64,000 nt of DNA, taken from NCBI GenBank assembly GCA_004299845.1, contig CP036201.1, positions 620,001 through 684,000 on the forward strand, read 5' to 3'. The notes below the pieces were generated by a model. That model was given only the letters and a program-made list of their open reading frames with translations, was not told the DNA's origin and searched no databases. This document shows positions 1 through 64,000 of this stretch, one piece after another. Position 1 is the stretch's first letter. Each line of letters opens with the position of its first letter. Source of the stretch: Verrucomicrobia bacterium S94. GTDB taxonomy: Bacteria > Verrucomicrobiota > Kiritimatiellia > Kiritimatiellales > Pontiellaceae. The position numbers were made by a program, and so were the translations under genes.

Positions 1-1
1 C

Positions 2-3000
2 ACGAAGGTTTGGCGTTTAGATTCGGGCGGTGCGCTGCTGTTTTACGACGGAACGATTACCGAGGATACATTCAATACAATCACAGCACGTTCTGATGGT
101 GATATTTTACTCGGCGGCGAGAACTTTATCAGAAAGCTGTCCGGTGATTTTTCTGCAAATGAAGTTGTTACAAAATATTCCATAAAATCTTCGAGTGGAT
201 CTCAGCTGTTTTGTTTTGATATCCATGGCCGCCATCTCTTTACACTGGATGCCCAAACAGGACAAAAGCTTTATTCTTTTGAGTACGATTCTGCCGGCCG
301 GCTGCTGTCGATAACGGATCTGGATGGTCTGAAAACGGTTATTGAAAGAGATGACTCCGGATCTGCTGCGGCGATTATTGCTCCGCACGGTCAGCGGACG
401 GAACTGGAGATGAATACAGAACATCAGCTGATCGCGGTTCGCAATCCTGCGGGTGAAGAGGTGACGCTGGCGTACAATGAAAGCGGATTGCTTACAGATG
501 TGATCAGTCGTCGTGGGTATCGCACGCAGATTGAATATGATGACACCACCGGGTTGCTCAACGCAGTGATCGATCCGGAGGCAGAACCTCAGACGGTAGA
601 AACGCTCTTTACGTCCGGTGCAACCCAAACGGTTCGGCAGGTCACTGCTGCGGGGATTACCAATCTCTATACCTCCGTCCAATATAATAATGGGGAGACC
701 GTTCGAATGATTGTAAATGGTGCGGGACTGACCAACCGGACGGAATCGACCGATATGAAATCGACTTCGGTTGCGGCTGATGGAACGCAGGTGTATACCG
801 AATATGCCCCGCACCCCTATTTTGGAATGCGGGCGAAATACCCGGCATATACGCAGACCACCCTGCCGTCCGGGCGTACGCTGAGTGTGACGTCAGAGTG
901 GACGGCGGTCTATGTGTGCGATACCGATTTTCTGGCACTGGATTCATCGCTTAAAACACAGCGTATACAGGATCGGGTGACCCGTTTCGAATATGCCCGG
1001 AGTAATCGCACGTCGATTGTTACCTCTCCGGAAGGACGTATTTCCCGTGTGGAATCTGATGAAAAGGGCCGTCCGGTCCTTGTTCAGGATCCCCGCCGCT
1101 GGCCGCTGATCAATGAATACGACGACGAAGGACGTCTTGTTGAAATCCGTCAGGGCGAAGGGGAGGAACTGCGCCGCACGACGTTCCAGTACAATGAGGC
1201 CGGCTGGCTGGAAGTTTCCAGAAATGCACTGGAACAGGGCATAACCAACACCTGTGATGCCGTCGGACGCGTGATCCGCACCGATCGTGCCGACGGAACC
1301 GACACACAGCTCGGGTACAACAAATCCTCTGTTCCGGTCTGGATCCAGCTGCCGAACGAACAGGTTCACACCTACACCAACAGTCCCGTCAACATCCGGT
1401 CGCGTTATACCCCGCCAAACCTGGACGGACAGGATTTCACAACCCGATACACACACGACGACGACCGCCGTCCGACTTCCACCGTCAAACCTGACGGCAC
1501 GGTAATCACCAATCAATATGACGCGGCGGGCCGGCTGGTTGATATTCAGGCCCTGCGCGACGGCACGCAGCTGCATCACACCGAACGGATCTTTGATCCG
1601 GAAACCGGCCAGCTGTCGGAAGTCCGTCAGGGCACGGAATCTGTGGCCTACGCCTTCGACGGCTCGCTGCTCACCAACGTCACACTCAGCGGTGCAGTCA
1701 ACGCACAGCTGGGGCTGGACTACAACGACTACTGGGAACTGTCCGGCCTGACCCTCAACGGCGAGCTGCTGGCCGACTATGAATACGACCTCGACGGACT
1801 GCTCACCCGAGCCGGCGCGCTCGACTATACCCGCCATCCCGACAGCGGCGACCTGACCGGTTCGTCCTGCGGCACCGTCAGCGATTCCATCGAGCTCAGC
1901 CTCTTTGGTGAAACGACGAACTACACGGCCTCCTCCGGTTCAGCGCAGCTCTACACCGCCGCCTGTCAGCGCGACGCCCTGGGCCGCATCGCCTGCAAAA
2001 CCGAAACGATCGGCGGAACCGTGCAGGTGATCGACTATCAGTATGATGCCGTCGGACAGCTCACCAACGTCCTGACGGACGGGGTCTCTACCGAAGCCTA
2101 TCGGTACGACGCCAACGGAAACCGTCTTGAAGCCGTTGTGGACGGAGTCACCGCAACCGGCGAAGTCGATGCACAGGACCGCATGACCCGCTATGGCGGC
2201 ACCGCATACACCTACGATGCCAACGGCACGCTGGTTTCATCCTCCAATGCAGTCGGCGTCACCGAATTTAAATATGGCCCCTTCGGCGAACTGCTGCAGG
2301 TCGATCTGCCCGACGGCACCTCCGTCGAATACGAAACCGACGCGCTGAATCGCCGCATCGGGCGCAAGGTTGACGGTGAAGTTACACAACGCTGGGTCTA
2401 CAAAGACGCGCTCAATCCGGTTGCGGAACTCGACGGGGATGGTAATGTCTTAGCTACTTTTATTTATGGCGCAAAAGCAAATGTGCCGGAACTGATGATG
2501 AAGAATGGAACAACCTATCGGCTGATAACCGACCCAGTCGGATCGGTGCGGCTGGTCGTCAATACAACCGACGGCACCGTCGCCCAGCGCATTGACTATG
2601 ACAGCTTCGGGCGCGTCACGCGCGACACCCACCCCGGCTTCCAGCCCTTCGGATTTCAGGGCGGCCAGACCGACTCCGTCACCGGCCTCGTCCGCTTCGG
2701 CGCCCGCGATTACGATCCCACCTCCGGCAGATGGCTCTCTAAAGACCCCATCGGGATTAGTGGGGGCCTCAATCTATATGTCTTCTGCGGAAATGATCCT
2801 GTAAACAAGATTGATCCGATGGGGCTCTGTGAGACGGAGTCTCGCAAGTTTTCTATTGCCAGCATATCGGCGATGCTTGTGCTTGCTGGTGAAATCGATG
2901 TCGGAATCATTTGGGATAATGCTGGTGATGGTGGCTTGTATATCCGTTTTGCTGGTGGCATTGGTATTGGTGGTGGAATCGACAGTACGTTGTTGGACTG

Positions 3001-3202
3001 GATTGCCAAGGGTGCCGGAGCAATTTCTTCTTCTGAAGGAGGGGTCCGAGATCAACGGGGTGTTTCAGATTGGTATGCAAAAGCTCATGTTATAGGTGGT
3101 GTGACTCAAAATATTGAGACACAGGAGACAGAGTTTAGCATTGCTGCTGAAGCGGGAGGGGGAGTTCTCCGAGACAATACTATCGTCATACCAATCTGGT
3201 AA
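2..3202 (+). CDS. Rhs/YD-repeat polymorphic toxin protein, 5' end outside window
   Basis: The frame is open from base 2, so only the C-terminal ~1066 residues are present and the true start lies upstream. The visible part is a run of YD repeats (YDxxGRL-type units such as YDAAGRLVDIQ and YDAVGQLTNVL) that build the Rhs beta-shell. It ends in the conserved Rhs core motif (GARDYDPTSGRWLSKDPIG, then NLYVFCGNDPVN) and closes at DPMGL near base 2827. The last ~124 residues (2828-3199) differ in base composition and are Gly/Ala-rich; this is the variable tip that carries the toxin in Rhs proteins, and I do not recognise its fold. A small membrane-protein gene follows 27 bp downstream, where an immunity gene usually sits. 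Core and YD assignment are secure; toxin activity is inferred from the family. Confidence 0.93.
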   Translation, partial: TKVWRLDSGGALLFYDGTITEDTFNTITARSDGDILLGGENFIRKLSGDFSANEVVTKYSIKSSSGSQLFCFDIHGRHLFTLDAQTGQKLYSFEYDSAGRLLSITDLDGLKTVIERDDSGSAAAIIAPHGQRTELEMNTEHQLIAVRNPAGEEVTLAYNESGLLTDVISRRGYRTQIEYDDTTGLLNAVIDPEAEPQTVETLFTSGATQTVRQVTAAGITNLYTSVQYNNGETVRMIVNGAGLTNRTESTDMKSTSVAADGTQVYTEYAPHPYFGMRAKYPAYTQTTLPSGRTLSVTSEWTAVYVCDTDFLALDSSLKTQRIQDRVTRFEYARSNRTSIVTSPEGRISRVESDEKGRPVLVQDPRRWPLINEYDDEGRLVEIRQGEGEELRRTTFQYNEAGWLEVSRNALEQGITNTCDAVGRVIRTDRADGTDTQLGYNKSSVPVWIQLPNEQVHTYTNSPVNIRSRYTPPNLDGQDFTTRYTHDDDRRPTSTVKPDGTVITNQYDAAGRLVDIQALRDGTQLHHTERIFDPETGQLSEVRQGTESVAYAFDGSLLTNVTLSGAVNAQLGLDYNDYWELSGLTLNGELLADYEYDLDGLLTRAGALDYTRHPDSGDLTGSSCGTVSDSIELSLFGETTNYTASSGSAQLYTAACQRDALGRIACKTETIGGTVQVIDYQYDAVGQLTNVLTDGVSTEAYRYDANGNRLEAVVDGVTATGEVDAQDRMTRYGGTAYTYDANGTLVSSSNAVGVTEFKYGPFGELLQVDLPDGTSVEYETDALNRRIGRKVDGEVTQRWVYKDALNPVAELDGDGNVLATFIYGAKANVPELMMKNGTTYRLITDPVGSVRLVVNTTDGTVAQRIDYDSFGRVTRDTHPGFQPFGFQGGQTDSVTGLVRFGARDYDPTSGRWLSKDPIGISGGLNLYVFCGNDPVNKIDPMGLCETESRKFSIASISAMLVLAGEIDVGIIWDNAGDGGLYIRFAGGIGIGGGIDSTLLDWIAKGAGAISSSEGGVRDQRGVSDWYAKAHVIGGVTQNIETQETEFSIAAEAGGGVLRDNTIVIPIW

Positions 3203-3229
3203 TACTGCTTTGTTTTTTTTGGGGGAGTT

Positions 3230-3595
3230 ATGGAATCAAAAATCGAAAGTGTTTTGCGATGGTATAAAGGGCTGTCCCTACTTGGTTTCGCAATTGGTAT
3301 TGCTGGATTGGCACGTCTTGTCCTTGAAATTGATCAAGTTCCCGAATGGTCAAGAGTGCCAGTAGCTGCTTGTGTGAGCTTCACTTCGTTAACGGCTATA
3401 TTGGGAGCAGTGCTTCTGTTTCGCTTAAGCAATAAAATTAAAAATAAGCATCCTTATCACCTCTGTGTAAAAAGGTCTTATTTTCTTCTTTTGTTCATAC
3501 CATTGGGCCTGCTTTTTGGGATTTTCTCCATTTGGCAATTGCGACGTCCTAAAGTGAAAACCTTTTTGTGTAGGGGGTCAGATCTGCACATATAA
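3230..3595 (+). CDS. Small membrane protein, candidate Rhs immunity protein
   Basis: 121 residues preceded by a strong GGGGGAG ribosome binding site. Three hydrophobic segments are visible (about residues 14-32, 46-66 and 85-104), so it should sit in the inner membrane. It starts 27 bp after the rhs stop codon, the standard place for the cognate immunity gene, but no family is recognised and the role is positional inference. The C-terminus is odd: the last residues (CRGSDLHI) are encoded by the GGGGTCAG-type repeat that flanks the neighbouring RAYT transposase. The original 3' end was probably replaced when that element arrived, so the protein may be altered or truncated. Confidence 0.65.
   Translation: MESKIESVLRWYKGLSLLGFAIGIAGLARLVLEIDQVPEWSRVPVAACVSFTSLTAILGAVLLFRLSNKIKNKHPYHLCVKRSYFLLLFIPLGLLFGIFSIWQLRRPKVKTFLCRGSDLHI
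3574..3589 (+). repeat. Left REP-like repeat of RAYT 1
   Basis: GGGGTCAGATCTGCAC is the inverted partner of the copy at 4669-4684 (one mismatch). The two copies bracket the transposase gene at 3640-4680. This copy also forms the last codons of the small membrane-protein gene. Confidence 0.75.
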
Positions 3596-3639
3596 CATTT
3601 TGTTGACATGTTTGTGATTGCGCGTAGGTTTCTTTCGTT

Positions 3640-4680
3640 ATGGCGAGACCTTTGAGAGTTGATATAGAGGGGGGCACGTATCATGTGATGAGCCGTGGAA
3701 TTGATCGGTGCGTGATTTTTAAGTGCGATAAGGACCGGTACCATTTTTTGGATATTCTGGCTTCGGCTCAGGAACGCTTTCGGTTGCAGATATATGCTTA
3801 TGTTTTGATGGATAATCATTTCCACCTGATCGTTTGTACGCCGGATGCCAATTTGAGTCGTGCTTTGCAGTGGATAAAAGTTTCATACAGCATGTGGTTT
3901 AATGCGAAGTACCATCGAGTCGGTCCTTTGTTTCAGGGGCGTTTTAGAAGTGAGCTTGTGGACTCCACTGAAAGCTGGTTGGTGGAGTTGAGTTTGTATG
4001 TCCATTTAAATCCAGTGCGCATAAAGGCGTTGAGTTTGGATAAATTGAGAAAGCAAGCTGAGGGGGCGGGCTGGGTTAAGCCGTCTGAGGAAGAGGCGCA
4101 GCGGCGGTTGGATGCCTTGAGGGGATTTCGATGGAGTTCGTATGCGTATTACGTGGGTATTCGACGAAAGGTTCCGGAATGGTTGAATATCTCTGAGATT
4201 CTTGACCGCGTTTCCAGTCGGGGTGCTCGTGCAGAATATCTTCGTTTAGCGGAGGCGCGTGTCGCGCACGGACATGAAGAGCGGTTTGAGAATCAACTCA
4301 AGAACCGCTTGGCTATTGGAAGTGAAGCGTTTCTGGAGCAGATCAAATCAATATGTACAGCAACAGACCGGGATATTGCCGGCAACAGAGAGTTACGCCA
4401 ACGGGTTTCCTGGGAACGGGTGATTTCGGAGGTGGAGCAGATCTGCGGAAAGAGCTGGGAGGAGCAGCAGGCTCGAGGTGAGTGGGGGCGTTTTTTGGTT
4501 TATTGGGGGGCGCAGAGATTTGCTGGGATGACCTTGAAAGAGATTGCCGGTAAATGTGGATACCGCGATTATAGTGCAGTGAACATGGGGCTTCGGAGAT
4601 TTATCATGCGCTCAAAAGCGGATTCTCAGATACAGTATGCGATGAAGAGGCTTGAAAAAGTGTGCAAAGTGCAGACCTGA
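3640..4680 (+). CDS. REP-associated tyrosine transposase (RAYT 1, Y1_Tnp family)
   Basis: 346 residues. The N-terminal ~150 residues are a Y1/HUH single-strand transposase domain: it opens with the typical YHVMSRG stretch, carries the His-X-His metal motif at residues 60-62 (DNHFH) and has a candidate catalytic Tyr83 in SYSMWFN, followed by GPLFQGRFRS and the YVHLNPVR motif. The C-terminal ~90 residues contain a DnaA-like helix-turn-helix (LKEIAGKCGYRDYSAV), common in these proteins. RAYTs act on REP-type hairpins. Here an inverted pair of GGGGTCAG-RTCTGCAC repeats flanks the gene, and its stop codon lies inside the right-hand repeat, so the gene and repeats form one mobile unit. It is intact and may still be active. 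Confidence 0.9.
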   Translation: MARPLRVDIEGGTYHVMSRGIDRCVIFKCDKDRYHFLDILASAQERFRLQIYAYVLMDNHFHLIVCTPDANLSRALQWIKVSYSMWFNAKYHRVGPLFQGRFRSELVDSTESWLVELSLYVHLNPVRIKALSLDKLRKQAEGAGWVKPSEEEAQRRLDALRGFRWSSYAYYVGIRRKVPEWLNISEILDRVSSRGARAEYLRLAEARVAHGHEERFENQLKNRLAIGSEAFLEQIKSICTATDRDIAGNRELRQRVSWERVISEVEQICGKSWEEQQARGEWGRFLVYWGAQRFAGMTLKEIAGKCGYRDYSAVNMGLRRFIMRSKADSQIQYAMKRLEKVCKVQT

Positions 4681-4684
4681 CCCC
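4669..4684 (-). repeat. Right REP-like repeat of RAYT 1
   Basis: GTGCAGACCTGACCCC is the inverted counterpart of the left repeat at 3574-3589, with one transition. It supplies the TGA stop codon of RAYT 1. A 9-bp tandem CCCTTGATT duplication follows directly. Confidence 0.75.
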
Positions 4685-4758
4685 TTGATTCCCTTGATTC
4701 GTAGATGAATCACTAGCAGTTCTGGATGCGTGGGCGCAGTTGGTGAAAGAGAATGAGC

Positions 4759-4810
4759 CCAAAGGGTCAGTCCGATATTTCAATCCAAAGGGTCAGTCCG
4801 ATATTTCAAT
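4759..4810 (+). repeat. Two tandem 26-bp repeats at the 3' end of RAYT 2
   Basis: Two identical 26-bp units (4759-4784 and 4785-4810) share the core AAAGGGTCAGTCCGATATTT. They are the reverse complement, with small differences, of the units arrayed at 5860-6081 on the other side of RAYT 2. The stop codon of RAYT 2 lies in the second unit. Confidence 0.85.
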
Positions 4811-5812
4811 ATTTTTTAATTTCATCTTAAGCACCGCAACCTCTCCGTCCCCGCCATCCACTCGTTTAATGAGCGCTGAAAAATTAGTCGCCTTACCCAT
4901 ATGGAGCTGTTTCCTGATCCACTCATTCGTCACACACGTATTTTTTCTGAGCAACCAGGCCAGTACACATTTTTCCGGACAGCTTTTCCGCATTGCGGGC
5001 AGACTCTCGCGGTTAACCTCTATCGCCTCCAGTCCGGCCTTTAACAGTCGACCAGCTGCCAGCTCATCATGCTGCCTGGATGCCGACCCATCAAAAGAAG
5101 CACGCTTCCCCTTTACCCCGATGACGGCATCCAGCTTTTCAAGCAGCTCATCCCGAAAAGTATCCGAACCAAAGTACCAGCCCCGTCTGATACGCCGCCA
5201 TGCTGAATCAGCCTCCATGGGATTATCCGCATGCGCTATCTCAAAAACCCGCTTCTGCATCATTGACCGAAATGCCGCATGGCCGGTGCGATCATCAGCA
5301 GCCCCCATAGTACCCAGCAACCGATCCACACATAGCCAGGACGGTCTTTGAGTACGCCGGAAATACAACGGATAGCTGCTCCAGGAATAATCTGTTAATT
5401 TCCCGTTCGTTAAATCAAACAACTTTGCCCGCGCAGGATTCAGGTGGATATAACTGCCCAGCGTCTGAAAATATTCTCCGGACGAACCGTCTACCAAAAG
5501 GGCTTTATACCGCCCCTGAAACAGATGGCCCCATTGTTTATGCCGCGAATTAAAGCGTTGGGTATACGTGCCCTGCAGCCACTTCATGCCTGCAACAAGG
5601 TTGGCCTCCGGAGTTTCAAGCAGCAGGTGATAATGATTACCCATTAAAACAAAAGCATGTATCCGCCAACCGCAGCGGCCACATGCCTCATCCAGCGTAT
5701 CCAGGAATATCTCACGATCCTTATCATCCAGAAAAACAGAATCACCCCGGTTTCCCCGGCTCATGACATGATAGATCGCTCCCTCAAACTCTATACGCGG
5801 CTTCCTTGGCAT
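4793..5812 (-). CDS. REP-associated tyrosine transposase (RAYT 2, Y1_Tnp family)
   Basis: I place the start at 5812 (MPRKPRIEFEG), which gives 339 residues and the standard RAYT N-terminus; an ATG 21 bases upstream is possible but adds an atypical leader. The His-X-His motif is at residues 60-62 (GNHYH) and Tyr83 (GTYTQRFN) occupies the same position as in RAYT 1. HLFQGRYKALL and YIHLNPAR follow. It is clearly diverged from RAYT 1 and associates with a different repeat: two units on its 3' side and about ten on its 5' side, in inverted orientation. The last residues (ISD and the stop) are encoded by the repeat, as in RAYT 1. It probably inserted into an older rhs locus, since rhs sequence resumes beyond the array. 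Confidence 0.9.
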   Translation of the reverse strand: MPRKPRIEFEGAIYHVMSRGNRGDSVFLDDKDREIFLDTLDEACGRCGWRIHAFVLMGNHYHLLLETPEANLVAGMKWLQGTYTQRFNSRHKQWGHLFQGRYKALLVDGSSGEYFQTLGSYIHLNPARAKLFDLTNGKLTDYSWSSYPLYFRRTQRPSWLCVDRLLGTMGAADDRTGHAAFRSMMQKRVFEIAHADNPMEADSAWRRIRRGWYFGSDTFRDELLEKLDAVIGVKGKRASFDGSASRQHDELAAGRLLKAGLEAIEVNRESLPAMRKSCPEKCVLAWLLRKNTCVTNEWIRKQLHMGKATNFSALIKRVDGGDGEVAVLKMKLKNIEISD

Positions 5813-5859
5813 AAGGGATTTATACCGAATCAATTCTCAGCAGGCAATTGGGGAATATT

Positions 5860-6081
5860 AAAATATCGGACCGACCCCTTTACCAAATATCGGACCGACC
5901 CCTTTACCTTTATCTTAAAATATCGGACCGACCCCTTTATCGGACCGACCCCTTTATCTTAAAATATCGGACCGACCCCTTTATCGACCCCTTTATTCGC
6001 GGACCGACCCCTTTATTCGGACGGACCGACCCCTTTATTCGGACCGACCCCTTTACCTTTAATATCGGACCGACCCTTTTA
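5860..6081 (+). repeat. Array of ~10 REP-like units on the 5' side of RAYT 2
   Basis: The unit is built on CGGACCGACCCCTTTA, usually preceded by AAATAT or similar. I count about ten copies, starting near 5867, 5891, 5924, 5941, 5967, 5984 (5'-truncated), 6001, 6023, 6041 and 6066. Spacing varies from 16 to about 33 bp, and several units abut or truncate one another, as expected from repeated insertion of one short element into itself. The last unit joins the orphan rhs sequence at about 6082 without a gap. It is not a CRISPR array, because there are no uniform spacers. Confidence 0.88.
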
Positions 6082-6082
6082 C

Positions 6083-6715
6083 ACCCAGCGCATCGACTAC
6101 AACAGCTTCGGCAGTGTTCTGCAGGACACCAATTCCGGTTTCCAGCCCTTCGGGTTCCAGGGCGGACTGACCGATCCGCTCACCGGCCTCGTCCGTTTCG
6201 GCGCCCGCGACTACGATCCCGCCTCCGGCCGCTGGCTCTCCAAGGATCCTTTCCTTTTCGACGGTGGTCTGAACCTCTATGTTTTCTGTGGGAATGATCC
6301 GGTCAACTTTATGGATCTATTCGGGTGGGCGCCGGGAGACGTATATTCTTTTATAGATACTGCTGCTACGGCAGCCTGTCGTGATATTTACGGTCTATCA
6401 GTGGAAAATGACGTTGAAATGGGCGGATGGATTATACCTGTGGATGGAGGCTTCACTTACATGCCTCCTGTTTCGGGAGAAAAGCATTTGGTTAACTTGG
6501 GCCCAAAACCGAAGGGTGTTGTGGGTTGGTACCATTCCCATGGACGTGAATCTGGCCCAAGATATGATGATGAAAACTTTGGTGGCGGCGATCAGGCATT
6601 ACAGGCGCATCTCGACCTTCGATACGGATATGTCGTTACTCCCAGTGGTAAAATAATAAAGAATATATATAGAAGTAAGGAGAACTTTCCGAGAGAAATA
6701 GGACAGGTCAAATAA
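6083..6715 (+). CDS. Orphan Rhs core plus DUF4329-like C-terminal tip (5' incomplete)
   Basis: The frame is open from 5963 but has no convincing start codon before an ATG at 6311. From 6083 it encodes the end of the Rhs core (FGARDYDPASGRWLSKDP, then NLYVFCGNDPVN), closely matching the main rhs gene at about 2588-2817 in protein and DNA. A different tip follows from about 6311. It has EMGGWI, a GGFTY stretch and WYHSHG followed by an Asp in FGGGD, the pattern of the DUF4329/JAB-like metallopeptidase-type domain often found at Rhs tips. This looks like a displaced rhs tip cassette of the kind that can recombine onto a full-length gene. It abuts the repeat array of RAYT 2. The tip may be silent in its present form. 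Confidence 0.75.
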   Translation, partial: TQRIDYNSFGSVLQDTNSGFQPFGFQGGLTDPLTGLVRFGARDYDPASGRWLSKDPFLFDGGLNLYVFCGNDPVNFMDLFGWAPGDVYSFIDTAATAACRDIYGLSVENDVEMGGWIIPVDGGFTYMPPVSGEKHLVNLGPKPKGVVGWYHSHGRESGPRYDDENFGGGDQALQAHLDLRYGYVVTPSGKIIKNIYRSKENFPREIGQVK

Positions 6716-6726
6716 AGGTGCGCAGA

Positions 6727-7230
6727 ATGAGGCTGAAAAATACTGGAGTTATGATTGTTTCTTTTTTGTGCCTACTGGTTAGCATGGCCAGTTCCATGGA
6801 GGATATTAATCCTGCAGTCACAACCAATACTCTCTTGGGAGTTTGGGAAGCAATTAGTGAAAGAGATCAAAGTGTATATCAACTTGAGATCTCAGAGAAC
6901 AAAGGTTGTTTGGTATTCGCTGTGCGCTATCTGAAAAATGCAATGACTTATCATCTGACCAAACGGTGTGTTGAAGAAGATGGATTCGTTAAACTTGAGT
7001 TCGCCAATGCTGCCGGGAGGAGGATTACGGTTAGCGGAAAAGGGTATGCTAGGGAAAATGAAGGGATACTTGAAGTTCAACTGGACATGAATCCCGGTGG
7101 TAAGCCCAACATCTGGAATCTGAATTTCATCAGAATAAGCGGTAACCTCACCTATGTGGAGATGCTGGGAGAATTATCCCGAAAAGCGAGCGAAAGCAGG
7201 AGGGCTTCCGGAAAAACGGCTCGAAAGTGA
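6727..7230 (+). CDS. Secreted small protein, candidate immunity partner of the orphan Rhs tip
   Basis: The ATG at 6727 is preferred over the GTG at 6718 because AAAGG lies at the right distance. This gives 167 residues beginning with a signal peptide (basic start, hydrophobic VMIVSFLCLLVSMA, cleavage near ASS). The mature part is beta-rich in appearance with no recognised family. It starts 11 bp after the stop codon of the orphan tip, the usual immunity position, and an exported immunity protein would imply a toxin acting in the periplasm. Function is inferred from position only. Confidence 0.6.
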   Translation: MRLKNTGVMIVSFLCLLVSMASSMEDINPAVTTNTLLGVWEAISERDQSVYQLEISENKGCLVFAVRYLKNAMTYHLTKRCVEEDGFVKLEFANAAGRRITVSGKGYARENEGILEVQLDMNPGGKPNIWNLNFIRISGNLTYVEMLGELSRKASESRRASGKTARK

Positions 7231-7287
7231 GGGGAAGGGGGCCGGGTCTCGGATTTAAGTCTCTCTCGGTTATCCTGTTTGGTGCGC

Positions 7288-7347
7288 GAAACCGATGCGT
7301 TGAACCGGAGGGTCGGGCGCAAGGTTGGTGCTGAAGTCGCCCAAAGG
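7288..7347 (+). pseudogene. Decayed rhs core fragment
   Basis: Reads ETDALNRRVGRKVGAEVAQR, matching ETDALNRRIGRKVDGEVTQR encoded at 2333-2392 of the main rhs gene, and the DNA is still similar. There is no start, the flanks are unrelated and stops follow, so this is a scrap of a third rhs copy. Confidence 0.7.
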
Positions 7348-7378
7348 AGGGGCGATGTGAGTACGCCATACAGCAGCT

Positions 7379-7630
7379 ATCGATGGTGCTAAAACAGCGG
7401 CTCGCACGGGTTCAGGCAGGGCTGCTATGGGCACTGTCGGAAAGGTAAATGGTGTTGTTACTGTCGGTGCGACATCATATCTGTAAGTGCTCGAATTATT
7501 GCCTCAGGACGAGCTTTGATTGGTGTGGCGATGGGACCCGGCGCATTGCTCAAATCCTATGGGACAGCCAAACCGCCCGGGCGCATGTGTGCCGCGCCGG
7601 AACAGGCCTATCTGCCGGGGTTCAGCTGAA
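7379..7630 (+). pseudogene. Possible decayed Rhs tip remnant
   Basis: One frame reads a Gly/Ala/Val-rich stretch (GKVNGVVTVGATSYL) up to a stop near 7490, and the same style of sequence (ASGRALIGVAMGPGALL) resumes to a stop near 7629. The composition resembles Rhs tips such as 2828-3199, and it lies just after the rhs scrap at 7288-7347. There is no direct match, so this is tentative. Confidence 0.3.
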
Positions 7631-7920
7631 TGCTGTGGGACAGCCATATGTATAAAACGCGAAACCATCGTTAATCTTTAACTGGAAATCGGAACTGACT
7701 ATATGGAGCAGATATGGAAAACCTTAGCAAAACCGGCCGGTTACCATCGGTTATCGCCCTCTATGGGATGATAGTGGTTTTGTAATAAAAATCTATGAGG
7801 AATTTTTTTGGCGAGCATAAACTGAAAGATAATTTCTGATGTAGCGAAAGATGAGTTTACTCTTGGTTGTAAGATCTCATTATTGCAGAGTGTGCGTTTT
7901 GTTTAAAACTAAGGGGAAGT
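7631..7920. other. Non-coding interval before the beta-helix gene
   Basis: No convincing gene is seen. The last bases hold AGGGGA as the ribosome binding site for the ATG at 7921. No clear promoter boxes were found. Confidence 0.5.
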
Positions 7921-10900
7921 ATGATGCGACAGGGGATTCTATTGCTGGTACTGTTTTTGGGTCTGTTTTCAGCAAATCACGTTACGGCCACAGCGTATTT
8001 TGTTAATAAACAGGGGAGTGATACTTTTTCCGGGCGGTATGCGGACGAGGCTTTTTTAACGGTTCAGCGCGGTTTGGATGTTCTGGAAGCAGGAGATACG
8101 CTGACGATCGGACCGGGTGAATATGCGGAGAGCGTTGAGCGGGAGGATCTGGGGTCTCTTGCGGTTGATACGGTAATTCGGGCGGAATTTCCCGGGACTG
8201 TATTTTTGCGGGGTGATGTTCCCGCACCGGATTTTAAGCCCGTTGCAGGCTATCGTTTCGTGTATGCGGCCCCCTTCGCCCAAACCCCTCAAAGTGTGTT
8301 TGAACATAATCATTTGCGCGTTTTATTTCCCAAAGCCAATGTGTCTGAACTCGAATTTGAACCGGGTTTTTTTCATTACGATGCCGAACAGCAAATGCTC
8401 TATATTTCCAACCGGAATTTCAGTGGGCCTGAACAAGGGCGTTACACCATTTCCATTACGGATACCCATGGATTTGCGCTGAAGAGGGCCAAACGTGTTT
8501 TGATTGAAGGCATCTCGACGTCCGGCTTTCATCCGGGCTGGGGTATTTTATTAACTGATCCCGAACAATGCGTGGTCCGCGACTGCCGGAGTTATCTGAA
8601 TACGGGGGGCATTCAGCTGGGGCCCGATTCTGACGTTATTGGTGATCCGGCGGGTTCCAATAATCTGATCGATAATTGCACCTGCTATGGCAACAGCTTT
8701 GGCGGCATCGTTCGGTACGGGGCTAATAATGACACCATTCAAAACTGTTATACCTACAAAAATATTAAAGAGGGTTCTGAGCATTTCGGTATTATGCACT
8801 ACTCCACAATGCATGGTGCCCTGCAGTTGAAAAACAACCGGTCGTGGGGCATAATTATGAGTTTTCTGTGAAGCCCGGGGGGCAACAGGAGCATCTCGAA
8901 AACTGTGTGGGGCTGGGCTACATTCGAATCAATAATGAAGCCATGCATCATAACCTTCTGCCCGGTCAGAATGAATACGGTCAGGATCAGGTTTCCTTCG
9001 ATAATATCCTTGTGGAACAGGAGGAGGCATTGGATGAAAATCTCGAATTTGCTGATCCGCTCAATTTTGATTTCCGTTTACAGGCCGATTCCCGTTTTCG
9101 GAATACGGCTCCTGATGGAGGCGATCGCGGCCCTTATTCTTTTGCGGAAAATATTTTTTATCTGGCTCCAACGGGATCGGATCAGGCCGACGGGCTTTCC
9201 ATGCGAACTCCCTGGAAAACACTCGCGTATGCTTTGAGTCAACTCACCGCAGGTGATACCCTTTATCTGAGCGAAGGTTCTTATGCCGCACCGCTCTCAT
9301 GGGAGCCGTCCGGCGATGGCTCTTCGCCGATAAAACTGGCAGGACGCGGCCATGAAACTGTAAGCATCACCAATACATTTGCGCTGGCCCGCGGAGCCGG
9401 CATCAGCATGGAACGTCTCTGTTTTTCGGGCGGCGTATCGCTTGATCAAAGTGTAGATATCTCCTTTAACAACTGCACCTTTTTTGATGAACCCTCCGGA
9501 GTTCAGGTTTCATCCGTAACGAACCTGTTCCTACAGCATTCGGTTTTTGTATCTGTTCCGGTGACGGTAACACATAGTGAGGGGCTTTTTCTGACGGCAA
9601 ATATTTTTGCAAATACAACGGGAGCAGCTCTTCAGCTCGATCGTAGCGCAGCAGTTGGTTATACGGATTACAACAACTACACGGATTCTTCCGCCTGCTG
9701 GCAGGTAAACGGCATTTTAAAATCACTCGATGATTTGCAACCGGAGTATGAAAGCTGTTCGCGGGCATTGCCGGCGGAATTCAGTATCTCCGAAGGCGGA
9801 TTTCCGGTTCTGGGCAATCCTGTCCCTTTCAAAAGTATTGGACCCGCAAGCACAGCAATCGGCCATTATTATGAATATTCCGAGTCCGAGGCGGCGGTGG
9901 ACCTCATCGGTCCTTTTCTTCATTCTGCATACGACACTACAGCCAATCTTGAATGGTGGTGTTCATATCCCGCAAACTTTGAAATCTCCTGGGGTGAAAC
10001 ACCGGCCCTTGAGCATAAAATCGATTACTACGAAGGCAACCACGAGCGCTTCAATACCATCAGCTTAACGAATCTTACGCCGTCGACCACGTATTATGTA
10101 AAGATCGATAGAGTTTCTTCGCTTTATGGCGAACAGGAGTTTCCGGATTACATGCCCACCAATACGGTCCTCACGTTTACCACGGCCGCTGCTCCAGCAC
10201 CCGCCCGCACCTTATATGTGGCTCCCGACGGACATGATGCAAACGAGGGAACTGGCCGGGAAACCGCATTTAAAACATTAGCTCATGCGGCTGATGTGGT
10301 GGCTCCGGGGGATACTGTTTTGATTGCGGGAGGCGAATACAATGAAACGATACGCATGCGGGTCTGCGGAACGCCTGAGGCACCGATTATATTTAAAAGT
10401 ATTCCCGGCGAAAGAGTGGTTCACGTTTCTGAAAATGTTCCTCGTGCGTTTGAACTTATTTCCAAGTCGGATTACCGAGTGGATGGCATTTATTTTGATG
10501 CCGACACCTGGCGGGAGGGGTTCGTCATTCGCTACAGTCCCCGCGTTCATATCAGCCGCTGTTTCAATGCGATGGTCTACGCCGTTGAGTGTCCTGATCT
10601 GCGGGTGAAAAACTCGGTATTACAAGGTGGCTGGTCTTCTCTTTTTATTGATGGAGTCGGTGAAGTCGAGGGTCGGGAAAATAAAGCACCGGCTATCATT
10701 GAAAATAACGTTTTTATTATGACCATTCTGCGGCAGGTGGAATCTGACTGGCCGCTCATTTTACGGAACAATATTTTCTGCGAATGTCTCCGTGGAAAAG
10801 CGCATCAACAACTGTTGCGGGTTTCTGCAGGGGATCTGCTCAAGGATGAAGGCAATAACTGTTTTTACGTTCGCTGGCCCGAACATGAAAAACTGGCGAT

Positions 10901-12905
10901 TAATGATATGCCGCTTTATCAGTTCCGCGCCCGGACCGGTACAGACTCCTTTGCTGATAACCCGATGATGAACGGGGCCCGCGGTTTTGTGCAGGGCTGG
11001 TTCCATTTTGACATGAACAATTTTGATGATTTCTTTGCCACAAATCCTCGGGTTGTTGCTCGTGATATCGGCCTTCAGCCTGCCGCGTTTTCCGATATTA
11101 CCTTAAACTCCTCCAACTGGCCTTATTCTTCCGACTGGGCAGCAGCATTCATTGATGCGGAAACCGCCGCCGATCAGCTCAGTGATGCGGAAGCGGTTGC
11201 CGCTTATTTAAACCTCATCGAAACATTTGCTATGAGCGATCGTTTGAAATCTGAGGTTCTCACCAAAGCTTCCTGTTGTGCTCAACGTTCGGGGGACTAC
11301 ACTGGCGCCATGGAACTCGCCGAACGTATACCGGAAGAATGTCTTTCCATACATCGTCAGATGGAAGTTCTCCTCGAACAGGAGGCGTATGCCGAACTGC
11401 TCAATCGTTTTACTGATGAGGCTATGGAACGACGATCCTTTCATTTGAGTTACGCTTATCCTGAACTGGAAGATATTATGGGCGACCTTCTTTATTTCCG
11501 GAGTCTGGCCTATGCCCATACCGGCGACTTAAGTGCTGCAGAAGCGGATCTGAAGGTTATGAATGACAAACGAAGTCAGCTCGACTACAGCAGTGGTGAA
11601 GCGATTCATGACGAGGCCTGGCTCCGGTTAGGCAATTTTTACCGCACCTTCCTCATCGATGATGATCAGGCACTGTCCGCTTACTTAAAAGTCTGTTCCC
11701 GCACCACGCCTGATAATGAACCGAAGCCAGTTTCCACCGGTGCCTCTGACACGATAATTCAGGCCACTGAAGCGGCGGCGTCGATTCTGCGGGCTCAGGG
11801 AAAAGAAGAGGAGGCACTGGAACTGGAAGAGCGTCTTGCTGCGGCCCAAACCCAAGCGTCCGAGGCCGGTCTCGGAATATCAGCCTTTTCCGGAGCGGGA
11901 CAAACCCTGACATGGCCGGAAAACAGCATCCAGCTCCACGGGGTGGTAACTTATAACGGTCAGTTGGAGCTTCCGACCTCCATTGAAACGAGCTGGAGTC
12001 TGGTTTCAAATACAGGTACCGGGACGGTTGTTTTTGCCGATGCGACTGCGCTGACCACCGAGGCCGCTTTCACTGCTCCGGGCTACTATACCATCCGGCT
12101 GACGGCAACCGATGGAACTCTCAGTCATACGCATGACAGTCTGATTACTGTGAATCCATCCTCAGGGCTGCTGGATGATGAACTTGAAGAAAATGACGAG
12201 GCTGCGCAGGCCCGTACCGTGGCTGCCGGTCATTATGCCGGGCTTCAGGCCCACGATACTGCTGATTGGTATCAAATCGTTCTCCCAGTCGATTCTACGC
12301 TGACGATTCATCTTACCTTTGCGCACAGCAAAGGCGATCTTGAGCTCTTCCTCTATCAACCGGATGGAACATCTGTGATTGAAAAATCAGAAACCGGCAA
12401 TGACAATGAAACGATTATTCGTGCTCTTTCTGCAGGAACCTATCTCTTCAAGGTATTTCCCTATATGGGGGAAATGAACTATACCTCTTATGCGATGGAT
12501 ATTTCTATTGAGCCCGAACCTGATCCGTTGGACACCGATGGTGATGGCCTTTTGGATGCCTGGGAAATCCGCTATTTCGGTCAGCTTTCCGCAGATAATG
12601 GAGGGCCATTGGAGGACTGGGATGGTGACGGCATGAATAATCGTGATGAAAGTTATGCGGGAACCGATCCGACCAATGCTCTTTCAATTTTCAAAATTGT
12701 TGAAGTGAAGAACATCTCAGAAGAGGCTCTGGAGCTTTCCTGGAACAGTGAATCGAATAAAACTTATCAGATCTGGAGTGCTCCCGGCATCGGGCAGGAT
12801 TTCCAGTGGACCCTCTACACGAACATTCCCGCGACTCCGCCGTTGAATACCATCACAACTGATGTCATGCAGGTACAAGGGTTTTATAAAATTGATACGA
12901 AATGA
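7921..12905 (+). CDS. Giant secreted right-handed beta-helix protein (frame broken near 8846)
   Basis: A signal peptide (residues 1-24, LLLVLFLGLFSANHVTATA) is followed by three copies of a DUF1565-like beta-helix start motif of the form YxxxxGSD...AFLTV...GDTLxIGPGEY, at about residues 25-70, 405-450 and 760-800. A fibronectin-like segment, an alpha-helical TPR-like region (about 1090-1320), a PKD-like segment and a PPC-type domain (EENDEAAQA...DWYQI) come next. The end holds acidic Ca-binding repeats (DTDGDGLLDAWE, DWDGDGMNN) and a short beta domain typical of secreted PVC proteins. The frame breaks in the GGGG run at 8846-8849. One extra G joins LKNNRSWG to HNYEFSVKPGG and gives 1661 residues. 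Probably an extracellular polysaccharide-binding or polysaccharide-degrading protein; substrate unknown. Confidence 0.8.
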
Positions 12906-13145
12906 GGGTGGATTTATAATGTTTATACAACGGCTGCAGCTGTTGAAAATGGCCGTTTTTCTGTGCGGGAAGTTTGCGGACTTTTGGCAGGGCATCGCGG
13001 TCGTCAAAGGGCGAGGCATTATGGGCGGAAGAGCTTCATCAGCACAGGAACCGATGACGTTTCTGTGAGTGGCGGCTTCTCTCTGCTGTGTCAGGTTAAG
13101 CTGAAATTCCGTCGGGGATGATGGATGCTCCTCTGCGGCGGAAAT
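12906..13145. other. Short interval between convergent genes
   Basis: 240 bp between the beta-helix stop and the end of the minus-strand solenoid gene. A 49-codon frame from 12919 has a weak ribosome binding site but no recognisable product. No clear terminator is seen. Confidence 0.4.
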
Positions 13146-14552
13146 TTATTTCACTGCGGGAAGAGGCATATCAACCGGAGTACTTTCAGCTTCGATCTGT
13201 GCGAGAAGCTGCTGTTTTTCCCGGAGGCTTAACAGTCCATCATTGCTGACGGCATAGTATGCGGCCTCCGGATCGGATTCATACCAGACTTTTGCCGTGT
13301 ACCGCATGAGATCATAGCGGCTGCTATCATTTATGCTGGCGGCAAGGTTGAATGCGGATTCCGGGTTCCGGTTGACGAGCGGATAAACTGCACCTCGGAC
13401 GGCCTGTGGATAAGAGACTGTATTCTTTAATGTTGAGATCCAGCTTTCAACTCCTTCAGGATCGTGTGATGCCCAGATGCGGGCGATCTCCTTTGCATTT
13501 TCCGGCTGGGTGGTTTCGGGAAATCGTTCCAGTGTCTGAGCTGCAGCGACAGGGTTTTCAGTTGCCATATGAATCGCAATTTGTGAAAGCAGTTTTCGGC
13601 CGGATGCTTCGTCGCATTGTATCGCATAGTTAAAAGCGCCTTCCGGATCTGTTTCAAGCCATGCATCTACGGCAGTTGCAAGGGCTTCCTTTTTCGCCGA
13701 AGGATCCGCCAGCTGTTCCGCCCAGGCTACTGCCGACTGAATATCTGTTTGGGCCAACAGTTCGGCATATTGGCAGGCCATCGTGGTTTTAAGGTTTCCC
13801 GGAGCCATATCGCTGATTAGAAATTCCGCTTCATTCGGGTTCTGCTTCATATAGGTGACCATCAAATCGCCGTAAAGGCTTTGAAGCTGACGGTTGACCG
13901 GTTGTGTTTCAAGCCAGTCGAACACGGCATGGATATCTTTTTCCGCCCATACTTCGGCAATTTTAGTCAAGGCAAGATCTCTTCCATGACCTAAAGGCAG
14001 TTGTTCCGCAGATTCCATGGCGGTTTCGGGAGCAATTTCCGCGATACCGGAATAGATCGATGCCAGCAGATATTCCCGTTCATAATTGTTTTCCACCTGC
14101 TCCAGATAACCCAATGCTTTTTGCAGGTCGGTTTCTGCCAGGGTTCCAAGGGTGATGGCCAGTAAATCCAGCCGGATTTCATCATCCTCGATGTTCTGTG
14201 CATATTCCAAAGCGGTCTCCGGATCACTGTCCGACCAATACTGAAGTGCAAGGCTTAGCAGGGCATGATGTTTTCGGCCGGCTGCTGAATGCTGCAATTC
14301 ATTGACGATGACTTCCGGATCCACCTGATCAATCAGTTCCTCCACGCATTTATCCAGGTTTCTGATGCGATTCCGAAGGTATGCTTCCTCCGGTGCATTT
14401 TTGATGGACGGCGATTCAGTGCTCTGGGTTAATTGCGGTGTATTTTCCGGCTGTATTTGTTTTTCTGTTTTCGTATTGGCTAATAGGTAGCCGATACCGA
14501 TGCCGGCGACAAAACAGGTGGTTCCGATTCCTACTGAGATTTTTCGTCTCAT
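13146..14552 (-). CDS. Membrane-anchored alpha-solenoid (TPR/HEAT-like) repeat protein
   Basis: 468 residues. An N-terminal hydrophobic segment (about residues 7-25, GTTCFVAGIGIGYLLANT) should anchor it in the inner membrane or act as an uncleaved signal. A low-complexity linker and then about nine helical repeats of ~35 residues follow, each carrying a variant of W..xDPExAxxxA (SDSDPETALEYA, ETDPEGAFNYA, ESDPEAAYYA). This is a scaffold-type helical-repeat protein with no catalytic motif. Similar proteins are common in Verrucomicrobia-like genomes, but their function is unknown. It lies downstream of the CBM96-like gene on the same strand, separated by a terminator. Confidence 0.7.
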   Translation of the reverse strand: MRRKISVGIGTTCFVAGIGIGYLLANTKTEKQIQPENTPQLTQSTESPSIKNAPEEAYLRNRIRNLDKCVEELIDQVDPEVIVNELQHSAAGRKHHALLSLALQYWSDSDPETALEYAQNIEDDEIRLDLLAITLGTLAETDLQKALGYLEQVENNYEREYLLASIYSGIAEIAPETAMESAEQLPLGHGRDLALTKIAEVWAEKDIHAVFDWLETQPVNRQLQSLYGDLMVTYMKQNPNEAEFLISDMAPGNLKTTMACQYAELLAQTDIQSAVAWAEQLADPSAKKEALATAVDAWLETDPEGAFNYAIQCDEASGRKLLSQIAIHMATENPVAAAQTLERFPETTQPENAKEIARIWASHDPEGVESWISTLKNTVSYPQAVRGAVYPLVNRNPESAFNLAASINDSSRYDLMRYTAKVWYESDPEAAYYAVSNDGLLSLREKQQLLAQIEAESTPVDMPLPAVK

Positions 14553-14600
14553 ATCTGATGTCTCTGGCCTGATACGAACCCGGGAATGTTCCGGGTATTA

Positions 14601-14638
14601 AGAAAAGATAGTGCAGGTATCCTCCGGGATACCTGCAC
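14601..14638 (-). terminator. Rho-independent terminator after the CBM96-like gene
   Basis: A 12-bp perfect stem (GTGCAGGTATCC with its complement, 14611-14622 and 14627-14638) has a 4-base loop and is followed on the minus strand by a T-rich stretch. It lies 29 bp after the stop of the 14667-16340 gene. Confidence 0.8.
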
Positions 14639-14666
14639 AAGCGATTAAGTAACAACAGTAGTTACA

Positions 14667-16340
14667 CTACTGATAGGTAACTTCCAGATACGGGCTGTTG
14701 ACTCCTTCCGAAGAGGATGCCCAGATATCATTTCCTCCGCCATCCATGGTGACCACGAAGGTAATTTCGCCGTTTCCAATGGAGGTTCCAAGGTCGATTT
14801 CCACGGTACTTCCATTCGCAAACGATCCGGTTACGCTACCGAGTTGGGCTCCCTGTCCCGGAGCGTTTGCTGCTGTCAGTGTATTTTCTGTCCAGGTAAG
14901 GTTGCTGTTGCCCTGATAGACGCGCACAGTTCCGCTGCCGGCCTCGGTCAGCTGAAAGACCAGTTTGGCTTCCGACACGGTTCCGGTGATTCCGTCTACA
15001 TCAAACTTCAGGTAAGAAACGCGGTAGTTCGGTTCCACCTTCAGATTAGTGTCGTTGAAGACCGTGCTGCCCTGGATATAGGCATCCTGCGTCGGTGTTT
15101 CAGTAATCGTTCCTCCGCCGGTGCTGCTGCCGGAAACGGTAAAGGTTTTGGATCCTCCGCCACCGGAAATATTCTGAGTCCAGTCGGTGCCGACCGGACG
15201 GATATTGGCTTTCCAGATGTAGCCGGTACCTGCAGTGAGTGCCGTTCCGTTATAGACGGGAACTGTAACGTTGATTGTGCCGCTTCCTGCTGAAACAGTG
15301 GTTGTTTTACTTCCCCGCCAGCCGGTATCCCAGATTTCAATCACGATATCGCGATCCGTTGTGGCGGAGTAAGGGACGTTTACGTTATATGACGCTGCTG
15401 AAGAAACCGTATCCGGCAGAGCTGTATAATCTACGCGGTCTGCCGCAGGAACCGTTCCGCCGTTGTCGTCCGGAGTGTTGGTGACATACTTAGCCCAGAA
15501 CCCATCTTCGTTCCATCCGGCATCCTGAACATTCAGGATCCACCAGATTTCAACGGTATCGGAAAAGTCTACACCGCCGGGGGTAATGTTTGACCAGTCC
15601 GGATGATAAGGTTGGTTGTCGCAGATGTAGTCTGCTTCTGTCCAAAGGTTTTTAGCTGTTGTATTCGGGTTTGTTGATGCTTTTGCCTGTGAAAGATATT
15701 TTGTATCCGCACTGTTATATTTCGGCGTATCATACGGGCCGTTATCTGCCCAGTCGGCATTTACTGTGCCGTTGCCGTTATCTATATAATAGTAATCGGC
15801 TTTGTCCTTTACATAAGCTAGATCCGCATCAGCCGTCTGATCCTGATTCCAGTCGCTGTGCTGTACTACGATAACGTTTGCTTTGATAGTGGATTCGGCA
15901 ATGCCGTCACTAATCAGAGCGGCAATCCAGTCGGCTGTGATGTTCGATTGTCCTGCTTCTGCCACCCATACTTTTCCGCCGTTTTGAAGAATGGGTTTTG
16001 CTTTGTTTTTAATCCGGGTCACAGAACCCCACCAGTCGGAATGGGCATCCGTCCAGTCGGTATTTTCCACTCCGAAGGCCATACTGAACAGAGAGCCGGA
16101 TTCGATGAATGTTCCACCTTGAACACCATATGCGCCCTGTACGGCAAAATAATTCACTGCAGCGTGGTCTGCATGCGCCAGCATACAGCCGGCCGCTGCT
16201 TGGGCATGAATATCATCGGGATCGGGCTTGCTGTCATACTGACAGATCAGCAGGTCCTTACTCGTATCGAAGTAGGGTCTCGCATACGTTGCCGAGATTG
16301 CGCACGCGGCGCTGAGCAGCATAATCGTTAGCTTCTTCAC
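14667..16340 (-). CDS. Secreted protein: nucleoside-hydrolase-like N-terminus, Ig-like middle, CBM96/DNRLRE C-terminus
   Basis: 557 residues with a clear signal peptide ([20 protein letters not shown]). Residues ~28-290 contain [15 protein letters not shown], which resembles the metal-binding DxDxDD start of nucleoside-hydrolase-fold proteins; the substrate is not evident. Residues ~310-405 look like an Ig-like domain. The C-terminal ~150 residues (DAYIQG..., [21 protein letters not shown]) fit the CBM96/DNRLRE fold, a polysaccharide-binding module. Together these suggest an extracellular polysaccharide-related protein. The gene has its own sigma-70-type promoter, a leader of about 155 nt with competing hairpins, and a strong terminator, so it is a monocistronic, individually regulated unit. 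Confidence 0.7.
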
Positions 16341-16369
16341 TTTGCTTTCCTTTTGGGTTTGTACTCCCG

Positions 16370-16413
16370 GATGACCTTCATCTATGTCATCACCTCTCTC
16401 CCGAAAAGGTGAT
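16370..16413 (-). promoter_or_regulatory. Competing hairpins in the leader of the CBM96-like gene
   Basis: Two inverted repeats share bases: ATCACCT/AGGTGAT (16389-16395 with 16407-16413) and GATGAC/GTCATC (16370-16375 with 16386-16391). Both cannot form fully at once. They sit 30-73 nt upstream of the start codon in the predicted leader. I do not recognise a known riboswitch class. Confidence 0.4.
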
Positions 16414-16502
16414 CCGAAATTTATGTAAAAAGGAATATTAAAATAATTTACCCTATTCAGCTGAAGTGGTTCCTAATACATACTCTTTTTTTGAGGAAAT
16501 TT

Positions 16503-16531
16503 TTTATACTCTTTGTGCTGTCTTTATTCAA
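16503..16531 (-). promoter_or_regulatory. Sigma-70-type promoter of the CBM96-like gene
   Basis: On the minus strand, TTGAAT (16526-16531) and TATAAA (16503-16508) are separated by exactly 17 bp, in an AT-rich region. The predicted start site is near 16496, leaving a leader of about 155 nt. Confidence 0.6.
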
Positions 16532-16589
16532 TCTTAATTTTACTTTTTTAAATGGGTGTGGCCGGTGATCTGAAGGGGCGGGGAATTGC

Positions 16590-16790
16590 TGGATGATTTA
16601 AGCCTTCTGAGGAGGAATTTGAGGTCTTTACCAACCTGTTCTGCCGGTCTTTTTCAACAAAAGGCATGGGCGCGGTCCTGGTACTTACAGTGTGAAACTG
16701 ATTACCGGGAAATTTTTGAATGGCCGTATTTCGTGCGTTTCAGATGAAGAGCAGGGGGGATTTGCACCGTTCGCTATCCCTGGAATAAAC
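16590..16790 (+). pseudogene. Remnant of a histidine-kinase C-terminus
   Basis: The segment reads FxxLFCRSFSTKG, then after a one-base shift GRGPGTYSVKLITGKF and NGRISCVSDEEQG, then after a second shift RYP. This matches the last ~55 residues of the sensor kinase at 38583-39764 (LFTRSFSTKGKGRGLGTYS, then GRVSFISNEEQGTVFTVRYP), with similarity still visible in the DNA. It covers only the G2-box end of a HATPase domain and has no upstream kinase sequence, so it is a decayed fragment of a paralogue. It abuts the 3' end of queA. Confidence 0.75.
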
Positions 16791-16808
16791 GGGCATCAAT
16801 CGGCCGGA

Positions 16809-17839
16809 CTAAAGAATCAGCATGCAGTCGCCGTAGCTGAAGAATCGGTATTTTTCCTGAACGGCGGTTTCGTAGGCTTTAAGCATGAGGTCGCGGCCGG
16901 CGAAGGCGGACATCATCATGAGCAGGGTGGATTTGGGCAGATGGAAGTTGGTGAGGATGGCGTCGACGTGTTTGAAGTCGTAGGGCGGGTAGATGAAGAT
17001 ATTGGTTGATCCCTCGGCCTTTTCAAGGGTTGGAAGACTTTCCAGCGTCCGGACGGAGGTGGAGCCGACAGCGACGATGCGGCCGCCGGCTGCGCGGGCA
17101 TTGGAAATGGTTGAGGCGGCATTTCCGGAAACGACGTAGCGTTCGTGATGCATTTCGTGGTCGGTGATATTTTCGGCGGAAACGGGGCGGAACGTACCTA
17201 GCCCGACATGAAGGGTGAGTTCGGCTTTGGCGATGCCCTTTTTTTCAAGGATCTGGAAAAGTTCCGGGGTAAAGTGCAGGCCGGCGGTGGGTGCGGCGGC
17301 GGAACCGGGAGTTTTGGCGAAGACGGTCTGGTATCGGTTTTTGTCTTCGGCAATCTGCTCGGGGGTCTGCTCTTTTCGGGCAATGTAGGGAGGCAGGGGG
17401 GGAGGCCTTCTTCGTCGAGGATTTCCATGAGCGGACGGTCGGAGTGGATACTGAGGACGGCTTCGCCCTTTTCTCCGTCGCGGAGCATTACGGCGGATGC
17501 CTTGCCGGAGCAGAGGGTGAGGGTATCACCGATTTTGGGACGGCGGGAGGCTTTCAACAGGACGTTCCACACATTGGAATCAATTTCTTCGAGAAGGAGC
17601 AGTTCCACTTTTCCGCCGGAGGTTTTGTGGCCGAAAATGCGGGCAGGGATGACTTTGGTGTTGTTGACGACAAGAACATCAGGTTCGCGGAGGTAGTCGA
17701 CGATGTCGCTGATCTTCCGGTGTTCGACTTTTCCGGTATCACGGTGCAGCACCATCATACGCGCCAGCTCGCGGCGTTCGGGCGGGTGCTGGGCGATGAG
17801 TCCGGACGGCAGATCATAGTTGAACAGGTTGGTTTTCAT
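16809..17839 (-). CDS. queA: S-adenosylmethionine:tRNA ribosyltransferase-isomerase (frame broken at 17396-17402)
   Basis: QueA transfers and isomerises the ribosyl group of SAM onto 7-aminomethyl-7-deazaguanine in tRNA, making epoxyqueuosine. Both ends are well conserved: N-terminal [18 protein letters not shown] and [14 protein letters not shown], and C-terminal [23 protein letters not shown] and SAFAGRD. The start at 17839 ([11 protein letters not shown]) fits the family better than an upstream GTG. The frame is lost at a run of seven G (C on the coding strand) at 17396-17402. One extra base restores [20 protein letters not shown], the usual QueA PLPPYI region, and gives 343 residues, the normal length. 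It is divergent from the pseudopilin gene with only 54 bp between them. Confidence 0.9.
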
Positions 17840-17893
17840 CTGATAACTTCCTAAAAACCGCAGAAGGATACGCATCCCTCGAGGAAAATAAAG

Positions 17894-18499
17894 ATGAAAC
17901 GATTCACGACTTTATGGCACCGGCAGGCATTTACGCTCATCGAACTCATGGTGGTGATTGCCATTATCGGCATTCTTTTCACACTGGTTTCTCCGCAGAT
18001 CGGTAAAGCACGGCTGAGAGGGAAGCTGACGCAGCAGGCACATCATGCAAAATCGATTGTGGAAGCGATCACGGCCAAAGAGGCGGCGAGCCGGTTCAGT
18101 CAGGGCTGGCCGCAGGAAGCTGAGTACACTTCTTCAACCGCTTTTCTGAAATCACTGGTAGAGGAGGGTTATCTGGATGTGGATTATGCCTTTTTTGCGG
18201 CACCGGGAATGACTCCGGCCCGCAATGCGGCTGAATTTTCGGCTGATAACAATGCGTGGTGTATTCTGAAAGGTGTGAATGATACGACGCCGGGCAACAC
18301 ACCGGTCGTTTTCCTTCGTAATGTGAACACGGCAACAGGATTTCTTCCGGATGAAGTGCCTTTCGGAAATAAGGGATTTGCCTATGCCACCAAGAACGGG
18401 GAAGCCGTAATTATCGGCGAGGGGGAAATCTCCAACGGAGACTGGGGATCGATTTTTGTGTTTCCGGACGGGGTGACAGTGGATGTGCTTTCACCCTGA
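17894..18499 (+). CDS. Type IV pilin-like / type II secretion pseudopilin
   Basis: 201 residues with a class III prepilin signal: a short basic leader (MKRFTTLWHRQA), then FTLIELMVVIAIIGILFTL, with the conserved Glu at position +5 of the mature protein. The residue before the cleavage site is Ala rather than the more common Gly. The globular part shows no clear motif for a major pilin, so it may be a pseudopilin of the PVC G-type secretion family. A GAGG ribosome binding site precedes the ATG. No other pilus or secretion gene is nearby, so the assembly machinery must be encoded elsewhere. A terminator follows 21 bp after the stop. Confidence 0.85.
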   Translation: MKRFTTLWHRQAFTLIELMVVIAIIGILFTLVSPQIGKARLRGKLTQQAHHAKSIVEAITAKEAASRFSQGWPQEAEYTSSTAFLKSLVEEGYLDVDYAFFAAPGMTPARNAAEFSADNNAWCILKGVNDTTPGNTPVVFLRNVNTATGFLPDEVPFGNKGFAYATKNGEAVIIGEGEISNGDWGSIFVFPDGVTVDVLSP

Positions 18500-18520
18500 G
18501 TAAGAAAGTGTTTTGCAATG

Positions 18521-18555
18521 AAAGCTCCGTTGGGTATGTTCCGCGGAGCTTTTTT
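18521..18555 (+). terminator. Rho-independent terminator/attenuator between pseudopilin and purD
   Basis: A 9-bp stem (AAAGCTCCG with CGGAGCTTT, 18521-18529 and 18544-18552) is followed by six T. It ends only ~24 bp before the purD start, so it may also act as an attenuator of purD. Confidence 0.8.
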
Positions 18556-18578
18556 GGAACTGAATTAGGAGAGATTGA

Positions 18579-19874
18579 ATGAAGATTCTGGTTGTCGGTA
18601 ACGGCGGACGCGAACATGCACTGGCCTGGAAATTGGCGAATGACAGTGCGAAACCCGAAATTTTCTGCACGCCGGGTAATGCCGGTACCGCTGAACTGGG
18701 AACAAATCTGGATTTCGGAGCGACTGATCTGGAGGGGATTAAAGGCTGGTGTCTGGAGCATCGGCCGGATCTGGTGGTGATCGGCCCGGAAGCACCGCTC
18801 TGTGCGGGATTGACCGATATTCTGGAATCGGAAGGGCTCCGTGTGTTCGGGCCGAGGAAGGCGGCCGCCGAGCTGGAAGGTTCCAAACAGTTTGCCAAGG
18901 AAGTCATGAAAGCGGCCGGTGTGCCGACTTCCGCCTATGAAACCTTCACCGATCCGGACAAAGCGTGCGCCTATGTCCGGGAACGCGGGGCTCCGATTGT
19001 GGTCAAAGCCGACGGTCTGGCAGCGGGTAAAGGCGTTACCGTGGCTGAAACAGTCGAACAGGCTGAAGCGGCCATTAAAGATGCACTCGAAGGCAATGCG
19101 TTCGGCGATGCCGGTTCGCGCGTGGTGATCGAGGATTTTCTTGTCGGCGAAGAGGCGTCTATTCTGGCGCTGATCGATGGTGAACATGTGGTGATGCTGG
19201 CGTCGTCGCAGGATCACAAACGGATTTTTGAAAAAGACCAGGGTCCCAATACCGGCGGTATGGGGGCGTATTCGCCGGCCTCGATCGTGAACGACACTGT
19301 ATTGAAAAAGGTGAAGGAAGAGATTTATGACCGCACGCTGGCCGAATTGAAAAAGCGTGGCATTACGTATAAAGGGGTACTCTATGCGGGCCTGATGATT
19401 GAAAACGATCAGCCGAGCGTGGTGGAATTCAACTGTCGTTTCGGAGATCCGGAAACACAGGCGGTGCTGGCCCGTTGGGATGGCGATATGCTGCCGGCGA
19501 TCAACGCTGTGATTGACGGCACTCTTTCGGAAGATCTGATTTCGTGGAAAGACGAGCACAGTGTCTGTGTGGTGATGGTGGCCGGAGGCTATCCGGGAGC
19601 CTATGCCAAAGGGGATGAAATTCAGAATTTGGGGAAAGCCAATGCGGTGGATGATACCGTGGTTTTTCATGCCGGTACTGCACTGGAGGGTGAAAAAGTG
19701 GTAACGGCCGGCGGGCGCGTTCTCGGCATTACTTCGTTGGGGCATGATCTGCTGGATGCTCTTTCAAAGGCCTATATTGCGGTGGAGACCATCAGTTTCA
19801 AAAATCTCTATTACCGTAATGATATCGCTCACCGGGAACTGAAGCGTCTGGGTATCGATTTTAATAACGAATAG
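18579..19874 (+). CDS. purD: Phosphoribosylamine-glycine ligase (GARS)
   Basis: 431 residues, full family length. PurD is an ATP-grasp enzyme that joins glycine to 5-phosphoribosylamine, the second step of purine synthesis. Visible landmarks are the N-terminal dinucleotide-like MKILVVGNGGREHALAWKL, the PGNAGT motif, VVKADGLAAGKGV in the ATP-grasp domain, DHKRIFEKDQGPNTGGMGAY, and NCRFGDPETQ near the metal-binding site. A ribosome binding site (AGGAG) precedes the ATG. It is followed 10 bp later by purE, so the two form a purine operon. Confidence 0.97.
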   Translation: MKILVVGNGGREHALAWKLANDSAKPEIFCTPGNAGTAELGTNLDFGATDLEGIKGWCLEHRPDLVVIGPEAPLCAGLTDILESEGLRVFGPRKAAAELEGSKQFAKEVMKAAGVPTSAYETFTDPDKACAYVRERGAPIVVKADGLAAGKGVTVAETVEQAEAAIKDALEGNAFGDAGSRVVIEDFLVGEEASILALIDGEHVVMLASSQDHKRIFEKDQGPNTGGMGAYSPASIVNDTVLKKVKEEIYDRTLAELKKRGITYKGVLYAGLMIENDQPSVVEFNCRFGDPETQAVLARWDGDMLPAINAVIDGTLSEDLISWKDEHSVCVVMVAGGYPGAYAKGDEIQNLGKANAVDDTVVFHAGTALEGEKVVTAGGRVLGITSLGHDLLDALSKAYIAVETISFKNLYYRNDIAHRELKRLGIDFNNE

Positions 19875-19884
19875 GAGATTAATT

Positions 19885-20400
19885 GTGGCAGCAAATAAAA
19901 AGTCTACCGTGGCTATCGTCATGGGCAGTAAAACGGACTGGCCGGTCATGGAGTTCACGCGTAACACGCTGAAAGAATTCGGTGTCGAAAGTACCGTAAA
20001 AGTCATGTCTGCGCACCGCACCCCGCATGAAGCGGTTGCGTTTGCGGAAAAAGCGGCGGATAACGGATATGAAGTCATTATCGGCGCCGCCGGCGGGGCT
20101 GCACATCTCTGCGGGGTGCTGGCAGGTCACACCGTTCTTCCCGTGATCGGGGTGCCGGTTAAGGGCTGGTCACTTGACGGAATGGATTCCCTGCTTTCAA
20201 CCGTTCAGATGCCTAAGGGGGTGCCGGTCGCCACGGTTGCCATCGGTAAGGCCGGGGCCATCAATGCCGCGATTCTGGCGGTTCAGATTATGGGCGGGGC
20301 TCATCCGGAGCTGCGTGCTAAAATGGTTGAATACAAAAAGGCTATGGCCGAAGAAGTTATCGCGGCCGATGCTGAACTTCAGAAGGAGATTGGCGGCTGA
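19885..20400 (+). CDS. purE: N5-carboxyaminoimidazole ribonucleotide mutase
   Basis: 171 residues from a GTG start with GGAG upstream. PurE class I moves the carboxyl group of N5-CAIR to C4 of the imidazole ring. The family motifs are present: VMGSKTDWPVM, VMSAHRTPHE, GAAGGAAHLCGVLAGHT, and VPVKGWSLDGMDSLLSTVQMP. The expected partner purK is not in the window. The gene is cotranscribed with purD and closed by a terminator at 20442-20476. Confidence 0.96.
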   Translation: MAANKKSTVAIVMGSKTDWPVMEFTRNTLKEFGVESTVKVMSAHRTPHEAVAFAEKAADNGYEVIIGAAGGAAHLCGVLAGHTVLPVIGVPVKGWSLDGMDSLLSTVQMPKGVPVATVAIGKAGAINAAILAVQIMGGAHPELRAKMVEYKKAMAEEVIAADAELQKEIGG

Positions 20401-20441
20401 TACAATATGTATAGTCGGACTCCCGGGGAGTCCTTGCATAT

Positions 20442-20476
20442 CCGATGGTTGGAATTTTTCAACCATTGGATTTTTT
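20442..20476 (+). terminator. Rho-independent terminator of purDE
   Basis: A 10-bp stem (CCGATGGTTG with CAACCATTGG), an 8-base loop and a run of six T. Confidence 0.8.
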
Positions 20477-20630
20477 GTGTCAGTATAGCAGCTCAGCCGT
20501 GGATGTGCTTTGAGCATGACCGGATACGGTTTGTCTCATCACGAATCGTTTTTGGGATCCGACCCTGGTCGGAAGGTGTCGGAGAAAACCGGCTCCGGTA
20601 TCATCGAACGGTGGCGGGGTTTTCCGTGGA

Positions 20631-21587
20631 TTATTCCGCGATTTTATCCCAGAAGCCGCGAGGTTCCTGACTGATCCGCCAGAAGGCGATTCCCCGGGTG
20701 GGGCGTGAGGCATAAAGGTCCATTTTTGCGTTGAGTGACGGCATGGATTCAAAGTGGACATTGATAGTGACGTTGGTGGTGTATGAATAGGAGCCGCCTT
20801 CTTCGGGGGTGCTCTCCGGTCGGGCTCCGCGAATGCGCAGGTCGGTCCAGATTTCAGGATTGCGCATGGCTGTGGCGGTTTTTTCCTTCTGCCAGGAGCG
20901 ACCGTAGAGCGGAATGCCCATGACGAGCTTTTCGCCGGGGATGGTCGCGGTGGCGTAGTCATAAATATCCCGGCACCAGGGCAGGGAGGCGATGGGTCCG
21001 GCCGGGCCGCTGCGATAGTGTTCGTCATAAGCCATGACCACCACGCGGTCAGCCACTTTTCCAATGAATGGATAATCGAAGGGATCTTTCGGATTTTTCT
21101 TTTTGTGGTCCGCCCAGCGGGCCATTACCGCAACGCTGAACAGCTTGTCTCTCGGCAGGGCTTTTTTGACGGCGATAAGAAACTTGAGATAGTTGGCGCG
21201 GTCTTTGGAGCTGATGGCCTCAAAGTCGATCTGCAGACCGTCGAACGGTTTGCAACGCTCCGCAATTCCATCAATAATGCGCTGACGAAAAGGGAGGTGC
21301 GGATCAAGATAGAGATGGGACAATGTGGTGTTCCACGGCATCGTGATAACGAGATGATAGCGCGTTCCGGGGGCTGCTCCGGGGAGATTCGGAGGGGTCA
21401 TATGGCCGCCGGTGAGGTAGCCGTCGGGGTCGACCGATGCGCTGAAACAGCCGATGTCGGTGATGGGCGATCCGATCGGAAAATATTTTTCCTCGCCTTT
21501 CATGAGATAAGCCCAGGTTTCATCAAATCCGGCCCGGGCGGAGAGTGCGGTAAAGAGGAGCAGTAGGGTAAGTCTGAAAATATTCAT
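20631..21587 (-). CDS. Secreted GH18-family glycosidase-like protein
   Basis: 318 residues with a signal peptide (MNIFRLTLLLLFTALSARA). The catalytic signature of GH18 is present as FDGLQIDFE, where Asp116, Asp121 and Glu123 fit DxxxxDxE. VVVMAYDEHY and the end motif RGIAFWRIS also fit the (beta/alpha)8 barrel of the SleL/YaaH-like branch of GH18 rather than classical chitinases. Likely targets are peptidoglycan or other N-acetylglucosamine polymers, acting outside the cytoplasm. It lies 45 bp downstream of the long PAS sensor on the same strand. Its start codon sits in the 3' arm of an 8-bp hairpin (21586-21610), which could limit translation. Confidence 0.85.
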   Translation of the reverse strand: MNIFRLTLLLLFTALSARAGFDETWAYLMKGEEKYFPIGSPITDIGCFSASVDPDGYLTGGHMTPPNLPGAAPGTRYHLVITMPWNTTLSHLYLDPHLPFRQRIIDGIAERCKPFDGLQIDFEAISSKDRANYLKFLIAVKKALPRDKLFSVAVMARWADHKKKNPKDPFDYPFIGKVADRVVVMAYDEHYRSGPAGPIASLPWCRDIYDYATATIPGEKLVMGIPLYGRSWQKEKTATAMRNPEIWTDLRIRGARPESTPEEGGSYSYTTNVTINVHFESMPSLNAKMDLYASRPTRGIAFWRISQEPRGFWDKIAE

Positions 21588-21610
21588 GCACCCACGGTAT
21601 GCGGGTGCAT
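21586..21610 (-). promoter_or_regulatory. Hairpin enclosing the start codon of the GH18-like gene
   Basis: ATGCACCC and GGGTGCAT pair (8 bp) around a 9-base loop. On the minus strand the ATG of the GH18-like gene is part of the downstream arm, so the hairpin could act as a weak terminator or as a translation block. Confidence 0.45.
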
Positions 21611-21632
21611 GAAACGTGTCAAGAATCTCTCT

Positions 21633-24600
21633 TTATGCCGCACCGGCTTTGGAGTTATTGCCGTTATTGGACATGCTGACTTCAGAGCCGACCTGTTTGA
21701 AGGGGAAGGTCAATGTGATGGCACAGATACCGGCATCGCGCTGTTCGATTCCGGATGTTCCGCCGAGCATGGAGAGATATTTGCGGGCAAGCGTTAATCC
21801 ATATTTTATATCGATCACTCCCTCGGATTCGTTTCCGAAAATTCCGGCCAGCAGTTTATCGTCCACCTGCTCCGGCGTATAAGCCAGTTCAAAGGCGATA
21901 CTGACAGATTCCGCATCGGATGCCGTTTGTGTTATATGCAGACCCAGCCGGCCTTTACGGGTTTTTCGCAACGCGTAGCCGAGCAGAATCACAAGAATTT
22001 TTTGCACCTTGTCTTCGTCTGCTATAACCAGTTTCGGTACGTTGTTTGAGTCCTGATATTGAGCAAAGCTCAATGCGAAAAACAGGTTTTTCGCTTCTGC
22101 ATGTGCGGTGTACTGACGTTCGATTTCATTCAGCATGGTATGCAGATCAAACTGCGTCTGACGGACCTGAATGTCACCATGACTCAACTGGTTCAGCTCG
22201 GCGCGGTAGTTTAATGAATCCATCAGTCCGTAACAGCTACGGCCGGCGTCGGCAATCTGAAGTCGCTGTTCCGCAGAAAGATTATTTGATTTTTCCAGCT
22301 GGCCGGCGGTTTCCACTACGGGTTTCAGAGCGTCATTAACCATATCGCTGAGTTCGTTGATGAGTCTGCTGTTGGTCTGGGTGACAGCCTTTACCTCTCC
22401 CAACGATCTGTTGAGTTCTGCCTGATAGGCCTGTTCTGTTTCTGCCAGTTTCTGTTCCGCTTCTTTCAGCCGTTCGGAAATGGCATTCTGTTCCTTTTTC
22501 AATTTATCGAGAGCTGCGTCGCGGTTTTTAACGGTGGCTTCCGATAGTTTGAGTTCCGTAATCAGGTCCGCTTCTTTCTTCTTAGCTTCCTCGATTTCCC
22601 GCTTGAGGGCTTTGGTTTTTTTTCTGAGAAGCTCGTCGCTGTCCTGCAGTGTGGCACGGAATGTAACTTCAAGCTCGCGCAGTTTTTTTTCGGTTTCATA
22701 GCGATGGTCGGTTTCATCGCGAAGGGTGGCATTGAGTTTTTCAAACTCAATTTCGTTGGCTTTGATCCGACCCTGCAGCTCTGTTTCACGTTTGCGGAGC
22801 ATCTGCTCTGATCGCTGAAGCCGTTTTATTTCTGCTTTAAGATCTCCGGTCTGCTGGGCAACAAGACCTTTCTGGCCATCATATATTTCCTGCATCTTGC
22901 TTTGTGCAGCCTTATAGGCGTCGACCACTTTACGGTATTCTCTTGCAGCTTTTTTCAGTTCACTGTTACGGGTTTCCAGGTTTTTCGCGAGTTCATTTTT
23001 CTCGGCCATCAGACCTTCGATTTTGACCTTCATGTCCTGAGCGGCTTTTTCCATGCTTTCCAGTTTTTTCCGGAGATCGGACGTTTCCGAGGCAATCATT
23101 CTGGAGCGGCTTCCGGAGAGCTGCTGTACTTCGGCCTGTGCTTCTTTAAGTTCTGCTTCGAGCTTCTGTTGTTTCCGTCGGGCTTTCTCCATAAAGTTTT
23201 CACGAACGCGCACCTGCTCTTCGAGACGGGCTTTTTCCGCTTCAAGTTCATTTGCTTTTCTGCGGATTTTGACTTCACCCAAGCGGATGTCGGCGATGGT
23301 CAGGTTCATTTTTTCGCGTTCCTGATTAATCAGCTCCTGCTGTTTCTGCGTGAGCTGTTCCATCTTCTGTTCGATTTCGTTTTTCTTATTTTCGGCCCCT
23401 TCGCGGGCCTGAAGCTGTTCTGCGTAATCTCTGCTTTTCTGGTTCAGCGTCCGTTCCAGCTCTTTGATCCGCTTTTCCTGATCCTTTTCATGTTTCCGCA
23501 TGGCTTTTTCGCGCATTTGAGTCTGAACCAGTTCCTGTTTAATCGCATGGGTCTCTTCTTCCAGCCGCTGATTGAAATCTTTGCGCAGGGCTTCAAGTTC
23601 ATTCATGCTGTTCAGCAGTTTGTCGGCTGCCGCTTTACGTTCAGCAACCTCTTTCTCAAGTTCCAGAGCATGCTGTTCCGTTATGCGTTTGACCTGCTCC
23701 TGCGTGCTCTCAAGAAACTCTTTGGTGCGGGCCAGCTGGTTTTCAGCTTTTTTACGCCCGCTATGCTCCGCTTCGAGGCGGGTCTGGTGTTCTTCATTCA
23801 GTTTGTCGAGTTCGCGCTCGTGCTGTTCTTCAATTTCCGCAAGTCTACCACGCAGTTTATTCAGTTTCTTCTGCAGGTTGTTTAACTGAGTTTCACTGTC
23901 TTCACGGCGGGCGGTTTCCTGGGCATAGTGCTCTTTGATTTCAGCCAGATTCTCTTCGAGTTTACGCAGTTCATCTTCCTTAATCTGCAGTAGTTCTTCC
24001 CATTTCTTGCGTTTATCCGTTTCCGAGTTGAGTTCATTCAGGCGTTTTGAGAGCTGTTCTTCAAGCTGCTGCTGCCGCGAAAGCAGTCCCTGTTCACTGC
24101 GGCGGAGATTTTCCTCCACCTTTCTGGCCTCGGCCAGAGCCTGTTCAAATTCCTGCTCTCTGGCAGCCCGATCGTCTTCGAATGTATCCAGTTTGCGCTG
24201 TACCTCGACCAGTTGTGTTACATAGCGGGCATTCTCTTTTTTGGAATCGGCCAGTTCGTTCTGTGTATTAACGAGTTTGGTTTCCATATCCATCCGTTCG
24301 TTCAGTGCGCGTTCTTCACGCTTTTTCTGACTGGTGATATTGAACGAAAGGCCGATCACTCCTTCAACCAGGCCGTCTTTGGAGACCAACGGGATCTGGT
24401 TGTTTTCCATCCAGCCCTGCTGACCCTGTGTATTGTATTTGCGTTCGCAACGTTGCAGGGTTCCGGTTTTCATGGCCTTGATGGCCAGTACGTCGTAGTC
24501 TTTAGGAGTTCCCGGCATAACCTCGTAAATGGTCTTTCCGATCCATTCCTCCTGGGCGATACCCGTGCGTTCGGCCAGTTTTTTACTGGCATAGAGATAC

Positions 24601-25810
24601 TGGCAGCGGGTGTCTTTGACCTGCACATCGGCCGGCAGCGAATCCAGAATACGCTGCAGAAACAGAATTCGGCTGTTGCGTTCGGCCAATTCACGTTTAT
24701 GGGAGCTTATATTACGCTGAACCCCCAGATGCCCACGAGGTTTCCATCCTCAATTATGCCTCTGACTTCATGCACGAGATTGACGCGCGTACCATTGGCA
24801 TCGAGGCGGATCGATTCAATGTTTACGGCCTTAAAATCATTCCGTATAAATTCCTCCAGAGTTTTCAGGTTCCGGAATAATCCGCAGCCATCCTCCATTT
24901 CACCGATGGTTTTTCCGACCAGTTCATCGGGTTCGACACCGTAGAGTTTAGCAAAGGCTTCGTTGCAGTCCCCGAGAACCAGGGTTTTCATGATTTTTTC
25001 AGCGATACTATCCGGATTGGTATTCAGCGAAACAGGGGACTTCGGTACAAGGCGGTAAAATCCTTCGGAAGAGGATAACAGGTAGTTTTTAACCCGTCGG
25101 GTTTCTGCCTCATGATCCGCAAGGGTTTTATGGAACGGTGTAATATCACTGACCCAGAAGATATAACTTTCAACATCCTGACGCGTATTACGTACGCGCC
25201 GACCGCGGCAGATAACATGCGATATGCGGTCGCGTGAACGCTGGAACCGGAACCGGTGCTCAAATTCGCTCCCGTCCTTTTCCGTAAAGCGCCTGCAGGC
25301 TTCAAGAAACCCGGTGCGGTCGTCCGGATGAACGGCACAGTGAATGCCTTCTTTCATGGCTTTCTTGGGATACAGGCCTGACATTTCCTGCAGCGCCTGA
25401 TTGATGTAAATGCATTTTCCGGCGCGATCGAGCTGAAACATGCCCACGCCGGCCTCAAAAAGTATGCCGTCATAGCGGGTGTTCGTGGCCTGATGGCTGT
25501 TGATTTCCGCTTCGAGCTTTTCGTTGGAAGCTGAAAGCCGGGTGCGGGCCACCTTCAGCTCCTCAGCCAGATTATCGAGTTCTTGTTTGGTATTTTTGTA
25601 TCGCCGCTGAAACAGCAGGAATATCGAAACTGCAACCACCAGAAGAATACCGATAAAAAGATAGGATGTAATATTCAACTGGAGAGGAACGATCAGTGCA
25701 TCCACCCGCTGGGCCTGGCCTGTGCGGGGTAGAAGCAGAATGCTGAACATCAGAGCCGCTCCTGTATATTTTAATGCTGCTGGTCGTTTTTTTACTGAAA
25801 AAAAATTCAT
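21633..25810 (-). CDS. Membrane-anchored multi-PAS, long coiled-coil, degenerate histidine-kinase sensor (frame broken at 24722-24726)
   Basis: The sequence gives two adjacent frames (24707-25810 and 21633-24689), but one extra base in the C5 run at 24722-24726 joins them, restoring the PAS end GVQRNISSHKRELAERN and a 1392-residue protein. Order: hydrophobic segments at about 14-33 and 48-67; PAS 1 (about 113-230), PAS 2 (about 250-372) and PAS 3 (about 385-500); a very long charged coiled coil (about 500-1180); and a C-terminal kinase-like region with GLTLARKYLSMLGG as the G2-like box. The dimerisation helix (ELSDMVNDALKPVVET) lacks a phospho-accepting His, and the N-box reads LLGYALRKTRKG without the usual Asn. 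This is probably a signalling scaffold or pseudokinase. A sigma-54-like site lies just upstream. Confidence 0.82.
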
Positions 25811-25853
25811 GGGTCCGCCTTTTCAAATCTACTATAAAACCAAAAAGTAAATA

Positions 25854-25868
25854 GCAGATCATATGCCA
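25854..25868 (-). promoter_or_regulatory. Possible sigma-54-type promoter of the PAS sensor
   Basis: TGGCATATGATCTGC on the minus strand keeps the GG and GC pairs 12 bp apart as in TGGCACG-N4-TTGC, with three mismatches elsewhere. It is ~44 bp upstream of the start codon. Confidence 0.35.
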
Positions 25869-25918
25869 ATGATGTCGTGCAGCTGTCGAGAAAAAGAGGG
25901 TATGTCGGTGGAAGCGAC

Positions 25919-25946
25919 AAAAAACGGCATGCCGTGAGGCATGCCG
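25919..25946 (-). terminator. Terminator of the anchored beta-helix gene
   Basis: A 9-bp stem (CGGCATGCC with GGCATGCCG), a 4-base loop and six T on the minus strand, lying about 58 bp after the stop codon of the gene at 26004. Confidence 0.8.
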
Positions 25947-26003
25947 CTAACACTAAAGGAGAAGAAATGTTTTCAGGGCCCGGAATTTTCCGGAAATATG
26001 AAC

Positions 26004-27269
26004 TTATTTGCGTTTCTTTTTGTTGTTTTTCTTCGTGGAACCGGGGTTCTGCTCCGGGGCATCCTGTTTCGGGATTTCCCCGGTTTCGGGAACGGTCGGG
26101 TTTCGGCGCAGCATCAGCATGGCTGCTCCGACGAAGGCGATATAGCCGGCAACGGCACCGGTTGAAGGTGTGCTGCCGTTTTCCGGCGTTTCAGTAGAAA
26201 CGCCTTTCTGCTGCATAATCAATGCAAGAGAGGAGTTGCCTCCTGCAGCTGGAACAGAAGCGGGAGCAGCTGCTGGTGTCGGAGCGGATGCGCCGGTGCC
26301 TGGGCTGCGCATGTTTTTCAGTAAGGATTCCAGTTTGCGGGGCTGGGCACCGGTCGATGAAACGGTGGATGCGGCGGAAATGCGGTCGATGGCCGCAAGC
26401 AGCTGTTCCTTGGTTTTCACTGCGGAATCGTTGCGTTCGTCTTCGGCACGCACAATGACCAGTTTTTCCTGGATAATCGGTGTGGTGAGACGGCAGCCGG
26501 GTGCTGCAACAAGCCGGTTGTTTTTAATCATGGCTTTAATGGCCTCTTTCTTGTGGGCCACGGGCATGGTGTATTCAAAACGGAGTGTTCCGGCGGCACC
26601 GAGAATAATTCTGCGGCTGGGGTCGGCATTAAAAGTCTTGAACGGATCCTGTTTGGTTTCAATACGAACCGTGCCGCTGAGAATATGGATTTCGGCGGAT
26701 CCTCCGGATTTGGCCTCTGTTCCGATTTCAAGTCCGGTGATCCGGTAGGAGGAATTGTCCTGAAGAAAAACCTGGCCGGTACCGGTTCCTGCTTTGCCGA
26801 TACAGAGTTCGCCGGAGATATTGGAGCGCCCTTTTAGGGTGACCGATCCTTTGGAAGCCGATGTGCCGAAGCCCTTGGCTGAAAGTGCCAGGCGACCGTT
26901 GATTGAGACATTGTCATGCAGCGTCAGGCCGGCAAATCCATCACCGGAGGCAGGAATGTTTATGGTGCGCTGATGCGGGACCTGACTCCACAGGTTGATG
27001 TTTCCGTTGCCCTGCAGGATGAGCTCCTGACCGTATAGGTGCATGCCGTGGTTGAGCTGCACTGTGCTGTCGATGTTGATTACGCTGATCGGTTCGCGAA
27101 AATGGGCCGCTTCATCCTCGCTCGGGACATGGTTCAGTTTCCATTTATATTTATCGGTCCAGTTTTCGACGTTTTCTCCGCCGCGCCATTGGTTGATCTG
27201 CTGTGCTACGACCGGGGTTCCTCCCAGAACCACGGCTGCTGCCATTCCCATTAGTCTCAGTTTTTTCAT
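26004..27269 (-). CDS. Exported beta-helix surface protein with C-terminal membrane anchor
   Basis: 421 residues. There is a signal peptide (MKKLRLMGMAAAVVLGGTPVVA) followed by WRGGENVENWTDKYKW, the kind of opening seen in autotransporter/PEP-CTERM-type passenger proteins, then a glycine- and asparagine-rich beta-helix to about residue 250. A Pro/Ala/Ser-rich stretch follows. Near residues 375-393 there is a single hydrophobic helix (AGYIAFVGAAMLML) followed by RR, and then an unusually long charged tail ending KKNNKKKRK. The helix-plus-basic pattern resembles sorting tails, but the ~27-residue extension fits a stop-transfer anchor better. It is transcribed divergently from the 27449 operon, and both have sigma-54-type promoters. 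Confidence 0.7.
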   Translation of the reverse strand: MKKLRLMGMAAAVVLGGTPVVAQQINQWRGGENVENWTDKYKWKLNHVPSEDEAAHFREPISVINIDSTVQLNHGMHLYGQELILQGNGNINLWSQVPHQRTINIPASGDGFAGLTLHDNVSINGRLALSAKGFGTSASKGSVTLKGRSNISGELCIGKAGTGTGQVFLQDNSSYRITGLEIGTEAKSGGSAEIHILSGTVRIETKQDPFKTFNADPSRRIILGAAGTLRFEYTMPVAHKKEAIKAMIKNNRLVAAPGCRLTTPIIQEKLVIVRAEDERNDSAVKTKEQLLAAIDRISAASTVSSTGAQPRKLESLLKNMRSPGTGASAPTPAAAPASVPAAGGNSSLALIMQQKGVSTETPENGSTPSTGAVAGYIAFVGAAMLMLRRNPTVPETGEIPKQDAPEQNPGSTKKNNKKKRK

Positions 27270-27313
27270 TATTTACCTCACTTCTTCCCTAACAGTGGTT
27301 GCTACGGAGTAAA

Positions 27314-27328
27314 GCAGGTTGCGTGCCT
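27314..27328 (-). promoter_or_regulatory. Sigma-54-type promoter of the anchored beta-helix gene
   Basis: AGGCACGCAACCTGC on the minus strand: GGCACG, four bases, CTGC, with GG and GC spaced 12 bp apart. Two mismatches to TGGCACG-N4-TTGC. The predicted start site is ~34 nt before the ATG. Confidence 0.6.
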
Positions 27329-27388
27329 ATAATTTAATGCTTCGGAAATTATTGTTATTTGCGCTGAAATCGGCGTGCGACAAATATG

Positions 27389-27404
27389 TGGCACGCAGTT
27401 TGCT
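27389..27404 (+). promoter_or_regulatory. Sigma-54-type promoter of the 27449-29534 operon
   Basis: TGGCACGCAGTTTGCT is an exact match to TGGCACG-N4-TTGCT, the -24/-12 consensus. The predicted start site is near 27415, ~34 nt before the first ATG. No upstream activator site could be identified by eye. Confidence 0.8.
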
Positions 27405-27448
27405 ACTAAGCTTCCGTAATTTCACACGTGAAAATGAAGGTTGGGTAG

Positions 27449-28177
27449 ATGAGCAGCGTAGATAAAATTATGGTCTCCAAAGACAACGGCCGCCTGCAGA
27501 TTCCTTATAAGGATTATGTTGCGCTCATGGAGAGAGTTAAAGAAGGACAGCGAATCCGTGAGGTGAAGAACGCTGTGCTGGCCGACTTGAAGCGGGTACT
27601 GGGGGGCACAGTTACCGCTGTCGAGGTTCAGAAGAAAGTTGCAGCTGCACGGAAGGATATTCCGACAGTTGCACAGGTAAACCGTAAAGCCGCTGAGAAA
27701 GGTTCGGACAAAAGCGGCTCCGGGACTCCGTCTGTCCGTCCGGGAACCAAAGCCGCCGCGGAGCCGGGCGGAATTCCGGAAGGTATGGAAGTGCCGCCCA
27801 TCAAAAAAGATGTCTCTGCACATTTCAATAAACTCGATGAGTCCGGTCGTCTGTTCAGTGTTTTCAAACAGTATTATGCTTTCCTGAACGATGCCTGCGG
27901 CGGAACTGTGCGGGTGACGCTGAAGGATGGAATCTGCAGTTTGTGGAATTATGATGAGTGGGAAGAGTTTGCCTATATTGATATTTTCGAAGGGCAGTTG
28001 AGAGTCTCACTCGATCAGCGATACACCGATGCCGTGAAGTCGCTCAATCTGTGCGAAGCACCCCGCCTGCTTTCCAGTCGGCTGAACCTGGTCTGTGTCC
28101 AGGTCAACGATCTGAATAACACCATGCTCAAAGTTATGGCTAAAGCCTTCGAGGAGGTTGGCCTGACAGCGAGTTAG
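27449..28177 (+). CDS. Protein of unknown function, first gene of the sigma-54 operon
   Basis: 242 residues, not recognised. Residues ~16-51 (LQIPYKDYVALMERVKEG onwards) form a predicted amphipathic helix region that aligns without gaps to residues 19-54 of the 54-aa microprotein at 29370. A Lys/Ala/Pro/Gly-rich linker (about 60-115) leads to a compact C-terminal domain (about 118-242) with DLNNTMLKVMAKAFEEVG near its end. There is no signal peptide or membrane segment, so it should be cytoplasmic. It is the first gene after a consensus sigma-54 promoter and is followed 16 bp later by a membrane protein, so the three genes form one transcript ending at 29608. Confidence 0.7.
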   Translation: MSSVDKIMVSKDNGRLQIPYKDYVALMERVKEGQRIREVKNAVLADLKRVLGGTVTAVEVQKKVAAARKDIPTVAQVNRKAAEKGSDKSGSGTPSVRPGTKAAAEPGGIPEGMEVPPIKKDVSAHFNKLDESGRLFSVFKQYYAFLNDACGGTVRVTLKDGICSLWNYDEWEEFAYIDIFEGQLRVSLDQRYTDAVKSLNLCEAPRLLSSRLNLVCVQVNDLNNTMLKVMAKAFEEVGLTAS

Positions 28178-28193
28178 GAATAGGGAGAAAAAC

Positions 28194-29330
28194 ATGAATA
28201 AGAAAACAAACATCATAATGATTGTGGCTGCGGCCATAGTGCTTGTGGCACTGAACGTGGGAGTGTTCATAGCTGCAGGCAACGGTGCCATTTCGCCGAT
28301 TAACAACATCCTGTTGTGGGGCGGATTTGTGGTGCTGAATGTGGCATCTATACTGTGGGCTATCAGTCTGCTGGGTCTGCAGCCGCTTGTGGTAACGTGT
28401 TCCTATGTGGCCGGTGGCGCATTGGCCTATTTCGGCGTCCGGAATATGACGGAGATCAGTGTAGCCGAAGTTACCACTGCAGGGGCCACCTACGGTGCAT
28501 TCGGTGCGCTGGCTATCGGCAATGCTACAACGAAGGTGCGTCTGGCCTTTTTCAATAAAGGACAGGTTCCGTTTATTTTTGTAATCATCAGCCTGCTGGT
28601 GATCGATGCCGGGCTGAACAGTCAGATTTCAAGTGCAGGTGTTCCGGTATTACTGAATGCGGTCGCGCTCCCGTTCATTGCGGCCGGAGTGGTCGTCGGA
28701 TCAATCTGGAGCATCATGAATAAATTCGGTGTAGGTAAAAAAGCGACCGACGTACTCGCTGAGCGTGATGCAGCTGCCGCATTGGGGGCAACCGCCACAA
28801 GCGAACAGCAGATTGTCATTCCGACATCTGAAACAGCACAGGCTGAACCTGTGGCTAAGCCTCGGCCGGTGAAGCAGAAACCGGCTCCCCGGAAAGAAGC
28901 GGAACCGCTGATTGCCCCGGCTGTTAAAACGGCCTCTAAACCGAAGCCGAAAGCCGCGCCGAAACCGAAACCTGTGCCTGTTGTGGCTGAAGCCGCTCCG
29001 GCTCCGTCGAAACCGGCAGCGAAAGAAGAACCGTTTTTCCCGCTTGAACTCGATAAAGACGAGGAACTCAATCTGACCGAGAAGGTTGAAAAACCGGAAT
29101 TCGATATTCCCGTATTCGATGCCGCGCTCTATGCCTCCGGATCGCAGGAAGACAGCGATGACGGTGGAGTGATGGTTCAGGAGCCGGCAGTCTCCGTAGA
29201 GACCCAGCCCGGAAAATCAGTTGTCGATGAGGTTCCCGAAGTGGACGTCAAATCCGAGCCCAAGACGGAAAAATCCAAAGGGGATGACTTCCTGGGCGGG
29301 CACCTCGACCTGTTGAACAGATTGAAATAA
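28194..29330 (+). CDS. Polytopic membrane protein with long disordered Pro/Ala/Lys tail
   Basis: 378 residues. The first ~180 contain about six hydrophobic segments (near 7-29, 38-60, 64-84, 90-110, 123-142 and 147-172). The second half is a low-complexity tail rich in Lys, Pro, Ala and Glu (KPKPKAAPKPKPVP-type runs) that turns acidic and ends in DDFLGGHLDLLNRLK, a possible short amphipathic docking helix. No family is recognised. The layout suggests a membrane hub with a flexible cytoplasmic arm, perhaps partnering the soluble proteins encoded on either side in the same operon. The ribosome binding site is AGGGAG; the 16-bp gap to the preceding gene supports cotranscription. Confidence 0.7.
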   Translation: MNKKTNIIMIVAAAIVLVALNVGVFIAAGNGAISPINNILLWGGFVVLNVASILWAISLLGLQPLVVTCSYVAGGALAYFGVRNMTEISVAEVTTAGATYGAFGALAIGNATTKVRLAFFNKGQVPFIFVIISLLVIDAGLNSQISSAGVPVLLNAVALPFIAAGVVVGSIWSIMNKFGVGKKATDVLAERDAAAALGATATSEQQIVIPTSETAQAEPVAKPRPVKQKPAPRKEAEPLIAPAVKTASKPKPKAAPKPKPVPVVAEAAPAPSKPAAKEEPFFPLELDKDEELNLTEKVEKPEFDIPVFDAALYASGSQEDSDDGGVMVQEPAVSVETQPGKSVVDEVPEVDVKSEPKTEKSKGDDFLGGHLDLLNRLK

Positions 29331-29369
29331 GCGAAATTAAATATAACGGATAAAAATAAGGAGTAAGCC

Positions 29370-29534
29370 ATGGATAACGATAACGTACAGATCTTCTACG
29401 ATGGAAACGGAAACGCAGTTGCAGTTCAGATGCCGATCTCGGACTACGAGAAAATCATCAAAAGTGCTAAAGACGCAGTTGAAGCCAAGGATGCCATTGC
29501 GAAGGCTGTAGACGCACTTCAGGGCGTTCTCTAA
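29370..29534 (+). CDS. 54-residue microprotein related to the N-terminus of the 27449 product
   Basis: ATG at 29370 with an excellent AAGGAG 6 bp upstream; the reading frame is 54 codons plus stop. Residues 19-54 (QMPISDYEKIIKSAKD onwards) align without gaps to residues 16-51 of the 242-aa protein: a hydrophobic-Pro start, the pattern xDYxxhhxxhK (h hydrophobic), and an Ala/Val-rich helix ending VL. It has no signal peptide or membrane segment. As the last gene of a sigma-54 operon, it may pair with, mimic or compete with the N-terminal helix of its larger relative. Function unknown. Confidence 0.75.
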   Translation: MDNDNVQIFYDGNGNAVAVQMPISDYEKIIKSAKDAVEAKDAIAKAVDALQGVL

Positions 29535-29559
29535 ATCCGGGTTCCATAACCCGCTCGAT

Positions 29560-29608
29560 AAAGTTTTCCAATACCTGCAGGTAGCAGGGGTTGGAAAACT
29601 TTTTTTTT
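29560..29608 (+). terminator. Rho-independent terminator of the sigma-54 operon
   Basis: A 12-bp stem (AAAGTTTTCCAA with TTGGAAAACTTT) around a 19-base loop, followed by a long T run. Confidence 0.85.
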
Positions 29609-29705
29609 GCTTTTTTGATATTCAGTACGGATATTGGATGCGTGTCCATGTTCGCCAGGCGGACAACGTCATTTTAAAGAAGAGTAGGAGGGCGGAGTAG
29701 ACATC

Positions 29706-31301
29706 ATGGGCGGGTTCAACAAGCTTCAGGGCATTCTGGCGGTTGCAACGGTTCTTCTGGCCGGGAGCATGAAAGCTCACGCGATTCTGCAGCCGGCCAG
29801 CGTCCGGATTGATCGGCTGGTTAATGATAAGCTGACTGAATGCAATATCCGGCATTCGGAAATCTGTACGGATGAAGTGTTTCTCCGCCGTGTTTATATC
29901 GACATGATCGGCACGCTCCCGACCGTGGAGGAGGCTGAACGGTTCCTCTCCAGTAATGCGCTCAGTAAGCGCGAAGCCTTGATTGAAGAACTGTTTGAAC
30001 GTCCTGAATTTTCCGATTACTGGGCCATGAAGTGGTGCGATCTGCTCCGCGTAAAGGCTGAGTTTCCCAGCAAGCTCTGGCCGAATGCGGTGCAGGCCTA
30101 CCATCGCTTCGTCCGGACCGCACTCAGGAATAATATGCCCTATGATGAATTCGCACGGCTGATGCTCACCTCCAGCGGAAGCAATTTCCGCGTGGCACCG
30201 GTCAATTTCTACCGAGCCATGCCGCAGCGCGACCCCGAACAGATTGCCGGTATTGTTGCGTTGACTTTTATGGGCATGCGAACCGATGCCTGGGAAGAAG
30301 AAAAGCTTAGGGGCATGGCCGCTTTTTTCGGGAAAATTGGATACAAAGGTACCGCGGAATGGAAAGAGGAGATTGTTTTCTATGACCCCTCCAAAACCTA
30401 CTGCTATCCCGATTCCGAAAAACCGGTGCCCTGTGTGCTGCCCAATGGTACCGTGGTTGAAGTCGGTGACAATGAAGATCCGCGCATGGTATTCACGGAC
30501 TGGCTGATCGGCAGCCGGGTGTTTGCCGATAATATGGTCAACCGCATCTGGTATTGGCTGCTGGGACGCGGTATTATTCATGAACCTGATGATATTCGGC
30601 CCGATAATCCTCCGCAGAATCCGGAGCTATTGGCGTTTCTCAGTCAGGAGTTGGTCGACAGCGGCTACGATCTGCGTCACATCTACCGGATTATTCTCAA
30701 CTCTGCAACCTATCAGCGCTCATCACTCCACAACGATTCAAACCGCGACGATCTGGAACATTTTTCGCATTACTATATCCGCCGTCTCGATGCGGAAGTG
30801 CTGATTGATGCCATTTGTCAGATCACAAAAACGACCGAGTCCTATTCATCGGATATTCCCGAACCCTTTACCTTTATTCCGGAAAATCAGCGCGCCATTC
30901 GGATTTCCGATGGAAGCATCACCAGCCCGTTTCTGGATCTGTATGGTCGCCCGTCCCGGGATACCGGCTTTGTATCGGAACGGAACAATACCCCTTCCGC
31001 CGCGCAGAAACTGCACCTGCTGAACTCCTCGCATATACAGAATAAAATTCACAGGAATAAAGCGCTGCTCGGCATGCAGTACAAAAAGGTTAAGGGGAAA
31101 AAGAAACCGCAGGTTCAATGGAAAAAACCGGAGGAAGCCGTTGAGCAGATGTATCTGACCATTCTTTCCCGTTATCCCACGGCGAAGGAAACGAATGCGG
31201 CGATTGCCTATATACGGGAAAGTGGGCTCAACCGCTATGACGCTTCGGTGGATCTGGTCTGGGCACTGCTCAACAGTAAGGAATTTATTTTCAGGCACTG
31301 A
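29706..31301 (+). CDS. DUF1549/DUF1553 (PSCyt2-PSD1-type) exported protein
   Basis: 531 residues with a signal peptide (about residues 1-26, GILAVATVLLAGSMKAHA). The DUF1549 half is marked by FLRRVYIDMIGTLPTVEE and FSDYWAMKWCDLLRVK; the DUF1553 half by FADNMVNRIWYWLLGRGI, DDIRPDNPPQNPELLAFLS and ILNSATYQRSS. These domains are a hallmark of Planctomycetes/Verrucomicrobia and usually occur in longer proteins with a cytochrome c or other N-terminal module. Here there is no CxxCH haem motif and no extra domain, so this is a minimal version. It is the first gene of the conserved trio with a DUF1501 protein and a PPC-domain protein. Biochemical role unknown. Confidence 0.9.
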   Translation: MGGFNKLQGILAVATVLLAGSMKAHAILQPASVRIDRLVNDKLTECNIRHSEICTDEVFLRRVYIDMIGTLPTVEEAERFLSSNALSKREALIEELFERPEFSDYWAMKWCDLLRVKAEFPSKLWPNAVQAYHRFVRTALRNNMPYDEFARLMLTSSGSNFRVAPVNFYRAMPQRDPEQIAGIVALTFMGMRTDAWEEEKLRGMAAFFGKIGYKGTAEWKEEIVFYDPSKTYCYPDSEKPVPCVLPNGTVVEVGDNEDPRMVFTDWLIGSRVFADNMVNRIWYWLLGRGIIHEPDDIRPDNPPQNPELLAFLSQELVDSGYDLRHIYRIILNSATYQRSSLHNDSNRDDLEHFSHYYIRRLDAEVLIDAICQITKTTESYSSDIPEPFTFIPENQRAIRISDGSITSPFLDLYGRPSRDTGFVSERNNTPSAAQKLHLLNSSHIQNKIHRNKALLGMQYKKVKGKKKPQVQWKKPEEAVEQMYLTILSRYPTAKETNAAIAYIRESGLNRYDASVDLVWALLNSKEFIFRH

Positions 31302-31319
31302 GTCTGAAGGAGGCCGGGA

Positions 31320-32651
31320 ATGACCATGAAAAACGGAATGCAGAGTTCACGTCGTGAAGCCATGGCGCTTGCGGCCGGAGGCCTGGGCGGGCTGATGCTC
31401 GGGGCTCCACTGCAGGCTTCAGCAATGAAGGAAGGAAAAGCGAAAGCTGTCATTCAGATCTGGATGTGGGGAGGTCCTTCGCATCTGGATACATTCGATC
31501 CGAAACCGGAGGCCGGGGCCGATTACTGCGGGCCTTACACGGCTCCCATCGAAACCAATGTCAGCGGAATCCGCATCTGTCAGGCGCTGCCGGAATTGGC
31601 GAAACACGCGGATAAATATGCCATTATCCGAAGCATGACGCATGGGATTAATGCCCATGAAACCGCATCCTACGTCACGCAGACCGGGCGTCCGGTCGGC
31701 GGCGATACCTTTCCCTGTGCCGGTGCTGTGGTTTCGCGCTTCAAAGGGGTCGATGCCGGGTATAAAGGGCTGATGCCGCCTTACATCGTTCTGACCAAAC
31801 CTCAGGGCCGTTTCTCGGAGTCGGGCTTTATGGGGCTGCGCTATAAACCGTTTGCCACCGGCGGCCGGCCGAGCCAGACGCCTTTTACCGTTGAAGGCAT
31901 TATTCAGAAGGGCATCACTCAGGCGCGTCAGGAAAGCCGTCGCGACCTCCTTGCCGCGCTCGATACCTTCGGCCGGAGGACTGCAGATAATCCACAGATC
32001 AGACACATGAATCTGTGCACCGATCAGGCCTACGAACTGATTCTCGGTGACGCCGGGAAAGTGTTCGATGTCAAAGATGAAGATCCGAAGCTGCGTGAAC
32101 GGTACGGCCGCAGCGACTTCGGAGCATCCTGTCTGATTGCCCGGCGATTGGTGGAGCAGGGCGTGAAATACGTCACCATTAATTATAATTATTCGCCCAA
32201 CTGGGATTCGCATAAAAAACATTTCGAGGTGATGCGTACACGCCTGCCGGAATTTGATCGCGGCATGGCCACGCTACTGGATGACCTTCATCAGCGTGGT
32301 CTGCTCGATTCCACCATTGTGTGGGCCGGTGGAGAATTCGGTCGCGGTCCGAAAATTCAGTGGGAAGCCCCCTGGAACGGCGGCCGCAGTCATTATGGAA
32401 AATGTTTCAGTCACGTGGTTGCCGGAGGAGGATTTCAGGGGGGGCAGGTCGTTGGCGCTTCTGATGAGACAGGTTCAGAGGTAGCAGACCGGCCGGTCTA
32501 TCCGTGGGATCTGATCGGTAGCATCTATGAACAGCTGGGCATTGATCCGAATGCAAAACTGCCGCATCCGCAGGGGATCGATGTCCGCGTGTGTGCTACT
32601 GAGGCCGACGGCATCACCATCGGCGGGCGGCTTCGGGAAATTATGTCATGA
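31320..32651 (+). CDS. DUF1501 family exported protein
   Basis: 443 residues. The N-terminus carries a twin-arginine-like signal (SRREAMALAAGGLGGLMLG), typical for DUF1501, which is related to alkaline-phosphatase/sulfatase-fold proteins. Landmarks are WMWGGPSHLDTFDPKPEA, VSGIRICQALPELAKHADK, IIRSMTHGINAHE, VEQGVKYVTINYNYSPNWDSH and WAGGEFGRGPK. It lies 18 bp after the DUF1549/DUF1553 gene and overlaps the next gene by 4 bp (ATGA), so the three are translationally coupled. The conserved pairing suggests joint action on an extracellular substrate, but no reaction is established. Confidence 0.92.
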   Translation: MTMKNGMQSSRREAMALAAGGLGGLMLGAPLQASAMKEGKAKAVIQIWMWGGPSHLDTFDPKPEAGADYCGPYTAPIETNVSGIRICQALPELAKHADKYAIIRSMTHGINAHETASYVTQTGRPVGGDTFPCAGAVVSRFKGVDAGYKGLMPPYIVLTKPQGRFSESGFMGLRYKPFATGGRPSQTPFTVEGIIQKGITQARQESRRDLLAALDTFGRRTADNPQIRHMNLCTDQAYELILGDAGKVFDVKDEDPKLRERYGRSDFGASCLIARRLVEQGVKYVTINYNYSPNWDSHKKHFEVMRTRLPEFDRGMATLLDDLHQRGLLDSTIVWAGGEFGRGPKIQWEAPWNGGRSHYGKCFSHVVAGGGFQGGQVVGASDETGSEVADRPVYPWDLIGSIYEQLGIDPNAKLPHPQGIDVRVCATEADGITIGGRLREIMS

Positions 32652-34981
32652 AAAACGGATGGAAATGCTGGATTCCGGCCCTCGTACTGTGTGTAGCGCG
32701 TGCGGCACAGGCATCGAATGAACCGCACATTGGTTTTGCGTATCCGGCCGGCGCGCAGCAGGGCACTTCCTTTGAAATGCTGATCGGCGGGCAGTATTTC
32801 AAAGGAGCAACCAATGTATTTGTCAGTGGCGAAGGGGTGTCCGTTGAGATTCTGCAGTTTTCGGTCCGCTATGAGCCGCGACGGATCAATAATCTTTTCA
32901 ATAACTATGAAAATACCAGAGCCTCCCTGGAAGAGGCGAAAGAAAAGGGCGATGCAGAACAGATCAAAAAGCTGCAGCAGCGCTTTGATCGTGCAGAGGA
33001 ACAACTTCGGGTGGCCGATGCACCGCCCGGTATAGATCGATTCGACCGCAAGGCGATGCGGAAATATTACAGCTTCGATAAAAAGGAGCAGTTTAATCCC
33101 CAGCTTCAGGATCGTCTTCGGGTGCGGGTGAGCGTTGCGGAAAATGCGCCTCCCGGCGAGCGGGAGCTGCGCGTCTATACGCCGGCAGGGCTTTCCAATC
33201 CGTTCTGTTTTCAGGTCGGTACGCTGCAGGAGGAATGTGAAATTGAACCCAACGACGACCACATGAAACCGGATCTTCAGACAATTCCCGTTCCGGCCGT
33301 GATTAATGGTCAGGTGCGGCCCGGCGATATGGACCATTTCCGGTTTCGAGCGCGAAAAGGGGACTCCATTGTGGTCGATGTAAATGCCCGAAGGATTATT
33401 CCCTATCTGGCCGATGCGGTACCCGGCTGGTTTCAGGCGGTGGTTACGCTGTATGACGAGGACGGCAACGAAGTGGCTTATCAGGACGACTATAAATTCA
33501 ATCCGGATCCGGTGCTGTTTTTTGATGTTCCGAAGACGGGCGCCTACACACTTTCAATCCGGGATGCCATCTATCGCGGCCGCGAGGATTTTATCTATCG
33601 CATCGCCATCGGCGAACTGCCGTTTATCACCTCGATTTTTCCGCTGGGGGCCCGGAAAGGAGAGCGGGTGGATATTGCGCTCACCGGGCGTAATCTTCCG
33701 AAATCGCGGCTGACCGGAAAGCTGCCGGACGACGGCAGCGAACTGCGGCATATTTCTGTCCGGAAAGAGGGCTACCGCTCGAATCAGATGCCCTTTGCCA
33801 TCGGGGAGCTGCCCGAAATTTTTGAAGCAGAGCCGAACAGTGCGCCGGCCGAAGCGGAACCCGTGGAACGGCCGGTGCTGATCAATGGTCGTATCCAGCA
33901 GCAGGGCGACCGCGACCTCTACAGTTTTCAGGGTGAAGCGGGCGATTCGGTATCCGTTGAAGTCATTGCCCGGCGGTTGAATTCACCGCTGGATTCCGTC
34001 ATCAGCCTCTCGGGGCCCGGGCTTGTCCGACCGGGGCGAAACGACGATTATGTGATCAAAGACAAAAGCCACCTCTATCTCGGAGCAGGGCTGGTTACGC
34101 ATCACGCCGATTCCTATCTTACGCAGAAGCTTCCGGAATCCGGAACCTACTATGTTGAAATTGCCGATGCGCAGGGCAACGGCGGGCACGACTACGGCTA
34201 CCGCCTGCGGATCAGTCAGGCCAGTCCCGACTTTTCTTTGTATATGGAGCCTTCCGGCCTGCACATCGGTCCCGGAGGAACAGCAGTCTTTACAGTCAGG
34301 ACCATCCGCAAAGACGGCTTCCGGGAACAGATCACACTTTCGGCGGACGAGCTTCCCGAAGGATTTGTTATGAGCCGCGCCGAGATTGCCCCCGGTTCGG
34401 ACCTGGCCCGTTTCACTATCACCGCACCGAAAAAGATGACCGGAAAACCGGTCAGTCCACGCATCACCGGAACCGCGATGATCAACGGGAAAGCCGTATC
34501 GCGCCCGGCGCTTCCGGTCGATGACCAGATGCAGGCGTTTCTCTATCGTCATCTCGTTCCCGCCCGCGAACTGGTGCTGGCCCCGGTTGAAAAACGCCCG
34601 CCCGTTCTCTTTCATGCAAAAGTTCCCAAATCCGGAATCATTGAGTTGGTCGCCGGTCGCGAAACCCGCATCGGTTTTGAGGGCACCATTGTTGGAAAAC
34701 AGCGCGGTTACAGCGTTAAACTCGATCATCCGCCCGAAGGATTCTCCACCGCGAAAAACGGATGGATCGGAAAAAAACGCATCAAAACCAAAAAGAAAGA
34801 TGGTCGGGATGAATGGCATAAAACCGATGCCTGGGGCACCATCATGATCAAGGTCGACGATTCCATCGAACCCGGCACCGAACTCAGTCTCGTGGTCTCC
34901 GCCGAAGTTAAACGCGGCCAGGAAAAAATCTACTATCCCGCCCCTGCCATTCCGGTCAAGGTGGTTGAGGAGAAAAAGTAA
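32648..34981 (+). CDS. Exported protein with two PPC (pre-peptidase C-terminal-like) domains
   Basis: 777 residues with a signal peptide ending near VARAAQA. After an IPT-like beta domain and a charged helical insertion (about residues 90-150), two PPC-like domains are seen: EIEPNDDHMKPD...NGQVRPGDMDHFRFRA (about 198-320) and EAEPNSAPAEAEPVE...GDRDLYSFQGEAGDSVSVEV (about 390-520). These are beta-sandwich binding domains. A further beta region and a Lys-rich stretch close the protein. It is the third member of the PVC trio and overlaps the DUF1501 stop codon by 4 bp. No catalytic motif is visible, so a binding or surface role is likely. Confidence 0.88.
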   Translation: MKNGWKCWIPALVLCVARAAQASNEPHIGFAYPAGAQQGTSFEMLIGGQYFKGATNVFVSGEGVSVEILQFSVRYEPRRINNLFNNYENTRASLEEAKEKGDAEQIKKLQQRFDRAEEQLRVADAPPGIDRFDRKAMRKYYSFDKKEQFNPQLQDRLRVRVSVAENAPPGERELRVYTPAGLSNPFCFQVGTLQEECEIEPNDDHMKPDLQTIPVPAVINGQVRPGDMDHFRFRARKGDSIVVDVNARRIIPYLADAVPGWFQAVVTLYDEDGNEVAYQDDYKFNPDPVLFFDVPKTGAYTLSIRDAIYRGREDFIYRIAIGELPFITSIFPLGARKGERVDIALTGRNLPKSRLTGKLPDDGSELRHISVRKEGYRSNQMPFAIGELPEIFEAEPNSAPAEAEPVERPVLINGRIQQQGDRDLYSFQGEAGDSVSVEVIARRLNSPLDSVISLSGPGLVRPGRNDDYVIKDKSHLYLGAGLVTHHADSYLTQKLPESGTYYVEIADAQGNGGHDYGYRLRISQASPDFSLYMEPSGLHIGPGGTAVFTVRTIRKDGFREQITLSADELPEGFVMSRAEIAPGSDLARFTITAPKKMTGKPVSPRITGTAMINGKAVSRPALPVDDQMQAFLYRHLVPARELVLAPVEKRPPVLFHAKVPKSGIIELVAGRETRIGFEGTIVGKQRGYSVKLDHPPEGFSTAKNGWIGKKRIKTKKKDGRDEWHKTDAWGTIMIKVDDSIEPGTELSLVVSAEVKRGQEKIYYPAPAIPVKVVEEKK

Positions 34982-35096
34982 TTCGATGAAGTGAATCTCT
35001 TTATCTGCTTTGACCGTAGAGAGCAGGCCGGACGGTGATTGATGTGCGCAGAAAACCGGTATGTGGTCAGAAATATAGAGACGTATAATCATCTCT

Positions 35097-36989
35097 GTGA
35101 ATGAGAACCGGATGTGCACATATGGAGTCGTGGTGCCGGAAAAATCGATCGGGGCCAGTTTTGCCAATGAACCGTTGAGTGAGTTTGGATTCTGGGCGGA
35201 TTGGGAGGTGGAGCCGAAGTGGAATCTGTGCAATGCACCGACGTCGGAGCAGGGAAAAGTGAAATCGGTCGGGGAATTTCTGGAGGGCCCGGACCGGGTG
35301 CTGGTCTGCACGCATCAGACGTTCCGTTTTGCGGTGGATGAATTGGGGTATGAGGCGTTCGATGACTGCCTGCTGGCGATTGATGAATTTCATCATGTTT
35401 CGGCTAATCCGGACAATAAACTGGGGGCGCATCTGTCGGAGTTTATTATCCGCGATAAGGTGCATATTGTGGCGATGACGGGTTCCTATTTCCGGGGGGA
35501 TGCGGTGCCGGTGCTGCTGCCGGAAGATGAAGCGAAATTTGAAACGGCGACCTATACGTATTACGAGCAGCTGAACGGGTATGAGCATCTGAAAACACTC
35601 GATATCGGCTATTATTTTTATTCGGGAACGTATGCGGATGAAATCAGGTCGGTTTTGGATCCGGCTGAAAAGACCATCATCCATATTCCTAATGTAAATT
35701 CCCGGGAGAGCACGAAGGATAAGCATAAAGAGGTGGAACACATTATCGGGGAACTCGGGGAGTGGCTGGGCGAAGATCCGGAGACGGGATTCCAACGGGT
35801 TAAAACGGCCCGTGGCCGGATATTGAAAATTGCGGAGCTGGTTGATCAGGATAATCAGGCACGGATTCAGCAGAGTCTGCGAAATCCGAAAATAAAAACG
35901 GACCGGGATTATGTGGATATCATCATTGCGCTGGGCATGGCCAAGGAGGGGTTTGACTGGATCTGGTGTGAACATGCGCTGACGGTGGGCTATCGGGCGA
36001 GTTTAACCGAAGTGGTTCAGATTATCGGTCGAACCACGCGCGATGCCGAAGGTAAAACGCGGGCGCGGTTCACCAATCTGATTGCGGAGCCGGATGCTTC
36101 TGAGCTGGCGGAGCCGGATGCTTCTGAGCTGGCGGTGGCGGAAGCGGTGAATGATACGCTTAAAGCGATTGCGGCGAGCCTGCTGATGGAGCAGGTGTTA
36201 GCTCCGCGATTCAATTTCAAGCCGAAAAATCCGGGCAATGGTCCGGAAGAGGGTTTTGATTACGGAGAAGGCGGTTATAAATCCGGAGAGTGTAATGCCG
36301 GATATAATAAGAATACCGGTGAAATGCAGATCGAAATCAAGGGGCTGGCCGAACCAAAGAGCGAGGAGGCCCAGCGGATTTGCAAAGACGATTTAAACGA
36401 GGTCATCACGGCGGTTGTTCAGGATAAACAAACGATTGAACGCGGTCTTTTTGATGAAGAAATGGTTCCGGAAGAGATTACGCAGCTTCGGGTCGGTAAA
36501 ATTGTCAGCGAAAAATATCCCGAATTGGATGCAGAGGATCAGGAGGCCGTGCGACAGCATGCGGTGGCGGCATTGAACCTGACGCAACAGGCAAAGAAAG
36601 CGCTTACAGATGTGCTGGGAGGGGGGGGCGGTCAGGAGGAGTCGCCCAATACCGCGCTCATTGACGGGGTGCGGAAGTTTGCCATGGATGTTCGTGAGCT
36701 GGATGTGGATTTGATTGACCGGATTAATCCGTTCAGTGAAGCCTATGCCATTATGGCCAAGACCATGAATGAAACGCGTCTAAAAGAGCTCAAGGCCATT
36801 ATTGCGGCAAAAAAGGTGAACCTTTCGATGGAAGAGGCGCGGGACCTGGCTCGTCGGGCGTTGAAGTTTAAAACTGAACGCGGTCGCCTGCCGAGCATTA
36901 CTGCGGCGGATCCCTGGGAGAAACGGATGGCTGAAGGTGTTGCGTTTTTAGCGAAGAAAAAAGCGGAGGCGGACAATGGGCCAAGCTAA
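35097..36989 (+). CDS. SF2 DEAD/DEAH-type helicase lacking motif I (5'-truncated)
   Basis: 630 residues from a GTG; an in-frame stop lies at 35076-35078. Motif II (DEFH, residues 96-99), motif III (TGS, 128-130) and motif VI (QIIGRTTR, 308-315) are clear, so this belongs to the helicase/translocase superfamily. The Walker A (motif I) that should precede them by ~80-100 residues is absent: the protein starts at a point equivalent to just after it. Without motif I, ATP hydrolysis should fail, so the gene is probably truncated. The upstream 115 bp contain no remnant. It overlaps a GIY-YIG nuclease gene by 14 bp, a pairing suggestive of DNA restriction or defence. An 8-residue unit (EPDASELA) is duplicated in tandem. 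Confidence 0.82.
   Translation: MNENRMCTYGVVVPEKSIGASFANEPLSEFGFWADWEVEPKWNLCNAPTSEQGKVKSVGEFLEGPDRVLVCTHQTFRFAVDELGYEAFDDCLLAIDEFHHVSANPDNKLGAHLSEFIIRDKVHIVAMTGSYFRGDAVPVLLPEDEAKFETATYTYYEQLNGYEHLKTLDIGYYFYSGTYADEIRSVLDPAEKTIIHIPNVNSRESTKDKHKEVEHIIGELGEWLGEDPETGFQRVKTARGRILKIAELVDQDNQARIQQSLRNPKIKTDRDYVDIIIALGMAKEGFDWIWCEHALTVGYRASLTEVVQIIGRTTRDAEGKTRARFTNLIAEPDASELAEPDASELAVAEAVNDTLKAIAASLLMEQVLAPRFNFKPKNPGNGPEEGFDYGEGGYKSGECNAGYNKNTGEMQIEIKGLAEPKSEEAQRICKDDLNEVITAVVQDKQTIERGLFDEEMVPEEITQLRVGKIVSEKYPELDAEDQEAVRQHAVAALNLTQQAKKALTDVLGGGGGQEESPNTALIDGVRKFAMDVRELDVDLIDRINPFSEAYAIMAKTMNETRLKELKAIIAAKKVNLSMEEARDLARRALKFKTERGRLPSITAADPWEKRMAEGVAFLAKKKAEADNGPS
36087..36134 (+). repeat. Perfect 24-bp tandem duplication within the helicase gene
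   Basis: Two identical 24-bp units (36087-36110 and 36111-36134) encode EPDASELA twice, in frame. A recent slippage-type duplication. Confidence 0.9.
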
Positions 36990-38175
36990 AAATCAGTTTA
37001 CGGAAGAAGACGATGCGTTGCTCGGGGCCTTGGGGGTCGATGTTGAGGCAAAGAAAAAGACCAGGTACACCAAGGAGGAGGAGCGGGTTATTGCGGGATT
37101 TGAGGAGATTCAGCGTTTTGTGGAAGAGTCCGGGCATCCTCCTCAGCATGGAGAAGATCGGGATATTTTCGAACGCCTCTATGCCGTGCGGCTGGATCGT
37201 CTGAAGGAGCTGAAAAAATTTCATACACTGCTTTTGCCGATGGATCATCAGGGGCTTTTAAGTGCAAAAAAAGAGTGTCCAGAGGAGCCGTTGGATAAAC
37301 TGAACGATGACGAACTGCTCGAGGCATTAGGGGTGGAAACGCCGGTGGGTTCTATTCAGCAGCTGAAGCATGTTCGTTCGAGCAGGGAGATCCGTGCGGC
37401 CGAGGAGATTGCCGGCCGGGAAAAATGTGAAGAGTTTGATGCGTTCAAGCCGCTCTTTGAACAGGTTCGGGAAGAGCTGAAAGCGGATATGCGGCAGATG
37501 ATCCGATGCAATGATAAAACTGATGTGAAAGTTGGTGATTGGTTTGTTGTGGATGGACTGACGGCCTATATCGAAAGTGAAGGCGAGGCATTCATTACCG
37601 GAGAAGGACGGGAAGATCGGCGTTTGCGGGTGATTTTCAGCAATGGAACCGAAAGCGGGATGCTGCGACGTTCGTTTCAGAAACTTTTATGGGAGGATGA
37701 TACTGCCCGGCGCATCGTGATTCCTGCCGATATGGGGCCGTTATTCGGAGATCGTGTATGCGAAGAAGATCAGGCTACAGGTGTGGTCTACGTACTTCGA
37801 AGCCAATCAAAACTTCCATACATTGTCGAAAACCGGGAGTTGATTCATAAAATCGGATTCACGACAGGAAGCGTGGAAAAACGGATTGCAGATGCGGCAA
37901 ACCAGGCAACCTATCTATTGGCGGAGGTGGAAGTGGTTGCGACCTTTGCTCTTTATAATGTGAATGCGGGCAAACTGGAAAATGTGTTTCATAAACTGTT
38001 TTCACCCGCCCGCCTTGATATCGAAATAAAGGACCGATTCGGAAAACCGTTCCGGCCTCGGGAATGGTTTTTAGTGCCTCTTCATATCATTAAAGAAGCG
38101 GTGGATAAGGTGATCGACGGAACTGTTGGGGACTATAAATATGATCCCCGAAAGGCCGAATTAATTATGAATTAA
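36976..38175 (+). CDS. GIY-YIG (T5orf172-like) nuclease, partner of the helicase
   Basis: 399 residues overlapping the helicase gene by 14 bp, hence coupled translation. The N-terminal ~250 residues are charged and helical, with a repeated LLGALGV / LLEALGV element (about 15-22 and 114-121) that may bind DNA or the helicase. The nuclease core is C-terminal: VVYVLRSQSK (about 270-279), KIGFTTGSVEKRI (about 292-304) with the conserved Arg in EKRI, a Glu in KLENVFHKLF, and FRPREWF, matching the T5orf172/Mug113 branch of GIY-YIG enzymes. It could cleave DNA in a restriction-like defence pair, but no named system is recognised. The nuclease itself looks intact. Confidence 0.85.
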   Translation: MGQAKNQFTEEDDALLGALGVDVEAKKKTRYTKEEERVIAGFEEIQRFVEESGHPPQHGEDRDIFERLYAVRLDRLKELKKFHTLLLPMDHQGLLSAKKECPEEPLDKLNDDELLEALGVETPVGSIQQLKHVRSSREIRAAEEIAGREKCEEFDAFKPLFEQVREELKADMRQMIRCNDKTDVKVGDWFVVDGLTAYIESEGEAFITGEGREDRRLRVIFSNGTESGMLRRSFQKLLWEDDTARRIVIPADMGPLFGDRVCEEDQATGVVYVLRSQSKLPYIVENRELIHKIGFTTGSVEKRIADAANQATYLLAEVEVVATFALYNVNAGKLENVFHKLFSPARLDIEIKDRFGKPFRPREWFLVPLHIIKEAVDKVIDGTVGDYKYDPRKAELIMN

Positions 38176-38582
38176 TTGTATAGTCCGCATGGACACAAAG
38201 TATGCAGTATGCCGTCTCCGGCGGGGAACAGACTTTCCTTTCTCTTTGAGTCGTCACTGATGCCGAAGGAGATGGTCTGCAAAAACGCTAAGTGTCACCC
38301 TTCGATTCAGATCAGCTGCTGATTTCTTCTTTTTTTTGAGGTGCTGTTTCCCGGCATTGTCAGTTGGTCTGAAGAGCGTTGAAAAACGGCGGCGGGCAAT
38401 GCGGTCCATCTGTGACAGAAATACTTTTTAAATGGAGCGGCCAGATTTCATCAGGTAAAGAGACGGGCTGCTTGAATCATTACCATGTTCTGCCTGTTCG
38501 TCCTTTGTTGAATGTCAGGCTTTACGTCGGGCTGCCTCCCCGCCTAAGGTCAAAGTTCCTTTTAAGTGGTCAGGAGATTGTG
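38176..38582. other. Interval between GIY-YIG gene and sensor kinase
   Basis: 407 bp. An in-frame ATG at 38379 would extend the kinase by 68 residues of atypical sequence and is rejected as the start. No gene, clear promoter or strong terminator is seen. Confidence 0.45.
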
Positions 38583-39764
38583 ATGGAAGCGGAAACAGCA
38601 TTCGCACCGGCGGAACGCGCGCCGTATGAAGAGATAAAACGGCAGTATTCATTGCTTTCCGGGTTGCCGTTTGTGCGGGAGTTTCTCGATGCGATGCCCA
38701 ATGTAGCTGTTGTTTTGAATCGTGAACGACAGATTGTTTTTGCCAATGCGCAGTTTCGAAACTTTGTCGGGATTGAGATCGAAGAGGGTTTCGGGCCTGA
38801 CGAGGCGGATCGGGCTTTCCTCGGGAAGCGCCCGGGCGAAGCGGTGGGGTGTATACGGGCCTGTACAACGGATGGGGGATGCGGAACGACGGTTTTTTGT
38901 CAGACGTGTGGAGCCGTTCATTCCATTTTAAACAGCCAGAGAACGCATGCTGAGGATGTCCAGGAATGCCGTATGGTGCGAGAAACACCGGCGGGTCAAC
39001 TTGATCTGCGGGTCTGGTCGCGTCCGATTGATGTGAAAGGCGAACATTTTACCGTTTTTTCCGTCGTTGATATCAGCGATGAAAAACGACGCAGAGCTCT
39101 TGAACGGATCTTTTTTCATGATGTGCTCAATACCGCCGGAGGTTTGAAAGGTCTTTCCGAATTGTTAATCGAAGCTGATTTTTCCGGTGAAGAGTTCAAG
39201 GATGTTTCCTATATGCTTTTAGAGGCAACAGAGCACCTGCTAGAGGAAATCTCGTCTCAAAGCCAGCTTCTGGCGGCGGAAAACGATGAGTTGCAGGTAT
39301 CGGTTGAAAAGATCCAATCTCTGGACCTCCTTTCCCGAATTATTCGCCAGTTCCATTCGCACAGCAATGCGCAGGACAAAGAACTGCGCGTAAGTAAGTC
39401 GGCGGAGTTTTTTGAATTTACCTCTGATCCGGTGCTGATCCGTCGGGTATTAATGAATTTGACCAAAAATGCGTTAGAGGCTGTGGAAGAGGGAGAGGCC
39501 GTTGTTTTGAACTGCTTTACCGAAAGCGATGAGGTTTGTTTTTCGGTTCACAATGACGTTGTGATGCCGGAAAACGTATTCCGCCAGTTATTCACCCGAT
39601 CATTTTCCACCAAGGGCAAAGGACGCGGTCTGGGGACGTACAGTGTGAAGCTGATTACGGAGAAGTTTTTGCGTGGCCGCGTTTCATTCATTTCGAATGA
39701 AGAGCAGGGAACGGTTTTTACGGTACGCTATCCCAGAACGTTAACTGGATGTGAAGGCTCGTAG
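38583..39764 (+). CDS. Soluble PAS-domain sensor histidine kinase
   Basis: 393 residues from the ATG at 38583, chosen because CAGGAG lies at a good distance and the PAS domain follows shortly. PAS-like domain ~35-165 contains a Cys-rich insert (RACTTDGGCGTTVFCQTCGA) that could bind a metal, cluster or thiol-reactive signal. The H-box is FFHDVLNTAGGLKGL, the N-box LMNLTKNALEAVE, and the G-box FSTKGKGRGLGTYSVKLI, so the catalytic core is complete. There is no membrane segment, suggesting an internal redox-type signal. No response regulator is adjacent. A relic of a close paralogue lies at 16590-16790. Confidence 0.9.
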   Translation: MEAETAFAPAERAPYEEIKRQYSLLSGLPFVREFLDAMPNVAVVLNRERQIVFANAQFRNFVGIEIEEGFGPDEADRAFLGKRPGEAVGCIRACTTDGGCGTTVFCQTCGAVHSILNSQRTHAEDVQECRMVRETPAGQLDLRVWSRPIDVKGEHFTVFSVVDISDEKRRRALERIFFHDVLNTAGGLKGLSELLIEADFSGEEFKDVSYMLLEATEHLLEEISSQSQLLAAENDELQVSVEKIQSLDLLSRIIRQFHSHSNAQDKELRVSKSAEFFEFTSDPVLIRRVLMNLTKNALEAVEEGEAVVLNCFTESDEVCFSVHNDVVMPENVFRQLFTRSFSTKGKGRGLGTYSVKLITEKFLRGRVSFISNEEQGTVFTVRYPRTLTGCEGS

Positions 39765-39854
39765 CATTAAGCGTTAACGCTGAACCCGGAATCGATGGTC
39801 CGACGGGGTTTTAGTGGGAGGTAAGAAACCGCCGACTTAAGGATGCGCATCAGC

Positions 39855-41978
39855 TTATTTGTCGGTTTTAGATACGGGTTTTCCGGCGGGGCGGGCGTCT
39901 TCTTTTTTTGATTGCTGGCGGTCGGCGGAGGGGAGATCGATGTCCATAATGAAGCCCTGTTTGCTGAGGATGAGCAGGCGCTGTTCGTTTTCGATTTTCA
40001 CAGAGTAGGGCAGCATGTGCAGCTGGAGCAGAACCTGAATCTGGTTGGGGGAGAGATGCAGGCCTTTGTATTCGGTGGGCAGGACAAAGTCGCAGCCTTC
40101 TTTCCAGCCGGAGCAGCCGTAAGCGGTTTTTCCGCGAATCACGGGTTTCCCGCAGACGGGGCAGTCGCCGAGTCGATCAATCTCGATTTTTTTGGAGGTG
40201 CTGGATTTAATCAGACTGCGGGTGTAGCCGATGATGCCGTCCATGAAATCGCCGGGCTGTGCTTCGCCGCGCTCGATCTGTTTGAGTTTTTCCTCCCATT
40301 CGCCGGTCATTTCGGGGGATTTGAGCAGCGGGTCCTGAATGAGGGCGATGAGGCAGCGGCCCATGTCGGTGGCACGGATCTGTTTTTTATCGCGCCGGAT
40401 ATAGTTGCGGCGCAGGAGGGTTTCGATGATGGCGGCGCGGGTGGCGGGGGTGCCTATGCCGCGTTCTTTGAGGGCTTCGCGCAGGGAGTCGTCGTCTACC
40501 CATTTTCCGGCAGCTTCCATGGCGCCGAGCAGGGAGTTTTCGTTGAAGGCTTTGGGCGGTTTGGTTTTGCCTTCTCGCGTGGAGGGTTCGTGGGGGCCGG
40601 TTTCTCCTTTTTTAAAGGCGGGAAGCTGCTGGTCATCGTCTCCGGCGTCGGGCTCCTTTTTCTTCTTTTTCTTTTTCGGGAAGAGGGCGGTCCAGCCGGG
40701 GTCGACGATGATGGTGCCTTTGGCCTGAAAGGGGACTTCGGCGCTTTCGCCGTCGACGGTGGTGATTTTTTTGATGCAGACGGGATAAAACGCGGCGATA
40801 AACTGGGTGACGATGGCGTTGTAGACGACCTGTTCGTTGGAGCCGAGCGATCCGGGCATCATGCCGGTGGGGATGATGGCGTGGTGGTCGGTGACCTTCT
40901 TGTCGTCGACGATACGTTTGGTAAAGGGCAGTTTGGAAAGGTCCAGCACTTCAATCTGTTCTTTCCGGAGTCCCTTCAGTTTTTCAAAGATTCCGGGAAT
41001 CCTCGGTTTCATGTCGGCACTGAGATAGCGCGAATCGGTTCGCGGATAGGTGACGAGTTTGGATTCGTAGAGATTCTGCGTGGCGGCCAGGGTATCGGCG
41101 GCGGAGAGACCGTGGCTTTTGTTAATTTCGCGCTGCAGGGTGGTGAGGTCAAACAGCTGCGGCGGCTGTTCCTTTTTCTGGCGTCCGGTCACTTTGGTGA
41201 TGGTGAAGGGCTGTCCGGTTATTTTATCGAGCAAAGCCTGGGCGTCATTTTTCCTGTCGAACCGGTCGCCGGTGAATTTGAAGGTGGTTTCCCGGTATTG
41301 GGTGGTGAGTTCCCAGAACGGCTTAGGACGGAATTTCATGATTTCGTCGTCGCGCTGAACAATCATAGCAAGGACGGGGGTCTGCACGCGGCCGATGCTC
41401 CAGAGTACGCGGTCGTCTCCGGCGGAGAGTCGGCCGTGTTTGACGGTGAAATAGCGGGTGGCATTGAGGCCGACAATCCAGTCGGCTTCGGAGCGGCAGC
41501 GGGCGGCCAGGTAGAGCGGGTCGTAGTCGTGACCGTCCTTGAGGTCTTTGAAGGCTTCCTGAATGGCGTCAGGCGTGAGTGAGCTGAGCCAGAGGCGTTT
41601 GATGGGTTTGTCTTCGCAGTTGCTGAGCGAGAGGATGTAGCGGAAGATGAGTTCGCCTTCGCGGCCGGCGTCAGTGGCGCAGACAATTTCCTCGGCTTCG
41701 CGGCAGAGGTTTTTAATGATTTCAAACTGTTCCGAAACTCCGGGGTTTTCGATGAGTTTAAGTTTAAAGGTGTCCGGAATAAAAGGCAGTGAATCGAGAC
41801 GCCATTTGCGCAGTTCGGGGTCGTATTCGCCGGGATCGAGCAGCGTCACGAGATGTCCGAAGGCCCAGGTGATAGCTATACCCCGGCCTTCGATACAGCC
41901 GTTTTTTTTGCCGGTGATTTTAAGCACCGATGCAATATCGCGGGCGACCGAGGGTTTTTCTGTAATGACAACTTTCAT
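39855..41978 (-). CDS. topB: DNA topoisomerase III
   Basis: 707 residues. A type IA topoisomerase that relaxes or decatenates DNA by single-strand passage. The Toprim domain begins MKVVITEKPSVARDIA and holds ATDAGREGELIF (residues 101-112), the metal-binding acidic cluster. The catalytic tyrosine is Tyr311 in LVTYPRTDSRYLS. A zinc-finger-like C-terminus (CPVCGKPVIRGKTAYGCSGW) is typical of longer TopB proteins. Length and motif order are normal. It is divergent from the Cys-rich secreted protein gene, with 94 bp between them. Confidence 0.96.
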   Translation of the reverse strand: MKVVITEKPSVARDIASVLKITGKKNGCIEGRGIAITWAFGHLVTLLDPGEYDPELRKWRLDSLPFIPDTFKLKLIENPGVSEQFEIIKNLCREAEEIVCATDAGREGELIFRYILSLSNCEDKPIKRLWLSSLTPDAIQEAFKDLKDGHDYDPLYLAARCRSEADWIVGLNATRYFTVKHGRLSAGDDRVLWSIGRVQTPVLAMIVQRDDEIMKFRPKPFWELTTQYRETTFKFTGDRFDRKNDAQALLDKITGQPFTITKVTGRQKKEQPPQLFDLTTLQREINKSHGLSAADTLAATQNLYESKLVTYPRTDSRYLSADMKPRIPGIFEKLKGLRKEQIEVLDLSKLPFTKRIVDDKKVTDHHAIIPTGMMPGSLGSNEQVVYNAIVTQFIAAFYPVCIKKITTVDGESAEVPFQAKGTIIVDPGWTALFPKKKKKKKEPDAGDDDQQLPAFKKGETGPHEPSTREGKTKPPKAFNENSLLGAMEAAGKWVDDDSLREALKERGIGTPATRAAIIETLLRRNYIRRDKKQIRATDMGRCLIALIQDPLLKSPEMTGEWEEKLKQIERGEAQPGDFMDGIIGYTRSLIKSSTSKKIEIDRLGDCPVCGKPVIRGKTAYGCSGWKEGCDFVLPTEYKGLHLSPNQIQVLLQLHMLPYSVKIENEQRLLILSKQGFIMDIDLPSADRQQSKKEDARPAGKPVSKTDK

Positions 41979-42072
41979 GAAAAGTACTGGGTATTTCGTA
42001 AAGCGTAATTGGCTTGGAATTAGACATCTTGTACATTGGCGGCTGTCTGTTCAATCAATTATGGAGTCCGGT

Positions 42073-43473
42073 ATGGTTCGAAAGTTGTTAGTTGTTCTGA
42101 TTGCTGTCTTTTTGGCAGTGGTCTGGGTGCGGGCTTCGGACATTACGGTGCTGACGGAGGAGCCGGTGGCGGAGTTTGCGCTGCCGGACGGGTCGGTGCT
42201 GAAGAATGCATTTGTCTGGCGGCGCAGTTCAGAGGGGCTGATGATTGTGCACGACGGTGGGCAGTATTTTCTGAATTTCAAACTGCTGCCGGATGACTGG
42301 AAGGCTGCGTATCTGGGAGAACCGAAGTCGTCTGTATCCGGGGAGACAGAAGCGCAGCTGCCGGACTATGTTCTGAACGATCCGCATGGACTGCAGCAGA
42401 TTCTGGAACGGGTGCCGGAACTGACTCCGGTCGGGCTTCGTTTTGTGCTGCGTGAAGGCGCGGATGAAGCATCGGCGGGGACGGCTTTCGGGATGGCGAT
42501 TCTGCAGAGTCTGCTGGATGAAAAGTTCGATACTGCGCGGCGGCTGATGCTGATCAGCGAAGAGCTGGGGCAGGAGATTGAGGGTGTGGGACGTGATGAT
42601 GTGGCGAAAACGTGTCCGGTCTGTAATGGCGAAGGACGGGTATTTCTGGAGTGTAAAGCGTGTGGCGGTAGCGGAAAATGTGCCCGTTGCGGCGGCGAGG
42701 GCGAACGCGAGACGGGGATCGGTAACCATACGGTTCGCTGTACGGCCTGCCGGGGAACAGGGGATTGTCCGGTCTGCGGCGGAGCGGGCGGTAAAACCGT
42801 GGTATGCCGGGCGTGCGGCGGACGCGGCCGGATCCTGAAGACCAAATACTGCGAAGTCCGGCTGAACCGTTTGGTGCAGACGGCCAACCGCATGGCGGAT
42901 CCGGACTGGACGCAGACGGTGGTGCAGGCGGATCGTGCGCATGTACTGAAAACGCTGGAGCGGATTCCCGGGTTGGAATACGGGGCGGCGCGTTTTTATG
43001 CTTCAGATGCTTATAACGGAGCTATGGATACCAATATTGTGCTGGCCTGTGCGGTGCATTCCATTCTGAATAAAGAACTGGAGGAGGCGGAGCGTTTTCA
43101 TCTGATCATTCAGGCGAACTACGGCGGAGATGAAATTTTTGAGCTGAAGAATTATCTGAATATCTGCAGCGTCTGCGACGGGAAAGGCTATCTGGTCCAC
43201 GACTGCAGTGTCTGCAACGGAAGCGGAAAGTGTCCGCGTTGCGGCGGGGACGGTTTATGTGAGAGCCTGTTCGATGACCGGACGTATCCATGCACAGCCT
43301 GTCGGGAAAATAAAGGAAAGTGCAGGGCCTGCGGCGGAACCGGCGAAAAACGGGTACGTTGTTCTGCCTGCGGGGGTTCCGGCCGAACGATCGATGAAGA
43401 GCGCTGCCGGATCCGGCGCGAACTGCTGATCCGGGAGCTGAACGGCTATTACCGCGAACACATGCAGCAGTAA
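42073..43473 (+). CDS. Exported Cys-rich protein with two DnaJ-type zinc-finger clusters
   Basis: 466 residues from the second in-frame ATG at 42073, which has GGAG 6 bp upstream. There is a signal peptide (MVRKLLVVLIAVFLAVVWVRA). Two clusters of CxxCxGxG-type repeats are present: residues ~181-250 (CPVCNGEG, CKACGGSG, CARCGGEG, CTACRGTG, CPVCGGAG, CRACGGRG) and ~357-435. The same finger type is used by DnaJ to bind unfolded protein, but there is no J-domain. Putting such Cys-rich fingers outside the cytoplasm is unusual and would need thiol-redox control. It converges on a rhodanese gene. Role unknown. Confidence 0.8.
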   Translation: MVRKLLVVLIAVFLAVVWVRASDITVLTEEPVAEFALPDGSVLKNAFVWRRSSEGLMIVHDGGQYFLNFKLLPDDWKAAYLGEPKSSVSGETEAQLPDYVLNDPHGLQQILERVPELTPVGLRFVLREGADEASAGTAFGMAILQSLLDEKFDTARRLMLISEELGQEIEGVGRDDVAKTCPVCNGEGRVFLECKACGGSGKCARCGGEGERETGIGNHTVRCTACRGTGDCPVCGGAGGKTVVCRACGGRGRILKTKYCEVRLNRLVQTANRMADPDWTQTVVQADRAHVLKTLERIPGLEYGAARFYASDAYNGAMDTNIVLACAVHSILNKELEEAERFHLIIQANYGGDEIFELKNYLNICSVCDGKGYLVHDCSVCNGSGKCPRCGGDGLCESLFDDRTYPCTACRENKGKCRACGGTGEKRVRCSACGGSGRTIDEERCRIRRELLIRELNGYYREHMQQ

Positions 43474-43492
43474 AAAGGTTGTTTTTTTACTG
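43468..43492. terminator. Possible bidirectional terminator
   Basis: An AT-rich hairpin (CAGTAAAAA with TTTTTACTG) sits between converging genes, with A and T runs that would serve both strands. The stem is weak. Confidence 0.4.
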
Positions 43493-43888
43493 TTTCGGCA
43501 TGTTGCGCTGCATATTTCCGATACAGCCGGCATCAATTACGTTGGTGTAGCCTGCTGTGATCAGATTTCGTTTCGCCACGGCTGAGCGGTTTCCGCTGCG
43601 GCAATAGAGAATAATCGGGGCCGCTTTGTCGGTGGTGTGCTGAACGATGCGATCGACTATGGTATCGTGGGGAATATTGCCTGCGTCTTTTACGTGCCCG
43701 CGCTCGAATTCGCCGGCAGTGCGGGTATCAATGATCAGTGCCCCGTTTTTTATCACATCGGGAAGATTACCGCGTTTGTCGCCTTTGCCCCCGTACAGCA
43801 GATTTACGGCAAGAATGCCTACGACGATGGCAGGAGCATTTTTCCCAGTGTTCGAATCATGGGTGCACCCCATGATGATGGAGTGCAC
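43487..43888 (-). CDS. Rhodanese-like sulfurtransferase with N-terminal membrane segment
   Basis: 133 residues from a GTG, or 128 from the ATG at 43873; neither has a strong ribosome binding site. A hydrophobic segment (about 18-33, APAIVVGILAVNLLYG) precedes a single rhodanese domain: LIIDTRTAGEFERGHVKDAGNIP and the active-site loop YCRSGNRSA with Cys96. Rhodaneses carry sulfur as a Cys persulfide. The membrane segment suggests it faces the periplasm or is anchored, fitting the neighbouring exported Cys-rich protein. It lies 35 bp downstream of the transglutaminase-like gene on the same strand. Confidence 0.87.
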   Translation of the reverse strand: MHSIIMGCTHDSNTGKNAPAIVVGILAVNLLYGGKGDKRGNLPDVIKNGALIIDTRTAGEFERGHVKDAGNIPHDTIVDRIVQHTTDKAAPIILYCRSGNRSAVAKRNLITAGYTNVIDAGCIGNMQRNMPKQ

Positions 43889-43923
43889 CGTCGTTTCCCA
43901 CAGGAATTCCGAGTCGGACCATT

Positions 43924-45651
43924 TCAGAGCTCAAGGACTTTTTCGAGTCCTTTGGACGAATCAAAGTTGAGGATGCGTCCGTCGAGATCAAGCTGAACCG
44001 AGGAACCGTCGGCGGTCAGTTTCACTGCGGAATCCGGGTGTCGTTTTTTCCAGACATTGGACAGAGCAAAAGCGCGTTCCAGTCCGTCGCCGCGCTGGAA
44101 ATTCCAGACTTCGTCGGGCTGGGCGATGCGGGAGCCGTCGTAGATCGATTCATTTTCCAGATGCTGCAGGGTCTGGATGAGGTCGTCGTCGGACAGATCC
44201 GCCGTGGCTTCAATCACAACCGGATTGCGTTCAAGTCCGGCCTTGATAAACGGAGCCCAGTCGGTGACGGATAGATCGCGGCTGGCGTAGAACGCGAGAT
44301 CGGCCACCGGATGGGTGTTCCGCAGGCCGCGGATATATTCGATGATCTCCTCGCGGCCGGTGCCGACGGGAATGTCGATCGGGCCGGGGCTATTGAAGGT
44401 TTTGGTTTTATCATCCGGGAGTTCCGGTTCGAGGTGTACAAAATCAACCAGCCCTTCAATGACCGACATTTTACGGTCCATATCGCGCGTGCATTCAATT
44501 CTTTCCGCAAGGGCTTTCATGCTTTCTTTGTCGAAATGTGAAATGGGATTGCCTTTAAGGAAATCCGCCAGTTTGGTGAGCTGGATGCGGTCCTGGATGG
44601 GCTCGGTATAGAAGTCGTATTCATCGATTTGCTCGAGCAGTTTGTCGCGGGTTCGGTCGTCGGAGACTTTGTAGGGACTTCCGTGCTCGTAGGCATAGGC
44701 TCGCTCGATCGGCAGATACTGCTCTTTGCCATGACGCAGATATTTAATCTGGAAACATTTCTGGAATTCGGAGCGTTCGCGCAGGAAATTGGCCAGAATT
44801 TCAAAGGTTATTTCGGTAGTGGTGAATGCATCGAGCTTTTCTTTGAACCGGTCGAAGCTCTCTTTGGTAATAGTGGCGTTGTCGTAAACGGTATGGATGT
44901 AGCCGGTGCTGTTGGCCACGATGGTCACCTGTTCGTTCCGCAGGGCGCGTTGGGCCTTGGCCGTGAGGTCGGTACCGTTGAACCACATGTTTTTGGTGAC
45001 GAGGCGTCGGTTGTTGGTCAGTACGCCGTCGTTTACATTGATGAAGTTCTGGGAATGCAGCGGGGTGGCGATCAGGAAAATATCCTCCAGCGGAATATCG
45101 CAGATAATAAAGAGGGCGGCGGCATAGAGAGTGGAAAGGGAAACACATTCTCCGGCACCGACGCGGTAGTTTTCCTTGTAACGGAATGCATCCATCGCTT
45201 CGAGGGTTTCCGTTTTCCAGAAAGGAATCACGTTGGAATTGTATTTATCCAGTCCGAAGTGTTTGCGGATATCGAGTGAAAAGTAGTGTTTGTCGCCTTC
45301 ATAGCCGAACAGGGCATTGGACTGACTAATGATCTTTTCGTCAATGTACGGTTTGAAGCGCTCCAGTTCCTTTTCCTTGGTGGTGAGTCCCCAGGTGTCG
45401 AGGTCGAGGTTGAACTCATAGTTATCGATAATGAACTGCTTGAGCCGCTGGATTTTTTTGTAGGGCTTCATTTTATCCAGTTTGGCGAACCATTCGTGCT
45501 CTTTCCATTTCCAGATTCTGGGCGACATGATATTGGCCAGTACCAGACTGTAGAGCAGTTCCGGGAAAACAAAAATCTCCATGTCCGACAGGGAGATCGC
45601 GGATGAATACTTCTCGAGTTGATCTTCAGGAATCTTGGGATATGTGTTCAT
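43924..45651 (-). CDS. Transglutaminase-like cysteine-protease-fold protein
   Basis: I start at 45651 (MNTYPKIPED), giving 575 residues; the open frame extends 71 codons upstream but through low-quality sequence with no ribosome binding site. There is no signal peptide. The region AGECVSLSTLYAAALFI (Cys169) followed by ATPLHSQNF (His199) resembles the Cys and His of the transglutaminase-like fold, and WGLTTKEKE precedes it. The C-terminal ~350 residues show no known domain. An enzymatic role is possible but unproven. The rhodanese gene follows in the same direction, so the two may be cotranscribed. Confidence 0.6.
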   Translation of the reverse strand: MNTYPKIPEDQLEKYSSAISLSDMEIFVFPELLYSLVLANIMSPRIWKWKEHEWFAKLDKMKPYKKIQRLKQFIIDNYEFNLDLDTWGLTTKEKELERFKPYIDEKIISQSNALFGYEGDKHYFSLDIRKHFGLDKYNSNVIPFWKTETLEAMDAFRYKENYRVGAGECVSLSTLYAAALFIICDIPLEDIFLIATPLHSQNFINVNDGVLTNNRRLVTKNMWFNGTDLTAKAQRALRNEQVTIVANSTGYIHTVYDNATITKESFDRFKEKLDAFTTTEITFEILANFLRERSEFQKCFQIKYLRHGKEQYLPIERAYAYEHGSPYKVSDDRTRDKLLEQIDEYDFYTEPIQDRIQLTKLADFLKGNPISHFDKESMKALAERIECTRDMDRKMSVIEGLVDFVHLEPELPDDKTKTFNSPGPIDIPVGTGREEIIEYIRGLRNTHPVADLAFYASRDLSVTDWAPFIKAGLERNPVVIEATADLSDDDLIQTLQHLENESIYDGSRIAQPDEVWNFQRGDGLERAFALSNVWKKRHPDSAVKLTADGSSVQLDLDGRILNFDSSKGLEKVLEL

Positions 45652-45810
45652 GGCGGGGCATTGTATGGAGTGAAAACGGCTTGAAAAGGAAACAATGCTA
45701 TGAAAAACGATTATCTTTTCGGTGCTGCTAGGTGCGGTAGAATCCCGCTCGGTGTGTTTTCTGCCGTTCGGCAATGAATGCGGAGGCAGGGATTTCTGCT
45801 GCTGGAAACG

Positions 45811-45839
45811 AAAAAAGGCGCCGGGCGGCGCCTTTTTTT
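45811..45839 (-). terminator. Strong GC-rich terminator
   Basis: GGCGCC-GGGC-GGCGCC flanked by six A and seven T, so it can work in both directions. It probably ends the minus-strand transcript of the gene at 46007. Confidence 0.85.
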
Positions 45840-45884
45840 CATGTGTTTGCGGGCTTGAAAGCACCGCGCACCCGAACGGGGTGT

Positions 45885-45923
45885 CTATAGTTTGCTCTCG
45901 TTTTGTTTTTGGTATTGCTGCAT
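45885..45923 (-). CDS. 12-codon micro-ORF with strong ribosome binding site
   Basis: On the minus strand AAAAAGGAG lies 7 bp before an ATG that encodes MQQYQKQNESKL and a stop. A short hairpin (CACCC-GGGTG) and then the terminator at 45811-45839 follow. It could be a tiny peptide or a relic of a longer gene; it is listed because the ribosome binding site is the strongest nearby. Confidence 0.3.
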   Translation of the reverse strand: MQQYQKQNESKL

Positions 45924-46006
45924 AGGCATTCTCCTTTTTCAGGTGAAGGACTCTTTTCAGATCCGCCGGGGCTCAACGTTCAGCCACTCCTGGACAGATC
46001 TGAGAT

Positions 46007-46354
46007 TCAGGCGGCACGTTTTTCCCGCAGTTTTCCTGCTTCCAGCGGAGGTGTAAAATGCACCAGCTTCGGAAGCGGGGCTTTGCGGTCACCCAGGTGC
46101 TTGAGCCGTTTCCATTTGCTGAACACTACCCAGCCGGCTGTTTCTGCAAGCATGCATGCAGGTGCCAGGATCAACAGCGAACGCATCAGCAGTTCGCTGA
46201 CGGGGGTGGCTGCTGCCGGATTTTCTGCTGTCAGCATATAGCTGACGGCGGTGGCTCCGACCGAGTACAGCGGAGCCCAGAGCAGGGCGCCTCGTGCGAG
46301 GGCATCGCTCAGATTGCGTTCTGTTTCCCGTTCCATTAGTATTTTTGTATTCAT
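46007..46354 (-). CDS. Small two-helix membrane protein of unknown function
   Basis: 115 residues with AGGAAAAAA before the ATG. Two hydrophobic segments (about 24-42, LLWAPLYSVGATAVSYML, and 55-75, LLMRSLLILAPACMLAETAG) and a basic C-terminus (KWKRLKHLGDRKAP). No family is recognised. It is followed on the same strand by a 12-codon micro-ORF and a strong terminator, so it is a small independent unit. Confidence 0.65.
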   Translation of the reverse strand: MNTKILMERETERNLSDALARGALLWAPLYSVGATAVSYMLTAENPAAATPVSELLMRSLLILAPACMLAETAGWVVFSKWKRLKHLGDRKAPLPKLVHFTPPLEAGKLREKRAA

Positions 46355-47057
46355 TTTTTTTCCTATTTTAACAGGGGTGTGGTTATTTCCGGATACAGTT
46401 CACCTGTGTGAGCTGTAAGGTTTAGATGGAGGGATGCTCGGGCTACGGGGCCGGTGGTCACGCGCCGTGTGACCCCTCCTTATTCAGATGTCCCGATCGT
46501 TGGATTCGCGTCAGCGTTGTTGATCCGCCGAAAGGGAATTCGAGGTTTGTTGTGTGTGTTGAACCGGACAGATCGCCATACCCAGATTATTCCACATGGG
46601 CATCCAGGATTCTGTTGCGCTCATGGCTTCCGCCACCGGTTCTTTCAGGTTGCGAATACGTTTCATGATGCCCTTCAAAGGGCTTTTCATTTTCATGACT
46701 GATCTCGCTTTTTTCATCATCGTTTTCAAATATGACCACTTTAGTCAAATATTGCCCGCCCTGTATGCATTAGCCGTGCCATTAAATTTTTAATTGTGTA
46801 AAGGTCACGGAAACAATAGGATAACGATATTATAGTTTTTTAGAGGGACGGGGTTTGTGTACATATATGTTGTATCGGTATATTTTGCGTTCAAAATTGT
46901 ATTTATTTTGGCGGCTGGTGGCCGGGTGTGGCATATGATCTGTTCTCGCTCGGAACTGGAGTTCCATAATGACTGTTTTCGTATTCGTATTTGTGATTTA
47001 GCTTTGTTGAGTATTGGGAGGCACGAAACCGCGTGTTGATTGAAGGAGAAGGAGCAT
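46355..47057. other. Long interval before the TraF-like gene
   Basis: About 700 bp with no convincing gene. A hairpin (GGTCACG-CGC-CGTGTGACC) lies near 46456-46474. A 72-codon basic frame on the minus strand (46511-46729) starts from TTG with no ribosome binding site and is not accepted. The end holds two AAGGAG-like sites serving the TraF-like start. Confidence 0.45.
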
Positions 47058-48832
47058 ATGATGAAAAAGATGGTTGTTGGCTGCTGTGTTTTTGCATTGG
47101 TGATGGGAACGGTTGCGGAACGGTATTCATTTGTCGGGCACCGGGCGCAGGGCATGGGGGGCGCGAATGCGGCATCAGTGAATGATACCTCGGCGCAGTG
47201 GCATAATCCTGCTGCGTTCGGTTTCTTTAACCGCGATGCAGATGAAGTGCCGGGGTTGCAGACCAATGTGATTTCCAATCTTGTGGTAGAGGTCGAGCAG
47301 GTCACGGTTTCCAATCAGGTTCCGTCCGCAGCATCCGGCTCCGGAACAAACAGCGTGACTGCGATCGATACCCCTGTGGATTATTCGTTGATGACAGTGA
47401 ATGTAACCAATTCCTATTATACCTATACCAACGAGGTTGTGGAAGCCATGGTGGTTCCGGATCGTGCGCGGGCTGACAATATGGAGCTTGAAGAGAACGA
47501 CTGGGGATGGAACATGCTGGGAATCGGTGCCGGCTACACGATGACGGAGGATATGCCGGAATATGTCACGGCGCTGGCGGAGATTGATTTTGATTTGTTT
47601 GACGGCGGGGGCTGGACGGTCTTTCGTCAGAGCTGCCGGAACAGGTGGATACACTGCTTCAGTTGAGCGGCGTACTCTTTGGCCTTGGTTCTAATCCCGA
47701 CAATGCCTTTTATGTGGATGCAACGGCGGGGATGAGTTTCCGGTTCGGTAATTTCGGCGTGGGTGTGCGGGGCTTTGCGGAAGCGGCCGGCTTTATTGAT
47801 TATATGGATACACAGCGGTTCGGTGTGGAGCAGTCCCTTGCGGACTTTAATACCGCCCTTGATGATGCCGCACTGGAGGACGGGTTTTCCGCTTTGGGTT
47901 ATACCTATGAATCCATCAACCCGGGGGATCTGGCGGCGAGCGGTATTTCAGGCGACCAGGAGGCATATCTTGATTATAAGCTGACTCAGCTTAAAAATGA
48001 CGGCTATCTTTCGGAGAAACTGATTGATGATGCTGTGGAAATGGTAAATCTGATTAAATTCGGAGAAAATCCCAATGATCCCGGCAGCGACAGTTTTGAA
48101 AACAATCAGAGTACGGTGACTGCCCGGGGATTCGGGTTGCTTGAGGTTCCGTTCAGCTACGGCCATGCCTTTAACGATCATCTTTCTTTCGGGATCACAG
48201 CCAAGGCGATGTACGGCACTGTTACGGGAACCAAAATTCGTTTTGCTAATGGGGATGCTTTTGAAGATTCGCTGGATAATATGGAGGAGAATACAGAGGC
48301 CTCATTCAATTTCGGCTTGGATTTAGGCGTGCTGTATCGCATGAAGATGCTGCAGTTCGGTGTGGTCGCGCACAACATCAATGCGCCGAAATTCAAAGGT
48401 TTTACTGATGAAATCCAGCTGACGGATGACGAAGGAGATCCGGTAGGCAGTCCGATTAATATACGTGTTCCGGATTATACCATCGATCCGCAAATCACAC
48501 TGGGCGCGGCGTTTGTGCCTTCCAGGCGGTTTATGATTGAGATGAATTATGATCTGCTCGAAACCGGAACGCTGATGGATAATTATGATATTCAGCGGCT
48601 CTCCTTCGGTACCGAGCTGGATATCTGGCTGCTGGCATTCCGTCTGGGGGCCTACAACAATCTGGCGGCGGATTGGCAGGATTGGATTGCCACAGGGGGG
48701 ATTGGTCTTAATCTGTGGGCCATGCGGTTTGATGTCGGCGGCGCGTATTCCATTGGCGCGAACGCGGAATATGAAGGAACTGAAATTCCTGAGGAAGCGC
48801 GGCTCTATGCAGCCGTCTCAATGGAATTTTAA
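47058..48832 (+). CDS. TraF-like outer-membrane beta-barrel protein (frame broken at 47607-47611)
   Basis: The signal peptide (MMKKMVVGCCVFALVMGTVA) leads into YSFVGHRAQGMGGANAASVNDTSAQWHNPAAF, the FadL/TraF-type outer-membrane start with its GMGGA motif. The C-terminal half alternates beta-strands and ends in a Phe (AAVSMEF), as outer-membrane barrels do. The frame is lost in the G5 run at 47607-47611; one extra G restores DLFDGGGLDGLSSELPEQVD and a 591-residue protein. A role in uptake of hydrophobic compounds is suggested by the family, not shown. ATG 47058 or 47061 may be used. Confidence 0.82.
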
Positions 48833-48874
48833 CATGCAGGAGGGGCGGAGTTTCTTCGCCCGGGTGCGCCTTGC

Positions 48875-49468
48875 TTAAACCAGCCCCTGCTTCTCGAAAG
48901 CCTGATAGATTTTCCGTCCGAGCCAAGCGTCGGTGGCGGCATACGTCTGCTGGGATTCGGTCAGTTCATTGCGGGCCCAGTTGGAAACCTGCTCTTTTTT
49001 CGAAATGCGGAAATTAAACAGAATAGCGGTGAGTCCGCGCAGACCGAGGTTTTTTATGCCGGCCTGTTTGGCGGGGGTGGCCAGTTCCACGAATCCGGCG
49101 GGGGAAAACGGCTGCAGGGCCTGAAGCTCCGAAACATCGCGTTCGATGGCGACACCGGCTTTGACAATATTCGGTGACGACAGTACGCGGATGAGATTCG
49201 GGGTGAGGCCGCACTGCTGAATCTGGAAGAGGTATACCTCGTTTTCGGTCGCCAGCTGGAGCAGGGAGGGATCATAGCTTTCCCCTTTACGGAAGGCCGG
49301 CCGGGTTTCCGTGTCGAACCCGAGCAGGGTTTCGTTTAGGAGTTTCCCTGCGGCTTCATCGGCCTCGGTTTCGGTGTTCAGCAAATGGATCGGTCCGTCA
49401 TATGAACGCATGGGCAGTTCATTGATGGCGGCTTTGGTCATATGTTTTTTATCTGGAAAATCGTTCAT
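48875..49468 (-). CDS. 3'-5' exonuclease, RNase D-like (DEDD) domain
   Basis: 197 residues: a single DnaQ-like exonuclease domain without HRDC. Exo I is LLGFDTETRP (Asp and Glu metal ligands); Exo II appears in VKAGVAIERDVSELQ; Exo III is YAATDAWLGRKIY with the catalytic Tyr and Asp, so it is the DEDDy subtype. It probably trims RNA 3' ends or acts on DNA. It is downstream of trmJ on the same strand with a 79-bp gap. Confidence 0.88.
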   Translation of the reverse strand: MNDFPDKKHMTKAAINELPMRSYDGPIHLLNTETEADEAAGKLLNETLLGFDTETRPAFRKGESYDPSLLQLATENEVYLFQIQQCGLTPNLIRVLSSPNIVKAGVAIERDVSELQALQPFSPAGFVELATPAKQAGIKNLGLRGLTAILFNFRISKKEQVSNWARNELTESQQTYAATDAWLGRKIYQAFEKQGLV

Positions 49469-49547
49469 GTGTTCCTAACCACTACTTTGTACTAATCAAC
49501 ACTAATTTCAGGGAACAGGGAAACTGATTAGTCAAAATAAGTGAAAA

Positions 49548-50318
49548 TCATCGGTTTTTATGGTCCTGTTCCTTGCGCCATTGGTCGGCGACCCACAGGG
49601 ACTGTTTTGCCAGGCCCATCAGGATTTTACAGTCGGGAACGGTCAGTTTGCCCCGGTTGAAGATGCGGCGCAGTCCCATCATCATATGGTCGAGTTTCTG
49701 GTCGTGTACAAATTCGGTTTCAATCATCATTTCACGCCAGATATCAAACATACGTTCGCGCAGGTCGGAACTGGCTTCTTCTGCAGATTCTTCCGAAGGC
49801 CGGAAAATGCCCAGCGCGGTGTAGATTTCGTAGCAGCAGATATAGACGGCATGCGAGAGGTTCAGCGACCGGTAGAGTTCGTCGGTCGGAATCTGGATAA
49901 TATGGGTACAGAGAGCGAGCTCTTCATTGAAGAGTCCTTTATCTTCGCGCCCGAAAACCAGCGCGATTTTATGGTCCTTTGCACTTTCCAGTGCGATGGG
50001 CGCAAAATCGCGGGCAAGATACGCCGTGTCGCGATAAAATCCGGTTCGGGCCGATGTGCCGGCAACGACCGTGCAGTCGGCGACGGCTTCGCGCAGGGTA
50101 TCAAACTTCCGGATGGACTCGAACTGTTCGCGCGCATTGCAGGCCAGTTTGCGGGCTTCGTTCCAGTCGGTTTCGGGTCTGGCATCCACGACCGCCAGAT
50201 CGGTAATGCCATTGTTGTTAATTGCACGGCAAACCGCACCGATATTTCCTCCGTGTATCGGATTTACGAGGACAACTCTAATGTTGTCGAGTGGATTGGA
50301 GTTTGTTTCTTTGTTCAT
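49548..50318 (-). CDS. trmJ: TrmJ-like SPOUT tRNA (cytidine/uridine-2'-O) methyltransferase
   Basis: 256 residues. TrmJ methylates the 2'-O of residue 32 in tRNA. The SPOUT knot motifs are present: NPIHGGNIGAVCRAINNNG at the start, FGREDKGLFNEEL in the middle, and SLNLSHAVYICCYE forming the trefoil loop. The C-terminal extension with FVHDQKLDHMMMGLRRIFNRG fits TrmJ rather than TrmH or TrmL. The gene lies in a minus-strand run with nfo and the RNase D-like gene. Confidence 0.85.
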   Translation of the reverse strand: MNKETNSNPLDNIRVVLVNPIHGGNIGAVCRAINNNGITDLAVVDARPETDWNEARKLACNAREQFESIRKFDTLREAVADCTVVAGTSARTGFYRDTAYLARDFAPIALESAKDHKIALVFGREDKGLFNEELALCTHIIQIPTDELYRSLNLSHAVYICCYEIYTALGIFRPSEESAEEASSDLRERMFDIWREMMIETEFVHDQKLDHMMMGLRRIFNRGKLTVPDCKILMGLAKQSLWVADQWRKEQDHKNR

Positions 50319-50373
50319 AATAATGGGTTATTCAATCATGAGTGGGTGAAAGGGGGAAGGGGCGAGTGGGGGA

Positions 50374-50754
50374 TTATTTAATGATCCAGTCATCTGCCCC
50401 ATCGATCATTCGAACAAGCTGTCCGATGATATGATCACATTCTTTATCCAATGTTTGGAACGTTTCTTTATCGATGTAGCTGCACTTCAGGGAAAATTCC
50501 GGCCGAACCTGAGTCTCGCAGGCCTCGGCTTCACAATCAGACCGTTTTTCAATGAATGCGGCTTTATATCTTCGCTTTCTCCACGCTGCGGAAAGGTTTG
50601 CGCATACAGAACGAGACGAACGCCTGACCTGATCGGTCAGTGAGTACTTCTCCTCTGCAGGAAACGATTTGGTGAGCTCAAAGATCTCCATCGAAGCATG
50701 AAAAGCATTCTGGTAAACCTTCAAGTCTCTATGGTTACTGATTCGTTCTCCCAT
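50374..50754 (-). CDS. Four-helix-bundle protein (23S rRNA intervening-sequence family)
   Basis: 126 residues from the ATG at 50754, preceded by GAGAGGG; a start 27 bp upstream is less likely. The pattern LKVYQNAFHASMEIFELTKSFP, EEKYSLTDQVRRSSRSVCANLSAAW and FIEKRSDCEAEACETQV matches the small four-helix-bundle family often encoded inside 23S rRNA intervening sequences and also free-standing. No activity is established. It overlaps no neighbour and sits between nfo and trmJ. Confidence 0.82.
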   Translation of the reverse strand: MGERISNHRDLKVYQNAFHASMEIFELTKSFPAEEKYSLTDQVRRSSRSVCANLSAAWRKRRYKAAFIEKRSDCEAEACETQVRPEFSLKCSYIDKETFQTLDKECDHIIGQLVRMIDGADDWIIK

Positions 50755-50773
50755 GGTACACCCTCTCTGCGAT

Positions 50774-51628
50774 TCACCCATTCTCCCCGTCGATAAAACT
50801 GCGGAGCAGTTTTATCTCCTCTGCCCAGATTTCTTCATGAATGGTTTCGAGGATCAAAGGGATTCCATCGAAGCGGGGATCGGCCATGATATACTTAAAA
50901 ACGTCCAGTCCCAGGAATCCCTGCTCGAGGCTGTGGTGACGGTCAACGCGGCTGCCGAGCTCTTTTTTGGAGCCATTGAGGTGCATGCCTTTCAGATAGT
51001 CGAAACCGATGAGGGCGTCAAATGCTGAAAAAAACGTGTCGCAGTTTTCCGGGGTCCGGAGATCGTAGCCGGCTACAAAACTATGGCAGGTATCGATGCA
51101 GACGCCGACGCGCGACTGATCCTTTACCTGATCAATAATTTCAGCCAGGTGCTCAAAGGTATAACCGAGGTTGCTGCCCTGACCGGCGGTATTTTCAAGA
51201 ACCGCGGTAACACCTTCAGTTTGATCAAGGGCCAGATTAATGGATTCCGCGATGGTGCTCAGACATTCCGGTTCGGAAACTTTTTTAAGGTGGCTGCCGG
51301 GATGAAAGTTAAGCCGGTCTAGGCCGAGCTGTTCGCAACGGCGCATTTCGTCGATGAAAGCGGTGCGCGATTTGGCGAGGTTTTCGGCGTCGGGATGGCC
51401 GAGGTTGATAAGGTAGGAGTCGTGCGGCAGAATCTGGTGCGGTCCGAATCCGTGTTCGGCGCAGTTGGCCCTGAAGGCCGAAATACTTTCTTCTGAGAGC
51501 GGTTTGGCAACCCATTGACGCTGGTTTTTGGTGAATAGCGCAAAGGCATTGGCCCCGATTTCGACCGCATTCAGGACCGCATTTTCAACACCGCCGCTGG
51601 CGCTTACATGGGCTCCGACATATTTCAT
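50774..51628 (-). CDS. nfo: Endonuclease IV (AP endonuclease)
   Basis: 284 residues, normal length. Nfo cuts DNA 5' to abasic sites in base-excision repair, using three zinc ions. The motifs are intact: [85 protein letters not shown] and LILETIHE, which supply the zinc-binding His, Asp and Glu residues. It is the first gene of a minus-strand cluster running to 48875. Confidence 0.96.
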
Positions 51629-51955
51629 GCTTCCTGCTTTCCGTTAAAAAGAGCAAAGATCAAACCATATTCGGGAAGGTGAGAAAAGCCCCCATCGGGA
51701 TGGATCCTTTTATTGGTCGGAATTTTCGGGTTTTGTGAAAAGTAGGGCTTTTGACCGGTTGAGGTCTTCCTCGATTTTCGTAAAATTCTAACAAAATGGC
51801 GAAAATGAAGTGCATGCGGGGGGTGGAAAATACGGAAAATTGTCCTAAATGCCGAAAACGTGATGATGCTTATGGCGTTTTTTGAGTTTTTTTAATTGTG
51901 TACTGGTTCGGTCATATTTACATTTTGGCGATTATTTAACGAGGAACTGAAAACT
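51629..51955. other. Intergenic region between divergent nfo and aceE
   Basis: 327 bp, AT-rich near its right end. It holds the candidate aceE promoter at 51896-51924 and GAGG as the aceE ribosome binding site. Nothing else is recognised. Confidence 0.5.
51896..51924 (+). promoter_or_regulatory. Candidate sigma-70 promoter of aceEF
   Basis: TTGTGT and TACATT are separated by 17 bp, ~30 bp before the aceE start. Both boxes are imperfect. Confidence 0.35.
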
Positions 51956-54610
<2,655 letters not shown>

Positions 54611-54615
54611 GAATC

Positions 54616-56217
54616 ATGGCACTTGAATTTAAACTTCCAGAGCTTGGAGAAAATATTGAATCCGGAGACGTGGTTAACGTGCTCGTCGAAGTCGGCGAAA
54701 CGGTAACCGAAGGTCAGTCGCTGGTTGAAATTGAAGCGGGCAAAGCCAGTATGGAAATACCAGCACCGGCCGCCGGTACCATTTCAGCTATTCATGTTGC
54801 CGCGGGCGATACCGTTGAGGTAGGCCAGCTTGCGTTCACGATTGATGACGGAGGTGCTGTGTCACCGGCCGCTGAAGAAGCTTCGGCCGAAGAACCGGAA
54901 GCGGAAGAAGCTCCGGCAGAAGACGGTCCGGCGGAGAACGAAGCGGAATCTGCTCCGTCCGGCGGCGGAGATACCGTTGAATTTAAACTCCCGGATCTGG
55001 GAGAAAATATTGAGTCGGGCGACATTATCAATGTGCTTGTGGCCGAAGGCGACCGCGTGACGGAGGGGCAGTCGCTGCTGGAAATTGAAGCGGGCAAAGC
55101 CAGTATGGAAATCCCTGCTCCGGTTGCCGGGGTGATTAAAGCCGTGCATGTGGCTCAGGGCGACACCGTAAGCGTCGGCACGCTTGCCTTCACCATTGAA
55201 TCGAGCGGAGCAGCACCGAAAGCTGCTCCGGCCCAGGAGGCGAAACCCTCTCAGGCCGCTCCGGCAGCGCCGGCCCCGAAACCGAAATCCCGCGAGCCGG
55301 AACAGCCGGTTGTGGTACGTCCGCCGGAACCGAAAAAACCGGAGCCGGTTAAACATCAGCGTCCGGTCAATGCGGTTTCCGCGGCCCCGAATGTTCGCCG
55401 TCTGGCGCGCGAACTGGGTGTGGATATCCATATGGTCAAGCCGTCACGCGAGGGCGGTCGTATCAGTATGGAAGATGTGAAGAACCACGCGAAAGGCACC
55501 ATTGAAAGCGGGGGTGGTGGACGCCGCTCAAGCGTTCAGGGGGCTACCCGTGTGGAAAAAATGTCGGGCATCCGTAAGGCGACCATGAACCACATGGCGC
55601 ATTGCTGGGCTACAATTCCTCACGTTACTCAGCAGGACTGGGCGGACATCACGCATCTCGATGAATTGCGCAAAAAGTTTGCAAAGAAGGCGGAGGCACA
55701 CGGAGCCAAGCTGACTGTTACAGCCATTCTCGTGAAAGTGGTGGCATCTGCGCTGAAAGCATTCCCGAATTTCAACTGCAGCATCGATGCGGATAATGCA
55801 GAAATTATCTACAAGGATTTCTACAATATCGGGATTGCTGTTGATACGGATAAGGGACTGATGGTTCCGGTCATTCGTGATGCCGATCAGAAAAATATGA
55901 TCGAACTGGCCGGTGATCTGGGGGCGATTGCTAAAAAAGCCCGTGAAGGTCAGATTGCGCTGGAGGATCTGCAGGGCGGAACCTTTACGATCACCAATCT
56001 TGGCGGAATCGGCGGAACCTTCTTTACGCCGATTGTGAATTCGCCGGAAGTGGCGATTCTCGGTGTCGGCCGGGCCGTCAGGCAGGACGGCCGGATGATG
56101 ATGCCGCTGTCGCTGTCCTATGACCATCGCATCATCGATGGTGCAGACGGTGCGCGCTTTATCCGCTGGATTGTGGATGCACTTGAAGAACCGCTGCTGC
56201 TTGCTCTGGAAGGCTAA
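54616..56217 (+). CDS. aceF: Dihydrolipoamide acetyltransferase (PDH E2) with two lipoyl domains
   Basis: 533 residues. Two lipoyl domains (about 1-76 and 118-194) carry the acceptor Lys in EIEAGKASMEIPAP, a slightly unusual EAGKA form of the common ETDKA. Ala/Pro-rich linkers separate them from the peripheral-subunit-binding domain (NVRRLARELGVDIHMVKPS, about 260-300). The catalytic domain ends with SYDHRIIDGADGARF, the His and Asp of the acetyltransferase active site. It is cotranscribed with aceE and closed by the hairpin at 56250-56280. Confidence 0.97.
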   Translation: MALEFKLPELGENIESGDVVNVLVEVGETVTEGQSLVEIEAGKASMEIPAPAAGTISAIHVAAGDTVEVGQLAFTIDDGGAVSPAAEEASAEEPEAEEAPAEDGPAENEAESAPSGGGDTVEFKLPDLGENIESGDIINVLVAEGDRVTEGQSLLEIEAGKASMEIPAPVAGVIKAVHVAQGDTVSVGTLAFTIESSGAAPKAAPAQEAKPSQAAPAAPAPKPKSREPEQPVVVRPPEPKKPEPVKHQRPVNAVSAAPNVRRLARELGVDIHMVKPSREGGRISMEDVKNHAKGTIESGGGGRRSSVQGATRVEKMSGIRKATMNHMAHCWATIPHVTQQDWADITHLDELRKKFAKKAEAHGAKLTVTAILVKVVASALKAFPNFNCSIDADNAEIIYKDFYNIGIAVDTDKGLMVPVIRDADQKNMIELAGDLGAIAKKAREGQIALEDLQGGTFTITNLGGIGGTFFTPIVNSPEVAILGVGRAVRQDGRMMMPLSLSYDHRIIDGADGARFIRWIVDALEEPLLLALEG

Positions 56218-56249
56218 GTATTGCATTAGCCGCCCTGATGTGGATGATA

Positions 56250-56280
56250 ATGGCCATGGATTCAACCATGGCCATTTTTA
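56250..56280 (+). terminator. Terminator of aceEF overlapping the next gene's start
   Basis: A 10-bp perfect stem (ATGGCCATGG with CCATGGCCAT) and a 6-base loop, followed by five T. The ATG at 56268 of the exonuclease gene lies in the downstream arm. Confidence 0.75.
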
Positions 56281-56849
56281 ATGCCTGCATCACAGTGCTG
56301 GACTACGAAACCACCGGCTCGGTTCGTGGCTTTCCGACGGAACCGTGGCAGATCGGTATGGTGACGCTGAAGAATGGAAAAGTTGATCCGGATTCCATGT
56401 TTGAGAGCTGGCTGAAGATTGATCCGGAGCGGCCGTTTAATCCCCATGCACCGGGGCGCCATGCGCAGCTGCGCGGTGAGCTGGCTGAAGCTCCGACGCC
56501 GCAGGAACTCTGGCCGTCGGTCAAAAAAAGGCTCACCGATTTTCCGCTTTGTGCACATAACATCGGAACCGAGAAAAAATTTACACGGCTGATGGCTCCG
56601 ATGCATCCGTTCGGAATCTGGATTGATACGCTCCGGATTGCCCGCAAAGCGTGGCCGGGCTGTACGTCCTACGCGCTGGAAGATCTGATTGTTCTGCTCG
56701 GTCTGAAACAGAAGGTTGATGTGCTTTGTACGGGAAAAGAGGCACATGATGCGCTATATGATGCGGTCGCTTCCGCCAGGCTCCTCGAATACCTTCTGGA
56801 ACAGCCGGGGTGGAGCAATCTGACCGTCGGGGAGCTGGCCGCTTTATAG
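56268..56849 (+). CDS. DnaQ-like 3'-5' exonuclease domain protein
   Basis: 193 residues if started at 56268 (MAIFNACITVLDYETTG). An upstream ATG at 56238 adds ten residues without support. The Exo I motif VLDYETTGSVRG and an Exo III-like HDALYDAVASARLL are present, with the middle motif around AHNIGTEKKFT. It is a stand-alone exonuclease of the DEDD superfamily, probably in DNA or RNA proofreading or repair. There is no visible ribosome binding site, and the start codon is inside the aceEF terminator stem, so translation may be low or coupled to that hairpin. Confidence 0.75.
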   Translation: MAIFNACITVLDYETTGSVRGFPTEPWQIGMVTLKNGKVDPDSMFESWLKIDPERPFNPHAPGRHAQLRGELAEAPTPQELWPSVKKRLTDFPLCAHNIGTEKKFTRLMAPMHPFGIWIDTLRIARKAWPGCTSYALEDLIVLLGLKQKVDVLCTGKEAHDALYDAVASARLLEYLLEQPGWSNLTVGELAAL

Positions 56850-56901
56850 GGTTCATAACCGCCCCGCCGCATATTCAAAATACGACAGGGGGAGTCTGCA
56901 T

Positions 56902-57927
56902 TCAGCCCAGCAGCATTTTTTCGGTAGTTTCCCAGTCAATGCACTGGTCGGTGATGGAGAGGCCGTATTCAAGATCGCCATTAATCTTCTGGTTACCTTC
57001 TTTGATGAAACTTTCCACCATGACGCCGGTGATCGGGCAGTTTTCCCGGGTGCGCTGTTGTTTAATACTTTCCCAGACCTTGATCTGATTGCGGGCCACC
57101 TTGTTGGCATTGGCGTGGGAGCAGTCGACCATCAGGGACGGTAAAAGCCCGGCGTCTTCGAGTTTGCAGGCGGCATAGGTGACTTCCGGGTATTGGAAGT
57201 TCGGGCCTTTACCTCCCCGCAGCACGAGATGCGTATTCGGATTGCCGGAGGTAGTGACCACGGCAGTGTGCCCGTCCTGGTCGATACCGAGAAAACTGTG
57301 CGGATTGCTGGCGGACTCAATGGCATTTATGGCAATTTCGATGTTGCCGTCGGTGGCATTTTTGAAGCCGACGGGCATGGAGAGTCCACTCGACATTTCG
57401 CGGTGCGTCTGGGATTCCGTCGTACGTGCGCCGATGGCCGACCAGCTGACCAGATCAGCCGTATACTGTGGAACAATCGGATCAAGAAATTCGGTTGCAA
57501 TCGGCAGACCGAGATCGGCAATATCGAGCAGCAGCCGCCGCGCGGTGCGCAGGCCGTATTCCATATCGTTGCTGCCGTCGAGGTGGGGATCGTTGATGAA
57601 CCCCTTCCATCCGATGGTGGTGCGCGGTTTCTCGAAATAGACGCGCATGACAATAAAATAGCGGTCTTTCACTTTTTCCGCTACTGCAGCCAGGCGTTTG
57701 GCATAATCGAGTGCGGCTTCAGGATCGTGGATCGAGCAGGGGCCGATAACGATCAGCAGACGGTTGTCTTTGCAGTGAATAATGTCACGAACCGTCTGGC
57801 GGTCGGACAGCACTTTTTCAGTGAGTCGGTCTCCGAGGGGGAGCTCCTCTTTCAGTTTTGCCGGCGCAATGAGTTTTTTCAGTTCGGTTACGCGCAGGTT
57901 TTCGGTGAGATAAATTTCGTTTTTCAT
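56902..57927 (-). CDS. aroG: 3-deoxy-7-phosphoheptulonate synthase (class I DAHP synthase)
   Basis: 341 residues. The enzyme condenses phosphoenolpyruvate and erythrose-4-phosphate in the first shikimate step. It is the AroF/G/H type, marked by VIGPCSIHDPEAALDYA, MRVYFEKPRTTIGWKG, DGSNDMEYGLRTAR, SWSAIGARTTESQTHRE, SMPVGFKNATDGN and MVDCSHANANK (metal-binding Cys and His). Which feedback type it is cannot be told by eye. It is 26 bp downstream of the MnmL/MnmC2 fusion gene on the same strand, so it may be cotranscribed with pyrC. Confidence 0.94.
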   Translation of the reverse strand: MKNEIYLTENLRVTELKKLIAPAKLKEELPLGDRLTEKVLSDRQTVRDIIHCKDNRLLIVIGPCSIHDPEAALDYAKRLAAVAEKVKDRYFIVMRVYFEKPRTTIGWKGFINDPHLDGSNDMEYGLRTARRLLLDIADLGLPIATEFLDPIVPQYTADLVSWSAIGARTTESQTHREMSSGLSMPVGFKNATDGNIEIAINAIESASNPHSFLGIDQDGHTAVVTTSGNPNTHLVLRGGKGPNFQYPEVTYAACKLEDAGLLPSLMVDCSHANANKVARNQIKVWESIKQQRTRENCPITGVMVESFIKEGNQKINGDLEYGLSITDQCIDWETTEKMLLG

Positions 57928-57953
57928 AAGGAGGCGGAATTAAACACAAAGGT

Positions 57954-59732
57954 TCAGGGATTGAAAGTCCCTTCTTGTTTGCATTTTATGATGTTTTCCT
58001 GACGGTTTCTCAGTATTTCCTTGTTGGTCCAGACGCCGTGCGGATCACGGTAGGGCAGCCCGCGTGAGGTTTCGCGGATCATTCGGATTTCATGATCCGG
58101 CAGGGGAATTTCAATATCGGTTTCGCGCAGAGCGGCGATGGTTCCTCCACGTGCGCGACCTACCGGATCGGTTTCGCCGACAAAAAAGCCGGCTTCCAGC
58201 AGTCCGGAGCGGACGGGGATTGCCGCGCAGTAGGTTAAAAGCGCAGCGTCCGGTTTCATGACCCGTTTCAGTTTGCGGAAAAAGTCGACGGTCCAGAGTT
58301 CGGCATTGCGCTGTGTGGAAAACGCGTCGAGGAATACCAGATCGTATGTTGTATCCGGAAGTTTAGTGATGGTATATCGCGCATCACCCCAAAGGATCTT
58401 AATTTCCGATTTCCGGTTAATGATTGCGGATTGGTTGCGATGGAGATCGGTCAGAATTTTTTTCCAGTCACAGGAATCGGTTTCTGAAGTCTGGATATTT
58501 TCGGCGGCAGCACCGACGACGCGGCGGTCCATTTCGAGCGCGGTGATGTTCAGTGTTCTGTCCAGGTGCGATGCCCGTTCAAGGGCTGTAAGGCTGTTGT
58601 AGCCGAGTCCGAAACAGATATCCAGAAGCCGGACTTCTTCGTTTTTCAGGCGCGTTTCCAGTTTTCCGGGTACGAGATATTTTTCTTCCGCCTCGAGCCG
58701 TGCGCCTTCGGGGGTGTGGTAATGCTCTTTATAGTCATCGTTCCAGAACGTGATGGAGCCGTCTTTGGTTTCGACGGACTTTAAAGATGTCGGAGCTTTC
58801 GGCTTCGTTGCGCATCTGTCGGCTTTGTTTCCGAGGAAGAGATCGCCCTGTTTCCATTCGCGGCAGGTCATCTGTTGAACAACGTAGTCACGGAACTGAC
58901 CTTTGGCCATGTGCCATCTGGGGGTGATGAGTTCGTCGTCCAGTGTGTCGGTGGTCAGTCGCATAATCGGGATATGCGGCGGCATACGGCGGATAAAATC
59001 CATCAGGTGTTCAGCAAAATCATATTCCATCAGAACGGGCAGGGGCGTCAGGGCGTGTTCAAGCGCCAGAGTCGTTCCTTTTTCGATATGCAGATTATGA
59101 ATTTTTACGGCATCAATCGGAAGTGCTGCGAGCGTGTCGGCCGTCTTCCGGAAATCTTCGGCGGTTTCGCCGGGCAGACCGAGAATGGTATGGACGGCGA
59201 CTTTAATGCCGAGGTCATGCAGATTTTTTATGGCGGTTTCGCTGGAGGCCCAGTTGTGGCCGCGGTTGATACGGTCGAGCGTACGGTCGTGAACGGTCTG
59301 TACGCCGAGTTCGACCCAGACTTCGATGTGTTTGTTTAATTCCACGAGAAAGTCATAGGCCTGCGGTGTGAGGCAGTCGGGGCGGGTTCCGATGCTCACA
59401 GCGGTGAAGTCGAAGGAATCCAGCAGGTCGAGATAGAGCGGCTGCTGACTTTCGCCGAAGGTGGCGGAAAAGGCCTGAATGTAGGCCATGTATTTCTTCG
59501 CATTATAGCGGTCGCGTGCAAAGCGAATGGCTTCGTGCATCTGTTCTTTGACGGTGCCCGCACCGATGGTCTGTACCGCCGCCGAGCCGCGCACATTACA
59601 GAAGGTGCAGCCGCCGGAGCCGTCGGCTTCGCGGTTGGGGCAGCCGAAATTAAAGTCGATCGGCACGCGGAACAGCGGATCGCCATACCGTTCTTTCATG
59701 TAGTCTTTGTATTGAAGGTAGGGTTTGCTCAT
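57954..59732 (-). CDS. Fusion of a YtqA/YhcC-type (MnmL-like) radical SAM enzyme with an MnmC2-like methyltransferase
   Basis: 592 residues. The N-terminal ~310 residues are a TIGR01212-type radical SAM protein with Cys31, Cys42 and Cys45 (CPNREADGSGGCTFC) and the LGVQTVHDRTLDRINRGH motif. A linker with CREWKQGD and KADRCATK follows. The C-terminal ~260 residues resemble the MnmC methyltransferase half: YHTPEGARLEAEEKYL, LLDICFGLGYNSLTALE (SAM-binding glycine loop), LVFLDAFSTQRNAELW, YCAAIPVRSGLLEAGF. The YtqA group (MnmL) has been linked to making the mnm5s2U wobble base with a separate methylase, so the fusion may do two consecutive tRNA steps. It overlaps the pyrC stop by 4 bp (ATGA). Confidence 0.85.
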   Translation of the reverse strand: MSKPYLQYKDYMKERYGDPLFRVPIDFNFGCPNREADGSGGCTFCNVRGSAAVQTIGAGTVKEQMHEAIRFARDRYNAKKYMAYIQAFSATFGESQQPLYLDLLDSFDFTAVSIGTRPDCLTPQAYDFLVELNKHIEVWVELGVQTVHDRTLDRINRGHNWASSETAIKNLHDLGIKVAVHTILGLPGETAEDFRKTADTLAALPIDAVKIHNLHIEKGTTLALEHALTPLPVLMEYDFAEHLMDFIRRMPPHIPIMRLTTDTLDDELITPRWHMAKGQFRDYVVQQMTCREWKQGDLFLGNKADRCATKPKAPTSLKSVETKDGSITFWNDDYKEHYHTPEGARLEAEEKYLVPGKLETRLKNEEVRLLDICFGLGYNSLTALERASHLDRTLNITALEMDRRVVGAAAENIQTSETDSCDWKKILTDLHRNQSAIINRKSEIKILWGDARYTITKLPDTTYDLVFLDAFSTQRNAELWTVDFFRKLKRVMKPDAALLTYCAAIPVRSGLLEAGFFVGETDPVGRARGGTIAALRETDIEIPLPDHEIRMIRETSRGLPYRDPHGVWTNKEILRNRQENIIKCKQEGTFNP

Positions 59733-61045
59733 CGATCAAACAGGAGGCGCTGACCGCGGACGGCGGTGTTGATTTCGCCGTTGGCGTAGGCGACTTCACC
59801 ATTCACGAAAGTGGTGTCGATGGAGGATTTGAAGGTGACGCCTTCGAAGGGCGACCAGCCGCATTTATATTTAATGTTGTCTTTGGTGACGGTGTACGGT
59901 TTTTCGGTGTCGATGAGTACGAGGTCGGCCCAGTAGCCTTCGCGGATAAAACCGCGTTCCAGACATTGGAAAATCCGGGCCGGATTGTGTGCGGTTTTTT
60001 CGGCCACCATTTCAAGCGGGAAGAGTTCCACAGCTGTGGTTATGGCACTTTGAATCAGCGGAAGTCCGGAAGGGGCGGATCCGTAGGGGTTCAGTTTCTC
60101 TTCATAAAGGTGGGGCGCATGGTCGGTGCCGATGGTATCAATCACGCCGTCTTTTACCGCCTGACGAAGGGCGGCGCGGTCGGCTGGTGTTTTGATGGAC
60201 GGGTTGCATTTGATAAACGCCCCTTTTTCAGCGTAGTCGTCGGACGAGAACCAGAGCATATGGGGGCAGGCTTCGCCGGTGATTTTTTTATTTTCCGCGG
60301 CACCGGCTTTGAAGAATTCGAGTTCTTTTGCGGTGGTCAGGTGGAGTACATGAATCTGCGAGCCGTATTGGGTGGCGAGTTCACAGGCGAGTTTGGTGGA
60401 GACATAGCAGGCTTCTTCGGAGCGGATTTTCCAGTGTTCCGTAAACGGGATTTCTTCGCCGAATTTTTCACGTGCGGTTTTTTCGTTTTCACGGATGGTG
60501 TTGGTGTCTTCGCAGTGCAGGGAAATCGGTACTTCCACTTTCCCGAAGATATTTTCAAGCTGTTCGGTGCGGTCGACGAGCAGTCCCCCGGTGGAGGCTC
60601 CCATGAAAAGTTTGACGCCACAGACGGTTTGGGGGTCCATGGCGAGCAGTTCGTCGATGTTGGTATTGGAGGCACCGAGGTGGAAGGAGTAGTTGGCGAT
60701 GCATTTAGTGGCGGCCACTGCAAATTTATCTTCAAGTATTGCATTGGTGATGGCCGCCGGTTTGGTATTCGGCATTTCCATGATGGAGGTGACGCCTCCG
60801 GCGACGGCTGCACCGCTTTCGGAATGCATATCGGCTTTGGCTTCCAGCCCGGGTTCGCGGAAGTGGACGTGACAGTCGATCATACCGGGAAGCAGAGCTT
60901 TTCCGGCAGCGTCGATGACCCGGCAGGCGTCGGCTGGCAGAGCGGGGGCTATGTTATCGATACGACCGTTTTTGATGAGAACGTCGCCTTCGCAGATTTC
61001 GCCTTCATTAACGATGCGTGCGTTGGTAATAAGTGTCGTTTGCAT
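59729..61045 (-). CDS. pyrC: Dihydroorotase
   Basis: 438 residues, the longer multifunctional-type dihydroorotase (AllB/PyrC class I branch). It closes carbamoyl-aspartate to dihydroorotate in pyrimidine synthesis. Metal-binding DCHVHFREPGLE, EMPNTKPA, the carboxylated-Lys region VKLFMGAS, LHCED, HVLHLTTAKE and DTIGTDHAPH are in place. It heads a minus-strand cluster that continues, with a 4-bp ATGA overlap, into the radical SAM fusion and then aroG. Confidence 0.95.
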   Translation of the reverse strand: MQTTLITNARIVNEGEICEGDVLIKNGRIDNIAPALPADACRVIDAAGKALLPGMIDCHVHFREPGLEAKADMHSESGAAVAGGVTSIMEMPNTKPAAITNAILEDKFAVAATKCIANYSFHLGASNTNIDELLAMDPQTVCGVKLFMGASTGGLLVDRTEQLENIFGKVEVPISLHCEDTNTIRENEKTAREKFGEEIPFTEHWKIRSEEACYVSTKLACELATQYGSQIHVLHLTTAKELEFFKAGAAENKKITGEACPHMLWFSSDDYAEKGAFIKCNPSIKTPADRAALRQAVKDGVIDTIGTDHAPHLYEEKLNPYGSAPSGLPLIQSAITTAVELFPLEMVAEKTAHNPARIFQCLERGFIREGYWADLVLIDTEKPYTVTKDNIKYKCGWSPFEGVTFKSSIDTTFVNGEVAYANGEINTAVRGQRLLFDR

Positions 61046-61400
61046 GCGGGGCAGGATACGGAAGCGCTGAAGTTTTTAAATCACGAAATAAACAAAAACG
61101 GTTCTATTTTGTGCGATTTGCGGATTTTACGGTTTTTCCGATGAGAACAGACCGGCGGCCGGTGCCGATGTGGATAATATAAAGTCCCGTCAAAATTAAT
61201 CGGAGTCATCCGGCCGGAGAATTCGCGTATCATTTCAGCCTTTTGATGAATGCCCTTGTTTCGTGGAGTTCAAAGTGTTGACTGAAAAGCGATAAAATGG
61301 ATGATGCCCCCTTTGTTCCAAAGATTGGAATCGTTTTTGGATTGGCTAAAACGGCATTCTATACCAAATTAGTCCCAGTTAACCGAGAGGCACCATTTAT
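61046..61400. other. Intergenic region between divergent pyrC and the Mqn fusion
   Basis: 355 bp. The right side contains the promoter-like pair at 61337-61365 and GAGAGG as ribosome binding site for 61401. No gene is recognised. Confidence 0.5.
61337..61365 (+). promoter_or_regulatory. Candidate sigma-70 promoter of the Mqn fusion gene
   Basis: TTGGAT and TATACC at 17-bp spacing, ~36 bp before the ATG. Only a moderate match to consensus. Confidence 0.35.
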
Positions 61401-63641
61401 ATGAGTAATTTCGTTCAACCCCGTATAAGTGACGAAGAAGCGCTGGACATGCTGAAGAATATGTCGACGGCGGAGCTGATGTACCGCGCGGATCAGATCC
61501 GCCGGGCACGCCACGGTTCGAAAACCTACTATGTGCACAGCCACAATCTCAACCCGACGAATCTCTGTGTGGTTGAATGCAATCTCTGTTCATTCTGGCG
61601 TCCGGAAGGGGCGAAGGATGCCTATATCACAACGCTCGATGATGCACGGAAAAATCTGGAACGTGCGCAGAACTGGAATCTGACAGACCTGCATATTGTC
61701 GGGGGGATGATTCCGGAGCTGGATATCAACTATTATGAAGACCTTTTCTCCCTCGCCCGGGAAATGCTGCCCGGCGTGCTGCTGCAGGGCATGACTGCGG
61801 TTGAGATTCATTGGATTGCCGGAAATGCGGGAATTTCGGTCCGTGAATGTCTTGAGCGGCTGAAAGCCTGCGGCTTCGGATCGATTTCCGGTGGAGGGGC
61901 GGAAATCTTTCATCCGGATGTACGGAAGAAAATTGCCACGACCAAGATTCTGGCCCAGCACTGGCTGGAGGTGCATGAAACCGCCCATGAGCTGGGGATT
62001 CCGACCAATGCCACCATGTTGTTCGGTCATATTGAAAAAGACGAACATCTGATTGATCATCTTTCCAGACTGCGGAACCTTCAGGATAAAACCGGCGGTT
62101 TTCAGGCCGTGATTCCGCTTCCGTTCCAGGCCAATGGAAAAGCACTGGGTATTAAACATACCGTCAGCGGCGACCGGCAGGTCCGCGTGGCGGCGCTGTC
62201 GCGGATTTACTGCGACAACTTCCCGCATGTCCGCATGCTGGTAAACTATATGGACCGCAAACTTCTTGGTGTATTGACACACAGCGGTGTTGACGACATC
62301 GGAGGAACGAGTCTGGAAGAACGTATTGCCAAAGAAGGCGGTGCGCCGCAGAGTCAGAAATTCTTTACCGCGAAAGAAATGGAGGAATTTCTGCTGAATC
62401 ATGGCCATACCCCGATTCTGACCAACAGTGTGTACGATGAACTGATTGCCGATGAAGGCACCATGAAACATACCGGGAATCGGGCCGACAAACCGGTTGA
62501 AGCCGCCCCCGCGATTGCCAATCGTTGGAAACCGATTCTCGACCGTGTCGAGGCGGGAGAGCGGATTAATGCGGAAGAAGCGGCAATTATTTATGATGAA
62601 GCACCGTTCCAGGAGCTGGGCCGTGTGGCGGCGAAACGCCGGCAGGATGCGGTGCCGGGCAATATTGCCACTTATGTTTTTGATAAAAATCTGAACACGA
62701 CCAATGTCTGTGTGGTGGATTGCAAATTCTGTGCGTTTTATACCAAGCAGGAAAAACCCGATGCCTATGTGAAATCGCCGGAGCAGATTGTGGAGCAGGT
62801 GAAAGAGGCCGCCGAGGCGGGTGCCACTCAGATCCTGATTCAGGGCGGTCTGCATCCGGAACTTAAACTGGAATATTATGAACAATGTCTGCGCGGCATC
62901 CGAGACAATGTCGATATCTGGATTCACTCGCTTTCGCCGACTGAAATTGAGTTTATGGCGGCGATGGAGCATATTTCGATCAAAGAGTGCCTGCAGCGTC
63001 TGAAAGATGCCGGGCTGCAGTCGTTGCCGGGTGGCGGGGCGGAAATTCTGAACGACGATATCCGTAAACGTATCAGTCCGAAAAAGACGCGCTCCCAGGC
63101 CTGGCTGGATCTGATGGAGGATGCGCATTCGATTGGTCTGAAAACCACGGCCACGATGGTGTACGGTTTCGGTGAGACTACGGAGCAGCGGATTGAGCAT
63201 TTTATGAAAATTCGCGACCTTCAGGATAAAACCGGTGGTTTTACGGCTTTTATTCCGTGGAGTTTTTCTGCGGATCATACGGATCTTGATTGTCCGCGTC
63301 CTCAGAACGGAGTTGATTACCTTCGCCTGATTGCGATGGCACGGATTATTCTGGATAATGTGCCGCATCTGCAGGCGGGCTGGGTGACGGAAGGCCCGGA
63401 TGTTTCGCAGCTGGCGCTTCAGTACGGAGCCGATGATTACGGCGGTGTGCTGATGACAGAAGAAGTGGTCAGTGCCACCGGTGTTGATTATAAGGTCGAC
63501 GAGGATCTTGTTCTGTTCCTGATCCGTGAGGCGGGCTATGTTCCGGCGCAGCGAACCACGCAGTATGAAATGATCAAAATCTACGACGAGGCCTCTGCAG
63601 AACCGACTGAAGCAGAAATGGCTGTCGCCTACGTGGAGTAA
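61401..63641 (+). CDS. mqnE/mqnC: Fused aminofutalosine synthase (MqnE) - cyclic dehypoxanthinyl futalosine synthase (MqnC)
   Basis: 746 residues with two radical SAM domains. The first (about 1-365) has Cys56, Cys60, Cys63 in CVVECNLCSF and the MqnE-type YYVHSHNLNPTN and RNLQDKTGGFQAVIPLPF. The second (about 385-746) has Cys437, Cys441, Cys444 in CVVDCKFCAFY and MqnC-type GGGAEILNDDIRKRISP and FIPWSF. MqnE makes aminofutalosine from enolpyruvyl-benzoate and SAM; MqnC later cyclises dehypoxanthinyl futalosine. Both act in the futalosine route to menaquinone. Having both in one chain is uncommon. MqnA, MqnB and MqnD are not in the window. Confidence 0.93.
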   Translation: MSNFVQPRISDEEALDMLKNMSTAELMYRADQIRRARHGSKTYYVHSHNLNPTNLCVVECNLCSFWRPEGAKDAYITTLDDARKNLERAQNWNLTDLHIVGGMIPELDINYYEDLFSLAREMLPGVLLQGMTAVEIHWIAGNAGISVRECLERLKACGFGSISGGGAEIFHPDVRKKIATTKILAQHWLEVHETAHELGIPTNATMLFGHIEKDEHLIDHLSRLRNLQDKTGGFQAVIPLPFQANGKALGIKHTVSGDRQVRVAALSRIYCDNFPHVRMLVNYMDRKLLGVLTHSGVDDIGGTSLEERIAKEGGAPQSQKFFTAKEMEEFLLNHGHTPILTNSVYDELIADEGTMKHTGNRADKPVEAAPAIANRWKPILDRVEAGERINAEEAAIIYDEAPFQELGRVAAKRRQDAVPGNIATYVFDKNLNTTNVCVVDCKFCAFYTKQEKPDAYVKSPEQIVEQVKEAAEAGATQILIQGGLHPELKLEYYEQCLRGIRDNVDIWIHSLSPTEIEFMAAMEHISIKECLQRLKDAGLQSLPGGGAEILNDDIRKRISPKKTRSQAWLDLMEDAHSIGLKTTATMVYGFGETTEQRIEHFMKIRDLQDKTGGFTAFIPWSFSADHTDLDCPRPQNGVDYLRLIAMARIILDNVPHLQAGWVTEGPDVSQLALQYGADDYGGVLMTEEVVSATGVDYKVDEDLVLFLIREAGYVPAQRTTQYEMIKIYDEASAEPTEAEMAVAYVE

Positions 63642-63647
63642 AAAGAG

Positions 63648-64000
63648 GTGGCAAAGAATGTGCTCGGCGGGGAGCTGATTCCCTGCAGTGTGGATCCGCT
63701 TACGGGATTTTTCCGCAATGGAAAATGCGATACCCGGGCGGAGGATCAGGGAATGCATACCATCTGTGTTCAGATGACCGATGAATTTCTGGCTTTTTCT
63801 AAATCGGTTGGAAATGATCTGTCAACGCCGATGCCGGAATATGGGTTTCAGGGATGCCGTGAAGGGGATTTCTGGTGCCTCTGTCTTTCCCGCTGGATTC
63901 AGGCGTATGACGCCGGTTATGCCCCGCAAATCCGTCTGGAATCCACTCATGCCTCGGTGCTTGAGTTTCTGGAGCTTGATATCCTCGAAAAGTTTGCTGT
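63648..64000 (+). CDS. DUF2237 family protein, 3' end outside window
   Basis: The GTG at 63648 follows the Mqn fusion stop by 6 bp; a GTG at 63660 is also possible. The ~117 visible residues match DUF2237 closely: NVLGGELIPCSVDPLTGFFRNG, GMHTICVQMTDEFLAFSKSVGNDLSTPMPEYGF, GDFWCLCLSRWIQAYDAG and APQIRLESTHASVLEFL. Function of the family is unknown. The short gap suggests cotranscription with the Mqn gene. Confidence 0.9.
   Translation, partial: MAKNVLGGELIPCSVDPLTGFFRNGKCDTRAEDQGMHTICVQMTDEFLAFSKSVGNDLSTPMPEYGFQGCREGDFWCLCLSRWIQAYDAGYAPQIRLESTHASVLEFLELDILEKFA

Follow-up and report, generated by a model that had tools for sequence, protein, structure and literature searches.

Sigma-54 has been proposed to control the bacterial exterior (PMC3162934), and in Chlamydia its regulon is centred on the envelope (PMC7482065). 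RpoN-dependent genes for PEP-CTERM surface proteins are also known, such as pepA of Aquincola tertiaricarbonis (PMC9850573). The locus described here, from Verrucomicrobia bacterium S94, shares with the pepA system a sigma-54 promoter that serves the gene of an exported protein ending in a membrane tail. However, its tail is of a GYxxF type and not PEP, and its divergent operon and sensor-like gene are without counterpart there. Because RpoN-controlled anchored surface proteins are already known, the kind of arrangement is familiar and the set of proteins is new. The promoter class, the envelope theme and a related superphylum link the locus to the exterior-control proposal (PMC3162934) and to the Chlamydia regulon (PMC7482065), from which it differs in that the Pontiella case is purely comparative and its targets are genus-specific families. 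We found no description in the literature of the locus, nor of sigma-54 in Pontiella.

The window, meaning the whole 64,000-nucleotide stretch of DNA that was analysed, belongs to a 4.1 Mb single-contig genome. The features of the locus are listed below.

21633..24689, minus strand: sensor-like gene, second half, which encodes PAS, a coiled coil, the degenerate HATPase and the GAA tail
24707..25810, minus strand: PAS sensor-like gene, first half, which encodes the signal peptide, a membrane helix and PAS domains
25853..25868, minus strand: third predicted sigma-54 -24/-12 element, TGGCATATGATCTGCT, before the PAS sensor-like gene; found in 13/16 genomes
25923..25948, minus strand: terminator after the surface-protein gene, seen in the window and also in relatives
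26004..27269, minus strand: 421-aa surface protein with a signal peptide, regular repeats rich in glycine, a variable linker and a transmembrane tail of the GYxxF type
27313..27328, minus strand: -24/-12 element AGGCACGCAACCTGCT, promoter of the surface-protein gene; predicted start near 27303; kept in 17/17 genomes
27389..27404, plus strand: -24/-12 element TGGCACGCAGTTTGCT, promoter of the ORF1-3 operon; predicted start near 27414; kept in 17/17 genomes
27449..28177, plus strand: ORF1, 242 aa, with a hairpin-helix akin to ORF3 at the N-terminus, a disordered linker and a C-terminal domain of YjbR/YdhG-like fold
28194..29330, plus strand: ORF2, 378 aa, a membrane protein of roughly six helices whose disordered arm keeps short motifs; tentatively an inactive rhomboid
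29370..29534, plus strand: ORF3, RelB-like microprotein of 54 aa, relative of ORF1 residues 1-51
29560..29608, plus strand: intrinsic terminator after ORF3 (stem 29561-29571 with 29591-29601, then a T run)

We compared the divergent intergenic region across the 17 genomes, the window's own included, in which it was readable, all from one GTDB genus (Pontiella and kin). Both elements fit the sigma-54 consensus TGGCAYRN4TTGCW, with GG at -24 and GC at -12 at fixed spacing, and both were present in the same orientation in all 17 regions. Their seven core letters (GGCA and TGC) were 100% identical throughout the set, compared with 42-44% identity for the in-site spacers and 38% for the remaining intergenic DNA. 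Single-letter shuffles of the region gave P ~6e-5 for the occurrence of both sites. This conservation looks like a strong footprint of selection on the -24/-12 elements, and the divergent sigma-54 promoters are almost certainly real and not chance matches, as judged from the alignment. TGGCACGCAGTTTGCT matches TGGCACGN4TTGCW with zero mismatches and is the sole such match within the window; the predicted starts lie 35 nt (plus side) and 34 nt (minus side) from the ATG. A sequence-only reading of this DNA had placed two divergent elements at exactly these positions, with a perfect consensus match on the plus side and about 34 nt from start site to ATG. All of this held, as did conservation of the pairs in relatives, on which that reading had staked its claim; a third site, preceding the sensor gene, had been overlooked.

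Counting consensus sites across the genome was tried as evidence and dropped. The pattern TGGCACRN4TTGCW has three matches in 4.1 Mb, TGGCACGCAGTTTGCT among them, and the reversed-pattern control has two, so the count alone is uninformative and single sites carry little meaning; conservation across relatives was used in its place. No conserved activator-binding block was seen between the two promoters in the intergenic alignment of the 17 genomes. Both divergent transcripts carry a GTTAGGGA-like word in their leaders (window 27285-27297, minus; 27438-27447, plus), as they do in many relatives, with the same placement in L026-L032; the word may be a translation signal or operator common to the two.

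Between the surface-protein gene and the sensor-like gene lie the terminator and then TGGCATATGATCTGCT, whose predicted start is 33 nt upstream of the PAS gene. The three genomes that lack this site (L033, L034 and L035) have no gap, the PAS gene adjoining the surface-protein gene, so that it would be readable from the latter's sigma-54 promoter; a sensor gene without its own site thus apparently stays under sigma-54. Having either its own site or a place right behind the surface-protein gene, the sensor gene appears to be part of the same switched set. At one locus (L041, genome G026) the surface-protein gene is absent between ORF1 and the sensor, and sigma-54 sites toward both persist.

The sensor-like protein is mostly a single chain of ~1390-1540 residues in relatives. 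The window's copy of the gene falls into two frames because a G run near 24724 (minus strand) has a one-base gap, which reflects either an assembly error or a real frameshift or lesion. The protein carries a signal peptide and one membrane helix (both assigned by eye), three PAS domains and a long coiled coil, and ends in a weak HATPase match and an invariant closing GAA.

The surface protein has a predicted signal peptide and C-terminal membrane tail, in line with the anchored protein proposed earlier for the minus side. Its tail reads GY[IV][AV]F...LR. We considered it as a PEP-CTERM/exosortase substrate and rejected this, the tail having no PEP-type motif. No second protein with a GYxxF-type tail was found in 464 kb of the S94 genome, window included; ordinary PEP-CTERM tails do occur on other proteins in the same 464 kb. 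In four relatives (L027, L030, L031 and L036), a second small exported protein, proline-rich (QPHPPTTRPP...) and absent from the window, is encoded between the surface-protein and sensor genes and also ends in a GYxxF-type tail.

The plus-side reading frames and the terminator, similar hairpins to which were seen in most relatives inspected, are as the sequence-only reading described them, with sizes of 242, 378 and 54 aa. Its statement that none of the three proteins is recognised was correct for ORF1 and ORF2, which have no match in Pfam, NCBIfam or PHROGs, and wrong for ORF3. All 16 ORF3 members match Pfam RelB-like (PF18506), the best at 6e-7; the window's own copy scores 7e-6 and 26.2 bits, slightly below the cut-off of 27. 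Comparison of all three proteins with the sequences of solved structures gave noise only.

ORF3 is also related to ORF1. Profile comparison aligned ORF1 residues 1-51 with the entire ORF3 (probability 92%, E 8e-7), a score reached by 0/200 shuffled controls, so the operon carries this hairpin-helix unit in two forms, one long and one short. We infer that ORF1 and ORF3 pair or compete. Mean column identity is 91% for ORF3, 59% for ORF1 and 51% for ORF2. The C-terminal domain of ORF1 was well predicted in the structure model and has the fold of YdhG/DUF1801 and YjbR, with a best Z of 9.9 over 110 residues (9t2w, Z 9.9; 2oc6, Z 9.2; 2fki, Z 8.3) and a more distant likeness to the T4 MotA C-domain and frataxin. 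None of 16 members matched YjbR or DUF1801 in Pfam, and the likeness is therefore one of fold only. Further short ORF3-like proteins (~44 aa, MEKxKVNVMYDENGNA...) occur elsewhere in three relatives (L206, L207 and L208).

The ORF2 model combines roughly six membrane helices with an arm of ~165 residues predicted at low confidence and a helix at the C-terminus, which bears out the earlier description of a polytopic membrane protein with a long disordered arm. The arm aligns poorly yet keeps the motifs LVI.MP, FFPLEIDKD and GGVMV.EP, and the terminal helix conserves DWLxGHLDLLNKLK. Islands conserved in this way suggest that the disordered arm has docking sites. The structural match list of ORF2 is headed by GlpG rhomboids at Z 10, a value that helical bundles reach by chance. 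A profile alignment of ORF2 with rhomboids from its own order runs collinearly through the entire core, with GATYGAFGALA aligned to GASGAVFGVLGAF, and its score was reached by 0-3/100 and 7/150 shuffles (shuffle P ~0.02-0.05). Neither Pfam, rhomboid families included, nor Foldseek with the ORF2 model gave a significant match. At the aligned catalytic positions, in what is a tentative alignment, Ala replaces the Ser of GxSG in nearly all ORF2 members, L032 alone having Ser, and the His position is taken by a hydrophobic residue. The kinship is marginal, and that ORF2 is a rhomboid, and an inactive one, is possible though somewhat doubtful. It would resemble the rhomboid pseudoproteases (iRhoms and derlins; PMC3149277, PMC8641752) in its six-helix core and in possibly binding membrane segments without cleaving them, but differs from them in this marginal kinship and in its long motif-bearing arm.

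We also examined the neighbourhood and distribution of the locus. The order GH18 - sensor - surface protein - ORF1 - ORF2 - ORF3 - PSD1 - DUF1501 - PPC-like recurs across the genus, with few exceptions, wherever contigs are long enough. Since flanking genes with no obvious link are syntenic too, the neighbourhood alone is weak evidence. ORF1 is present in 18/29 family genomes; among the 14 most complete of the 29, it is found in 13. The number of sampled phylum genera with a match was 1/199 for ORF1, 1/107 for ORF2 and 1/152 for ORF3, always the same genus; none of the three was found outside it in 388, 195 and 289 sampled phylum genomes, respectively. ORF1, ORF2 and ORF3 therefore share a genus-only and essentially single-copy distribution, which agrees with the earlier claim of undescribed families (ORF3, being RelB-like, excepted). 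Named carriers of the locus are assigned to Pontiella, Pontiellaceae and Kiritimatiellales. No relatives of ORF1 were found in viral contigs. Three protein families without known function are retained across a whole genus of marine anaerobes that degrade polysaccharides, and one of them is a 54-residue protein conserved above its neighbours.

The machinery needed to use such promoters is encoded in these genomes. A sigma-54 gene was found in 28/29 family genomes, and the S94 genome has two (G000:C1:1990446 and G000:C1:354799; L001 and L002) together with about nine AAA+ activators (nine strong activator domains), most with receiver-like N-termini as judged by eye. Two sigma-54 copies occur in S94 and a few relatives; most relatives have a single one. 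Candidate sites resembling those of the locus also precede orthologous genes in sets of two to four Pontiella genomes, namely MreB in 4/4 genomes (L154, L161, L194, L195), a FadL-like porin (L149/L159), a MotA/ExbB-like protein (L163/L190), Big-domain exported proteins (L142/L145/L178/L193) and a prepilin-like protein. Others were seen before DnaK in two genomes (L177/L186) and a secretin in one (L196). These sites near envelope and chaperone genes suggest a wider envelope regulon, which fits both the exterior-control proposal (PMC3162934) and the Chlamydia regulon (PMC7482065). Comparative footprinting ties the sigma-54 of Kiritimatiellota to envelope genes, a connection already demonstrated in Chlamydia and put forward for other bacteria. 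The locus offers a solid and testable starting point for defining a sigma-54 regulon in this phylum, where gene regulation has been little studied.

We interpret the locus as a sigma-54-switched envelope module or assembly that is core to the genus, a reading to which we give roughly an even chance. When an enhancer-binding activator fires, the three promoters would come on together and jointly express the exported, membrane-anchored repeat protein, the membrane-bound PAS sensor-like protein and the ORF1-ORF2-ORF3 operon. We infer that the products form a single assembly at, and across, the inner membrane. ORF2 would be its membrane hub, with the long cytoplasmic arm docking soluble partners through its short conserved motifs. 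ORF1 and ORF3 would be the cytoplasmic partners, pairing or competing through the related hairpin-helix. The surface protein would be the outward part, its GYxxF membrane tail held and not cut by the ORF2 core, and the sensor-like protein would report its state by protein contact and not by phosphorylation. This reading draws on the two sites kept in all 17 genomes compared, the third site in 13/16 with the sensor gene joined directly to the surface-protein gene in the other three, the near-universal sigma-54 gene, the activators and the conserved neighbourhood. It draws further on the shared distribution of ORF1-3, the ORF1-ORF3 kinship, the motifs of the ORF2 arm, the degenerate HATPase and the collinear ORF2-GlpG alignment atop the structural list. 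Counted against it are L041 with no surface-protein gene in place, the marginal rhomboid likeness and the lack of a conserved activator-binding site between the two promoters. That the two transcripts form one regulated surface or signalling module, as proposed before, is plausible from shared control and co-conservation, but the kinase domain of the sensor looks inactive. We think it rather unlikely that the locus encodes, more specifically, a sigma-54-switched trans-envelope machine built of enzyme- or antitoxin-like parts stripped of those activities, comprising a rhomboid pseudoprotease hub, a pseudokinase PAS sensor, a RelB-like microprotein with its longer relative and a GYxxF tail that is held.

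The main rival, which we regard as unlikely but deserving of real weight, involves no single assembly: the genes would be independent envelope genes that belong to one broad sigma-54 regulon and lie in a chromosomal stretch that is itself conserved. Same-type sites before MreB in 4/4 genomes and before the FadL-like, MotA/ExbB-like, prepilin-like and Big-domain genes speak for it, as does the synteny of the GH18, PSD1 and DUF1501 neighbours. However, three promoters are crowded into one locus, ORF1 and ORF3 are kin, and ORF1-3 have the same narrow distribution. A phosphorelay, in which the PAS protein would be a functional histidine kinase that passes an envelope signal to an activator, with the other genes as output, seems improbable. 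Three PAS domains, the weak HATPase match, the receiver-like N-termini of most activators and the predicted sigma-54 control of the sensor gene itself would suit such a relay, but no phospho-acceptor domain was found, and the N-box Asn and DxGxG are absent from the HATPase in all relatives aligned, which makes a phosphorelay role unlikely. The kinase domain is degenerate and looks inactive, and we rejected the sensor as a histidine kinase on these three counts.

The remaining rivals treat parts of the locus as members of described systems. Rhombosortase trims GlyGly-CTERM proteins (PMC3237569), and ORF2 could likewise be an active rhomboid-type sortase that trims the GYxxF tail. The pairing of a rhomboid-like protein with an exported, tail-bearing protein is common to both systems, and the rhomboid-like core of ORF2 and the tripartite-looking tail, borne by the co-regulated exported protein and in four relatives by a second one too, fit the idea. 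But the tail motif differs from GlyGly-CTERM, the aligned catalytic residues of ORF2 are lost in nearly all members and its rhomboid kinship is itself marginal, so we hold active sorting to be very unlikely. That ORF3 serves as the antitoxin of a toxin-antitoxin pair or comparable mobile module is scarcely credible. ORF3 matches RelB-like in 16/16 members and shares the hairpin-helix of those antitoxins (PF18506), as does the ORF1 N-terminus; unlike them, it has no toxin beside it, no toxin family being matched among the scanned neighbours, and the fixed genus-wide position, the very strong conservation of ORF3 and its resemblance to the ORF1 N-terminus also speak against such a module.

Elsewhere in the window, inverted copies of GGGGTCAGRTCTGC lie ~1.1 kb apart at 3574-3587 (plus strand) and 4671-4684 (minus strand), perhaps marking a small transposable or REP-type element.
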